A DNA stretch of 64,000 nucleotides. Source: Periplaneta americana (Eukaryota > Arthropoda > Insecta > Blattodea > Blattidae). The position numbers and the translations under genes were made by a program. The DNA is taken from positions 64,424,001 through 64,488,000 of the forward strand of contig NC_091124.1 of NCBI RefSeq assembly GCF_040183065.1. The letters are read 5' to 3'. Within the stretch, counting starts at the first letter, position 1, and every line of letters begins with the position of its first letter. The notes below the pieces were generated by a model, which saw only the letters and a list, made by a program, of their open reading frames with translations, had not been told where the DNA came from and made no database searches. Positions 1 to 64,000 of the stretch are shown here, one piece after another.

Positions 1-290
1 GGTCGTGAAACGAGTGGGTCAGGGTTAAAATTCTGGTTGGGACAAGTTTCCTGATTGAGGTTTTTCCGATGTTTTCCTTCAACCAACTGAAGCAGAATTA
101 CTGTATAACTTTCGGCGTTGGACTTCGAACTCATTTCGCCATTATAATTACATTTTCCCTCTTTCATTATCATCTCCATTTCTTTCCCATATTTCGGGCT
201 TGCGTCCAATGTAGAGTCGGCTACCACCGAACTTTGACCTCGTGGTATATGGTCATTAGTTGTTGGTGGTAGTGGACTATCCCCTGGGGC
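1..290 (+). repeat. diverged tRNA-derived SINE copy (family A)
   Basis: The stretch matches, with many substitutions, the body of the SINE seen more cleanly at 35318-35562 and 51763-52019 (minus) and 58077-58275 (plus). Shared blocks are the post-B-box GGTTGGGACAAG-like segment, the AACTTTCGGCG-type block and the ACTCATTTCGCC-type block. The tRNA-like head is degenerate here and the left edge is cut by the window. The 3' limit is approximate. Confidence 0.6.
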
Positions 291-299
291 TCGTTGTAG

Positions 300-1215
300 C
301 TCCTTACATCTAATAACCATTCAGAGCATGTATGTATGAAAATATCCAAATAATAAAAATAGAATCAGGAGTCAAGCTCTCTAAAACAAATCAAGGTCCG
401 GCAAGAATTCCTTTGTCGGCGTCATTCTTTTAACATTTACGAAATTCCATGGGAATGGAAGAAGTTGGTGAATAAAGATATGAGAATAAATCAACATACC
501 AGTATCTATTTAAATACACTTCTATGTGCAGACAACCAGATCATTATTCAAGATATTGAAAATCACTTACAGAGATCTATTCTATTATACTAGCTAGTTT
601 CCTTGAGGTGGGGGGCACGGATAGGATGTAGGCAGCTTAAGTGGGCACATTGTACTACCTGGAATGGAATGATGTGCGCCCACACTACACATTCCCCTGC
701 GAGCCGCCTCTGAGTTTCCTACAGCCTGCAGAATCCTTTTACCTTTTCTCGTAGGCATCACCGCGGTCCCTCAACCCCCGGCCCCACGAACTACAATGAT
801 CAAATTATTGTCTGCACTTATATGTACTTTTGAAAAAAGTGCATTCAATAATTTCGTTGGGAGAATATTTAACTGACAGCAGTGATGCATCAGATACTTG
901 TCAATCAGTAGCAACAATAGTTCAGATTAATGAAGGGAAACTCCGACTCCGCCTCCAGCGCAGCGGTCATGTTCAGTAATCTCCTACAGTGGAGTTTTGG
1001 CACTTGTTAACCTATAACAACTTTTAATTATAATACGTACTGTGTTAACGTGTGGTTCATTATGGTACGTTTCTTACATGTTATTGTATTTAGTGCTTAA
1101 TATGTTTAGGTACCGTAGCCAGAATATATTTTAAATCTTACAGAAATTAACATACAGTATATGTTATTAACCAAATTTTACCATTCAGATAATCTCAAAT
1201 CAAATTTTGTTTCAG
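300..1215. other. intron/upstream DNA without recognised features
   Basis: AT-rich DNA upstream of the first visible channel exon. A locally GC-richer patch at about 600-800 has no reading frame or repeat partner that I could see in the window. Any earlier exons of the channel gene are not visible here. Confidence 0.5.
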
Positions 1216-1363
1216 AAATACAATTTGCAGAGTAATCTTCGTACAACAAAGGATTGGGAAGATTTTCCATTTGGTGAAATAACGCTGCCTGAACTTTGGA
1301 AGAAAGCCACTTACGGCTTAGATGAAGTACATAAATTATCTGCCGTCAGTTCTTATCCTCGTA
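1216..1363 (+). CDS. DEG/ENaC channel exon A (first visible)
   Basis: Acceptor TTTGTTTCAG precedes 1216 and donor GTGAGT follows 1363. It encodes 49 aa starting KYNLQSN and including LPELWKKATYGLDE, then leaves one base (phase 1) that completes a codon with the two bases opening exon B. No in-frame start is needed because it is an internal exon. Confidence 0.75.
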
Positions 1364-4300
1364 GTGAGTATAAATATTTCATTCAATATGTAAGGCTTTA
1401 AGCAATATTTCTGCAGCATATAGAGACTAGAGAGCGTGTGAAAATATGAAATTCGTTGTGGCCACTTGATGAGGTTTGATTGCACTTAATTTGACATGCA
1501 TTATTTCATATTGTGAATCCAATTGGGTAAGTACGAGTAACATTTGGAGTGCAGTTCAGAAGTATTAATTATTCAGTATATCTTGAATCGATTTTGCTGA
1601 TTTTTTAGAATTAAACTGCATTCTTTTCATTGAAGACCGCCATCATTTTAAAGCTCAGTTAAAAATAAAATCATGACAGGTACGTATAATACAGAAGGTG
1701 CCTAGTTCTTGGCATATAGTACCTATGATTACCGGTAAATACGCTGACAAAGATAATATGAGTACAGTACTTTTAGCTATTACCATATTTTTACGTGCAA
1801 AATTTAATTGAAAGATTAGTAATATTTTAGAACTTTAAATACCTTATACCAGGCATGTCAAAACCCTGCACATTGTGCAGTAGTCTCTGTGCGATGTCCA
1901 CTTTCTATTCCCCTACCTGGAGGGAGTGAATCGCCTTGGAGGAGAACGCGACAGGGCTATACAGACCTGCAACAGCATATCAGCGTTTGTTTCGGTAACT
2001 CAGTTTCAGTACGGGTACTGATTTGGCTGTCTGTGAATGAGTTATGATAAATAAAGTGAGGAGTTCACAGATAACGAAGAAGGGAAATTATGAATCATAT
2101 AACATAATTGTTATAATGTTTTCCTCAGCCAACAATATTTATTTTAAAATGAAAGGTTTTGATCAGCCCATGTTGAGGTAATAGTGTTGTGACAGTTTAG
2201 GTCAGATTAGTAAAGTTAATCAGGACTCTCACGGCAAAACGAACTTGACATTGGCGTTGTGTTAGAGTCTGTACTAACAGCCATCAAAGATTAGGCGACT
2301 TACGACTTTCATTTTATAAGCTGGTAAGTGATGAGAATATTGTGAGGAATAAATTAAGGCTCTTGAGGTTGTAAGGAGCGAAGAAAGCAACTATTTGCAA
2401 GGCGGAAAATTTTTCTGGAAAAATATATAATGACAAATTTTCCGTCTCACGTCACTACATTATGCTAATATACTTACATTAATAAATCTTTAAACCTGAC
2501 ATAAATAGAATATCGTCGCTTCACATCTTATGAACTACACTTTTAATTTCTTTCAGTAACGCTTCCAACTTGTCGATACTTGCTCTCAATGTTTTATAAA
2601 TAAGCTATATGTGAATTTGAATTCTAAGTTTAATTTATATCATTTATTAATATTAATATTAATTTATATTGACATACAGCAAGGAAATTATTTCAGTATA
2701 AAAACTTCACAATCTCCTACTGCATGTAATTAATTGGGAGTATTATATTTTCTTTAACATTTGTGTACCAATGGTCCCAATAAATAATAATGCTTGACGA
2801 ACAATGAAAGAATAGTGTCTATTATTTAAAAAAATTAGTACCTACTACGTAAAATGAAATACTGTGTTCGTTTTTTGTTGTTTCGAAATTATTGCAATAT
2901 TCTTTTTCTTCAAATACTAGGTATATAAAAATCATTTTAATAAATTATGCTTTACAAACCACTACTTTGTCAAGTATAACTGAGTAAGCCTAAAGTTTTT
3001 TGTATTGCAATTGTCAAATATAGACACTGATAATAACGGTGTTTTTTTTTTCCTTCTGCTAAGTGTATTTATAATGTCCAAATGCGTATTTAATCCAACC
3101 CTAGAAGCGCAGAATAGATTATTGTACACCCCTCCAGCTAAGAACTGGTAAGAGCAACCCTTGATAGATGCAGTCCGTACAGACCGGCGATCCGCGCACA
3201 TAACTGCACATTCAGAGTCTGATTTCTGACATGCCTGCCTTATACAGAGACATTATTACGACTTGAGGCAAGAAAACGGCGGCACGCTCCTTGCACGGTC
3301 TGCGACGCGCGTGCCGATAGAGGTGCGGTAGTAGATCCTCAGTCGCCATATGGCATTCGCTGTAGTCACAAGTCGTGTTGCAAAAGTCTTGATTCTTCAA
3401 GTGTACAAAGTGTTGGCCTAAAAGTTTAGTGATTATTATATATTTAGGTAATGCCTACCAACAAGTTCTCATTGCGTGTCCGTGTCATTTAGGAAATTAC
3501 GGCGTATTTTTGGTACGAGACTATAAGTAATAATTTGTGGGCTCCACAAAGTCTAAATCTATAGTCGCGACGCTGTTATTCCCGGCGTGACTCCTCCTCT
3601 TTGCTTACGTCTTAGGAAGTCAAGGCTCTATAAAGGCTAGGTAGGTAGTATCGTTCGCTATTTTTGTTCTTTCGTTGCCGAGCTAACAGACAAGGGATCT
3701 ATTTGCCACACCGTTAAACATGATCATGTCGTAGCTCCTAGATAATAAATCAAACGCACTGTAATTTAGCAAATAATTGAGCGGCAAATAACGTCCTCGT
3801 GTGCTTTCTGCGAACGCCAACGAAAGAACCAAAATGGCGAGCGATTATATATTAAGTATTTATCAAGCCTTAGGAAATGTTTAACATCTTCATCAGCGAA
3901 TCACAAGACGCACACGTTTAAATGTAGCCGACCTGCAACGTGATTGGCTGCCGGAAATTAGAGCGACGGGACTATAACACCCTGTGATTTGTATTTATGG
4001 GGAACACTAAAAGATAGAGTTTATAGGAAAAATCCTATAGATGAAGTAATAGACTATAGGTGTACGAGAACAAATCGAGGCTATCAATGATATGGAACTT
4101 CAGAGTGTTCTTCATTCGTTTATCAGAAGATTCAGTTGTGTGTGGTGGCAAATGGGGGTCATTTTCAGCTAGGACTGTGAGCATGATAAGTTTAAATTAT
4201 TGAACATTTATTGTTAGTGCTGTTATGTATTGCAGAAGTACCAGAGAAATAGTTACGCTAAGCAGTGGGCCACGAGTCATCCACCGTTTTCTCGCCTCAC

Positions 4301-7300
4301 GTCATAATAATATGTCTGTATAAATATTGAATGCTTAAATATCTATTTTATAGAGCAAATTTCAAATTTAATGTTCTGTTTCAGTATAAAATAAACTTCT
4401 CTAATCGCACTTTAGACATCACATTTATATGCAGACACATGTTTTGTTTGATCTCACACATGATATGCAAAGTGGGACCGAAGAATGTTTCGCATTCTTA
4501 TAAGTTCGTATGTAAAGTTTTATAGTGCACATATTATCAATTCGCTTGTTGTGGCATATAACAGGAATACAGGTTTAAACATCCATATTTTAAGGTGAAT
4601 ATGAACGTATCATATATCCAGCTTGTGACAACATGAAAATGTATGATGGATATTGCGTCACTACTTTGTCATGTACTGACTGAATCATCTTGGAAACGAG
4701 CTATTAGCGAGAGCGTGAAGGAGGCCACTAATTCCAGTTCAAAGTGTCAGCTCGGAAATATTGCCGTTATTAATTTGAATTTTTATTTTTAAAAATGCAA
4801 CATCTTTTATTAGTTTCAATGACATATTTATCTTTAGAGGCATACTCTGTGTTGTTTGGGTAAAGGGAGATAATCATAAAAATAAGTTTGGAGATAAATG
4901 GAAATTAAACTTCGGAACCTTACTGCAAATAATTTTCTAGACAAATAAAACGCATCAAATGCTAGTAATCTTTTTATTTTTGCACATTCATTTGTATAAT
5001 TTAACTTGTGTGTTCATCTGGAGAACAAAATTCAATCTGCACAAAAAAAGACAACACAGATATAAGTTCGTATTTCTTTGATTTTAATTGCACATATTTT
5101 TCATTTTTTAAACTATATTTTGTGCATAAAAATTGTATGTCTACTCATCATTATCCATCGTCATCATAATCGCCACCACCACCACCATCACAATCTTAAA
5201 GCGTCAGTGCTAATACACTATCTACCAAAAAGTAATTGGGCACTGTTTTTGCCTCTTTAGAACCTCGTGGAATCATCTCTTGTTGCTATAACAGCAGCCA
5301 CCCTGTCAGGCAAGGCATGCTTTCCACTAGTTTGTGTAGGATATCCACTGGAATGCATCGCCATTCCTCTTGCAACATGGCACTCAGTTGGACAATGGAA
5401 GTTGGCCCCATGTTTCGGCGGCTATTACGCAGTGGTATGCAGACAGTAATGCTCACCGGTTAGACTGACCTGCATAGAATCCTGATCTCAATCCCATTGG
5501 GCACCTTTGAGATGAATTGGACCGGTGATTGAGGTCTCGGAAGATGCGGCCAACTTACATTGTCCAACTGAGTGCCATGTTACAAGAGGAATGGCGACGC
5601 ATTCCAGTGGATAACCTACACAAACAAGTGGAGAGCATGCCTGACAGGGTGGCTGCTGTTATAGCAATAAGAGGTGGTACCACGAGGTTCTAAAGGGGCA
5701 AAAACGGTGCACAATTACCTTTTAGTAGATAGTGTATAAGACCTATAGAATACAATAAATGAAATTAAATGAAAACCGTCACTTCCACCACGTCGTCATC
5801 ATCTTTCAAAGATGTTTTTTTTTTTTCACTGTCGTCTTTTTTTTTTTTTTTCAAAATTCTTTCTTTACTCTATGCATTTTGTGACATGTTGTATCCGACG
5901 TGTTCTTAATCTTGCTGGATCTGTGTACTGTTGTTTCATTTCTAAACCTAATTTGAAAATCGTTTCTTTTTCATCTGTTTTCCTCTCCTTGTTATGACAT
6001 TCTGACGTTTTATATAGATTATGAATACTAATATGCAGATAATCTATTGTGGCATGTGAGCATGCGAATCTTCGCCAATATATGTAATAATAAGTTTCTA
6101 TTCACCCTGTCGAAAGACCTTTTTTAATCAACAAATGCCAGATATGATACTTGATACTATATATCTGAATTGTAATGACTAAAGAGTTCAGATGTTATAA
6201 TGTAGTTATGGTAAAGTAAAATATTGTATTTAACTTGTATAATATAGATATTACATAATCTTTTACTTACAGATGTAAAAATTGAAAGTTCTTTTCAATT
6301 GATTTGGGGCCAGTGTCACACATTTAATGCACTTATCCAAACCACGTCATCTGGTAAAGAGAAAGGATATTCTATAATATTGTATAAGAAAGATGCTTCT
6401 TATAATCGCACGGAAGGTGAACCAGAAGAAGGCTGGTATGTCTATGTACACCCAGAAGCAAACATTTGGACAGGTACACAGAACAAAAGTCATGTTTTTT
6501 TTTTCATAATATGTAATTTAAAGTCATGTATTTTATAGATTAATTTAAGTGTAGTTTTAGTTTTAGATTAGATTAAACCGTTTGATGCACATAAAGTAAT
6601 TATATGTTATAGTTATGAAGTCATAGAGTGATTGTGGAAGGAAGTGTTAGGGGGAAAAAAAAGAGGAAACATTGTTATTAAGGTAAGCGTTCACTACATC
6701 ATATCGCACTCATCGGACGAATCCCACGGATCGGAAAAAGACTATCTTTGCTGTAATTGTTATATAACCGCGTTCACTACATCGTATCGCCCGCATCGTC
6801 TCTCGGCAAATCCGTCCACGTTTCTCAGATGAGCAACTTATCCGATGTGTGCGATCATGGCCTTCTTTAATAAATAAATTTTAATTGCTCAACTGTTACT
6901 ATTATGTTGTGCCATGTTCAGTGTCGCGCCAAAATGGCAGACGGAAAACTTATTTCGCTTGTAAAAAACTACGAAGAATTATATAATTTGAGGCATTCCC
7001 ATTACAGTAATCAAGTCGTTTCTTACATATATATATATATATATATAACCAATATTTCTTTCGTTTCTTCCTCTTCTATTAGGACGCATTAAGCAATTAC
7101 AAATTCTTAATCGCTAACAGTCATAATTACCGGTAATAGACCTAACCTCAACTCCTCTGTTTTCAGCTATGTCAATATCGTACGACCTCATATTTCAAAC
7201 AGCTGACAGAGGAATCCGATGAGGCGATGAGGTGAGCCGTTGCAGTGAACGCACTGCGATTCGTACGAGGAGTGCGATACGATGTAGTGAACGCTTACCT

Positions 7301-8638
7301 TTACAGTACAGCGCGGTCTATGACATTCTCTACGGCACTCGGCGGCAAGCGTACCCGGCGTCAGATTGTCATTCCCGGTGAATGCGGTCCACTACAGTCT
7401 TTCTCTCTCTTCGTGCCTTGAAGGACAAGGTACATGGTCACATTGCAACTGATGGCTGCTGTTCAGTTGCCTATGAGCTCTGTTGACGTTTGTATTGATG
7501 TACGTATATCTTAGTTGAAGATTATGACAATATGGCAGCACAAAAGTTTACATTACAACAAAGGATTTATCTTGTCGAGTGTTACTTGATAACGAAGAAT
7601 TGTGACGACGTTTTGCAACGCAATTTCCTGGTGTTCCCATTCCACATACGACGGCTATATTAAACCTCGTAAAACGTTTAGAGAAACGGGATCAGTTCTG
7701 AATAAACGTGGAAAGAGAAACCCAAGTGTTCCTACTGAGGAAAACCTTGATGAGATAGCGAAAGGTTAGAACATTCTCCTCGAAAATCTCTCCGCCGTCT
7801 CTCTTAAGAAACTAGTGTTTCGAAAACCACAGTATTAGAGCCACTAAAATTCTTAAATTTAAGCCCTATAGAGTGACAATAATGCATGAATTACAGCCTA
7901 GAGATAATGTGAATCGTGTGAATTTTTGTAACTGGGTTTTATAAAGTGTTGTCAACGGTGTTGTAGATCCTACAGTAATTGTTTTCGCAGATGAAGCATG
8001 GTTTCACTTACATGACCATGTTATAACGCAAAACAATAGGTACTGGAGTACAGAAAATCCTCATCTCATTCATGAAATTCCTTTACATGATGAGAAGATT
8101 GGCGTATAGTGTGCTATAACTGCACATAGGATTATAGACTCTATATTTTTTAGGATACAATCAATGGTGACAGATATAAAATACAAATACTCAACCCAGT
8201 TAACCGATATCGAGTGTCAGAGTGCTTAATTCCAGCAGGATTCAGCAACTGCCTATACAGCAGCCGAAACATTGAATTTGATAAGCGAAATATCCGAGGA
8301 CAATGTTATTAGTAGAGGATTATGGCCCTCTAGGTCTCCCGATTTGTCAGTTTGCGATTTTTATTCATGGGAAAATCTAAAAAAAATAAAGTATACAAAT
8401 ATAATAATCCGCACACAATCCGTGAGTTAAAATATAGTATTATACGAGAAATTGGAAGAATTACAGAAGACGAACTTGCACGCGTAAATGCCAATTTCAT
8501 TCGGAGATGTCAGGAATGTGTTGCAACAGAGGAACATCATTTTCAACACCTTCTGTAGTCAAGGTTAGTAAACAAAATTTATTTATTTATTTATTTACTT
8601 ATTTATTTATTTATTTATTCATTCATTCATTCATTCAT

Positions 8639-8673
<35 letters not shown>

Positions 8674-11600
8674 TTCATTTATTCATTTATTAATTCATTC
8701 ATTTATTTATTTATTTATTCATCCATTCATTTATTCATTTATTTAACAAGGCAAAGCCCCAATTACAATAGATAGTAGCCTACAATTAATATTTGCTTCG
8801 AACATAAAATTTGAGGTAACATTGAAAAAGGGATAAAAACAGGTACAAATGCAAGATGCATATAAATACAAATGAAAAATGAAAAACAGACAAATATAAT
8901 ATGAATACCTACTGTAATTTTAATAGCCAACTCTAGCGACTGTAGCGAACCTCCTTCACCGGGAATGACAAGCACTGATGCCGGGCCTGCTTGCTGCCGA
9001 GTGCCGTAGAGAATGTCGTGGACTGCTCTGTAGTATAAGTACACTCTAGAGTTTCATGCTCAATATTGCTAGTGTTGAAAGTTCATTCCTAGGAATTAAG
9101 ATTTTATTCCATCAGTGAATTAAGTTCATAACGAATTAGTCCTGAAGCTACCAAACATTACGAACATTGTTCTTCAACTATCGCTTTCAGTTCGCGATAT
9201 TCAATTGAAAACTTCACTCACACCAGCTAGCCAATTCTTCCAATGGCATCCTCTTTTCGTCTTTCAAAAGGAGTACATCTTATTATTTGCTTGATTTTTA
9301 AAAGTTCTTCATTAGTTGTTCTTATATCTGGACTTAAACGTCTTATCAGTTACCATAATATGCCATTTTTTCTACACTACTCTGATCGTTTATTGTAAGC
9401 CTATCCATAATTGCATAGCCTACATGTTCTGGCACTTCGGATCCTATCAAATTTAGATATTCCAATTTATTTTCTGAAAAAGTTAATTTCTGTGATCATT
9501 ATTTTTTTCTGTGAAGTCTGTGAAATTTTCCGCCCTTCGCAATATTATTGCGTCTGCCATATTATGAAATTATATTTGTATTTTCCACCTGGTTTCTTAA
9601 AAGATACAAATCTCAATTCATAACAGATTTCTAATAACAAAGTTATTGTTCAAATTACAGTAAATCGGGACCTCCAAATAGCCGCTCAAATCTAAATAGG
9701 CTACTTTTAACATTATAGATTTTTAATTTGTAATAGATATTCTTAATCACAGTCTAATTAAAATAGTAAAAAGGCCCTGCAAATTCTCTTCTTGACAATT
9801 GTTGAAGAATGTAAATTGTTTATAATCTCGTAGAAATAAATGCACACTAGAGATGAACAACGATCGAGATAGCAAGGCTAACAGTGCCCTCAAGGCCGAA
9901 AACCCGCACGACAATGTTCTAGTCGAGTCGTTGACGTAAAGACTGCTTGTGAGTGTTTCGAGACGCCGAGATTGATCACTCCCGAAGTCCCGAACGTCAA
10001 GCAGCCTTGAATCGCCACAGTTATTTATACCTGACTGAACTTTTATCTACTTTGGCAACTGTTATATATGTATAAACAATCATGTAGCCTATTTGAAACA
10101 TCATCTCTACCTTTCAGTGTATAATAATCCGTTCCCCAATCTTTATTTAATTACTAGGCCCTTATTAAAAGCCTAGGAGTATTCTTTTCATATGTTTGAG
10201 CTCAAGTGTGCAATCTCAAGTAAAAAGATATTAACGTTATGTTTTATATTTCTTATAAATGCTAATTTATTTGAGAATTGTTTTTTTTTTCTATTTATAT
10301 AACCATAGGTAATATCATTGTAATAGAACCAGAACATTTTGATAACGAAGATACTGTTCTGTTTTGTCTTTTTGACTCATTTAAACATTTATAATGTTAT
10401 TTATTTCAATGATGTATGTTATTCAAAGTTACAAAATCTTTTCACGCCGATCAAATGCTATTTCGAGAATGATGAGCGAGACTCCAAGCGCACGAGAATG
10501 ACGAGACGAGACTCGAAAGACAAATGGAACGAACATAGCGAGCGAGAGCGGTAGTTAGTTTTATTTATCTCTAATGCACACCCATTGACATGGAAATTGG
10601 TCGCTGTTCAGCTGTCGGAACAGCTCGGGAATCATCGTGTGCTTACACGCGTGCGTTTTACATAGATTCGAAGCCGGTCTTTGAAACTACAAGAAAGAGC
10701 TCTATCGCTAAGCCATAAAGACTTCGTAGAAAATATGTAGTTTCGTGACATACAGTTACGTGCTGCCTTCGAGCATCTATGTTCGAAGTCGCTGCTATGA
10801 CTTGATTTCATCCTCGTACCTCGATGTTTAATATTTCTCCGGGCGAATCTCGCATTACCCCGAGCGACTCTTAGACAAATTCATGCTACAGGAGAGCGAC
10901 TATTTTCCGTGTCAAAGGATATACATTACTTAGTTGGTTGATTGGTTGCTAATATTCAACCATCTGAAATTCCTCCATTCGACATATTGCGTTCCAATAC
11001 ATACAGTAACATGAACCAACTCATTGGCCTTAGAGGAATTTTATCAGAGTAGAGTAGATGATCATTGTCCATTATGAAATCAGCTTTCTGTACAATACAT
11101 ATTAACCTATGTATGTACCATGTTGAATGGCTTAATTTTGAGAAAAAGCTTTATAATTTTAAAACATTTAAGTTGTTCCAGAGATTATTACTATAAAACA
11201 AAGCCATAATTTCTCGAATTGTACAATTTACTATTGTTGTTGTTGTGGTCGCCTTCTTTGTCTTTGACTTCGTCGTCCAATGCTTATGAGACTTAATTGG
11301 CTTGTTCAATTTTCTTTCTTCTCAGTAAAATACAAGACTTTTTTGTGGTAGCTGTGTTTTTGTCCACTTAAGTAGGTGTTCTTTTTTGAGACTGTGTCCA
11401 GGTCTGTTGCATGTTAAGCATCTTAAGGTACTAGTATTTAGAAAACAGATGTGATCGCAATGTGTAGAGTAATACCGCAGTCTAGTATATAGTCACGAAG
11501 CTCAGTACGTAGTAAATATGCATCCATAGGTAGTTACTAACCACTAGGATAGCTAATATCGCCTCATAACAGACAATGCGAAATAGTACCGGCACAGTCT

Positions 11601-14225
11601 ATTGTTCCTAGCACCCTCACAACTCAACAAGCTTCGTGTCTGTATAGGCCTATACTAGACTGTGGTAATACTCCATTCCATTTCATTACAATGGTTTTTT
11701 CTCTCCTTGCTATAAATTAATTAACTTGAGTTAACTTGGTGAGTGGAATTTCTTCTAATAGACCTATTTCGAAATCTATTGATTTCCTTCAACATTGCAA
11801 TGACGCATATGTGTGTGTTTTTTGTGTTTGTGCGTGTGTACGTGTGCGTGCGCGTGCGTGCATGCTTTTTTTTTGGCGGATGAGTCTTGTGGTCAACAGT
11901 ATAGTTAAATATTGTGGCAATACAGCATATTCGCATATTAAGAGTTGATTATCAGTATGTCATTTTTATAATTCTCCAGAGAATGCGTTCAAGTCAACAT
12001 GAACTTTGGATGTCATCTACCTCACAAAAACAAAACCATAATTATCAATATTCGTGAACACGAAAACCATCCACTCACAACACAGATGAAAATTCGTTGT
12101 AACTAAACAGAGTGATTTTTATGTTTCCAAACTTATGAAATGTAATTCTTTTATAAGAAAGCACTATGGAAGGCCAGGAGGAGAGTATTTTCTTAGAAGT
12201 CGGAGAAGAACTGCACGTGAAGATAGTAGCTGAGGAGTATCATCTTGTGGATAAAGCCAGAGAACACTGTAACGATTCCTGGGATCATAGCTATGATACG
12301 GTGAGTAACATTTTATCTTGTCACATATAACGCTAAAGTAAGCTATAACTTGAATTTCAGAGCATATTAAAAACGTTCATATGTGCGCGAGAAACTATCC
12401 ATAAAATTAAATACACAGAAAAGTGCCATGATAAAAATAATACCACTGGATGTCTTTGTATGCAAACGAGTATGTATACAATATGCGACTAAACAAACGA
12501 CACTGAAATGTTATTTAATTGCGTTAGTACAGTAAGATGTTCTTAAAATGTGAACAAAAGATGACGTTATCTTATCGCGTAATTCGGAAATATTTATAGG
12601 CTGGTCATCCGTCATGGAATTTTTGAAACTGATTATTTCAACGTGCCCCATATGTAGGCATCTATGACAGTGAGACCGGGGAGCAGGAAGGATACGGGAA
12701 TGAGTTCCACGAGAAATTAGGCGATCTCCAAAGTGTCGTTGCAGAAGGGCAAGTGACTCCCCAGCGGTGTGGGCTGTAGCTTCATTTTGCTGCATCCATT
12801 GTACTGAGTGTTCATTTCAAAGTGTGTCATGACGTCACTGTTGTGAGTCAGCGATTTGAAGCGAGCTTCAGCTTTTATGTCAGAGAAGTTGCCTATTAAT
12901 CAAGGCGTTCAATCTGAACTTGAGAACGTGTACGGTATAACTTGAACGTCGTAGCAACAGATGGCGGTCTGTACGGTCCCTGTGCTACCATAACCTCTTT
13001 CGAACTGTGTTTTGCGCGGGCAAGTCGTACGCAGGGTATTTGTTAATCATCCGTTGCATACCGCAACATTCCACAACACAAATCAAATGCTCCGTGTCCA
13101 TGTTGACCGTCGAAGTTAATGTCAACAAATACTGTACGTAAGTAATCGTCTTAACCCTCTCGCCATATCCCGACAGTAAGAAAAAAAACTCACCTCGGTA
13201 CGTGTTTCCAAACAATTCACATTCCTGCCACTACCGGCGTTACCGCACGTATTGGTACGTACTTCCAGAGTCCGTGGGTATCCACGGACTCTGCGTACTT
13301 CAGAATGAACGCCGTACTCGCTAGGCAACTTCTCTCGCATTTAGGTAATACGCGTCTGCGGGAGTGTAGGAAGATTGAATTCTCTAGGCTCATCGGCTAG
13401 CCATATGACGACATACAGCGAGCCATGACACACTTTGAACTGAACACGCAGTAGTTGGCACAGTAAGGAGTTTAAGATCTTGATTGGGGATCAAATGCAT
13501 ATAGAACTTATCTATAGGCCTACTAAGTTAATAATAAAACTGTAACCTAAACATTATTACCTCATTCGTGCGGGATTTGCACCGTTTTTGTCGCGTCGGA
13601 CAATGACGCAACACAACTGATCAAAAGGTGTTCCAACTCCTAATAGAAGCTAGGTATCCTTTATATGATCATCTTTCTCTTCTGTAGGAGCATGAGCATT
13701 TACAACTAAGATATTGCACCATCCTTCTTTAAATAATAAATACAATAACCTGTCACTGATAAATTCGACCTTTTTACTGCTCATTTTATTCTGTTATTAT
13801 TTTATTAATTGTGACATAGGCTTATTAATAGACGTTTCTGTAATTAAACATTATATTTATATCGTTTGTATGCCTCTGAAGTCTAATTAGTGGAATATGA
13901 AGCTAGTTGGCGATGTATCCATGGGGGGGAAAGAAACTGACCACCCTACCCCATTATCTCCTAGCCTAGTTGTCTCATGAGTCATGCCTTATTGGTGTTA
14001 CTTATGAGGTTCAAACCTGTGTTCGGGCAGTTGACTAAACAACAATAAACATTATATTATAATCCTCTGAGTGTGTTTGTGCTTGTAAGTATGTATGTTT
14101 ATGTGCCTGTATAAAGTAGTGACCACCATCACAGTACAAACTTGTATGTGCAGTGCAATAACCCGTTAAAGACTATTTGTTTAATGAACATTTAAAATAA
14201 ATGTAATTTGATGTACATAAACCCC

Positions 14226-14273
<48 letters not shown>

Positions 14274-17200
14274 TTTTATTTTCGCTGGCAGAGTTAAGGC
14301 CATAAGGCCTTCTCTTCCACTCAACCAGCCTTAATCAATACAATACATAAATTTAAATTACAAATATTTTCACTACACTTAAAAGGTTCTCCAGCAATAA
14401 TCTTCACTACACATTTATTTAAATTTAGATAAATCTATAAGGTAAAGTAGTAACTTAATTTATGAGCTAATTTAATTCAATGAATTATAATTAATTTAAT
14501 ATTTGAGATAGCTAGTAAAATGATGAAAATTAATTTAATATAAGCTTACTAGGACTATGTTACAGGGAGAATATATATATTTCTATTTCTATAATGAGAA
14601 TATTAATGTAATTGTCATTAGAGGTTTTGTAAATCTATTTAGAGAAATTAAAGATAATAATAATAAGAATGGACAGATGTTAGTTTCATTATAAGTAACA
14701 AATATTAATCAGCAATTCATCTGTTAAGTAAGAATTTATGTAATTTTGACCTAAATGAAGCTATTGTCCAACAACCCCTTATATCACTCGGAAGCGAGTT
14801 CCAATTTCTAGCAACTGAAACTGTATAGGATGAAGAATATAAAGATGTCTTGTGGTAGGGTATAATGAGTAAATTGTTATAATGAGATCTTGTACTTAGC
14901 TGATGATATGCGGATAAATTTTGAAAACGAGAAGCCAAATATATTGGGGTAGCGGTGCGCAGAATTTGAAACAAGAGAACAAGGGAATGCAGAGCTCGTC
15001 GATCGCTTAGCCTTAGCCAAGACAGAGTTTGGAAAGACGGGGAAACATGATCATACTTACGAATATTACAAATATAACGGACGCACGCATTATGCACACG
15101 TTGTAGCCTGTTGCTCAAATTTGCATTTAGATTATTTAATATAATATCGCAGTAGTCAAAGTGTGGCATCACGAGTGTTTGTACAAGGATTAATTTTAAT
15201 TTATCAGGAAGAAAGTTCTTCAGTCGCTTTAATGAGTGAATAATGGAAAATATTTTTTTGGAAGTGTGATTCACTTGTTCATTCCATTCCAGGTGACAAT
15301 CCATATAAATACCAAGGTTCTTCACGGTCGTACTGTATGGAATAGTAGTATTATTTACAATTATCGGTGGCAAATTTTGTTTGTCACACTTCGATCTTTG
15401 ATGTTCTATTAAGATTGCCTGCGATTTACTTGCATTTAAATTAAGTCCGTGGGTTTTCGACCATATGGATATAGAATTCAAGTCATCATTAACTTTAGTT
15501 ATGGCGTCATTTATGTAGTTAGGTCGAGTATGCAGATAGATTTGTATGTCGTCAGCATAAATATGGTGTCGGCAGGATGTTAGATTAGAAGAAATATCAT
15601 TAATATAAATAGAAAATAGTAAAGGTCCTAGGACAGAGCCTTGTGGTACGCCAGTCTTCGTGGTACGCCAAGTGGAATAACGATTATTAATAGACACGCA
15701 CTGTTGGCGTTCACGAAGATAGGAGTCCATCCACGCTAACGCATTATCAGAAAAATGCAGTACTCTTAATTTTGCAATTAGTAAGTCAACATCTACAGTG
15801 TCGAAGGCTTTGGAGTAGTCTAAAAGTGTTAGTATTGTGATCTGTCCTTTGTCTAAAGCTTCACGTATATCCTCAGTCACTTTAAGCAGTGCAGTCGATG
15901 TGCTGTGTCCCGTTCTGAAGCCTGATTGGTAAGGGTCAAGAATATTGTGAGTATTGAGGTAATCTGTCAGTTGTTTGTGCACAATTCTTTCCAAAGCTTT
16001 TGAGAGAACAGGAAGAATACTAATTGGTCTATAGTCATTAGGTGTTACAGGTAACTTAATTTTAGGAAGGGGACGAACAATAGCCTTTTTCCATATGTCT
16101 GGGTAATGTGAAGTCATTATAGATGCATTGAATATATGGGTTAGTGTCGGAAGAATTATGTCCATAATTTTGTTCAGAAGTTCTATATTTATATTGTCTA
16201 CTCCTTGCGATTTTGACTTGATGCGCTTTAGTGCTGATTTTACGTCAGAAGGTGTTATGTAGGAAAAGAAGAACTTGTCTCGTGCTGGAGGGCTGTGTGT
16301 TTTATTCTAGAAGAGAATGTACAGTAGTGACAAAAAAAACCGGACCGACCATTGTAGCTGATTTCAGAGCCTTGTTCACTCCAGAGCACGATAGACTGGT
16401 AACTAAGACTTTCGTGGTTCGAATCCTGCCTGGAAAGGAAACTTTTTTTTTGTTCCTTATTCAAATTTATTCCCAATACTTTTCGATTGCAGCGATATTT
16501 TACTACTTAATTAACTTATTGTTCCCAGAACATGAATTTTACGAGCAATCGATAAGTATTGGGAATAAATATGAATAAGGAACAAAAAAAAGTTTCCTTC
16601 CCAGGCAGGATTCGAACCACGAAAGTCTTAGTTACCAGTCTATCGTGCTCTGGAGTGAACAAGGCTCTGAAATCAGCTACAAGAGTTGGTCCGGTCTTTT
16701 TTTACCTCTACTGTACATAGTTAATGTGGTATTTCCGCATAAAGAGATAGTAAATGAAGTTCAAATAATATAACTATAATGTCTGTATTTCGGAGAAGAG
16801 TCACTACGACTCAGCACATTCCCAACCCACATCGGCTGACTATACTAAGGTTTGCTGTGTATCCAGGTTTCGAGCAGGCAACCCTACTCCTTCCTGGACC
16901 AGTCACCTTCGTGTGTCATCAGTAGGTCTGTGACATTGGAGCATGTTTACAGTGAAAGGAAGTCAATTCACTACAGGATATACACAGAGTACGCAAGTGT
17001 ATCTGTGTACGGAGACGACACAACCGCCGCGGTACAGTTTATTCGAGTATACCGGTAATACAAACTGTCGTGAAGTGTAGTGCGCTCCGCAGTATGGCTC
17101 AGAAAGAAAGAAACACGTCTTGGAAACTAGAATATTTAGTTTCACAGTGTGGTGCAGATGTATTTTACATTTCAAATAACAATCTGTATTGTAAACTTTG

Positions 17201-20200
17201 CAATGTCAGTATTACGTCTGCTAAAAACAAAGAATATAATGTTCAAAGGCACGTAAGTACAATGAAACATAAACGGCTGGAACAAGGAAATGTGCAGAAG
17301 GACCCTATGTCAAATTCAACATTTTATGAAGACATGTGTAAGGCATTTATACCTGCCGACATACCATTTAATAAACTCGCAAATAAGGCGTTCCGAGAGT
17401 TTTTACATAAATACACTAGAAGAGAAATTCCACATCAGAGTACGTTACGGAAGTACTATATCGAGAAAATTTACGACACATGCATTACTGAGGTCAGAGA
17501 TAAACTAACAAACCAACACATATGGGTATTAATTGATGAGACGACGGATGCTTTGGACGGTATGTAGTCGATATGATTGTTGGGGCTCTGGATACGAAAG
17601 ACTCTGCTGGATCATACCTACTGTCGCGTGATGTGATAAATGCTGTGAACAATTCTACAATATGTGGGGTTTTTCAACATGCAATGCAATTAATATGGTC
17701 ATCAGGTATAGAACATAACAAAGTACTTCTCATTGTTACCGTTGCAGCATCCTATATGTTAAAGGCAGTAACTACGTTGAAAACAACATACAGAAAGATG
17801 GTACACATCACAGTTCACTCTGTCAGGTAGCTAATATTCTGTCCGGTGACAAATACACTGTAGATAATTTAGATGTCGAATTCAATGATGTCAAATATTT
17901 CACATATGCACCTGTCGTTTCGCAGCTTTTCTGCATTCAAATTCATACTAGATAGTAGTAGACACTCATCTCGCTTTTGAAACTTTGAGAAGACATCTGT
18001 AATTACAAAGTAAACACGCAATAGACAATACATCTAAGCCCACATGTGTTGAATGAAATTTTCTAATAGGTGAAATGAAGTTAAATAAAGATATAAAGTA
18101 ATTCAGAGGGATATGTGTAGTCTATTATTCTCTTCTGCAGACTGTACTGTACAAGACGGAGCGGTGCTGCGTACTCTGTGGAGTGAGTTGACTTTCTTTC
18201 ACTGTACACATGCTCCAATGTCACAGGCCTAGCTCATCAGCTAGTGATCGAAGAATGCTATGGAATGGTAATGGAATAGAGATCGAACGGAAAGCTATTG
18301 ACAGCTAATGTAAGAAAATGGGAGAACGCTGAGAAAAAATTGTGTCCTGAACTGTATCAGGGATACACTGACATTTGTAATATCAGTTCGAGAATGAAAT
18401 TACGGTTGTGTTGGTTTGAATGTTTTACTTTTGTTTCGGTTTATAAATGCAGAGTATGGGAGAAGCACAGTAATTGATGAAGGGCATGCAATATTTCAAA
18501 ATGAGTCCCAGCTCACAAGATTTTCGCTATGGCTCACTCATAGCGTATCGTACGTATCTATTATCGCTTTAATATTGCAAACTCGAGATTACAAATCAAA
18601 CGAGTGGTAGCACAGGTTGTAGTTGCTCTCAATGCCGAGATATTACTGAGAAAGGCCACGTAGCATCATTAATTTTTTAACGAAACTTCGGTACCCTCAT
18701 GCCCTTAGCGATAGTAGGTGGGATTATTGGACGTAGTCACACAAGTTACATTGATTCATGGTCTTACTACTAATAGCATTAGAATTCGCCTGTGGCTCAT
18801 AGTGTTACAGTAAGCATTTGAAATTCTACCATTTTTTGTTTCACCACAAATCCCGAGATGTGCCCATACTCGATGTAGTGAAAGAAGTACCGGTATTCTA
18901 CGTCAAAACTCCAACTGTTATCTTGTCCACTACAAATGTCACTATGGATTTTTCAATGAAAATTCCAGGTCTGACCAAGACTCGAACCTGGACTGTCTGC
19001 ATGAAAGTCTGATCACTCAACCACTGCACGGGATAATATAATAATTTACAAAATGATTTCACTATATGTCTTGCTTCTTTCTAGTGTGTGCATACCTGCA
19101 AGACTGAGCAACTAGTGAGCGAAATTGGATGTTCAGGCCCATGGCTACTACATAATGGAACAGAGTATTGTTCAGAATATACGACATTGAAGAACCTAAT
19201 TTCAGGATATCTTTATAGGCAAGTGTTCAATATTTTATACCTACATATATACAGAGTGGAAGGTAAGGTAGTACATTAATTGTAGGATGTGATTCCTTGA
19301 AATATAACGAACAAAAAAGTTTTATATTATATTTTGCTCGTTTTTGCGAGGTTTTTGTACAAATAATACTTTTATACCGACATTTCGATCGCGAATTTTA
19401 CGAATACTGTTTAAAATACGATTTAATTTCTTGTATAACAACGAGGAGAACGTTTATTATGTTCACGTTGCAGCAGTATTTTAATTAGAAAATTCACAGA
19501 TTTCGAATTAATCGGTTTAAGAAACATTGGAAACATTGATTGTCGGGTCACGTACAAAGGTCTAAAAATCTGGCATCGCTGTCCGGACGGCTGACAGTTG
19601 GTCTAGTACTCGCAACTGATCAGCTGTTGTGATGTTTACATTGCATTAGTGTGCAGTTGGACGTACAGCGATACAGTTTAGTTTATTTCAAAACTACGTG
19701 ATGCCAGAGTTCACAAATCGTGAGTACTTAGACATGATCCAGGCCGCGGAAGAAATTCGGAACAGTGAAGAACTACTGGCCAGAGTTCGTCATAATTGGA
19801 CTAGAATATGTGAAAGCTGTACGCACGCTGATGGTGTACATTTTGAACAGTACCTGTAAGATGTGAGTGGAATGTGGTTCACAGAGTTTATTATTCTTTA
19901 TTTCATTATTAACGCCCAGAATTAGTGGTTCGTAAAACAACAAACTGTAATGACAATTACATCTTGTTCACAAAGTTACATCAGTTTTTTTTCATTAATT
20001 GTAACTGAAACTTCAATCCTAAGTGTTTTCACTAATTTGGACACAATTTCCTGATTTTCACGTTATTTCTGGTTATTTCTGTACGTATTTCTTGCTTAAA
20101 TTAAAATTATTACCCCATACCTAGTATTGAATTGTTAATGTATTGCATTGTAAGTTGATAATTCTGCATTCATTGTTGAACTGCGCCCGGACACGAGCTA

Positions 20201-20883
20201 TTTTGTTCATTCGGGTTATTAATTTACATTTTCTGACATTAAATTACACAAACTAAACAAATAACAGTTAGGTCCCTATCCGGAGTTTACGTAGGTCATT
20301 TTTGTGCGAAGATTTATCCCCAGATTAGCTCGCAAAGTACTGTATTGCACCGAAGTTCAGTATATTTGAGTTGTTCAGAGCAGAAGAGTAAGTCAAGAAT
20401 GGGTAATGAGGGTTGAAGTAAACATTCTGTAAAATACAGCGCAAAATAGCAGTTAATATTCACTGTATTTAAACTATTAGTAGTCAGTGGATAGCAAGAA
20501 CGACGTATTAATTGCTACTTTGCGCTGTATTTTACAGAATTTTTACTTTAAACCTCATTATCCAATTTTGACTTACACCACTTTTGCTCTGATCGGCTCA
20601 TTTGGTTGCTGCCGTCCTCCCCTCACCTGCTGCAAGATACACGGTGAAAGGTAGTTGAACTTAACCCACCCCCTTCAAGTCGCTGACTGCATGTGGTATG
20701 GGATGTTACTTATGCGGCGTTGAGGCATCTTGCAATTGCCGTCAGCGCTTTCGAAACACTTGTAACTATCCGTAAGTCCTATAATTTTTTTTATTTGACA
20801 AAACTTACTCTAAATAATGAGTTCTATGTATGGCTCCTGTCAATTAATGTACTATCTTACTTTCAACCCTGTGTGTGTCTATA

Positions 20884-20943
<60 letters not shown>

Positions 20944-21543
20944 CATTATTATTATCATCATCATCATTATCATTGTCATTATCATTATTACATTATAGTG
21001 ATTTTCTTATTTGCTGCTTTTTTGGTTTGCAGGTTCACATGTGAGGATCCTTGCTGTAATTGTATTCGTCCATGCCACTCATTTAAGTTTGTGCCTTATG
21101 TAGTGAAACGGAAAGCAATGCAATCCACAGAGCCAAATCATACTATGAGTCAATTATACTTATACTATACCTCGCGTCGAGTGCAGGTGTCAGAGGAGAA
21201 ACTAGCTTATGACTGGTCACTATTTTTATCAGATCTGGGAGGCTCGCTCGGCTTCTTGTTAGGTCTGTCAGTTCTCGGGATCATTGGAATCATGGAACGG
21301 CTGATTGACCTCTTGTATGGAAGTTTTCAACCTCCAGGACGAAGCAATACTCTTATACTTGAGCACAACAAGAACAATATACTTAAGCAATTAGAGTCTA
21401 ATAGAAATCTAGATGCAAATGAAGAGATGGAATGTGCCTGCTGCAAGCTAACACCAGGAGACAAGAATTTCAACTTACATAGTATTGAAACATTAAGATG
21501 TAAAAATAAACTTACTCCACAACTTCATGAAGTAAAATATTAG
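1216..21543 (+). CDS. DEG/ENaC (pickpocket-like) sodium channel, 3' five exons (join 1216-1363, 6273-6473, 12158-12300, 19085-19218, 21033-21543)
   Basis: Family role: a trimeric amiloride-type cation channel subunit in the plasma membrane. Seen: five exons whose phases agree (148+201+143+134+511 = 1137 nt, 378 aa plus stop). The extracellular domain has spaced cysteines, including CVHTCK and CEDPCCNCIRPC near residues 165-223. A hydrophobic TM2 lies at about 272-301 with LGGSLGFLLGLS, and G-L-S at 286-288 fits the family G-x-S filter. It is followed by a cytoplasmic tail of about 70 aa. Missing: the N-terminal cytoplasmic segment and TM1, which must lie upstream of the window, so the real start is not visible. 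Introns are 1.8-6.8 kb and full of transposons. Which pickpocket paralogue this is cannot be decided here. Confidence 0.85.
3650..3844. repeat. short TIR element (MITE) in intron A
   Basis: The ends are inverted copies: ATCGTTCGCTATTTTTG and TTCTTTCGTTG at the left pair with CAACGAAAGAACC and AAAATGGCGAGCGAT at the right. The element is about 195 bp with no coding capacity. I see no clear target duplication, so the superfamily is not assigned. Confidence 0.65.
3955..4170 (+). pseudogene. decayed mariner/Tc1-type transposase C-terminus
   Basis: Broken frames read T-P-C-D-L-Y-L-W-G-T-L-K-D-R-V-Y and then E-A-I-N-D-M-E-L-Q with SFIRRFS. This is the same C-terminal pattern (SPDL..CDFYLW, then NFIRRCQ) as the better preserved transposase at 7532-8558. 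Frameshifts and stops interrupt it, so it is a dead fragment. Confidence 0.6.
4847..5060 (-). repeat. MITE, family shared with 35571-35808
   Basis: The ends CTGTGTTGTTTGGGTAAAGG and GACAACACAG are imperfect inverted repeats. The internal TGTGTTCATCTGG and AGATAATCATAAAAAT blocks recur, in reverse, in the element at 35571-35808. It is about 214 bp and non-coding. Confidence 0.65.
5215..5735. mobile_element. foldback built from a Tc1-like transposase 3' end
   Basis: The left arm (5215-5420) is the reverse complement of the right arm (5549-5735), leaving a spacer of about 130 bp. The right arm and spacer on the + strand encode a broken Tc1 C-terminus: D-L-N-P-I-G-H-L, stop, D-E-L-D-R, then MLQEEWRRIP and MPDRVAAVIA. 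The left arm is therefore an inverted duplicate of the transposase tail. No catalytic core remains. Confidence 0.7.
5736..6272. other. intron DNA, T-rich, no recognised feature
   Basis: It contains two poly(T) runs at about 5816-5850 and otherwise unique-looking AT-rich sequence up to the acceptor of channel exon B. Confidence 0.5.
6273..6473 (+). CDS. DEG/ENaC channel exon B
   Basis: Acceptor TTTTACTTACAG precedes and donor GTACAC follows. The first two bases complete the split codon from exon A, then 66 codons read VKIESSFQLIWGQCHTFNA through GWYVYVHPEANIWT, leaving one base. The GQCHTF cysteine and the Y-V-Y-V-H-P segment fit the extracellular domain of the family. Confidence 0.8.
6681..7300 (+). 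mobile_element. Harbinger-like non-autonomous element with a MADF exon
   Basis: TIRs of about 43 bp begin AGGTAAGCGTTCACTACATC at both ends with three mismatches. The flanks are TTA at 6678-6680 and TTA at 7301-7303, which fits the 3-bp TWA duplication of PIF/Harbinger elements. Internally, 6934-7020 encodes MADGKLISLVKNYEELYNLR, the start of a MADF domain; Harbinger elements typically pair a DDE transposase with a Myb/MADF-like protein. The transposase gene is absent and the MADF frame runs into a TA microsatellite, so this is an internally deleted derivative. Confidence 0.75.
7532..8558 (+). pseudogene. mariner/Tc1-type transposase, frameshifted
   Basis: It starts at ATG 7532 with MAAQKFTLQQRIYLVECY, a helix-turn-helix N-terminus. 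It then shows, across several frames and stops, PYRVTIMHELQPRDN, VFADEAWFHLHDHVITQNN (first catalytic Asp), the degraded second Asp block near 8240 and SPDLSVCDFY near 8336 (third acidic position). It ends NANFIRRCQECVATEEHHFQ. Order and spacing fit an insect DDE transposase of about 340 aa. At least four frameshifts or stops rule out activity. Confidence 0.75.
8575..8745. repeat. (TTTA)n / (TTCA)n microsatellite
   Basis: About 170 bp of tetranucleotide repeat, mainly TTTA with TTCA interruptions, lying between the transposase remnant and the right TIR. Confidence 0.95.
9037..9839. other. intron DNA, nothing recognised
   Basis: AT-rich, with no long frame having homology that I recognise, and no repeat partner seen. 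Confidence 0.5.
9848..10573. mobile_element. hAT-type non-autonomous element with exact 8-bp TSD
   Basis: The element begins TAGAGATGAACAA and ends with the inverted TTATTTATCTCTA. It is flanked by ATGCACAC at 9840-9847 and again at 10574-10581, a perfect 8-bp duplication typical of hAT. The 726-bp body has no transposase. The TIR start TAGAGATG is shared with the larger hAT-type element at 39866-41348. Confidence 0.85.
10582..11475. other. intron DNA, nothing clear
   Basis: A short imperfect inverted pair (ACATAGATTCGAAG at about 10660 and CATCTATGTTCGAAG at about 10774) suggests another small decayed element. Otherwise unremarkable. Confidence 0.4.
11476..11664. repeat. 189-bp MITE of the P-like family at 54985-56544
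   Basis: The ends read CGCAGTCTAGTATA and, inverted, CACAGTCTAGTATA. GTAATAC occurs at 11469-11475 and 11665-11671, a 7-bp duplication. Both subterminal segments match the two ends of the 1.56-kb element at 54985-56544, so this is an internal-deletion derivative. Confidence 0.8.
12158..12300 (+). CDS. DEG/ENaC channel exon C
   Basis: Acceptor TTCTTTTATAAG precedes and donor GTGAGT follows. Two bases complete the split codon, then 47 codons include IFLEVGEELHVKIVAEEYHL and EHCNDSWDHSYDT. The FLEVGEE..V.I block and the following cysteine match the palm/knuckle region of the family. It ends in phase 0. Confidence 0.75.
12802..13453. repeat. TIR element of about 650 bp with an internal hairpin
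   Basis: The left end TACTGAGTGTTCATTTC followed by AAAGTGTGTCATGAC is inverted at the right end as GTCATGACACACTTT-like sequence, then GAACTGAACACGCAGTA. A perfect 12-bp stem with a 4-nt loop lies at 13266-13293. No coding region or clear TSD is seen, so the superfamily is unassigned. Confidence 0.7.
13890..14052 (+). repeat. dispersed repeat B (copy 1)
   Basis: About 160 bp ending AACAACAATA. It matches 25775-25950 on the same strand and 31170-31310 on the opposite strand in the blocks GCTAGTTGGCGAT, CCCTACCCCATTATC, TAGTTG and GAGGTTCA. Non-coding, and probably a short interspersed element. Confidence 0.7.
14225..16258 (-). mobile_element. 5'-truncated CR1/L2-like non-LTR retrotransposon
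   Basis: On the minus strand the open frame runs from the truncation at about 16258 through 14717, followed by a 3' UTR of about 450 bp. The UTR holds a GGCCTTATGGCCTTAACTC block and an (ATT)n tail at 14230-14272. The same 3' block occurs in the copy at 44200-45290, which supports it as the family's conserved 3' end. The 5' part, with endonuclease and ORF1, is missing. Confidence 0.85.
14717..16165 (-). CDS. reverse transcriptase (partial ORF2 of non-LTR element)
   Basis: 482 aa from the first Met, open further upstream to about 16258, where TPSDVKSALKRIK and SKSQGVDNINIELLNKI precede it. RT motifs: NDYRPISILPVLSK (43-56), LDYSKAFDTVD with the first catalytic Asp at about 116, GVPQGSVLGPLLF (172-184) and YADD at 203-206. 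A thumb and C-terminal region ends WNSLPSDIRGC and SFRSKLHKFLL. No internal stop, so the insertion is fairly recent. The endonuclease domain is missing, so it is not autonomous. Confidence 0.9.
   Translation of the reverse strand: MDIILPTLTHIFNASIMTSHYPDIWKKAIVRPLPKIKLPVTPNDYRPISILPVLSKALERIVHKQLTDYLNTHNILDPYQSGFRTGHSTSTALLKVTEDIREALDKGQITILTLLDYSKAFDTVDVDLLIAKLRVLHFSDNALAWMDSYLRERQQCVSINNRYSTWRTTKTGVPQGSVLGPLLFSIYINDISSNLTSCRHHIYADDIQIYLHTRPNYINDAITKVNDDLNSISIWSKTHGLNLNASKSQAILIEHQRSKCDKQNLPPIIVNNTTIPYSTTVKNLGIYMDCHLEWNEQVNHTSKKIFSIIHSLKRLKNFLPDKLKLILVQTLVMPHFDYCDIILNNLNANLSNRLQRVHNACVRYICNIRKYDHVSPSFQTLSWLRLSDRRALHSLVLLFQILRTATPIYLASRFQNLSAYHQLSTRSHYNNLLIIPYHKTSLYSSSYTVSVARNWNSLPSDIRGCWTIASFRSKLHKFLLNR
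16318..16718. repeat. foldback repeat with tRNA-like B box in each arm
   Basis: The left arm (16318-16478) and right arm (about 16555-16718) are near-perfect inverted copies separated by about 75 bp. Each arm contains GTGGTTCGAATCCTGCC, which resembles a tRNA T-arm/B box, and a short run of T or A. It reads like two head-to-head copies of a tRNA-derived short element. Confidence 0.75.
16923..18232 (+). mobile_element. hAT element with degenerate transposase
   Basis: The ends match as inverted repeats: TAGGTCTGTGACATTGGAGC left and the reverse of CATGCTCCAATGTCACAGGC right, extending about 70 bp with TCACTGTAAAC and AGAGTACGCA blocks. The flanks GTCATCAG (16915-16922) and CTCATCAG (18233-18240) fit an 8-bp TSD with one mismatch. 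It encodes the broken hAT transposase at 17094-17830. Confidence 0.75.
17094..17830 (+). pseudogene. hAT transposase N-terminal half, interrupted
   Basis: It reads MAQKERNTSWKLEYLVSQ, then a zinc-finger-like LYCKLCNVSITSAKNKEYNV and RHVSTMKHKR (a C-x2-C...H...H pattern like BED fingers). It continues to HIWVLIDETTDALDG, which holds the D-E-T-T-D motif seen in hAT transposases. A stop at about 17567 and later frameshifts cut it. A second frame continues IVGALDTKDSAGSYLLS to about 17830. The C-terminal dimerisation region is missing. Confidence 0.75.
18241..18815. other. intron DNA, nothing recognised
   Basis: No reading frame with recognised homology and no repeat partner noticed. Confidence 0.4.
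18820..19040 (-). repeat. tRNA-derived SINE fragment
   Basis: On the minus strand GTGCAGTGGTTGAGTGATC (A-box-like) is followed about 40 bp later by CAGGTTCGAGTCTTGG (B-box-like), then an AT-rich body. It ends only 45 bp before the acceptor of channel exon D. A true tRNA fold is not formed. Confidence 0.55.
19085..19218 (+). CDS. DEG/ENaC channel exon D (GC donor)
   Basis: Acceptor TTCTTTCTAG precedes. 44 codons begin CVHTCKTEQLVSEIGC and end ISGYLY with AG left over. The donor is AG|GCAAGT, a consensus-strength GC donor. The split codon AG+G gives Arg and joins cleanly to FTCEDPCC of exon E. The paired cysteines fit the cysteine-rich thumb region of the family. Confidence 0.75.
19247..19500 (+). 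repeat. diverged copy of the TIR repeat at 48844-49582
   Basis: ATATACAGAGTGGAAGG, GTACATTAATT, GATTCCTTGAAATAT and GAACAAAAAAGTT, then CTCGTTTTTGC, align in order with the left part of the element at 48844. The 3' side is diverged or truncated. Confidence 0.55.
20376..20591. repeat. foldback MITE, about 216 bp
   Basis: Left CAGAGCAGAAGAGTAAGTCA and TTCTGTAAAATACAGCGCAA are matched inversely by TTGCGCTGTATTTTACAGAA and GCTCTG at the right. The arms are about 95 bp with a short spacer. There is no coding and the TSD is not evident. Confidence 0.75.
20884..20995. repeat. (TTA)n microsatellite with imperfect (ATC)n end
   Basis: About 60 bp of pure TTA repeat followed by ATC/ATT variants. It ends 37 bp before the acceptor of channel exon E. 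Tyrosine- or leucine-rich frames across it are artefacts. Confidence 0.95.
21033..21543 (+). CDS. DEG/ENaC channel exon E (TM2 and C-terminus)
   Basis: Acceptor TTTTGGTTTGCAG precedes and stop TAG is at 21541-21543. It encodes FTCEDPCCNCIRPC, then YLYYTSRRVQVSEEKLAYDW, the pre-TM2 and TM2 stretch FLSDLGGSLGFLLGLSVLG, and a tail with a C-A-C-C cluster. The D-x-G-G..G-x-x-L-G-x-S arrangement is the family hallmark. Confidence 0.9.
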
Positions 21544-21684
21544 ATGCTGGTTCTAGTCATGTTGATACTAGACTATAACTGACGGATTTTCAAAATCAGA
21601 CCACCTACAATGTAATGTAACGTGTGTAGGTACGATAAATTTTCTACAGTGAACAAAGATGTAAATGCTGTAAATTAATGAATT

Positions 21685-21690
21685 AATAAA
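21685..21690 (+). promoter_or_regulatory. polyadenylation signal AATAAA of channel gene
   Basis: AATAAA lies 142 bp after the stop codon in an AT-rich 3' UTR. Confidence 0.6.
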
Positions 21691-22539
21691 AAGAACAAAC
21701 GAACTGTTTCTATATTTATCTGTTTTCAGTCCTTAGTTCATTTAGTTATATAGATATGAAGCCTGTGGAGAATAGTAGAGTGCTGGCTGGAAAAGCTGGC
21801 ACTTCTTTACGGAGTAATGGTCAGGTGATGATAGAGTGTTGGTTAAATTGACAGTAGAACACCTAGAGAAAAACTGTCCCAATGCTGTTTTACCCACAAT
21901 AAGTTCTATTTGTGCTTTGTTGCATTTTAACCTAAGTTTCCAGCATAGGAGACAGCAGTTTAGCTAATGGCGAGCCAGAAGAATTTAAGAAGCAAATAAC
22001 TACAATGTCAGTAGAAATGATGGTTATCCACGGACTATAGGGGCTCAAGGGTTTTAGGGGGCGTGGCTAAAATGTGACGTCATAGACTTGGGAGAGGAGA
22101 GAGGATGTGTCTAAAGCGTGACGTCAGAAGTAAAGTAGGTGTGGTCTAGTCCGTGAATGGTTAATGTATGCGTGTTGTGATGTGTAATTTATTAATGAGG
22201 GCGTTGTTTAAATGTTTTTGTTTTTGGGATATGATGGAAAAAAGGAAAATGGGTGGAGTTTATATGTGAATGGTAATTTAATTTAGGTGAATGTGGCGAT
22301 GAATAGTGCAGTAGTGGGATTTTTTCGTTTTGGATTTGATGGAAAAAGTGCGTGAAGCTGATATGTGAATTATAATAATTTAATTTAAATGGGTGTGGGG
22401 ATGAACTGTTTAGTAGTGGAGGGGGATATTGGAAGTAGACATGTTTGTATATGTAATTGTAGTTGTGGGCGTGTTACTGATGACGTAATATTTTTTCAGC
22501 GCAATGTGTAATTGGTTAATGAGGGCGTGATGACATAAT

Positions 22540-25260
22540 TCCTGAAGAAATAAACGTTTTGATTACGTGCGCTCATGGTGAACACCTGGTATGTTGCACA
22601 AATATTATGCAAGCTTGCGAATTAAACAACCGGTGATTTATCAATGACGCAATTGCTGAGTAATGTGTATTGATAAAAAAATTAATCTTCCAAGCTTTCG
22701 AATTAAACACCTGCACCCACGCGAAGCCTGACGACTTGCGGTTGTGCATATATTGTGCATCAATCTTGCGATTAAACATCTGGTGATTGATGACGTAATT
22801 CCTGAGGAAGTAAACATGTTTTGATTACATGAGCACGGACTCCACCTGCTATGTGCAAATATTGTGCAAGCTTGGGAATTAAACACCCGATCATTGATAG
22901 ATGACGCAATTGCTGAATAATGTGTGGGGGGAAAATACACAAGTTCAGACATGTTTGTTTGCGTAATTGTTGCTTACGTAATAATTTTTTCAGAGCGGGG
23001 AGGGTTATTGATGACGTTTAACGAAGTATCGGCAACAATATTTTCCGAAGCACGTTATGTTGTGCAAATATTGTGTCTCAATTCTTGCGAATTAAACATC
23101 TGGTGAGTGATTATGTAAGGAAATATGTTTTGATTACATAAGCATATTCGCCACCCACGCGAAGCCTAGCGACTTGCATAAAGATTTCGATTGAAGACGA
23201 TAAATTGATAGATATAATAGGCACAGTGCATGGGTCTCAAAATCGTACTGGTGGCGCCGCGCAGTGTCTCAATTCCTAATTAACTACAGGCTCGCAGTCA
23301 TTCACTAGTCATGTGTGATAGAGAAATTACATGCGGCTTTCTGCCGATAAAAAGTCGTAATATTAGTAAGAATGGGGTTCATTCACTGCCATCGTGATCT
23401 AGACCAGGCCGTAATGCAGGTTGAGTGACGTCACTCGATGAGTCGGGCTTTTCTATTTGAGTATACGGAGCTGAGTGAAATATATTACTTTAATGCGTGT
23501 CGGCGCTCAATTTTATTTAGTGTAATGTGTGTATAAGACCCCTTCACAGTTCTTATCGCATAATATGTTGCAGAAATAATTATAAAGCTGTGTTATTTTA
23601 ATATGAACGGAGTTTTACATGGTAACATAACCTGGTTGCATCAACATTTTAAGTTTGGAATGGAAGCTATTTTGAGATTTAATAAAGAAGAATTATTTTT
23701 ATTGTGATTTTAATTTAGCGCATCTACCTTCCTTACTTGTAGGTACAAAATTTACCACAGTCCCTCCTATGAAATTAGTGTATGTACAGTTGTGTGTTAA
23801 TCTGGTAGGTTAGATAAATACAATTCATTACAACCCAGTATAGTAGGGAACAAATAAATAATACAATTAAATTTTTATTCAATGTAATATGTGCATAAAT
23901 TCCATTTATGTGTTGCATAATGTGGCAGGAATAATAAATAAAACTGTGTTATTTTTATGTGAAGAGAATTTACCATGTTAACATAACCTATCTGCGTCAA
24001 CATTTTAGGCTTAAGTTGAGAACGAAAACGGTTTTGAGATTTAACAAAGAAGAATATATTTTTTAGGATAAACTTCAGAACACGGTTACCGTCCTTACTT
24101 ATAGGCAGAAAATTCACCACAGTCCCTCCTATGAAATGTACATACGTTATATTACTTAGTAGCGCTGAGGTATAGTTCCGGTAATTTCTGAACTGAAAAC
24201 AGTTGAATTTATTTTTTGTGGAGATGCATTTGATCCTATAAGCAAGGCATATTAAAATCCTGAACGAACCGAACTAATTTGTATATGCAAGATGTATGAA
24301 TACGAAGGGAACTACCTCAGCGCTAGTTTAGCCCTAGTAACATATTACACTAATCAGACTTCAGACTGGAGTACCGTATGAAACGAATAAATACAATTGA
24401 AGTGTAGACAAATTGCATTTATGAGTTATACGTAGCGTTATGCTTAATTATAATGCATAATTGCGAATATGGAAATAAGGCAAGTACTGATAGAATAAAC
24501 ATAACCTATAACTTCAACACATTAAAATATGCGTGCGATGCAACTGAAAATTGTTGAAACGTGCATAAATGAATGTGCAAGAATTTCGTAATGAAGCATG
24601 CGTGCTTTATTTCAACTAATTACAATTCTAGATACTGTAACAGTAATGGAAACTATAGGGTATAATTTTTTGTAATATACTATATGTATCTCGTTTTTAG
24701 TCCAAATTGTGTATATTATCAAACGTCGTATTATTTACTGGTATAATGTAGGTTATTCACAAATAAAAAGGGAGCAATAATTTAAATTTAATAAGACAAA
24801 TACGGTAAACTAACAATAATGGATTAGACAAGAGTAACATTGGTAACGCTGCACTTAGGCCTAATCACAACTTACTTTACATGCCAGTCAATGTTTCACT
24901 TTCACGTATATATTATTACACATATTTAGCCTACTGTTTATAAGACCAAATTTTCACTTAACCACATAAGGGCGCAATATTTAATCGAAATAAAGGCAGG
25001 TATTACACATACGAACTTTGCCTGCAACAACGTAATTTTCACACCAAAAATAATATTATACCTTAAATTGCAAGTAAATTGTGTCTCAAGCGTCTCACAA
25101 TCACTGTTTAAAATTTTACTGACGCAATTACACTGCATTTCAGAGAAATATATGTTATTCTTCATGCACTGCAACTAATTCATATGGTTGAAAGACCGCC
25201 TTTCGCGATCAGCTGTTAAGCGAGTCACGTGGTCTGCCTTACGGCCTGTATTAGATCACG
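22540..25260 (-). repeat. composite repeat, copy 1 (P-like family relatives)
   Basis: 22540-23160 contains several imperfect units with TGATGACGTAATT, AATATTGTGCAAGCTTG, GAATTAAACA and TTTTGATTACAT. 23370-25260 aligns, in reverse, with 55090-56080 inside the P-like element (blocks at 23520-23770, 24930-25260 and others). Within it, 23515-23770 and 23870-24130 are a tandem duplicate offset by about 355 bp. The same block order recurs at 29690-31700. No transposase frame survives. Confidence 0.65.
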
Positions 25261-25267
25261 ATGGCAG

Positions 25268-25347
25268 TGGTTCATTCATTCATAATGTTCTGCCCAAGGG
25301 CAGTCTTTCACTGAAAACCCAGCAATCTCCAATCTTTAATTATTTTA
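25268..25347 (-). repeat. 5'-truncated tail of RTE-like retrotransposon
   Basis: On the minus strand it ends CTGCCCTTGGGCAGAACATT followed by ATGAATGAATG. This is the tail seen at 32700, 33870, 45504 and 59790. Confidence 0.75.
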
Positions 25348-25774
25348 TAGACTCAGTGGAAAGTTCAGTACTGCTAGAGGAGTGTAAAAATGTAACTACA
25401 AAGTTCCTGAAATATCAGTGAAGTTGTTTGGCATTTAAATCAGATAGATTTCAGACCACTGAATGAGGGTGAACAGTCATATTACGAAAACATTGATATA
25501 CTTATATTTGATGTCATGACGTATGTAATATTTGTGTGTATAATGTCTCTATAAATTACGTATTTTAATGTGATTTAATTCTAAAAGTAGTCTTAATTAC
25601 TCTTCCTGAATAATGGGCGACTGCAAATTCTCTAAAACACAACACATAATGAACAATATCATCAACATACTACCTCTGATTGAGGTTCTGGCTGATATGT
25701 ACATCTGTTATCAGGCAGTACATCTCACTTGACGATATGTGTCAGAGGAAGAACAATATTGTTTGTATGCATTT

Positions 25775-25950
25775 GAAGTCTGACTAGTGTAATTTGTAGC
25801 TAGTCGGCGATATATGCAATGGAAGGGAAAAGGTACTGGCCACTCTACCCCATGATATTCTGGCCTAGTTGCCTCATAAGTGGTGCCTTGTTGGTATCAC
25901 TTGTGAGGTTCAGACTTCTCTTTGGACAGTTGAATAAACAACAAGATGAT
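25775..25950 (+). repeat. dispersed repeat B (copy 2)
   Basis: Matches 13890-14052 on the same strand, ending GAATAAACAACAA. Confidence 0.7.
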
Positions 25951-27672
25951 CAACATGCGGAAGCAGTTCAATTGATAGTTTGTGTAAAATGTTATACTGT
26001 ATATTTTAATTCGCTGAATACACCTTTGAACATGAATTCGAACACTGGCAATGCTGTAAGTAGTTTCGACTTCTTCAGCTGTTAATTTACCATCATGCAG
26101 ATACGGTGGAGTAACAACAATGATCCCTTTATCGGAGAGGTTTGTTTTTATTCTGGGCAAACCTGACTTCATCACCACCTTCTAATAAAGTTAATAATCC
26201 GCGATCAGTTGTTATGAATGTGTCACTCGATCTGCCTCGGTAGCATTTAGATTTGAAGGCCACATCTTATCCACATTGGGTGGCTGTTCCACTTCTGAAC
26301 AATTAATTGTCACTCTACATTTTTCAATATTGCAGGCATTGTTTCCTGAATACTTTCTCCGCTAGGCCAAAACCCAAAATTACAGTAACCATTGTGGATG
26401 TCAACAACATTAAAGTGGCGGTAAAAATACATCATAATTATAATTGTACGATTAACTTCGAACATCATCCTCATAGCAGAATACGTCAATCCAGTTTTCA
26501 TTTTAATTGGAAAATATGAGTAGACGATTTTTTTTATTAATCTTACTCTTGAACAGAATTTTTCGAAAGCTTTCGATGTGAAATTTACTAATAAAAATGG
26601 CAAAAATAATATGTATGGTCTACATCTAGGGCGTTTCGACTATCTATGGTAGCTATTTTTGGGTTAAGTGATAGAATTAGAAATATTTCTTATTATGATT
26701 CTACGGGTATGACTGTGTTTCAATTCGCAGCAATTTTAACAATATATTCGAAACCACAAATGTCACTCCCATTAAGTCTGGTAGTTCTGTCTCATATTTT
26801 ATTGTAGAACAATTTCGGAAACCTTGCATTTCATTAAACATATCATCTGTTCCTGAACGCTTGTCATAACATTCCTTATGTGACTTCAGTTCGGCATGTA
26901 ATGGAATAGACACTTGAGTAGACAATTCAGACAATTCAATTGTGAAAGAAAAAACAAAATCACTAAGAATGGTTTCATTTACTTCTGCCTGTATGGCCAC
27001 TTCATTTTTCGAAATAACACTTGTTGAGCATTCGCCTTCCATAAAACTTAAATTTTCATCTTTTCTTCTTATTTATGCGTCTCTTTCGTACCTTTCCGGA
27101 ACTAGTTGAGATGAGGCAGTCTTTTTCGTGTAATCTTTTATAAAAATACTGGGAACGGTATGCTAGTTTTGGGGGTGTTCTGATCTCGTTCCCAATAAAA
27201 TGAATACCGCAAATTCTTGCTGCGGGTGTTGGTTTCCAAGGTAAACCATCAGCACTTGAAATCAAGAATTAAATATCGATATGAATACATTTAAAAATAA
27301 GTATATTATTATTTATTGTTGCTAATATTATACATAATATATATGTAAAGAACTCAGTAATTATGTACTTTTTGAAATTTAAATGATAAATTCCTGTTGT
27401 TCTTAACTTAATGGCTATTTATAGACATAATACTATATACATTCTGTTTTTTACATTAGGCCTAGTATATAATAATACTATGATTACAAGCAGTGTGGCC
27501 TTATTTACTTTCGTCTGCGTGCTGCTTGGATCCACAATTAGCGTCGTTGCGCTTCAGTTTTCTTTATTTGGAATGAATAAAAACAATATCGGTTGGTGTG
27601 TTCCTATAAGCATTACTACACTCAAGAACACAAAAATCTGCATTACCTTTCCGCTTTTTAGGATCATCCATA
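25905..27672 (-). pseudogene. THAP + DDE transposase (ISL2EU/IS4EU-like), broken
   Basis: Read on the minus strand from 27672: MDDPKKRKGNADFCVLECSN (first zinc-finger cysteines), then after an intron-like gap WKPTPAARICGIHF (27220-27180), the C-terminal half of a THAP zinc finger. Next come NEMQGFRNCSTIK and LLKLL, MKTGLTYSAMR (26515-26480), FWPSGESIQETMP and finally DKGIIVVTPPYLHDGKLTAEE with RIHVQRCIQRIK (26130-26010). That order fits THAP-DDE_4 transposases. Stops and missing segments, including most of the catalytic core, make it a pseudogene. The family name is my best match only. Confidence 0.65.
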
Positions 27673-27697
27673 TTTCTAATCATTTAATCTGAGATGT

Positions 27698-28096
27698 TAT
27701 ACTTGTTTTTTTGAAAGATGGGCCATGACAGTTAAGCGGCCGAGCTTGGAACTACAGTACCATGTTGCCAAAATGGACTACCAGCTGCCAGCTGATGGAA
27801 GCTAGCAATTTTCGTTAAGATGGCTGACGTTAAAACATTCATTGACAATTGACGCGAAGGTAAGAAAACAATACAAAAATCGACAGAGAATCAAAGACGA
27901 AACGTACCAATGCTAACATTGTGTGCACAATAAATGTTTCCAAGAGAGCTATTAAACACTCGCCATGTGGGACCTGTAAGTTTGGCAACTCAACCGTTGT
28001 TACCATAGCAACAGGCCTACCAAGCTATGTGATATTCAGTTGTTTTTCCGAACGCAACGCTCCTGTCATGTCCCATCTTTCAAAAAAACAAGTATA
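27698..28096. repeat. MITE with about 34-bp TIRs
   Basis: TATACTTGTTTTTTTGAAAG followed by ATGGGCCATGACAG at the left is inverted at the right (CTGTCATGTCCCAT, then CTTTCAAAAAAACAAGTATA). The 399-bp element is non-coding. It begins 26 bp beyond the ATG end of the THAP transposase pseudogene. Confidence 0.75.
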
Positions 28097-28109
28097 AGTA
28101 TATTCATAC

Positions 28110-29630
28110 CAACGAGTTAGAAAGAGAAAGATATAGAGTGGTCATTGCGCCGCCATGTTTGAAGAAAATTGAACGACCGTCGGTAATGAACTTATGCGCC
28201 CAAAACAAAGTGGGCGTGGTGATAACTGACATTAGAATCGTCAGCTGTCTTAATTTCGTTTGCATAAATCAGTTAAACGGAAGTGGAAAAACCTAGTATT
28301 TCGTCAAATACGTGCTAGGAACTTAATCTAAACTTATGTACGCTAAATTTAAAACACTTGAGCTATTCCTAGAAGGAATGCTTAAAAGAATAACCTAAGC
28401 AAAATTGTCATGTAGTATGACAAGAAGTCCTAGCAAATATACTGAAGAAAATGTTAATATTCCTAGGTTCTTTTAAATGCGACCTGCAAGATTGCCTATA
28501 AAATGAACGAGTATGATTCGGATGATTTTATTAAATTGTTTTCCCATTCTCTACACGTTGCAAAACTATTTACTATGTCATAAGATATAGAATGAAAGTA
28601 GGCCCTATATGTAGTAAACAATCTTTACCTCCAAGCTTGTAATGTGGGTGAAACATGACAAAACACCCTTTCAGTTTTTTTGTTACAGTAAAGTATAATT
28701 ATTATCGAAATGTGAACGTGAGGCCAACAGCCGGCTGGTCTGTCTGAGCCTTTAAAGGGCTGTGGCACCACAGATAATTATTAGTGTATAATTGAGCACC
28801 CACGTACAATAATGGGGTAAGTAGTTACGAAATATATTCATACTTACCCCATTATTGCACGTGGGTGCTCAATTATGTTCTTTCATGTCCTTCCAGTCAA
28901 AATACTAACAACAATACGACCTACCCCAGAGTTTTGCGTTATTTTGGATGCGAGTGTCGAAATACAATTTTAATATTTGATTGCTATTACTAGGTTTGAA
29001 ACGGAATTGTAGCGGTTTTATCCGTATTTAGTTTAACTTTATTACTAGTGAACCATTTATTTGATTAATCGTTTGTCTTCGAAATGGGCCTACTTCTTAC
29101 AAGCTACAGCTCATCGTCTTCTTGTATAAGTAGTAAGGACAGAAGGAGCAGAAATAAAGGATGCCGGTGACGAAATACAGTTTTAATATTGTATTGTATT
29201 TGTTTTTCACTGGGTCTGAAACGGAATTGTATTGGTTTTATCCGTATTTAGTTTAAGTACATTACCAGTGAACCATTTATTTTGTTTATGCCGGGCGTTG
29301 TTACACATTTATGCATGAAAAAAATGCTGCTAATTAACAAAACTATGGACTTAACTTCATAAAATTTACATGAAATATGATATATCAGTTGTCTTTTTCC
29401 TTTTGACATTGCAGTTATATGCAGCACACACAATAGGCATGTTTTTTCTTCGTTTTTTTTTTTTTTTGTACTCTTACCTCCGTTAAACAACATTGTAAGC
29501 AGACGAATTTTTACAAAGGTGGGCGCTTAGCTCAGATCTGCCGTGTTTCGCGGTGGCACCGCAAAGAGCGCTGTACAGGACAACATGGCCACTCTACAGT
29601 CTTCTCTTTCTATCTCGTTGATTCATACGC
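28110..29630. mobile_element. 1.5-kb TIR element with hairpin and internal duplication
   Basis: The ends CAACGAGTTAGAAAGAGAAA and the inverted TTCTCTTTCTATCTCGTTG extend to about 45 bp with GAGTGG(T/C)CAT. Inside, 28778-28876 is a long hairpin (arms of about 38 nt around GAGCACCCACGT and ACGTGGGTGCTC). 28945-29055 is repeated directly at 29167-29285. No transposase frame seen. Confidence 0.6.
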
Positions 29631-29689
29631 TTCAAGCACAACTCTATCGCTGCTGTCCCGCAGTTAGTTACAACAGTCGCCACCAGAGG

Positions 29690-31700
29690 AGCTTGCACGG
29701 TGCCTTATTGACGTAATAAATTTTTCAGCGCAAGGAAAGTGGGGTGCTATTGACAAGGAAATACACGAGTTCAGACATGTTTGTATATATGATTGTATTT
29801 GGGGGGGAGGGGTTATTGATGACGTAATAATTTTTTGAGCGATGTTATTGATGACGTTTAACGGAGTATCAGTCACCTGCTGCAATCTTTTTCGAAGCAT
29901 GGTATGTCGTGGAAGCATTGTGTGTCAAATTAAAATCTGATGAGTGATGACGTAATTGTTGAGGAAATAGGTTTTGAATACGTAAGTATGTTTCTCTGAT
30001 TGCATATAATATTGCAAGCTTGCAACACCTGGCCTCACGCGAAGCCTTGGTGACTTGTGTAAAGATTTCGAATGAAGATGATAAATTAATAGATATAAAA
30101 ATATAATTAAGAGTACCGTAATGTATATGTGTGTAAGAATATTATATAATAAAATAAATAAAAATGAATGTAATAGGTTATTATTTCGAGTGAAGGTGAT
30201 TTATTAATTTGAATCTAATTCCATGTCATTGTGGATTGGGTGTGGGGTGTGGTTGGTAAAAGAAAACAGTAACAAAGTAAAATAATAAGTATATATTAAT
30301 TAGAATGCAATGGTTATTGAAATATATTTCTAATTAATAAATCGCAATTTTGATAATGTTTTATTTAGTGTAATGTGTCCATAAATTCCGTTTACTTCTT
30401 GTTGCATAATATGTTGCAGAAATAATTACAAAACTGTTATTTTAATGTGAAAAGTTTTACATGTTAACATAACTTGTTTGCATCAACATTTTAAGTTCAG
30501 AATGAAAGCTATTTTGAGGTTTCATAAAGAAGAATTTATATTGTGATTTTAATTTAGCACATCTACTTTCCTTAATTGTAGATAGAAAATTTACCATACC
30601 ACTCCTATGAAATTAGTGTACGTACGATTGTATGTTACTTCGTCTGGCAGGTAGAACCGGCAGATAAATACAATTCAATGCAAGCCAGGGCTTAACTATA
30701 GTATTAAAATACAGACAAATTGAATGTGCGAGGTATCATACATGATATTATGCCCAAATTATTGTAATGTATAATTACGGATATAGGAATATAAGGTACC
30801 CAACCTATGATTTCTATATGACATCATAACTTACATATGTAATGGCAGGACATTGGAGACCACTAAAATTAGACAGAAAGGGTTATATTATATAACTCCT
30901 TCCTAATTTAAACAGGATACATTATCTTTTTCCGGAAATTTTATCACTGTCTATAACTAGTTTGTGTGAAGATTTCTCAATACAAATGCTTGCTTTCACT
31001 CAGAAATAATTATTCAGCAACATATTTAAACATGTATCAATGCAGTGGTCTGCAATTTGAATAATTGTGCTACCACGTTCACATTCGACATGATAACATA
31101 ACTTTGTAAATCTAGTTATTCTAATAATAGCGCTGTGAGGTTACCGTATTTCAGTACAGTGCAGTAAAGCTGTTGTTTAGTCAAGTATCCGAAGGCCAAT
31201 AAGGCAGCACTCGTAAAGCAACTAAGCCAAGAGATAATGGGGTAGGGTGGTCAGTTCCTTTCTCCCATCCATTGCATACACCGCTGACTGGTAACAGGTG
31301 GAACTAGCGCTGAGGTAATTTCTCTGATTTCGGAAGTGAAAATTGTTGAATTCATAAGAGATTTTGTGAAGCTGCAGTTGATCGCATAAGCAAGGTATAA
31401 TAAAAGCCTAAACTTACCAAACCTAACCTGTCACAGATCCCTATATGCAAGGTGTAAGAGTACAAAGGGACTACCTCAGCGCTAGTTTAGCCGTTCCACC
31501 AGTAGCGCTAAACGCTAAAAATTACTCAGATTTCAAATTGAGTACCGTAAGAAACGAATAAATACAACTAAAAATAGGCAAATTGTATTTACAAGTTATC
31601 GTACGTAACATTATGCTTAATTATAATGCATAATTGCGAATATAGAGATAAGGTAAGTAATTAAAGAGTAAACATAATCTATAATTTCAACACATCAAAA
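29690..31700 (-). repeat. composite repeat, copy 2
   Basis: 29690-30090 repeats the TGATGACGTAAT and TTTGAATACGTAAG units of 22540-23160. 30360-30850 aligns inversely with 55480-56010, and 31320-31700 with 24170-24560 directly. A reverse copy of dispersed repeat B sits at 31170-31310. Block order matches copy 1. Confidence 0.6.
31170..31310 (-). repeat. dispersed repeat B (copy 3, inverted)
   Basis: GTTGTTTAGTCAAG, GATAATGGGGTAGGGTGG and TCAGTTCCTTTC match the reverse complement of 13890-14052. Confidence 0.7.
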
Positions 31701-32087
31701 TATGCGTGCGATGCAACTGAAAAATTAATAACCGAGATATAGCATTAATTTTGAATTTAATAAATAAGTAGGCCTACATAAATACTTAATTTTATACTAT
31801 AAAATATTTGATCAAGTAGAAGAAATAATGTTTTACATCTACATATTTTAATTTTTCTAAATATCATAGTAATAGGAAAAAAAATTCAACATTTCGTACT
31901 GCTGTAAACTGTATGTAAGGTGCTCACTTAAAAGAGTTGTGGCAAATAAGGGAATTCCAATACATTTGTGTATGGATACATAAATTTCTATCTTTTTATT
32001 TAAATTCAAAGACTGCGGTATTTTCATTGTAACCTTGAATTTTGAAATGTCAATTAATTATCTACACATAACTTATAATAATGAAAA

Positions 32088-32722
32088 TAAGACGAAGAAA
32101 TGGTCATAAGAAGAAAAATAAAGAAGGTAAGCTTGCGAATTCTAATTGAACCAGTAGAACAAGTGGACAGCTTCAAATAATCGGGGTGTACTATAAATAG
32201 TAACATGAGCTGCTGCCAGGAATTCAAAAGGAGGATAGCAATGGCCAAGGAAGCTTCTAACAGAAAAAGGATTATCTTCTGTGGACTTCTGGAAAAAGAA
32301 CCAAGGAAGAGACTACGAAATGCTTTGTATAAATGGGGCAGAAACATGGACATTACGACGAAGTGAAGAGAAGCATTTGAAATGTGGATTTGAAGAAGAA
32401 TGCAACGTTTGAAATGGAAAGACAGAATAAGAAATGAAGTTATGTTGGAAAGAGTGGATGAAGAAAGAATGATGTTGAGACTAAGCAGGAAGAGAGAAGG
32501 GAATTGGTTGGATCACTGGCTGAGAAGAAACTGCCTACTGAAGGACGCACACTGGAAGGAATGATGAACGAGAGAAGATTTCGGAGTAGGAGCAGGTGAT
32601 AGACGACATTAGGATATATGGATCATATGAGGAAACAAAGAGAAAGGCAGAAAATAGGAAAGATTGGAGAAAGCTGGGTTTGCAGTGAAAGACCTGCCCT
32701 TGGGCAGAACACTGAATGAATG
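32088..32722 (+). pseudogene. decayed RTE-like reverse transcriptase C-terminus
   Basis: It is the nucleotide-level equivalent of 58320-58915 and 59703-59830: GGTAAGCTTGCGAATTCTAA, AGCTGCTGCCAGGAATTC, AAAAAGAACCAAGGAAGAG, GGTTGGATCACTGGCTGAG, then the GGGCAGAACACTGAATGAAT tail. Many frameshifts and stops. Confidence 0.75.
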
Positions 32723-33416
32723 AACTTTTAATTATAATTGCTTTCATTTTTCACTGTATTCATTCTAATAATATATTGATTATTACAATAAGGAATTGAA
32801 TGATTTTTTTATTTTTCATAATTCCTATACGCTACTGGTAACTTACTGTTCTACTTTAAAGCGTTAAAGTGCAGGTATTTCGATTGTGAATTGTAAGTTT
32901 ATCGCAGATAGAAACAAGTGTTCATCCTGATGCTTGTCATGAGAGTCCATAGTGACCTCCATACATCAATCTGAGAAAGTTCAGAGAGAGAAAAAGTGTG
33001 TGAATTACGAAGAGAGATTTTCCTGTACCCGTTTATCCTAACATGTCAAGGAATAAATTACACAGCACTCTTTTTTTTCGGATTCGTCACTGTTGATTTA
33101 ATGGGCTTTGTATTGCCAATTATATAGCTTAATTCATTGTAAAATGGAGTGTCAACCAGACAGAATACATGTCAAATTTTCAACAACATCCCAATGCCCA
33201 GAAGTTTGATTGTATATTGTGAAAACTCTATTACTGACCTTCAGCAATATCCAAAAATGAACAAACATAAAAAAGCGGCCCTGGTCTCGCCTCGTTTGAG
33301 AGTGGAGTAGGTTACGGAATTATAGTAGTGCTTTTGAATCCTTTGAGCTATATGATTGAAGGTTGAATCCTGAATATTTTCAATTGGATTTCAGTATAGA
33401 TTTTTTTTCACTGGAT

Positions 33417-33935
33417 TAATTGGTTGGGTCACTGGCCGAGAAGAAACTGTCTACTGAAGGATCCACTGGAAGGAATGGTGAATGGGAGAAGAGTTCTGGC
33501 CTAGATCATATATATCCAGATTTCTTGGTCTTATAGGCTTTGACGGTAACAACTTTTGTCAGGTTTACTATGCTGCCATCTAGTTGTTATATAAGGAGTC
33601 ACGTCATATCTCCCATTTGAATTGCATTAGCGACTGTACTGTCATCTCGTGTTCGTTTACGGCGGCCGGGTGGCGATCCTGGCGGTTATTCTCATCAAAG
33701 TGCAACCAATTTTAACATAGGAATGATCAAGCTATATGCGATCTGGGATTCGGGGCAGAAGAAGATATCAGATGATGACAAATTAAGATATATGGATCAT
33801 ATGAGGAGACAATGAGGAAGGCTGAAAGTAGAAAAGATTGGAGAAAGGTGGGTTTGCAGTGTAAGACCTGCTCTTGGGCAGAAAAATGAATGAATGAATG
33901 AATGAATGAATGAATGAATGAATGAATGAATGAAT
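33417..33935 (+). pseudogene. RTE-like retrotransposon 3' end, split by an insertion
   Basis: 33417-33497 (GGTTGGGTCACTGGCCGAG to GGAGAAGAGTTC) and 33746-33935 (TTCGGGGCAGAAGAAGATAT to the GAAT repeat tail) are consecutive parts of the same element. The insert between them is about 245 bp. The (GAAT)n run at 33885-33935 is the retrotransposon's tail. Confidence 0.75.
33498..33745. repeat. MITE inserted in the retrotransposon at 33417
   Basis: The ends CCTAGATCATATATA and the inverted TATATGCGATCTGGG form a 15-bp TIR. It lies between two contiguous halves of a retrotransposon, which defines its limits to within a few bases. Non-coding. Confidence 0.6.
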
Positions 33936-34293
33936 TAATTCCTGCTCTAAAAACCTTACGGCTGAACAATAATTTTTTTTCTTTTCTTTTAAAGTCTTTA
34001 GAGTCGGAAAACTTAATGAAGTAAAAAAATTGGAAATACTAATTGGAGGGAAATGTTATATTGATGGTACTACTTGAATATATTTGTATTTATTTGTTTT
34101 CATCTTGCGCAGAGCAACATTTCGGAGCATCAAGTCGGCCGTGTCAATGTATTCGCGGTTTATTACATTAACCACAGAGGCTGCTGTAATCGTGCCACGT
34201 CTTTAATGGAGGCATGAAATGCCAAAACTTATAGAGTATTAATGAAAGTACTAATATAATCGCTTCAACAGTAGTTATTTAATGCTTTAAGCA

Positions 34294-34356
34294 ATGGGAG
34301 GAGCACACAGTGTAGAAATTCCTGGTGGTGGAACAGAGGGATATCATGTTTTGCGC
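34294..34356 (+). CDS. GORASP2: GRASP exon 1
   Basis: ATG at 34294 (GCAATGGGAG), 21 codons, donor GTAAGT. The start is chosen because [13 protein letters not shown] is the conserved, myristoylatable family N-terminus. I see no TATA box or other promoter element that I would defend. Confidence 0.92.
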
Positions 34357-37300
34357 GTAAGTTTAACATATAACTTTTGTTTGGTTACGTTCAGTGAGAT
34401 CTGTTTGTTCTGAGTAGGCTACTAATTTAATTTACTTATTTGTAGGTTCAGGATGGCTCTCCGGGCCAGAAAGCTGGCCTTGAAGCCTTCTTTGATTTCA
34501 TTGTTGCAATTGGAAACACGAGATTGGTAAGTCGATTAATTATTTTTTTTTCATGATAGACCTAGACCTATACTTTTATTGTAGAGTATGGTTGTGAACA
34601 ACTTTCTTGTTAATCACACAGCAATTTCAAAGTATGTTGTTAATGCGATATTCTGTAAATGTGCGAGAGGTAAGCGTAGGAATAGACGGCGTAACACGAT
34701 CAATTATCTTTCTGCTGTATTAATGTAGGTTTGTATTATTGGTACAAATTGGTTTTCAAGTATTAAAAAAATAATGTAGGCCTGCTTAATTGTAAGTGCA
34801 CATTAATAAGGCTTTCATTCAAATGTCGGATATTATTGTGATTTCATGTGATTTGAATATATTGTGCACTAATAAAAGTTAGCATAATGTATAAAACTGT
34901 GTGTGTACATTTTACTGACATATGTTACAATGGAACTTTCTTACAGACAGTATTTTTACTATCTTCTGCCTGAATAGCAAATGATCAGACTTTGTATGTT
35001 AAAGTGAAGTGAAGTAGGAGTGATTTTGAATTGTAACTTATTCATGTGATATAAATGGACCTACTGAAATTAACAAAAGTAGGAATGTAAGTCGATGACA
35101 GAACATGATGGCCTTCCCTCATACCACTCCATTACACCTTTTTGTTGGCAAGTGTAGGCTAAGGGAAAAAAAGGTCGATTTCAAACTGCAGTCTCTTTCT
35201 ATACACTATAATGGTTTGACACCTAAGAAGTAAAGGTTAGCTATATCTACATACCTGTTTTAAGTACCAGCTCTAATCTTCACCAGAGTCTCTTCTGATG
35301 ACGAGTCCACTTCAATATTTTTATTTTATTGGATTATTTTACAACGCTGTATCAACATCTATGTTATTTAGCGTCTGAATGAAATGAAGGTGATAATGCC
35401 GGTGAAATGAGTCCGGGGTCCAGCACCGAAAGTTACCCAGCATTTGCTCGTATTGGGTTGAGTGAAAACCCCGGAAAAAACCTCAACCAGGTAACTTGCC
35501 CCAACTGGGATTCGAATCCGGGCCACCTGGTTTCGCGGCCAGACGCGCTGACCGTTACACTTCAATATTAATTCTGTGGTGTTCGGGTAAAGGGGTATGT
35601 CTTTTTTTGTGCAGATAGAATTTTGTTTCCCAGATGAACACACGAGTTAAATTATACAACTGGGTGTGCAAAAATGAAAGAATACTAGCAGTTGATGTGT
35701 TTTATTTGTGTAGAAAATTATTTGTAATAAGGATTCCAGGTTTAATTTTCACTTATGTCCGAACTCATTTTTATGACTTATCTCCCTTTAACCAAACACC
35801 ACAGAATTGTTCTCCCTTGATCGAAAGCTGACTGGAACTGCAGATAATTATCTTCAACACGCTCTTAACTTATATGCTTTATATAATTTTTCCAGTTTTC
35901 TGGAAAGACACTATTACTCTATTCAGAAGTTTGTTCAACTCTCACACCGGTAACTCTTTTAAGTTTTGTGAAGCAACTTTTCTCATCACTTGCGACTAAA
36001 TCATTTCAATCGGGTTTAGACATAATGATAGGGTGGAAAATGTAAAATCTTGTGCCCATATGAAGCCGCCATTTAATCTATTGAATGTCTTTGCTTGTGT
36101 TCATATAGTAAAAGCTGTTCATCAATAATATGAAGTAATTAGGGCAAGAATTATTCGAAACTGGGTGAGGTATTGTAATGTGGTGTTTTCTCATATAATC
36201 TATTATTGTCTTTCTTCGAAGAGGAATTCGGTTTAGGGTTCAGGATTCGACTATGATATGAGGCATTATCACAAACAATCACTGACAGTTCTTGCAGACG
36301 TTTGAGGATAGAATTTTCAAACCAGTTTTCAAAAATGTTGTCGTTCATTGTTCTGTGGTAGTCTGCCGGCACATCATCCATACTCTTGTGTGTGATAAAT
36401 GGTGCATCTTCAGTAAATCCTGCCTGGCCACAACAATGAATAATCACTATTCTGTCTCCCTTCTTGTTTCTAGTCGACACCACACTATTTTCAGAATCGT
36501 CCGACCACTTCTTCATTTGGCAAGTGTTGCTGTCATCCAAGTCTCATCTAAATATATGTACAATCCCCGTGACTGACAATTCTTAATTTCTTGCAGATAA
36601 GAATACCTTCAAGCGATAATCTCAATGGATTTGGCTCTAGCTGATCTTCTATTTGCAGTATGAAATGAAAACAAACCCCATGCTATGTAGTGATCTATTT
36701 AATGTTCGGCTACTATAAGGAAATTCATAATCAGTCCCTACCGTTTTTTTCCTGCATTATTTTTGTAATCATTTCCACTGTAGGCAGTACCCCCTTCTTA
36801 TAGCACTCATAAACTGTACATTGAAATAGGCCTAAATCGCGAGTGAAATCATCGATCCTGTCAAACTGGCACTTTTTTCTTTGTTGGTGTATGATAGATA
36901 TTTACTTATTTACTTACTTACTTACTTACTGGCTTTTAAGGAACATGGAGGTTCATTGCCGCCCTCACATAAGCCCGCCATTGGTCCCTATCCTGAGCAA
37001 GATTAATCCAGTCTCTACCATCATATCCCACCTCCCTCAAATCCATTTTAATATTATCTTCCCATCTATGTCTCGGCATCCCCAAAGGTCTTTTTCCCTC
37101 CGGCCTCCCAACTAACACACTATATGCATTTCTGGATTCGCCCATACATGCTACATGCCCTGCCCATTTCAAATGTCTGGATTTAATGTTCCTAATTATG
37201 TCAAGTGAAAAATACAATGTGTGCAGCTCTGCACTGTGTAACTTTCTGCAATCTCCTGTAACTTCATCCCTCTTAGATGAAAGATATTTACATCTTTTAA

Positions 37301-39475
37301 TTCCAGAAATTTTTTTATGGTAGTAAGTCCTAACATTTATGGGTGAATCCAGAAATGCATATAGAGTGTTAGTTGGAAAGCTGGAGAGAAAAAGACCTTT
37401 AGGAAGACCGAGCATAGATTGGAGGATAATGTTAAAGTGTAATTGTGGGAGGTAGGATATGATGATAGAGACTGGATTAATCTTGCACAGGATAGGGACT
37501 GATGGCGGGCTTATGTGAGGGCAGCAATGAACCTTCATTAAGTAAGGTAGTAAGTCCAACTCCTGTTGCTATCTTTGTTAATTCTTTTATATTTCTTGTA
37601 GGCAAAACACAGCCATCATGCACAAACTCACGTAAAAATGTCTTCAATTTTTGTACAATGTCGACACTTTGTTTCGTAATTTTGCACCCCTACCAAACAC
37701 AATTTCACTTTTCATGCCTTCTTTCTTCTTAGTCTGTGTTTTCTCCCAGCTTCTCTTTCTGTGGATGAAAGACGTGGTTGAGATTGCAGGTCAGTGGTAG
37801 ATTCCCACCAAGCCTGACATTTTAGAAACTGAAGTCCAAACATTATAACGTCAGTTTAGTGACAGTTAAAAACCCACTGGAACCTGAGTTCACTCTCACA
37901 TTTGACAACATTGAAACTTAGGGGTGTCTTTTGTCGGCAAGTAGGTCTGTTTAGCGTCACATGAGTATTTATGGCCTTCCTTCGAAGGAAGAAGACTGTA
38001 ATGTTCTGTTGCGAAGTATATACTTCAGTTTCCCTCCATCCTCACTACTGCTACCTTGTGTATACAAAAAACTCAAAATTGAAGCGTGGAGGAAACTTCA
38101 AGATTAACTACGAATGTTCAGCATCATATTGCTCCCAACTCCTTATTACTATATTGTGATGTAGGTCTATGCATAATTTTTCAGTGCATTACACATAGAA
38201 CATTAAGTAGGCCTATCATTTAGTGATAAACTCAGATTTTTTTTTTTTTTTTTTTAATCCTTTGTATGGCCATTACTTGGTTACCTATAATGGCAGGTGA
38301 GTGACTTTTTTCTTCAATGTTTAGATGATTCTGAAATTAAGTAGAAATTTGTGTCCATACTTTTATTCTTCCGGCGGCCGGGTAGCTCAGTTGGTAGAGC
38401 AGCTGGCTACGGACTGGAAGGTCCGGGGTTCGATCCCAGGGTGGTGACAGGATTTTTTTCTCGTTGCCAAACTTTCAGAATGGCCCCGAGGTTCACTCAG
38501 CCTCCTATAAAATTGAGTACCGGGTCTTTCCCGAGGGTAAAAGGGGGTCAGAGCGTGGTGCCGACCACACCACCTCATTCTAGTGCCGAGGTCATGGAAA
38601 GCATGGGGCTCTACCTCCATGCCCCCCAAGTGCCTTCATGGTATGTTATGGGGATAACTTTTTTTACCTTTACTTTTATTCTTCCACAGTGTAAGATTGG
38701 AAACAAACTATCGTTAGTGTTAAAAATGCAGATGATTTAATAGAAGAAATGGAACAGTTTATTATTTCTGGTGGCGATGACAGTAATGATGATTCAACCA
38801 TCTCTACTTCACAGCGAGATTCAGCAGATTATTATGAAAGAAAGTTCAGTAGAAACAGTCTGTGAAAGAGCAATAATTGGTGAAACAGAAGGCACCTCAA
38901 AAGGAATCCTACCAATCTAAAATACTTCCAGCGAATGGAAAGTAAATAAGTTTACATTTATGTAATATACTTTAATGATAAATTGCTATAGAACGGTGTC
39001 ACCTTGCCCAATTTTGTAATTTCATTAATGTGGACTGTACCATATTCTGTAGATTTTCTTGTAAACAGAATGATATCAGTGTCAGTGTTATGATAGGAAT
39101 GTTCGCTGTGTTGAGCAGTACACATTAATCTATGAAAGCCTATACATATATGTGAAGATACAGTGAAAAGGTTGGTAAGTGGTAACTAAAGTTTTAACTT
39201 TTGTTTAAGCTAGCCTTGGAAAAGTTGTTTGTTTATAAGTAGAAAAGTGCACATCACACTTGTCCATATGATAATGAAAGTAACTAGCTACTGACTTGTT
39301 GTTTACATTGTATTATGATTATCTACTTCAGGGTTTTTTCTGTGCGTGCATACGGGGGGGGGGCGCTCTCTCCTCCCCTCCCCTTCCCCCTATCCCCTCC
39401 CTCCTTTCTCGCTCTCTCACCTTTCTGCACAGGCCGATGGAGCCACCCGTAAAGATATGATTTCCATTGATACTC

Positions 39476-39506
<31 letters not shown>

Positions 39507-40806
39507 TTCAAAATTTGTGACTGAAGCCCTTTCTGCATGGGGCAATAGTTTTGTAGTAGTTTGGGTTCTCATGTCCTTTCTGTTGCTCTAGTATTGTCTC
39601 ATTGATACTCAGTGTTACTGGAATTTCAACAAGTATTTTTAAATAGAACAACTGAAAACAAAACTTTCTAGAATGGGCTAAATACTCTTAAAGCTATTTT
39701 TTTTTCTTGACATGAGCTGTGATGTATGAAAATTTTAACTACACTCCATTTCGAGATGCATGAGCAACAGCCACAAGAGATGTGTCGTGAAAAACAAGTG
39801 CTATATGAGCCTTGTTGTGAGCATCTTGGAGTACAATACCACATCACACATTGAACAGTTTTTGGTAGAGATGGGTAAAAAATAACACAACAGTTATTTT
39901 GGAACTGTTCCGGTCTCGGAACTGTTGCAAAAATGAACAGTAGGTCGGAACCTCCTGTTCCGAAATAACAGTGTTCCGACTCCGAGCTGCTCACTTGCCA
40001 ACTGTTGCGGCCTCGCAGTACCGCGTGGCACAAGGTATGTTCCGACTCCCTCGGAACTGTTGCAAAAATGAACAGTAGGTCGGAACCTCCTGTTCCGAAA
40101 CAACAGTGTTCCGACTCCGAGCTGCTCACTTGCCCAGCTGTTGCGGGCTCGCAGTACCGCGTTGCACAAGGTATGTTCCGACTCCGAGATAACAGTCGGA
40201 ACGTCGGAGCTTGTTCCGATGAACCAATGACAGCTGCAGTTACACTGTACTTGAAACTCTCACGTGGTTGGAGGGGGGCGCATGGACATTGAAATCCTTG
40301 CGGTGGCGCGAACTTTAATATCAACATTTGTAAGACTGGCCAATCATCTGTAATGTTATAGTAAGTATTCAATAATCTGTAATATTGATTCCCGCTTTAT
40401 GGTTTATTTCACCATTAGTTGACTAATTCTGTTTTATAAACATTCTACAAAGTCATAAAGTACGCATACTATTATTAATTAATTGATCAGCTGATTCTAT
40501 ACAAAGGTTAAAGTCGTAAATGGTAATGAGTGGTTTAGTTACAATGTCTGTATGTCGTTTGTTGAGGTTAAGTCTGACAAGCACAAGTTTTTGTGCTATC
40601 TTCTCTGTTATCAAAGAACGACAAAAATGTTGTAGCATTATTTGTTGGAAACTACCCATATAAGTACTGATTTGGAGAGCGAGGTTTAATGCGAAGTTTA
40701 AATTACACTTTGGTAAAGATGCGATTCCAACATTTTACTAACCCACTGCGGGGTTTCCAGGTTTCAGTACTGCCAATATATATCTTTTTTATTTATGAAA
40801 TTGTAA

Positions 40807-40868
<62 letters not shown>

Positions 40869-43800
40869 ACTGTGCATTAAGAAAAGTAAAATTAAAAATT
40901 AATGATTTGTTTTTTTTTTATTATGTAATAGAGAGAACAGAAATTACATACCATATGTTTTAAATGTTATGTTATTTTTTTTTAGTTGGCTACCATGTCT
41001 TTATAACTTTATGTACGAAAACAAAGTGTTGTATTCTGTCCTTGTAGTCAACAGCTGTGTAATTACTAACATTAAGCTTTTGAGTTCTGTCCGCATGCAC
41101 AGCAGTTTTCCAAAATCGATTCGAATGTGCATTGCAGTGCCATCTATAGATAATAATGTGTACTATGTCATGCCTGTGAGTGCTCCAGTGTGAGCTGCAT
41201 GGTGTTATTTGTCTATGGTGAAGTGGGAGGGTACTGTACCGTTCGTTTGAACGACTCAACGACTCCGACTCATCACCACTGGTGACTGTTATTTCGGAAC
41301 TGTTATTTCGGAACTGTTCCGGGAAAAGAACAACTTCGCCCATCACTAGTTTTTGGGCTCATGTTCGGTGCCCGTTGTACGATCCCACGAGAAACTTTAA
41401 ATCAACTTAAACAATTTAAAATTTCTGATGCAACGATTGATGCCATAGGATCTCATGTGTTAAAACCATCCTTAACTATAATTAGTAATCATTCGTACCC
41501 AACAAACTTTTATTGTAAATGATTCCCTATGTTTTCGTATCATTTATCTTAATGTTTTTTTTTTTTCCTTTCAAATTGTCACACAATTGTTTTTAATGAT
41601 TATTCTTTATGAATTGATTAGTAGGCCGATCTATTCGAACCCTTATTTAGGACGGCTTTTTTTGTTTAAAAAATTACTTGTCATGTTTGACAGGATCAAG
41701 ATAATGACACTTTGAAAGAACTTCTGAAGGCCAACATTGATAAAGAAGTACGCATGACTGTGTACAGCAGCAAGACGCAATCAGTGCGAGAAGTGACTAT
41801 TATTCCCAGCACGTCTTGGGGTGGCCAAGGACTCCTGGGAGTGAGCATTCGCTTCTGTTCTTTTGAAGGAGCCAACGAGAATGTGTGGCATGTACTGGTA
41901 AGTTAATGAAGATATGCATTAAAAATTTTGTGTATGATTTATTTCCATTTGTTACATGTTACATGCTTTGTGTAAATATATTAGAAAACACCATAGCCTA
42001 CAGTACATTTTGAGAGGAGATAAACAGCAAAATACACTTGAGCACACCACGTATAAAAATAAGATTATTGAGCGAGAATGGGAAGAAAAAGGAGTTCAAA
42101 CTTGGAAGCAGGGGCCAGAAGAATATATATCACTGCCATCTGGTGGGAACTATATGAAAACTGAATTTACACAAGTAAGGCCAAATTCAACAGTGTTCAT
42201 AAATGAAATATTAAGCATACAAAGAAATAATTTATTACAGTTGTATGAACACTTTTTGTAAAATTAAATTAAAATTAATATAATTAGTTAAAAACCAGAC
42301 ATGTTTCGGAGGAATGCTCCTCCATCTTCAGTGGCAATACCATGATACTGGTACAGATGTTCGACCGCGTATCGTGGCTTAAAGGAGACTCTAACAGTTC
42401 TATTTGGAGACGCATGTCGTGGTACTGGTTGACCAAATTTTCTTCTTCACTAGCCACCATAATTGAATTTACACAAGTAAGGTCAAATTCAACAGTGTTC
42501 ATAAATGAAATATTAAGCATACAAAGAAATAATTTATTACAGTTGTATGAATACTTTTTGTAAAATTAAATTAAAATTAATATAATCAGTTAAAAACCAG
42601 ACATGATACGCGGTCGAACATCTGTACCAGGGTCGTGGTATTGCCACTGAAGATGGAGGAGCATTCCTCCGAAACATGTCTGGTTTTTAACTGATTATAT
42701 TAATTTTAATTTAATTTTACAAAAAGTGTTCATACAGCTGTAATAAATTATTACTTTGTATGCTTAATATATGAAAACTGTTGTTAATCGACCTGAGCAA
42801 GATATCGAATACCACGGAATTTACAAAAACATAAAACCAATTTTTTTTAAATAAAATTAGAAAAAGAAACGACATTTTTAAAAAAACGGGACATGTAGCA
42901 TTCCATTGATGTTTTTCTCAGGTCACTAGACAGGCTGAAAAAAGGGACAATTCCATTAAAAACAGGACATTTGGTCACCCTAGTGTAATCCATAATCTTC
43001 TTATGTCTCCATAAGTGGCAGCATAGAAGCAGTATATTAAGGAGATGCTTATAATTTACAAGTGTTTTGTATTTCATTTTAGGAAGTCCACCCATCTTCC
43101 CCAGCAGAACTGGCTGGACTGAGAGCATTCTCTGATTACGTCATTGGTGCAGACTCTGTTCTCCATGAAAGTGAAGACTTGTTCACGCTGATTGAAGCTC
43201 ATGAGGGCCGTCCACTCAAACTGTATGTGTACAATACCAACGAGGATTCCTGTCGAGAGGTTTCAATAACACCAAATTCTTCTTGGGGTGGAGAGGGCAG
43301 GTTAGTATTTACTCAACTTTCGTTTATGGTCCATTCATGGCTCACTTATAGTATGTCTTGTAGAATTTGTGATGGAGAAACCAGCCAAAAATTCGGCAAA
43401 TTGTACGGTTTTCTCTACTAGCATTCTAATATTTAATGCCATTATTATATTACAGCCAAAAATTCGGCAAATTGTACGGTTTTCTCTACTAGCATTCTAA
43501 TATTTAATGCCATTATTATATTACAGCCAAAAATTCGGCAAATTGTACGGTTTTCTCTACTAGCATTCTAATATTTAATGCCATTATTATATTACAGCCA
43601 AAAATTCGGCAAATTGTACGGTTTTCTCTACTAGCATTCTAATATTTAATGCCATTATTATATTACAGCCAGAAATTCGGCAAATTGTACGGTTTTCTCT
43701 ACTAGCATTCTAATATTTAATGCCATTATTATATTACATCATCTCGTCTTCATGGTTTAAAAGGAATGTTACAGATTACAATGACATTTCTGCACTATAG

Positions 43801-44336
43801 CCTCTGTTATCATGAATTAACTTAGACTTTAGACTTATTGTTTTTTAATATTACAGACATACAACTGAAGTATTGTGGTATTTTTTTTAGAATTATGTTT
43901 GTAAAACTTATAAATTCGAGAATGAAATTGATCAATAGATTTCTGAAAACAAGGTCAAAAACATTAGTTTTTGAGAGAAAAGTTCTGTCAGAAATAACGT
44001 TATTAGATGTTAAATTTATCAAAGAAGTGTCCAATCTAACTACTTGAAATGTGTTAATCACAGGAAGCAATTACATACTTTTAGTTACCCTTGTAACATT
44101 GTTAGAAGAATTATGGAAAGTAAAACTCAGAGAGATACAAAACTGAAATGTTGTAAGTTAATTGCTATTTTTTCACTGATGTAGCTATGGATCAGAAACT
44201 TGAATGAATGAATATTCTTTATTTATACTGGCAGAGTTAAGGCCATAGGGCCTTCTCTTACACTCTACCAGGTCACAAAGTATACAAGCAGTTAAAATTT
44301 AACAAAAAATTAAAGAACATAATACTAACATATTAC

Positions 44337-44385
<49 letters not shown>

Positions 44386-46590
44386 GCATAATAAAATCGA
44401 CACTAAACAACATGAAAATAATACCATAATAGAAAAAAAAAAAAAGAAAGTAAAATACATTGGAATATAGTGAAAGCAACTCATTTAGTACAAATGGTTA
44501 ATATGGAAAAACGTAAGGAAGAATATATCAAAATGGAATGTAATAAAATAATAATAAAAAAGACAATAAATACGAAAATTAAATAAAATTTACGATAAAA
44601 AGGCTATGATAATAAATTCATCAGCTGATAAAGAGAACAAAAAGGGGAAAGAAAGGAAAAAGAAATATATAGCCTATATTTTTACAAAACTATGGCAGAG
44701 AAAGGGGCTTATAACTGAGAGGAATCTAATTCAAAAAGTGCAATTTTAATTTATTTTTGAAACTAGACAATGTCCGACAGTCTCTGACATGTTGTGGTAG
44801 AGAGTTCCAGAGATGAGCTGCAGAGACTGTGAAAGATGAAGAGTAGAAGGATGTTCTGTGTTTAGGAATGGAGAGAGTGATATGGTGTTGTGAGCGAGTA
44901 TGTATTTCGTGATATGAGGACAAATGTTGAAAACGAGAAGCTAGGTAGCTAGGGTTAGAGTTTTGAAGAATATTGAAGAGTTAAGTGAGAGAGTGAATAG
45001 TTCTTCGCTCTTTGAGACGGACCCAGGACAGCATATTTAGTGAAGGTGTGATATGGTCAGATCTACAGACGTTGCAAATAAATCGAACACATGCATTATG
45101 AACACACTGTAGTTTGTCTGTCAGTCTCATGTTAAGGTCAGTGTAGAGAGTGTCACAGTAATCAAAATGAGATATCAACAGCGACTGCACTAAATTCTTC
45201 TTGAGAAGCAACGGAAGGAAATTTCGAATTCTTTTTAGTGTGTGAATTTTCATAAAAATTATTTTACATATGTGTGTGATTGAATGCACTTGAATACACT
45301 CTAAGAAAATTCAGAATGAAATAGAGAGTGATGTAGTGGTTTTTCTGAGAAGAACAAAGAGATGTACAAGATGGATCGAATAAGGAATGAAGACATTAGA
45401 AAATAATTGCAAATTTATAATTTTAATGATAAAATAAAGGAATATCATAACAATTGTTTTCACTACTTGAATAGAATGGCAGATACGAGGCTACCCAAAA
45501 TATTCATTCATTCATAGTGTTCTGCCAAAGGGAGGCCTTTCACTGCAAACCCAGCTTTCTCCAATCTTTCCTATTTTCTGCCTTCCTCTTTGTCTCTGCA
45601 TATGATCCATATATTTTAATATCTATCATCTGATATCTTCTTCTGCTCCGAATTCTTCTCCTGTTCACCATTCCTTCCATTGCATCCTTCAGTAGACAGT
45701 TTCTTCTCAGCCAGTGACCTAACCAATTCCGTTTTCTCTTCCTGATCAAAATATTATTTCAGTATAAAGCAAAAGGAACACGAGACATAGGAAGACAAAG
45801 GAAAGACAAACTATGAAGCCAGGACAGGCCATTGTGCCTACCTCATGTAGTGAAGAAAAAGAAGAGATAGGCCAGGTTCCAAAATTGCGAAAATTTATTA
45901 TTTTCTATGGTTGATAACACTGTTTCCAATACTTCATGAATTTCTCTTACTGCCTAACATTAGCTGATCATTTCTGTTCTGTTATTTGTGACTAATTCTG
46001 GAACTCTCTTCATTTACCGTACAAATTATGAAGTTTAATATTTTGCATGAAGGAAGCAAATGAAGCAGAGTTCTTGCAAATGAGTTGGAATCCATTATCT
46101 AAGCTTTTCATGTAAGATATGCATATGGAGTGAGGTCATTAATATCTTTAAAAGGAGACTGTATGTTATAATTGGTATCAGGAAGGTTAAGGATGTAGAT
46201 AAGATTTTTATGAAATACCTGTAATGAAACAAAAGAACTTAACAAAATTGTCAAAGAATACGAATACAGTAAACATGAATTGTCACTTTGCTACATTATT
46301 CCAGGCAGCAAAATTATGCTTGTAATACAGTTGTTTTTAATTGTATGAAAAACACGTTTCTTTAATGAGCTCTTGATGTAATATTTTGCCTTCAGTATTC
46401 AGAGAAATTTTTATTTCTGAGTGTTGAGAAACATAAAGAGAAATTTTGATATAACAAAACAAAATACGAAGTCCTTCCACCTCTCTCCCAATAACTTGAG
46501 GCTTGTGGTTTAGATTATTTTCTCGTGTTTCATTATAAAACTGTCAGATGTTTCTCATTTGTAATTAAACTTTCACATCTTAGCAGTTCT

Positions 46591-46658
<68 letters not shown>

Positions 46659-49600
46659 TAAATCCAGAATTCTTATTTTGAATTAATGTCTTGTAAGACA
46701 GTCGTATCTTGTTTCTAAATTGTATTTTGCTACTACTTCTTTCCTTCATATAGATTTTTCTTTTGTAATTCATGTCATCTATAAATATTTAATGTTGCTG
46801 CTTGACTGGCAGGTTTGAAGGTTATTAAAAAGCCAATATTACCGAAAAGATGTGATCTGTGTGGTAGTTGCTTACTTAAGGGGACACTGAACTATATTTT
46901 GGAACTTTTTTCCTATTTGACCAATCTTTTTCAAATTTGGAGAAAAAGTGTAATATACACATGGAAAGTAACATGCAAAATCTCAGCTCATTAGATCCAA
47001 TACTTTTGAAAATAAAAAATATTTCAATTTTTAATCAATCATTAATTGAAATATCACTTTTAATTATCATTTTTTATTTTTTGACTTTGTGCATTTGATT
47101 GTGACTTCTCAATGAATAGAGGAAGAAATCTGCTTATTGATTTAGTTCTGTCACGCAAATTAGTGTAGAAATTTAATTTTTCATTTCTATGACACTTTTT
47201 CTCCAATTTTTAAGTTGAGTGTCCCCTTAATATATATACTTTTATTGTATGTATATCGAGTACTTAACTTTGTGCCATTAATTAACGTCTTCATCTATGA
47301 GTGATGTGCTGAAGCTGTATTTTTTGCCACCATAGACTTTGCCCTCAGGAGAAATTTCAGTATCTCACAAAAAACTACACCAAGCACTATCTTTGTCCAT
47401 CACAAATTCCACTTGGACCTGCCATTTCACTGACAGTGCACCTTCTTAGGGTGTGTCTCAAAGCTCAAGTCCATACTACACATTAGTGACTAGCAACTAG
47501 GTGACTTGTAAACTATACACTAGGGAGCTTTGGAAATGTATGCTTGAAACCTGGCCTTCTTCATAGATTATTTTTCTAAAAACCATGACATCACAGTGCA
47601 GCACTAAATTAAGAAGGCAGTGTCCTAATGCAGTTTCATTACGAGTTATATGGAAAAGATAAGGGCTTAATATATTACAGTAATGTTTAAAACATTGTAC
47701 AGAAGATACTAACAATGTCAGTGTTCATAGTTAACATGTTATTCTACGTTATATTTACATTATTTCACTTCCAAAACATCTTCAGATTTCATAACCCCGT
47801 TTGCTGATGAGGTATCCATGTTTGTTTAGTGAACAAGTCAGTAATCAAGCAAGCATTTTCGTTGACTAGCTACTACGGACTTGATTGCTATGCACTATGT
47901 AGCTTTGGCTCATGACTTCTGATGTCAAATCCGGCTATTTAGTCAACAATCTAGTTCACTTCAACTGAAAATGTAGCTTTGAGACACGGCCTTAATATAC
48001 ATTTTGGTCCATTTCTGGTTATTATTAACGAAAAATACCATATTCCCAGAAATATCTGTGAAACCATGCATCTCATTATGTTGGCAATGGCTATTACTAC
48101 AAAATTTTAACTTTATTTGAGAATTTTGGTTATGATATTATTTAGTCGAATATTGTAAAACTCTTTTATATAACTTATTACAACATAGGACATCCTGCTT
48201 GAGTGATACTTGAGTCGACAGACAACCATAGAAACATTAGATTGTTGATGACTTGTTTCTTACCACAAAATAAAAAGAGTTCTGCATCTGTTTCGACTAG
48301 GGAGTTTAATTTTCTTTGTTGTACTTTTATTATATAGTGCTTTAAAGCTTGAAGTGGACACTTGTCTGTTCTTACATATCTATAAATAATGCAACAAATT
48401 TTCTTTTGATGCATCTGATGGCTGGTCATTAGAGTAATCTGTAAAGGCCCGCTCTCACTTAGCGGAATTGAACCGAACAATACTTTTGTTTTTTGTCATA
48501 CAAAAAAGGATAATTCTTCACAATATTTATTAATTTTTCTTCGTTCATATTAAATTGTGATTTTTGTATACATACTATTTCAGCAATAACTTTAATAGTA
48601 AATAAATTAAGCTGCCAAGAATGAATGCGGTTCATTTGTTTTTTCACGAAGGCTTCGCAAGAACTTACGATCGTGCCTGACAGTGGAATAAATATTCTAG
48701 CTCCTTAATTCTGTTCTGTTCGATTTGACGCACTGCGCCACTTTCTGCTAGCTTCCATTTAAATACATTGTGAAGAGAAATTCTGTTCCATTCAATTCCG
48801 CTAAGTGGGAGCAGGCCTTTACACTTGTCATGAGAGTTATCATATATACAGGTTGAACCATAAGTAGTGTCATTAATTTCAGGGGGTCATTCCTCAAGGT
48901 ATAGCCGCCATGGTGGTCTGGTGGACCTGGGTCCGATTCCTGGCGTACCTACGATTTATAACTTGTGTTGAGGAAGCAGTGGTTCAGGTAACAGAGATTT
49001 TCCCCAAGAGCTCCGGTCTCTTCTGGCATTCCAACAAATCTCCATCATTATATCATCTCATTTCATTGTGGGTTCAATGTAAACCAGCCTCCTGTGGAGC
49101 ATCCTGGACAATGACTGTCAGTAAATTGGTCTCTTCATATGGGTAAATGACGAAAAGTTAAGTACCCATCGTTAGTAATAAAAAAATCCGTGAGGTATTT
49201 CAAACAAAAAAGTGAAATACAATTTCTCTCGTTTTTGCTTCCTTTTCGAAATAAAAATTATTTTATATGTAACATTGTAAAATTCTTTCGCAGAACGAAA
49301 TGTTACATTTGTTTAGATAAAATTTCTGCACATTTAAAGGACAAAATTAAAATTCTTTCAATCATTCATTATCATGATACACTGCTCTCTTAAATTGACT
49401 GAGCATATTGAGAACTAAATCAATGGCTTTCCCAAAACACACTATGAAATGTTTTATATAAAACGATTTTTATCTCGGAAAGGAAGCAAAAACTAGTAAA
49501 ATTGTATTCAACTTTTTTGTTTGAAATATCTCAAAGAATAACCCCCTGAAATTAATGACATTACTTGCGGTTCAACCTGTATATTTAGTACTAAAGGTAC

Positions 49601-52600
49601 GGTCACACGTCGCTACTTTTCGTGCAACTGGAGGTTGCGAGTCTGTTCACACACAAGGCGCTACTTTTGCAGCTGCAGTCATGCTGCAGGTTTCCATCTC
49701 CGTGTTGACTTCTCAATATACATTTTGTGGTTTTGTTCGCATTATTAATAAACTCATGCGAAAGCTTACTTATCTATTATTTGCTTTTCTGTCCTAACTA
49801 GTATTCAGAAATTGGCATTATTTTTACTATAAAGCTCTAAAAACGCGTGTATACTTAAATGATACCCAACAGCATATTCACGTAATCAATGTTAGCAACC
49901 CTCCTGTTTGAAACTACGCTACAGAAAATTAAAAAAGTGAATTATATCGTCAGCAAATATGCTCAAACTGTGTTTTGCATTTAATAACTGTTACAAATAA
50001 TTTATTCTCATCATATCTAACATTAAAATACATCCAAACAATAAAAGTATCATTGGCACATTTGGGTGGCAACACTGGTCGCAACCGCAGCAAAAATTTC
50101 AACAAAACCGATATAAAAAATGCTGCGGCTGCAACCCTGAGAACCCTGTTCACATGTCGCTACTTTTAAGCTGCGCGCAGCATGGAAAAGTAGCGAGCAG
50201 CAGGTTTGGCAGCTGCTACTTTTCGGGTTGCACCATTGTTCACACGTCGCAGTACAAGAGTTGCGCAATTTTTTGTACTGCATCGCTGCAAAAGTAGCGA
50301 CGTGTGACCGTACCTTAACAGTATTTGCAACTTGAAAAGTGTTGTTGGTATTGAGGATTGCATTCTACTTTTGGTTTTCATAAAGTGGATTTTGTCATTA
50401 AAATTTCACCAACAAATTAATTATTTGCAGCCTGGGTTGTGGTATTGGATACGGTTACCTTCATAGAATCCCAATTCGTGGTTCGCCAGTGCCAACAACA
50501 ACTCGAAATGTAACAAGACCACCACCACCACCACCTCCTACTACAGCCCAGTCACCAGTAGTGCAGCCTCCAGTTGTGGCACCTGTATCCTCAACTCAGG
50601 AAGGTCATCCAGTGACTAGTGAACCTTCTCACCCAGTCATAACTCCACAACAAACTGTAATTATATTAAATTTGTATCTACATAAAGATAGGATATAATA
50701 TTTTATTATAGTTTTTTATTATGCAGGTTAAATTTAGGATTTTTTAACGTCTTGTGTTCTTGTCCAATGGCATGAGGATTATTTGATCTGAATCATTTCC
50801 CTCCCTAGCTTCCCAGTGTTGTCACTGTGAGTCCAGTGCACTTCTTCAGATGGTTCATATTTTGCACATTTAACACAAGATTCTACACATTACTGAAAAA
50901 TGAACTTCAAGTAGAAAAAAAAAATTCTTTATTCTTTAGAGTTCATGTTTTAATGAACAGTTCATATTATTAACAGATTGTGTTGAACATTTTATGAAAT
51001 TAAGTTACGTGTTATGTGCTTGATAGTATAATATAATTTTGAAACTGCTTTATAAAAGAGAACATTATTAGTTATTATAAGAGATTAAGATCTATACATA
51101 TCAATGTTAACAGTATTCATAAACTGTTGTCGAAAATGGCTATAAAGTCATTTAAATATGGCTTGAATGCATTACAAAATGCAGGTAGTAGGCTATTGAT
51201 ATAAGGGAGAAGAGTTCGGCCGGCACCATGGATCGTGTCTTGGTGTAGCTCAGATGGAAAGAGCATGCAGAGCTGAGAAGTCCCGGGTTCGATACCCGGT
51301 GCAGAAACTAATTTTCTCAAATTAATAGATAAAGATCATTGAGCACATGTACAATACATGTGTGATGGAGGGTGGGTGTGTGTGCTTGCGTTTTTTTTGT
51401 GTTAGAGAGAGAGGGGAGAGAGAGACTCTTATCTGTATATGTGAGGATATATTTTTGAATATGCATACACAGTCAACTTCGGTTATAGTGAACCTCTGCA
51501 GACCAGCATATTGTGTTCACTACAGTGCATGAGGATTAAGTTGGCGTGATTTCTACTGTCCTTGTCTGAGGTCCTTGTCTACCGACTGCCACCAGATGTG
51601 ACGGGCAAGAGGTTTCCTTTTGTACAATTCTTGGAATGCCCTTTCTCCTCCCTTCTCCCTTCACACTTTTGCAAACCCAATTAGTGGATCTCTCAGTGGC
51701 GTCTCGGGGTTGTTCGAGTTCATTAGTTAGTAGTATCTTGTGAATAGTGAAGTGAGTTTGTATCTTTTTTTTATTGGGTTATTTTACGACGCTAAATCAA
51801 CATCTCAGGTTATTTAGCGTCTGAATGAAATGAAAGTGATAATGCCGGTGAAATGAGTCTGGGGTCCACCACCGAAAGTTACCCAGCATTTGCTCGTATT
51901 GGGTTGAGGGAAAACCTCGAAAAAAACCTCAACCAGGTAACTTGCCCCAACCGGGATTCGAACCTGGGCCACCTGGTTTCGCAGCCAGACGCGCTGACCG
52001 TTACTCCACAGGTGTGGACGAGTTTGTATCTTGTTGTACCAATTTAATATAATATAATTCACAAATTAAAATGTTTTCGGAGATACATGGTTTCACTGTT
52101 ACCTTAAATATTGTAATGAGTGTTGTGCTCTTGTATTTAATAATAATGGTAGGCAATATGGGAAAACGCGGGAAAGCCTTGAAGTCGGACGGTATGAACA
52201 TGGTTATTAATGCACATAAATTCTTTACTGGAGAATATGAGGCACTGAAATGCGGAAAACAAACAATATCTGTGCTGATTTTTATCGAAAGTACTGTTGC
52301 AGCGACACATATATCATCTCGTGGTGTTAACAGGATTAAAATAGAAAAAAAAAACAAAAAAACAAAAAACCAAAAGGAAGCGCTAGAAAGCAGAAGCGGA
52401 AGTGGAAGTGTGCTGCGAACTCCAGGAAAGAAACGCCCGAACAGAACTCTTAAAAAACGTGTGTAACATGTTAAAAATGAGCGCACTTGCAAAAGTGACG
52501 AAAGAAAATTGGAGGAAGCCCTGTGAACGCATAGAAAAAGTTGAAAAGTTTTATTGGGCGAAGGATGGGCTTGTAGATGGAAATTTATTATTCGTTCGTA

Positions 52601-55600
52601 ATCAATTTGGACGACACAGACACGGACGAACTTTCTGGCGGAGTGGAGTCAGAATTTGAAGAGGAAGAGAATGCCGCCACTGGTAACTCATGGTCGTTTG
52701 AAGGAGTGTCGACCATCATAAATGAGGGTAGAGAGAGATGGTGAGCATTCTGTCTCTTTCTAAAAGGGACTAGACAAGTAAATCCTCATGGACTGTATAT
52801 CCAAGGTTTACTAAAACCAAAGTGTGTGTTTTTATACTATTGACATTGCTATACATACAATATTAATGTCCACTTGGGACAGACAACATTCAATATAAGT
52901 AATAATGTTCACTTTATCTTCCAACTTAAACACTTTATTCTTCGACATTCAGATGTTCACAGTTCGAAACTTGAATCTAATCTGACAATGTAGGTAGTAG
53001 GCGCTGACCGACTTTGCACCTCTTCCCACTAGAGGTATGCCTACTAGAGCCCGGATGTTAGGCAAAATGCCTTTTTTAAATTGAGTGTATGTATGAAAGA
53101 CCTATTAGAGATAAATACGTTTCCACACAATTGGGGACAATAGGTCCAATTTTTATTTTGCCTTTTCTGCCTATTTTAGTTCCTGTTGCCTATTTTAAGA
53201 TGAAATGCCTTTTTTAACCTTTTTACGTCGTTATTGTACATTTTATATATTTTTATATAATGCTGTGAAGCATTAAGATCAGAAGAAACTACAGTTCAAA
53301 AGTATTGAAAAGCACAACTGCTAATGGCTTCATTGCCAGATGCAAGGCACTAGACAACAACATATATTTTTAACGCATTTAAAATAAACCGCACATAAAT
53401 TATATCAAAGAACAAAAAAGAATGGTTGTACAAATTAAAAATATATATTCACCTCACACAAATATTTGTTGAGAATCTTATTCTCCAGCAATACATATGT
53501 TTCCAAGAAGTCGTAAACTTTTCTCCCCTACTGATTCCATCTTTTATGTGACTTAACAAAGATGTTTGAACAGTATAACCCTCAGTGCTCAGGTCACTTC
53601 GGGATTTACCAATGAAAGAAAGGGAATGAGGAAAATATTTAAAAAAAGTCTCCAGGTCCCGTTACTGTTGTCGCTTGCATGCACAAGTCACGCGTACTTT
53701 GAAGTCTCTAATCCCTTCTCACACTCCTCTTTTTGAGACAACACACACTCGGTTTTTTCCGATCTCTGAAAGAAAGTAGAGACAGTCCTTCTGAAATAAG
53801 TTGTTTTAAGTTTGCTCCAGTCACTTCAGTAGAAGTAGAAAGATCTTTTTCTGCCATGAAAAACGTTCTTTCTGACAGGTGGCTCACTACGACAGTTGAC
53901 AACTTAAAAAAGCATCTTGTTGTGACATGTAACCGAGGAAAGTGAGTACCGTATGGGATAGTTTATTAAGTATTTGTCTATTTGTTGTCTGTTTCCATGA
54001 ATAATAAATGCCTATATGCCTGCCTATTTTAACCAAAATAAATGCCTAAACATTTGCGCTCTAGTCATCACTCTACTCCCTTTTACAAAAGAAAACATTT
54101 TCTCTTCCTATTCTTTGAATAACATCTTTTAAAGGAGTGAGAATTAATCCTTCCTTTCTCCCTCACTGCATACACCATTCTCTTTAACATGATTCAAGCT
54201 GTCCAGGAAGCTGAACAAATCCTTTGTCTTTCAATGCACATAACAAGTAGATGATTTGAGATTTTGTTGTGAACATATTCTTGGAAGTTTATAGGAGAAA
54301 GGATTTCTAAATTACCATTTTGGCCATTTTAAAATTACATTTTCTTGGGAAAGTTCTAGTTTTAGGTTCACTATAACCAAAGTGAGGGTTCACTATAAAC
54401 GAAAATATTAACGTACTTTTTAATGTATACTGGTCGGAACCAACGATTTAGGTTTCCTATAGCCGAATGTTCACTATATCCAGAGTTGACTGTATCTGTA
54501 AGTGCATATGAATAGACTAGTATGTGTGACTGAGTGTGCATGCATATAAATATGAATGAGTATGTGTGCATGCAAATTCGCGTGTGTGCGTGCGTGCACA
54601 CGCTGACATTTCCACATTGATACATTCTGCCTAGCCACACCATAAGGACTTGGTGAGTTCCTCTGTCTTTTGCAGCAAACTGCATTTGGATAAATTTGTT
54701 AGTTGTTGAGTGTAAAACTTTATTATCTGCAGTGTTCATCCTGAACACTGTGTTTGTGTAAATATGAGTACATTGTATGTATATTTATGTGTGACTGTGA
54801 ATGCATACATCTTTATCTGAGTGACTGTATTATGTGTGTACGATTGTGTGTACGTGCGTGAATATGTGTATATCTGTGAGCATGCAGATGTGCATATGTG
54901 GGGTATAGGGCATGTTTGTCAGCATATGGCTGTAGTTGTGTGGATAACTAAATGTGTGTTAATATGTGCTTTTATGAATATTATTACAGTCTACTATATA
55001 CAGTCACGAAGTTTGGGGTTATATTTGCATTTCTTGCGATAGTTGCTAGCCTCTTGGAGCGCTGTGAGTAATAGGAACAATAGACTGTGTCACTGCCATC
55101 GTGATCTAATACAGGCCGTAAGGCAGACCATGTGACTTGCTTAACCCGATCACAAAGGGTGGCGTTTCAACCATATAAATTAATTGGAATGCATAAAGAG
55201 TAACATATATTTCTCTAAAATGTAGTGTAATTGCATTACTAAAATTTAAAACAATGATTAGGAGACACTTCAGACATAATTCCTTGCGAGTTAAGGTGTA
55301 ATATTATTTTTGGTGTGAAAATTATGTTGTTCGTATGTGTAATACCTGCCTTTATTTCGATTAAATATTGCGAAATTCTTGTACATTCATTTATGCACGA
55401 TTCATTAATTTTCAGTTGCACCGCACAAATATTTAGATATGTTGAAATTATAGGTTATGTTTACTGTACCAGTTGCCCATTTCTGTCTAATTTTAGTGGT
55501 CTCCAATGCCCTGCCACTACATATGTATGTTATGTCATATGGAAATTACAGGTTATGTTTACTATATTTAATTTATATTCCTATATTCGCAATTATACAT

Positions 55601-58600
55601 TATAATTAAACATAATGTCATGTATGACACCCGTCACATTCTATTTGTCTGTATTTTAATACTACAATTGAGTACTGAATTATTGTATTTATCTACTACC
55701 TAAGAGACGAAGTAACACAATCGTAACTAATTTCATAGGAGTGGTATGGTAAATTTTCTGTCTACAATTAAGGAAGGTAGATGTGCTAAATTAAAATCAC
55801 AATATAAATTCGTTTTTATTGAACCTCAAAATAGCTTCCATTCTAAACTATGTTCATGCGAACAGATTATGTTAACACGTAAAATTCTCTTCACATTAAA
55901 ATAACACAGTTTCGTAATTATTTCTGCAACATATTACGCAACAAGAAGTAAACGGAACTTATGGATACATTACACTAAATAAAACTTAACAATGATATGC
56001 AATAAAGTTATAATATAATATTTCACTGAGCTCCATACACTGAAATAGAAAACCCGAACATACATTACGGCCTGGTCTAGATCGAAAAGGCATTTCGCTT
56101 TGTTGTGAAAAGTTGTGTAAACTGTGAAATGTTCGTTATCGGTTGTAATAACTGTAAATGGCTAAAATACAATAATTTTAATAATAATATGGGACAAGAA
56201 GACGTTTGTGGTACTATAAATATTGTAAGAAAAAGAGGTCAGAGTTACATTCTTCCGAAAGATCCAAGAAGGTGAGTTTATAAAATATAATATATACTTT
56301 ATGAAAATAATATATAAACCTTATGTATTTCATATTTCAATAGTGGAAGGAAAGTGTTAATTTTTTCAAAAGAATGCGATATCGAAAGTACAATACATTT
56401 TATCGTCTGCTGTGGAAAGGGTCTGTAATGAGGCGATACTAGTGATCCTGGTGGTTAGCAACTATCTATGGATGCGTATTTCAACTGTCTATGTTTGCAT
56501 ATTTAGTAAGTATTGAGCTTTGTGACTGTATATACTAGACTGTGATATTATCGTCATCATTATTTCGAAGTACCAAATATCTGTCAGACTTTAAGTTTTG
56601 TTGTTTGTATGTTTATTACTTAAATTTATGTAAAGTGACTGGTGATCTTGTTGCAGATGGGTGGGGTTCCTACGTTCTCAATGGGTGGTATATCACATCC
56701 TGGTCTAAGTGATGGTGTAATGGCTGGTGTTCCAGCACCATTTCCCAATTTAGCTGGTGCAACGTCTCCATTTCCTACACCAACAAGTGCCCCTGTACCA
56801 CCACCAACACTTCATCCTGCATTTGCTGGAGCAACCACCACTGTAGCAGGCACCAGCCATCTTTTTCCATTGCCTCCCCGCAGCGGTATTGAGACAATGG
56901 CCACTGCAAGTGGTGTGGTGCCATCTGTAGTCAGAACTGCTACTACACTCGCTACAAGTATGTAAACTGTGGAGTAACTTGAATTTATTGTCTAATATAT
57001 GGCAGTAGGGCAGGAGCGAATTTTATTTCTTTCAGAGATGAGTTCTGAGACATAGGAGAATACAAGTAAAAAAATTCATATTTCAAATTTAATCCCCTCC
57101 TGTTTTCATTTGTCGAACAGTCTTGTGAACATAATAACCCCAGATTAGTAGGGTATTCTTCTTATTTAATTTCTTCACCTGAAGGCGAAAATAGATCAAG
57201 CATTCAGAATATCATGGTATCTTACTTCATCGCAATGGAAAAATTTCAACCAAACCTTTTTTTTTTAATTGTCCGAAATTACTTTTTGCCTAATTTTGAA
57301 CAATCAGTATGTTTAATTTTCATATGAAGCAGCTTTAACATTTGATAGTGTCTGAAGTTACAGTAATTTTGATTAATAGAACGTTTCTGAGCCAAGCCTT
57401 CTGATTAGATATCAGATGCATAGGCACTAAAAGTTAAGAATGTCGGTAAATTGGTCTACACAACTGGCTTCATAGGGTGAATGACGAATAGGCAAGAACC
57501 CACCATTAGAAACAAAAGTTGAGTGGATGTGGTGTCCATTTTGTAAGATTTTTAGACCTGATTCACAAAATTACAAATTCTTAATAATGATACACAACTG
57601 ACAATGAGTCACTTGAATTGGAGCATGTATGTACTGTAGTAATTCCTGTGATGTAAGTGATAGCAAAGACCATTAATAAAATATTGTATTTTGTTTTAAT
57701 ACCAATAACAGTCTTAGTCAGCACTTACACATCAGCACATAGTTTACTAAATGCATACTTGAGTCCCTGTGGCTCAGGTCTCAATTGTGAGATTTCGGAT
57801 TCTAGTGAAGTAACCTAAAAACCCTCCCAATGAATACCACATCCACTCCAGTATAAGCAGTGCCATTCTTAACTATTAGTGTCTAAACATTCGATGTCTA
57901 CAACGAAGAAGCCATTATGAACTCAAGAATGGTCATAAAAATAGTACTGTAATATTTTTGTAGCAAGCATTGTGTAATCTTTAATTGTTTAAGCATTGTT
58001 ATCAATACATGTATTGTAGTAAATATCTGATGCTCATACACATACACTTAATAGTCACAAAAAGTCCACTGTTGTGGAATAAAGGTTAGCATGTCTGTCC
58101 ATGAAACTAGCAGGGACAGCTTCAAATCCTGGTTGGGATAAGTTACATGGTTGATGTTTTTTCTGGGGTTTTTCCCTCAATCCTTTAAGAATAAATGCTG
58201 GGTAGCTTTCGACTCTGGACTCATTTCACTGGCATTATCATCTTAATTTCACTCAGAGGCTAAATAAATACTAAAGGATATGCTACAGGAGCTAAATGAC
58301 AGCTATGAACATATGGGATGAAAATAAACGCAAATAAGACGAAGGCCGTGGTCATGGGAAGAAAAGTAAAGAAGGTAAACTTGCGAATTCTAAATCAGGC
58401 AGTAGAGCAAATCGACAGCTTCAAATACTTGGGATGTACGATAAGCAGTAACATGAGCTGCTGTCAGGAAGTGAAAAGGAGGATAGGAATGGCAAAGGAA
58501 TCTTTTAATAGAAAAAGGAGCATCTTCTGCGGACCTCTGGAAAAAGAACTAAGGAAGAGACTAGTGAAGTGCTTTGTATAGAGTGTGACATTGTATGGGG

Positions 58601-59806
58601 CAGAAACGTGTACATTATGACGAAGTGAAGAGAAGTGAATAGAAGCATTTGAAATGTGGATATGAAGAAGAATGGAATGTGTGAAGTGGACAGACAGAAT
58701 AAGAAATGAAGCTGTGCTGGAAAGAGTGAGTGAAGAAAGAATGATGCTGAAACTGATCAGGAAGAGGAAAAGGAATTGGTTGGGTCAATGGCTGAGAAGA
58801 AACTGCCTACTGAAGGTTGCACTGGAAGAAATGGTGAACGGAAGAAGAGTTCGGGACAGAAGAAGATATCAGATGATAGACAGCATTATGATTAGGGACT
58901 GGATTTTTATGTAATTACATATTATATTCCTTTCAACCTAACTGTATATAAATAACAAATCTTTGCGAATCTTGTAATTACCATTAATATATTAATATTT
59001 GATACTACATATTTTTACATATTTACCCCACATTACATATTATGGCTTGGTATTACATAAATCTACATAGTTAGGGGTTTTATTCATTTTTACTTCTTTA
59101 AAAGGAAAAAGAAAACTTCTGCTGGGGAAGTTTACAGTTTGAAATACACAGATTTAAAAAGCCTTTTTACCTACCCGAGAAAGGATATATTTCGGGACGA
59201 AATATAACATCTTAGTTCCAGGAAGTAAAAGAGGCACTTACCCATTACCGCTCACTGTAAATATGAGTGATCAAGAGACAACCTTTCTCATAAAACTACT
59301 TTGTATTGTAAAAGCCAAGAAGGGAATAATCTCATACGCATAAGCGGACGACATAGTAGTAGGGTCTAAAGACCTTACAAAGTTACAAGAAACAATAAAC
59401 ATCATGGTAAAATGGTGCAATAAAAACAGATTTGATATAAATGTGGACAAGACAGAAATGATGATACTCTGAAACTGCGGAAGAGCACCAGAAACAGTAG
59501 AAATCGTCATGAAGAACAGAAAATTAAAAATTGTACCAGACTACAAATATCTAGGCTTAACAATACAAACCAGCGCAGATATTGATATTAAATATTTTCA
59601 TGATTTTACATATTTTTGTACATATTCAGCTTATTTTTCTTACATAAATATGTACATATTTCACATCTTGATATTACATAAGAATCCGGCTCTAATTATG
59701 ATATATGGACATATGAGGAGACAAAGAGGAAGGCAGAAAATATGAAAATTGGAGATTGGAGAAAGCTGGGTTTGCAGTGAAAGACCTGCTCTTGGGCAGA
59801 ACACTA

Positions 59807-59842
<36 letters not shown>

Positions 59843-61262
59843 ACAAGGGTAAGGGAGTTATCCTTTACCAAGAGTATACCTCAACAAATAAGTGGCTTTC
59901 TCAACTTTTGATGGTTTACTCTGTGATGAATGAATTACTGCCCTCAAAATGACTGTCAATGTATGCCCTGTGAGATCTTTGCCTGGAACATACCAAGATG
60001 GTAACCAATATCACTGATGCAACAGTAAGATTGAAACACTTGCGCATGTCTTGGTTGCCTGCCCTTATGATGAGATACTCCAAAACACAAGACATCATAA
60101 CATCCAGACAGTGATTGCCAGTGCCTTTCGAAAATATCATCATGCCACTTTTGAAGAAGTTCATGGGTTAGCTTAAGGTAGTTCTTGCCACAGAATTAAT
60201 GTGATTGACATTTCACTGGTTCTTTTACTGAATATATTGTCGACTCCACAATAGGAACTGAATCCTACAAAACTAGCAGAAGTCCGCATTGAAAAATGCA
60301 GAGAATATGAATCTATCTTTCCCTCTCGGTTAAAGAAAATGTATTCTAACCAACATAGAAGCGTTAAGGCTGATGATTGGAGCAAGAGGCACAATACCTT
60401 GCCTCTTTGTTGATTTTTGCCACTGATTTAATCTAAAAAAAAATGTTTGTGACTTCGCACTGTTTGCCTTTAAAGGATCAGTAAAAATTCTTAAGTCATC
60501 TATATACTTGATTGAATTGGTCGCTGCACTACCCTATGGCTTCCTTCCCTATTTTTGTGCCTGTTATCCAATTTCATTGTTGTATGACTTGAGGCTTTCC
60601 TGGCGTTTGATGTGGAATAACTCTTCTCGGGTTCTCAGCCAGGTGAGTTGGAGATTAGTTTCCAAACTTTCAACGGCTAGCTCTGCCATCTTCTTCAGGG
60701 AATGAAGTGACGTGGGACCATGTCTGGCGGTCGGGACTAGGAACTTGCTCCTGATTGGCCTGCAGCAGGAAGCCCTACTTTTGCATATATACCAGCTAGA
60801 CATGGTCCCACATCACTTCATTCCCTCAAGAAGATGGCAGAGCTAGCCGTCGAAAGCTTGGAAGCTAATCTTCAACTCACCTGGCTGAGAACCCGAGAAG
60901 AGTTATTCTACAATTTCATTGTTGTTACTAATTTTTCTAATATTTTGTATCTTGTGAGTTTCATTCTTTTTTAATATTTGGCATGTTTTGTGAATCAGAT
61001 AACTTCCTAGAGTAGAAAGCTGAAAGCTAAATAAATGTACACTTGGTGATACATGAAATATGTAATTTTTGTTACAGGTTTCCCACAACCTGCGCCACCA
61101 AGTATTCCGGGCATGCCAGTGACCACACCCATTTCTTTACCTGGCATGCCACCGATTACAGTTAGTGCCACATTACCATACACCACACTTGAAGGACTTC
61201 AAGTAACTGGAGGGAGTTCTGAGCCACAACCTGTTGCAGTACCTATTCCAGCTTCTCAGTAA
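34294..61262 (+). CDS. GORASP2: Golgi reassembly-stacking protein (GRASP55/65), 7 exons
   Basis: Join 34294-34356, 34446-34526, 41694-41897, 43083-43300, 50431-50656, 56657-56957 and 61078-61262 (1278 nt, 425 aa plus stop; all phases agree). Family role: a peripheral Golgi membrane protein that tethers cisternae by oligomerising through its PDZ1 domain. Seen: an N-terminal [20 protein letters not shown] with Gly2 available for N-myristoylation; PDZ1 (about 1-107) with [13 protein letters not shown]; and PDZ2 (about 108-205) with [15 protein letters not shown] at the domain boundary and [20 protein letters not shown] at its end. The Pro/Thr/Ser-rich tail contains [11 protein letters not shown] and an [16 protein letters not shown] repeat. 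The length fits the family (about 430-460 aa). Arthropods usually have one such gene (Grasp65 in flies). Introns carry most of the transposons of this half of the window. Confidence 0.95.
34446..34526 (+). CDS. GORASP2: GRASP exon 2
   Basis: Acceptor TTATTTGTAG, donor GTAAGT, 27 codons from [20 protein letters not shown] to NTRL. Phase 0 at both ends. Core of PDZ1. Confidence 0.93.
34527..35317. other. GRASP intron 2 start, nothing recognised
   Basis: AT-rich, no repeat partner seen. The rest of intron 2 (37801-38358, 38686-39357, 41357-41693) is likewise featureless to me between the annotated insertions. Confidence 0.35.
35318..35562 (-). repeat. tRNA-derived SINE, family A
   Basis: On the minus strand: a truncated tRNA-like head (GGTCAGCGCGTCTGGC, then GGATTCGAATCCCAG with a B box). 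The body follows with CAAGTTACCTGGTTGAGG, ACTTTCGGTGCTGGACC, ATTATCACCTTCATTTCATT and a short T-rich end. Nearly identical to 51763-52019. Confidence 0.85.
35571..35808 (+). repeat. MITE, family shared with 4847-5060
   Basis: AATTCTGTGGTGTT-type ends in inverted orientation flank a 238-bp body with GTATGTCTTTTTTTGTGCAG and CCAGATGAACACACGAG. It begins right beside the SINE at 35318-35562. Confidence 0.7.
36899..37342 (-). pseudogene. RTE-like retrotransposon C, 3' end
   Basis: The minus frame reads [59 protein letters not shown] and [12 protein letters not shown]. It then has a tail with TAAGTAAGTAAGTAAG. This is the C-terminus of a widespread insect endonuclease-reverse transcriptase element; it is 5'-truncated. 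Confidence 0.8.
37343..37556 (+). pseudogene. RTE-like retrotransposon C, inverted second copy
   Basis: The same 3' region on the opposite strand, head to head with 36899-37342: GAATCCAGAAATGCATATAG, AGACCTTTAGGAAGACCGAG, GGATTAATCTTGCACAGGAT and GGCTTATGTGAGGGCAGC. It has stops and indels. Confidence 0.75.
38373..38671 (+). mobile_element. tRNA-derived SINE, family D, with 14-bp TSD
   Basis: The tRNA-like head GGTAGCTCAGTTGGTAGAGC (A box) and GGGGTTCGATCCCAGGG (B box) is followed by a 200-bp body. The insertion is bounded by ACTTTTATTCTTCC at 38359-38372 and 38672-38685, an exact 14-bp duplication typical of LINE-mobilised elements. The T-rich 3' end (AACTTTTTTTACC) lies next to the right TSD. 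Confidence 0.92.
39358..39475. repeat. C/T-rich low-complexity tract
   Basis: Poly-G then pyrimidine-rich CTCTCTCCTCCCC-type sequence. Frames across it are low complexity. Confidence 0.8.
39476..39599 (-). mobile_element. short poly(A) retro-insertion with 11-bp TSD
   Basis: CATTGATACTC occurs at 39465-39475 and 39600-39610. The 124 bp between them start, on the + strand, with about 35 nt of nearly pure T (a poly(A) tail on the minus strand) followed by about 90 bp of non-repetitive sequence. This is the signature of a LINE-driven, 5'-truncated RNA insertion. The source RNA is unknown. Confidence 0.75.
39866..41348. mobile_element. hAT-type non-autonomous element, exact 8-bp TSD
   Basis: It begins TAGAGATGGGTAAAA and ends CGCCCATCACTA. 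GTTTTTGG flanks both sides (39858-39865 and 41349-41356). Internally it has a 135-bp direct repeat (39915-40049 and 40050-40184) rich in GGAACTGTT and TGTTCCGAC, also echoed at the right end (TATTTCGGAACTGTT). A (TTA)n run lies at 40810-40867. No transposase; 1483 bp. Confidence 0.88.
40810..40867. repeat. (TTA)n microsatellite
   Basis: About 19 uninterrupted TTA units inside the hAT-type element. Confidence 0.95.
41694..41897 (+). CDS. GORASP2: GRASP exon 3
   Basis: Acceptor CATGTTTGACAG, donor GTAAGT, 68 codons from [19 protein letters not shown] through [17 protein letters not shown] to ENVWHVL. Phase 0 at both ends. It carries the end of PDZ1 and the highly conserved GRASP linker into PDZ2. 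Confidence 0.96.
42295..42334 (-). ncRNA. hammerhead-ribozyme-like motif (foldback 1, left)
   Basis: Minus strand: stem I half CCA, CTGAAGA, one T, stem II GGAGGA-GCAT-TCCTCC (six perfect pairs), GAA, the self-complementary ACATGT as minimal stem III, C (cleavage position), then TGG completing stem I. The family consensus is CUGANGA..GAAA..UH; here there is one extra nucleotide between CUGANGA and stem II, so catalytic activity is uncertain. Confidence 0.5.
42644..42683 (+). ncRNA. hammerhead-ribozyme-like motif (foldback 1, right)
   Basis: Identical core to 42295-42334 on the opposite strand. CCA 42644-42646, CTGAAGA 42647-42653, stem II 42655-42660 with 42665-42670, GAAA from 42671, ACATGT 42674-42679, C 42680 and TGG 42681-42683. 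Confidence 0.5.
43083..43300 (+). CDS. GORASP2: GRASP exon 4
   Basis: Acceptor TTTCATTTTAG, donor GTTAGT. 72 codons plus two bases (AG) from [20 protein letters not shown] to NSSWGGEG. It holds most of PDZ2. The split codon AG+C gives Ser, as expected in GEGSLGCGIG. Confidence 0.96.
43384..43738 (+). repeat. five-unit 71-bp tandem array in GRASP intron 4
   Basis: The units start at 43384, 43455, 43526, 43597 and 43668 and are almost identical. Each boundary reads TATATTACAG|CCAAAAATTCGG, a splice-acceptor-like junction, and each unit contains CTCTACTAG. The array begins only 84 bp after the donor of exon 4. Confidence 0.95.
44200..45290 (-). pseudogene. CR1/L2-like retrotransposon, 5'-truncated second copy
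   Basis: Minus-strand fragments: 45289-44981 ([55 protein letters not shown]) and 44923-44726 ([29 protein letters not shown]). These correspond to the C-terminal region of the element at 14225-16258, with one frameshift between them. The conserved 3' block GGCCCTATGGCCTTAACTC follows, with an (ATTC)n end. A (TTA)n run lies at 44336-44384. Confidence 0.8.
45496..45752 (-). pseudogene. RTE-like retrotransposon 3' end
   Basis: The minus frame reads [20 protein letters not shown] and [16 protein letters not shown], then [24 protein letters not shown], and ends with the GGCAGAACACTATGAATGAA-type tail. This short piece has an intact frame, making it the cleanest copy of this C-terminus in the window. 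Confidence 0.85.
45753..46589. other. GRASP intron 4 DNA, nothing recognised
   Basis: AT-rich with no frames or repeats that I can support. The same is true of 43739-44199 and 47231-48440. Confidence 0.35.
46590..46656. repeat. (TATG)n(TA)n microsatellite
   Basis: GTATGTATG repeats followed by about 17 TA units. Confidence 0.95.
46880..47226. repeat. 347-bp MITE flanked by TTAA
   Basis: The ends GGGGACACTGAAC and the inverted GTTGAGTGTCCCC are flanked by TTAA at 46876-46879 and 47227-47230. This fits a TTAA-duplicating family (piggyBac- or Kolobok-like), but the TTAA could also be part of the TIR. Confidence 0.6.
48441..48822 (-). mobile_element. Harbinger-like remnant with a MADF exon (second family)
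   Basis: TIRs read GTAAAGGCCCGCTCTCACTT left and, inverted, GTAAAGGCCTGCTCCCACTT right, followed by AGCGGAATTGAA on both. On the minus strand about 48550-48480 encodes [20 protein letters not shown], the start of a MADF domain. It is unrelated in TIR sequence to 6681-7300 but has the same design: a MADF first exon retained and the transposase lost. Confidence 0.65.
48844..49582. mobile_element. TIR element split by a SINE
   Basis: The ends ATATACAGGTTGAACC and the inverted GGTTCAACCTGTATAT continue through GTGTCATTAATTTCAGGGGG. The left arm is interrupted at about 48898 and resumes at about 49187 (TTTCAAACAAAAAAGTG). The body is otherwise about 450 bp and non-coding. Confidence 0.75.
48899..49186 (+). 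repeat. SINE (family E) inside the TIR element
   Basis: It starts AGCCGCCATGGTGGTCTGG with a B-box-like GGGTCCGATTCCTGGCG. It ends with CAGTAAATTGGTCTCTTCAT, GGGTAAATGACG, ACCCATCGTTAG and TAATAAAA, a tail echoed at 57440-57520. AGGTAT occurs at both junctions (with degenerate bases before it), consistent with a target duplication. Confidence 0.65.
49595..50315. mobile_element. 721-bp Harbinger-type MITE, TAA duplication
   Basis: The ends AGGTACGGTCACACGTCGCT are perfectly inverted. TAA lies at 49592-49594 and 50316-50318. The subterminal GTCGCTACTTTT and TTCACAC(G/A)T blocks repeat several times. TAA/TTA duplication and the AGGTA start resemble the element at 6681-7300, pointing to the same superfamily. 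No coding. Confidence 0.75.
50431..50656 (+). CDS. GORASP2: GRASP exon 5
   Basis: Acceptor AATTATTTGCAG, donor GTAATT (a weaker match). One base completes Ser, then 75 codons: [20 protein letters not shown] closes PDZ2, followed by [20 protein letters not shown]. Phase 0 at the end. Confidence 0.93.
50657..51237. other. GRASP intron 5 start, nothing recognised
   Basis: AT-rich unique-looking DNA. Confidence 0.4.
51238..51310 (+). repeat. tRNA-like SINE head
   Basis: GGTGTAGCTCAGATGGAAAG (A box) and CCGGGTTCGATACCCGG (a T-arm with B box) at tRNA spacing. The acceptor and anticodon stems do not pair, so I read it as a SINE head rather than a tRNA gene. Confidence 0.6.
51763..52019 (-). repeat. 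tRNA-derived SINE, family A (nearly full)
   Basis: Minus strand: CACACCTGTGGAGTAACGGT (A box), GGTTCGAATCCCGGTTGGGG (B box), CAAGTTACCTGGTTGAGG, then ACTTTCGGTGGTGGACC and the CATTTCATTCAGACGC-AAATAACC tail. This is the most complete copy of the family in the window. Confidence 0.88.
52140..52450 (+). pseudogene. Tc1/mariner-type (DDE_3) transposase N-terminus
   Basis: The frame reads [47 protein letters not shown] (helix-turn-helix), then [13 protein letters not shown]. This is the N-terminal pattern of IS630-like transposases whose C-terminus is seen, in another copy, at 36151-36580. The DDE domain is absent here. Confidence 0.6.
53044..54064 (+). mobile_element. hAT element, internally deleted, with dimerisation domain
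   Basis: The left end TAGAGCCCGGATGTTAGGCA and the inverted right end TGCCTAAACATTTGCGCTCTA are TIRs. 53760-53943 encodes [20 protein letters not shown] and [12 protein letters not shown], the C-terminal hAT dimerisation motif (S-V-E-R-x-F-S). The rest of the transposase is missing. No 8-bp TSD is evident. Confidence 0.75.
54985..56544. mobile_element. P-like element, 7-bp TSD
   Basis: The ends TACAGTCTACTATATACAGT and, inverted, CACAGTCTAGTATATACAGT extend into GTCAC(G/A)AAG. ATATTAT flanks at 54978-54984 and 56545-56551. A 189-bp derivative lies at 11476-11664 with its own 7-bp duplication. A short frame with a GTGAGT donor (56130-56272) may be a first exon, but I cannot identify its domain. 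P elements duplicate 7-8 bp; the assignment rests on that and is tentative. Confidence 0.65.
56657..56957 (+). CDS. GORASP2: GRASP exon 6
   Basis: Acceptor GATCTTGTTGCAG, donor GTATGT. 100 codons plus one base, [20 protein letters not shown] through [19 protein letters not shown] to ATTLAT. Pro/Ala/Thr/Ser-rich C-terminal region with low conservation. The split codon with exon 7 gives Ser. Confidence 0.85.
57400..57860. repeat. SINE-like fragments (family E tail and a degenerate head)
   Basis: 57440-57520 (CGGTAAATTGGTCTACACAA, GGGTGAATGACG, ACCCACCATTAG) matches the tail of the SINE at 48899-49186. 57765-57850 has a degenerate head (CCCTGTGGCTCAGGTC, GGATTCTAGTG) and a similar body. Confidence 0.5.
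58077..58275 (+). repeat. tRNA-derived SINE, family A (plus strand)
   Basis: AAAGGTTAGCATGTCTGTCC, TTCAAATCCTGGTTGGG, CTGGGTAGCTTTCGACTCTG, ACTCATTTCACTGGCATT and TTCACTCAGAGGCTAAATAA. Diverged. Confidence 0.75.
58893..59694. mobile_element. hAT-type element with captured RT fragment, exact 8-bp TSD
   Basis: It begins TAGGGACTGGATTTTTATG and ends CATAAGAATCCGGCTCTA (inverted). ATTATGAT flanks at 58885-58892 and 59695-59702. Inside, 59250-59590 encodes [12 protein letters not shown], stop, [32 protein letters not shown] and [13 protein letters not shown], a reverse transcriptase fragment of another non-LTR family. Confidence 0.85.
59250..59590 (+). pseudogene. reverse transcriptase fragment inside hAT element
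   Basis: The YADD-type motif is preserved as Y-A-stop-A-D-D, followed by the post-motif [10 protein letters not shown] and a Y-L-G-L block. It has at least two stops. The family differs from the surrounding RTE-like copy (different residues around the Y-L-G block). Confidence 0.7.
59831..60618. other. GRASP intron 6 DNA, possible repeat remnants
   Basis: 59900-60420 contains short frames (for example minus 60164-59916) with no homology that I recognise. No repeat partner seen in the window. Confidence 0.35.
60656..60698 (-). ncRNA. hammerhead-ribozyme-like motif (foldback 2, left)
   Basis: Minus strand: CTGAAGA, one A, stem II GATGGC-AGAGCTA-GCCGTT, GAAA, stem III AGTTT-GG-AAACT (sharing its A with GAAA), then A at the cleavage position. 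The stem I flanks do not pair convincingly, so activity is doubtful. Confidence 0.45.
60825..60867 (+). ncRNA. hammerhead-ribozyme-like motif (foldback 2, right)
   Basis: Plus strand: CTCAAGA (one core substitution, G to C), one A, stem II GATGGC-AGAGCTA-GCCGTC, GAAA, stem III AGCTT-GG-AAGCT, then A. Compared with the left copy, stem III changes on both sides and stays paired. Confidence 0.4.
61078..61262 (+). CDS. GORASP2: GRASP exon 7 and stop
   Basis: Acceptor TTTTTGTTACAG. Two bases complete Ser, then [20 protein letters not shown] through [20 protein letters not shown] to [10 protein letters not shown] and TAA at 61260-61262. Proline-rich C-terminus typical of the family. Confidence 0.9.
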
Positions 61263-61815
61263 CATTTTGCATTGCTTGATGTAAGCATTGAAGAAGTAAG
61301 ACATTTCTCTGAACATGTTTTAGATCACATGAAGAAAAACTCTCCATCTTCATTCAGACAATTTGTAGGAAATCTTCCAGTGTCCATTCTGTTGAATTCA
61401 TGGAAATGAAGTTTATTCTGTCATGCTATAAATATTTATTGGAAGAGTCTACAGGATGATTATTTACTTCAGATTTTTAATTAATAACTAATATAGACAA
61501 AAACGCATGAATAGAATAAATTTGTATTCCTGTTTTTTTTTTTTTCCGAATTCGAAAACTTTCACGAAATCGCCAACGTCATCAATTATTGTGTACAAGA
61601 TTTTTCATCTTGTATTGTTAGTCACAGGCACAGAAAAAAACTGGTCATACATGAAAAAATCGCTTATATTTCACATATTTTAGTTACTACAATTGAAGTG
61701 CAACTTTATTATATGCTGTTTCTTCATAATAATCGAGATTTTAAAGGTTATGTGAAAGAAAACAGTTCACAAGGGCTGTATTAAAATGTATATGTTTGAA
61801 GTTTGGTAAACTATG

Positions 61816-61821
61816 AATAAA
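61816..61821 (+). promoter_or_regulatory. polyadenylation signal AATAAA of GRASP
   Basis: AATAAA lies 554 bp after the stop in an AT-rich 3' UTR. No better-placed signal is seen before it. Confidence 0.55.
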
Positions 61822-62042
61822 ATATAAAAATATACTTATCCATTGCGTTATATTGTGCTCATTTGTGCACACCAGTGTTCAAAGTAATATTTTATTTGCA
61901 CTCTTTTTAGCAAGTGATTTTTAATAGGCAGGCTTTCTATTAATTAAAAAGAACTTAGTTTTTGATTCACTATAAATAGGGCTTCTGATTTTATTGAGTA
62001 AAAATCAATTTATCATGTTTTATTTCATATGTGTTTTATATA

Positions 62043-62766
62043 CAAAAGGTTGGATAAAAAGTAATGGCAACAGTTTGATGATTCTGACATGGCTTTATTC
62101 ACAGTGGTACAACATTTACGTACCTTCAATATAGTTGCCACCCTTATTTATCACCTTATGCCAAATGTTTGGAAGGTGTCGTACACCATCAACGCGTCCA
62201 TGTTAGTTGATGTTCCGTATTGACTGCTCTATAGCACAGATAAGTTCATCTCTGGTGTTGCACCAGGTCCCTCACAGTTCTTTCACTTTGGCGAAGAGAT
62301 CGTAATTGCATGGACTCACATCGGGTGAGTACAGTGATGTTCCAGAATCTCCCATTGCCAATGGCGCAAGAGGTCCTTGACAGCAGCAGCGGTGTGATTC
62401 CTTGCATTGTCATGAAGAATGATGGGGTTCTGTACCACCAAGTGTCGTCGTTTTCTCCTGAGCGCTGGACGAAGGTGGTGATGCTTCACACAGTCCCTGA
62501 AAACATTCTTCTGCACTACGACCTCATGGCACATCAATTTTGATCCAGAAACGTTGCTCTAGTTTTGTAAACATGGTATTAGGGCACTCGCACTATCCCT
62601 ATGAAACTCAACATTTTACATACTGCAGTAGATTGACAGAGTACTGTCACCGCTTGCTGCACTAACTCATCTAACAGTCCTTGTTCATGTCCACACAGCT
62701 GGCAGCTCTCGAACTCACTATCGTCATGTGACAGCAGTGTTGCCATAACTTTTTATCCAAACCTTG
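62043..62766 (-). mobile_element. mariner element, decayed, TA-flanked
   Basis: The ends GGTTGGATAAAAAGTAATGG and, inverted, GGTTTGGATAAAAAGTTATG are flanked by TA at 62041-62042 and 62767-62768. The minus strand keeps a transposase piece at 62430-62320: VVQNPIILHDNARNHTAAAV (second catalytic Asp), then DLLRHWQWEILEH, with frameshifts downstream. The N-terminal third and most of the catalytic domain are deleted. Confidence 0.8.
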
Positions 62767-63433
62767 TACTAATTTCACTAAGTGACTCAGATATGTGATA
62801 TACAGAGCAAGTCAAACCTAACTTCGTTGCATTCTTACTACCACGAGATTACTTTTTAATGTTTAACACATTGGGTTTTCCTGATAATTGTTTGCTGTAA
62901 GCCTGGCTCTGGACATAATGCATAGGTTTTTCTTGTTAGTTTGCACTAAGCCAGTGACACAATGTTTCTGGCACTTTACAATGTCAATCTACATTAGTAA
63001 CTTTCTGAATTGTATTAAGAAATGCGTATATTTAACCATAGTTAGAAACACCAGTACAATAATGCTTTTCCCTCGTATCTCTGAAGAAGTCATATGAGTT
63101 TTGTTTGTTCAAGTTTCGGCGCTATGTAACCTTTGGAAAACACTGCCGAAACATCGGATCTCCGGGTAGGGACTACACTGAGAAATGCCAAGAATCGTAC
63201 CACAGTACTTATTTGGAACACCAAAAGTCACACCGTCCAGTCAATCAGAGCCAAGTTTAATATTGAAACATTATCTATGACTTTGTGCCAATGCTGGAGT
63301 ATTTTTGGATTCCACATCTGAAAAGATTTGCTAATTTTGAAGTAAAGAAGTGGTCAAGTCAAATTTGTAAAGCATCTTCGTTATCAAAGGAGTTACCTTG
63401 AAGATTGTTGGATAGATAATGGAAAAGGTGAAA

Positions 63434-63528
63434 ATCTCAGGGCACACAATCGGGAGAATATGGAGGATGTGGAATCACTTCCCAGCCAAGCTCCTGGATA
63501 GTGTGTTCGCGTAGGCTTTCGCGGCTGG
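63434..63528 (-). pseudogene. mariner transposase fragment
   Basis: The minus frame reads LREHTIQELGWEVIPHPPYS followed by PDCVP. This is the region between the second and third catalytic residues of mariner-type transposases. Joined directly to the foldback to its right. Confidence 0.65.
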
Positions 63529-63585
63529 TGTACATGGTGTGTAAATAAGCTTCGGGGCTTCTACCGCGTTGTCTTGGTGTTGATG

Positions 63586-63625
63586 GCTGACGTTTCGACC
63601 GCTGTGTTGTGGTCATCTTCAGAGC
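63586..63625 (-). ncRNA. hammerhead-ribozyme-like motif (foldback 3)
   Basis: Minus strand: stem I half GCT, CTGAAGA, one T, stem II GACC-ACAACACAGC-GGTC, GAA, self-complementary ACGT as minimal stem III, C (cleavage position), then AGC completing stem I. GAAACGTC is the form I recall from Penelope-like elements. The partner copy at the far arm is cut by the window end. Confidence 0.5.
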
Positions 63626-63919
63626 AGTTGTTGGATAAGGAAATAGTCTGCGAGCTCGTATATATATATATAGTAGTCTCGATGGGGGGAGTACTTGCGG
63701 TGATAGGTCGTAGGTTCTCCTTCTGGCATCTGATTGGACCTTCATTGTCCAATCCGGTTGAGGTCTGTATGAAGGGGAGTATTCATATTATGAGGGCCAG
63801 TATTTAATATGAATACTCCCCTTCATACAGACCTCAACCGGATTGGACAACGAAGGACCAATCAGATGCCAGAAGGAGAACCTACGACCTATCACCGCAA
63901 GTACTCCCCGCCTCGAGAC

Positions 63920-63957
<38 letters not shown>

Positions 63958-64000
63958 GAGCTCGCAGACTATTTCCTTATCCAACAACTGCTCAGAAGAT
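63614..64000. mobile_element. foldback repeat 3 (long palindrome, cut by window end)
   Basis: The left arm 63614-63790 and right arm 63805-64000 are near-identical inverted copies around a 14-nt loop. They include TA microsatellites of different lengths (63659-63671 and 63924-63955). The palindrome continues past the window. Non-coding. Confidence 0.85.

Follow-up and report, generated by a model that had tools for sequence, protein, structure and literature searches.

A foldback repeat inside the GRASP gene of Periplaneta americana, with a hammerhead-ribozyme-like core in each arm, raised the question of what kind of element had brought the two cores there. The window, namely the whole stretch of 64,000 nucleotides analyzed here, had been described in a first-pass annotation that placed the foldback at 42161..42780. 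The sequence and the repeat search located a 604-bp insertion (family 1) at 42164-42767 within a GRASP intron. The foldback itself was thus confirmed, while its limits were corrected by the 13-bp target-site duplication TATATGAAAACTG that bounds the insertion at 42151-42163 and 42768-42780 (direct repeat D5; 2 of 93 control placements equaled it). The intron location also held, as the exons on either side matched GRASP55/65, a Golgi protein (Pfam PF04495), with E-values of 2.3e-28 and 5.2e-25.

The insertion has inverted arms at 42208-42379 and 42599-42770, each 172 nt long and 95% complementary to the other. Its right side is a single pLTR unit on the plus strand (unit C, 42606-42767) that has a short outer end without a tail. 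On the left, approximately 1.5 units are arranged in tandem on the minus strand with a period of 302 bp (direct repeat D1). The outer unit A (42164-42391) contains an intact ribozyme core and has a long outer end with the tail at 42164; its inner limit was placed at the start of GAGTCTCC, where several arms elsewhere in the genome begin. A linker of about 70 nt (42392-42462, minus strand; ATGGTGGCTAG...CTGTTA in sense) separates it from the inner unit B (about 42463-42605, minus strand), a 5'-truncated half-unit identified from D1 at the spacing of 302, with its inner end at unit position 158 in the blast comparison. Unit B starts 6 nt before the predicted cut and therefore contains no ribozyme core; its exact limits are blurred by the palindromic junction. 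The linker recurred, differing at its end, in two other genomic copies (L006 and L007 below), and may be what remains of a lost element body. The GC content is 34% and no long frame is present. An enzyme composed of RT and GIY-YIG domains would exceed the size of the 604-bp insertion.

The cores correspond to a 40-nt motif, CCACTGAAGATGGAGGAGCATTCCTCCGAAACATGTCTGG, with the layout CCA-CTGAAGA-T-GGAGGA-GCAT-TCCTCC-GAA-ACATGT-C-TGG. Exactly two copies exist in the window, both exact and antiparallel, at 42295-42334 (minus strand, unit A) and 42644-42683 (plus strand, unit C). No third copy was found in the window at three or fewer mismatches, and none of 100 shuffled sequences had any, which agreed with the earlier claim of paired cores, one per arm. 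All pairs proposed for stem I (CCA/TGG), the perfect 6-bp stem II (6 of 6) and the self-complementary stem III (ACATGT) actually form, and the one nucleotide (T) reported between CTGAAGA and stem II is seen in the family 1 cores. The cut in unit C, which we place by hammerhead numbering, would presumably fall between C42680 and T42681. An ATG is located at the boundary of CTGAAGA and stem II and opens a 13-codon frame ending with TGA (42653-42694, plus strand), with the predicted cut 28 nt from the A of this ATG.

The whole window was scanned with a descriptor consisting of the core, three stems and zero, one or two extra bases before stem II. Four matches were obtained, all with exactly one extra base; two of them come from opposite arms of a single insertion (units A, at 42331, and C), which leaves three independent elements. 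In the control, 2204 Markov-simulated windows gave 14 matches (three with no extra base, eight with one and three with two), and never two or more in one window. An earlier version of the descriptor, limited to loops of at most 8, picked up families 1 and 2 but not family 3; its control of 4088 simulated windows gave 16 matches, never two in one window. Family 3 came to light when the remaining foldbacks of the window were read, after which loops of 12 and two extra bases were permitted. The descriptor was thus loosened after family 3 had been seen, and the 2204-window simulations were performed with the same wide settings.

The two further elements are foldbacks unrelated to family 1 that have the same core with different stems; in each, as in family 1, stem III is palindromic, an ATG is present and there is a single extra nucleotide. 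Family 2 is a head-to-head pLTR-like pair at 60584-60910, delimited by inverted and direct repeats and by sequence. Its inverted repeat (60611-60728 and 60795-60912) is 93% complementary, the 15-base repeat CAATTTCATTGTTGT flanks it at 60569-60583 and 60911-60925 (direct repeat D2), and only the left arm is extended, by a tail of about 29 nt. The core of the left arm lies at 60661-60701 on the minus strand (descriptor match at 60698), with the ATG 26 nt before the predicted cut, and that of the right arm at 60822-60862 on the plus strand has a changed core base, with CTCAAGA replacing CTGAAGA. The family 3 foldback, at about 63495-64000 and 63615-64000, runs past the window end; its core is at 63586-63625 on the minus strand (descriptor match at 63622), with the ATG 28 nt before the predicted cut. 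Every family thus has its ATG where the core meets stem II, and the predicted cut follows 26 or 28 nt later. As to the frames that follow, family 2 has an open N-terminus of 35 residues (60584-60689, minus strand), and the family 3 frame starts at the ATG as MTTTQRSKRQ... and continues into GWEVIPHPPYSPD, which we take to resemble the end of a mariner transposase.

The comparison of the families also agreed with the first-pass description of a hammerhead-like core with a minimal palindromic stem III. CUGANGA, GAA, the A15.1-U16.1 pair and the NUH triplet were present, except in the right arm of family 2 with its CUCAAGA, the triplet being GUC in families 1 and 3 and UUU in the left arm of family 2. 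Stems I, II and III paired in all four cores compared when G-U was counted as a pair. The palindromic stem III was ACATGT in family 1, AGCT in family 2 (AGTT in one arm, giving one G-U) and ACGT in family 3. The pairing of the stems was checked element by element; the MAFFT alignments A1 and A2 misplaced parts of family 1, and no count rests on them.

The genome (3.23 Gb in 91 contigs) was searched for family 1 with a 101-base query. Forty of 790 candidates were scored, giving a lower bound of at least 63 matches that form at least 38 loci, 13 of which have a single match. Among the matches listed, 25 loci had multiple matches, and 23 of these were in minus-plus (head-to-head) order, one was plus-plus and one was minus-minus, with no tail-to-tail pair among these 25. 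The identity to the query was 94-100% among the matches listed, except for one at 84%. The eight best-scoring loci (L001-L008, L001 being the window's own copy) were fetched, and 13 of their 16 cores were intact by the descriptor, the broken ones being the minus-strand core of L002 and the first core of L006 (both by deletion) and the second core of L003, in which stem II is changed. Most cores are thus kept in these eight loci, but the copies are nearly identical, so that conservation within the family proves little about function or selection. No prior report of family 1 was found in the literature searched, a coverage that excludes most subscription papers.

The covariance search proposed with the first-pass annotation gave a negative outcome, as Rfam returned no hammerhead match in the window or in the eight loci, either at gathering scores or at E-values up to 10. 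An AdoCbl riboswitch match at 42572-42730 (21.9 bits against a gathering score of 50), which overlies the foldback, was dismissed. We also constructed a model, R1, from three sequences of families 2 and 3 only, with stem III left unpaired. Both window cores of family 1 ranked first among the matches not used in training, at 17.8 bits and an E-value of 0.028, although this is a modest test. When R1 was applied to the eight loci, each of the 13 intact cores scored 17.8 bits and the broken ones 13.1, 11.7 and 8.8 bits, while chance matches in these loci reached 10 bits.

In none of the three families does stem II directly follow CUGANGA, one extra nucleotide being present in each. The first-pass annotation had left two options for this base in family 1, a variant ribozyme or a decayed one. 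The former fits better than the latter, and the extra nucleotide is probably a variant rather than a sign of decay, judging from the sequences, because a single extra base recurs there in three elements of the window that are unrelated to one another. According to one paper, the known alignments accommodate one or two nucleotides at this position. The extra base is the U of the ATG in two families and the A just before G-ATG in the third, which suggests that it may be tied to the start codon. A coincidental core, or a ribozyme decayed by an inactivating insertion, would accord with the extra base, the absence of Rfam matches, the changed core base in family 2 and the three broken cores of family 1. 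Such an explanation was nevertheless considered very improbable in view of the four descriptor matches here against 14 in 2204 simulated windows, the presence of the extra base in all three families and the 13 of 16 family 1 cores that are intact.

Family 1 may have hammerhead activity, and its conditions were examined by energy calculation. In a single molecule, a hammerhead with a 1-bp stem III gave -3.6 kcal/mol, compared with -9.9 kcal/mol for stem II alone, and the energy model does not allow a 2-bp stem III within one molecule. Two bare cores gave -25.8 kcal/mol with stems II and III paired and stem I open, and the full double hammerhead gave -23.8 kcal/mol against -19.8 kcal/mol for two separate copies. 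Dimers are favored in these calculations, though the 3-bp stem I is weak. As a single molecule can barely close the palindromic stem III, the ribozyme alone should work poorly according to the model, and a dimer of sense copies or help from a protein should be needed. Folding of the whole insertion is predicted to join its two arms by base pairing (-309.9 kcal/mol). Since its two intact cores are antiparallel and the arms pair, a dimer in cis, and hence cutting of the GRASP pre-mRNA, is not expected from the window copy. The idea that the paired cores form a working pair was not supported, as the antiparallel cores are predicted to pair mutually and none of the eight fetched loci, including the window copy, holds two intact cores in one orientation. 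Same-strand matches occurred in two of the 25 multi-match loci among the matches listed, one of which was L003, where the second core is broken.

The kind of ribozyme seen here is already known from Penelope-like elements (PLEs). Minimal type I hammerheads of these elements were reportedly described by Cervera and De la Pena in 2014 and by Lunse et al. in 2017, the latter of whom are said to have observed their dimeric cleavage. The present cores resemble them in the core, in a very short or missing helix III, in a palindromic stem III that suits dimers and in the position within the pseudo-LTR. The one nucleotide between CUGANGA and stem II in the three families may set them apart.

The limits of the family 1 copies gave further information on their origin. 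In all eight loci the outer ends were unequal, one falling at unit position 245-255 and the second at 297-299, which gives the longer end a tail of 44-54 nt. These ends were measured after trimming at the duplication, or at the blast ends in the case of L003, which has no clear duplication, and a few bases at each outer end are assignable to either the unit or the duplication. Relative to the first base of the ATG, at unit position 136, the short end is at +110 to +120 and the long end at +162 to +164. Target-site duplications of 13-15 bp were found in seven of the eight loci (six exact and one with one mismatch), where 0-2 of 91-98 control placements per locus were equally good; in L003, by comparison, 13 of 93 controls were as good as the best candidate. 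The inner limits varied, and some loci held tandem units. Eight of 17 inner ends were clustered at unit positions 69-74, near GAGTCTCC at unit position 70. Termination of the cDNA at the ribozyme cut site was rejected, as none of the 17 inner ends was within 3 nt of position 164, the nearest, at a distance of 6 nt, belonging to unit B of the window copy.

These features bear on whether family 1 is a foldback or MITE-type DNA transposon, the arms being terminal inverted repeats moved by a transposase and the likeness to a hammerhead incidental. The long inverted arms and the near-constant length of the duplications would suit such an element. The outer ends are, however, unequal by 44-54 nt in every fetched locus and the termini do not match, the inner limits are variable with tandem units in some loci, and the same core is present in three unrelated foldbacks, which together make a DNA transposon hardly credible.

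The PLE anatomy, in contrast, is matched closely, and we therefore consider family 1 to be best read as a non-autonomous pLTR unit inserted by PLE machinery. Penelope of Adineta vaga has inverted head-to-head pLTRs, one of which may bear a 31-bp tail, together with palindromic junctions and, in several copies, duplications of 8-10 bp (PMC3846280). Family 1 shares with Pen2a_Av and the other Adineta vaga Penelope elements the inverted pLTRs, the tail on one side, the palindromic junction and a short duplication. It differs in the duplication length (about 13 bp against 8-10 bp), in the tail (44-54 nt, and about 29 nt in family 2, against 31 bp) and in the lack of a long ORF between the pLTRs. 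A second comparison was made with PAc, the Poseidon element of Anolis carolinensis, a full RT plus GIY-YIG element whose protein cuts and extends both target strands (PMC11167929). Reverse transcription of PAc starts at internal positions of the RNA, those 111-118 nt from the ORF start being the commonest; the 'tail' is the stretch that separates two such positions, and in vitro the main substrate was uncut RNA (PMC11167929). The likeness extends to the ORF beginning from stem II, to the predicted cut 26 nt from the ATG (26-28 nt in the three families), to the RT start at 111-118 nt (short end of family 1 at +110 to +120) and presumably to both target strands being cut and extended. In contrast to the full-length PAc, the family 1 frame has 13 codons and the element is non-autonomous as seen.

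It is highly probable that the family 1 insertion is a short non-autonomous PLE product composed of head-to-head 5'-truncated pLTRs, with a minimal type I hammerhead overlapping the ATG. The anatomy, arrangement, duplications, tail asymmetry and shared core were directly observed. The link to PLEs, previously drawn from the motif, now also rests on the anatomy of eight loci and the arrangement in at least 38. A PLE enzyme would have acted in trans. The transcript would begin near GAGTCTCC, approximately 94 nt upstream of the predicted cut, and reverse transcription would start from internal sites, which lie downstream of the ATG by 110-120 nt in the case of the short end and by 162-164 nt in that of the long, tailed end. 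Priming at both cut target strands would yield two cDNAs that join head to head, and a staggered target cut would leave the duplication of about 13 bp. The templates of the inserted cDNAs look uncut, as the cDNAs examined do not end at the predicted cut site. Self-priming on an antisense template, which PMC3846280 favors for palindromes, is a rival to priming on two strands. The PAc start site was described as the same for both strands (PMC11167929); without a strand difference in the start site, PAc does not predict the constant short-plus-long pairing of family 1. The many similar family 1 copies with clear ends and duplications could provide a record of PLE cDNA priming on two strands.

The tandem period of 302 bp, the 34% GC content and the absence of a long frame are also what would be expected of a metazoan non-LTR retrozyme, in which a self-cleaving unit of about 300 nt forms RNA circles that are copied and inserted as tandem repeats. 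The published monomers are about 300 bp in tandem, with GC below 45% and type I hammerheads (PMC7229834). Family 1 resembles these elements in its unit of about 300 bp, seen in tandem in the window copy, and in the low GC, the type I hammerhead and the lack of a long frame, but its ribozyme is minimal and its usual arrangement is head to head. Among the matches listed, 23 of 25 multi-match loci were head to head rather than tandem, and the eight of 17 inner ends clustered about 94 nt upstream of the cut are as expected of a linear transcript. The hammerhead is minimal rather than canonical, with a helix III palindrome that hardly closes in one molecule. A retrozyme of this type was thus regarded as quite improbable. 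A doubtful though somewhat more plausible form is a dwarf PLE turned retrozyme, that is, a 302-nt unit without a long frame that has a PLE-type ribozyme, depends on a PLE enzyme in trans and bears the insertion signature of that enzyme (head-to-head order, one tail, duplication of about 13 bp). If true, it would join two kinds of ribozyme-bearing elements linked so far mainly by co-occurrence. The constant combination of a short and a long end would then also imply that the two target strands are primed from different RNA sites, which was not seen in vitro by the PAc study.

The position of the ATG raises another explanation, in which the core is kept for coding, its bases specifying the N-terminus of a PLE protein, and catalysis plays no part. 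The presence of the ATG within the ribozyme in all three families agreed with this, as did the finding that insertion by PAc in vitro was unaffected by mutation of its ribozyme (PMC11167929). The stem sequences, however, differ between the families, while the pairing and CTGAAGA...GAAA are kept, save for one base in one arm. Pairing kept despite differing stem sequences is not explained by coding alone, and this explanation was considered unlikely. The role of hammerheads in PLEs was described as a mystery in PMC7761336. Three families within 64 kb, each with the ATG in the ribozyme and the extra core nucleotide, offer a natural set for comparing coding and catalysis.

Other repeats of the window were also inspected. 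The CTGANGA core was not found in the foldbacks at 5210-5740, 16317-16718 and 20367-20600, which were read through; the smaller inverted repeats of the window were covered by the whole-window descriptor scan only. The long foldback at 5210-5740 has arms that are 79% alike. The arms of that at 16317-16718 are 86% alike, and each contains GGTTCGAATCC or its complement. This sequence presumably resembles a tRNA B box, and the foldback is perhaps an inverted tRNA-derived pair. The sole Rfam match at gathering score in the window was a tRNA at 51943-52015 on the minus strand (29.5 bits against a cut-off of 29), which is likely a tRNA-derived repeat or pseudogene. An open frame of 482 aa at 14717-16165 on the minus strand resembles, by eye, a LINE reverse transcriptase. 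Directly after a GRASP exon, five tandem copies of a 71-bp unit, 99% alike, are located at 43382-43738, and these units contain the splice-acceptor-like sequence TTATATTACAG.
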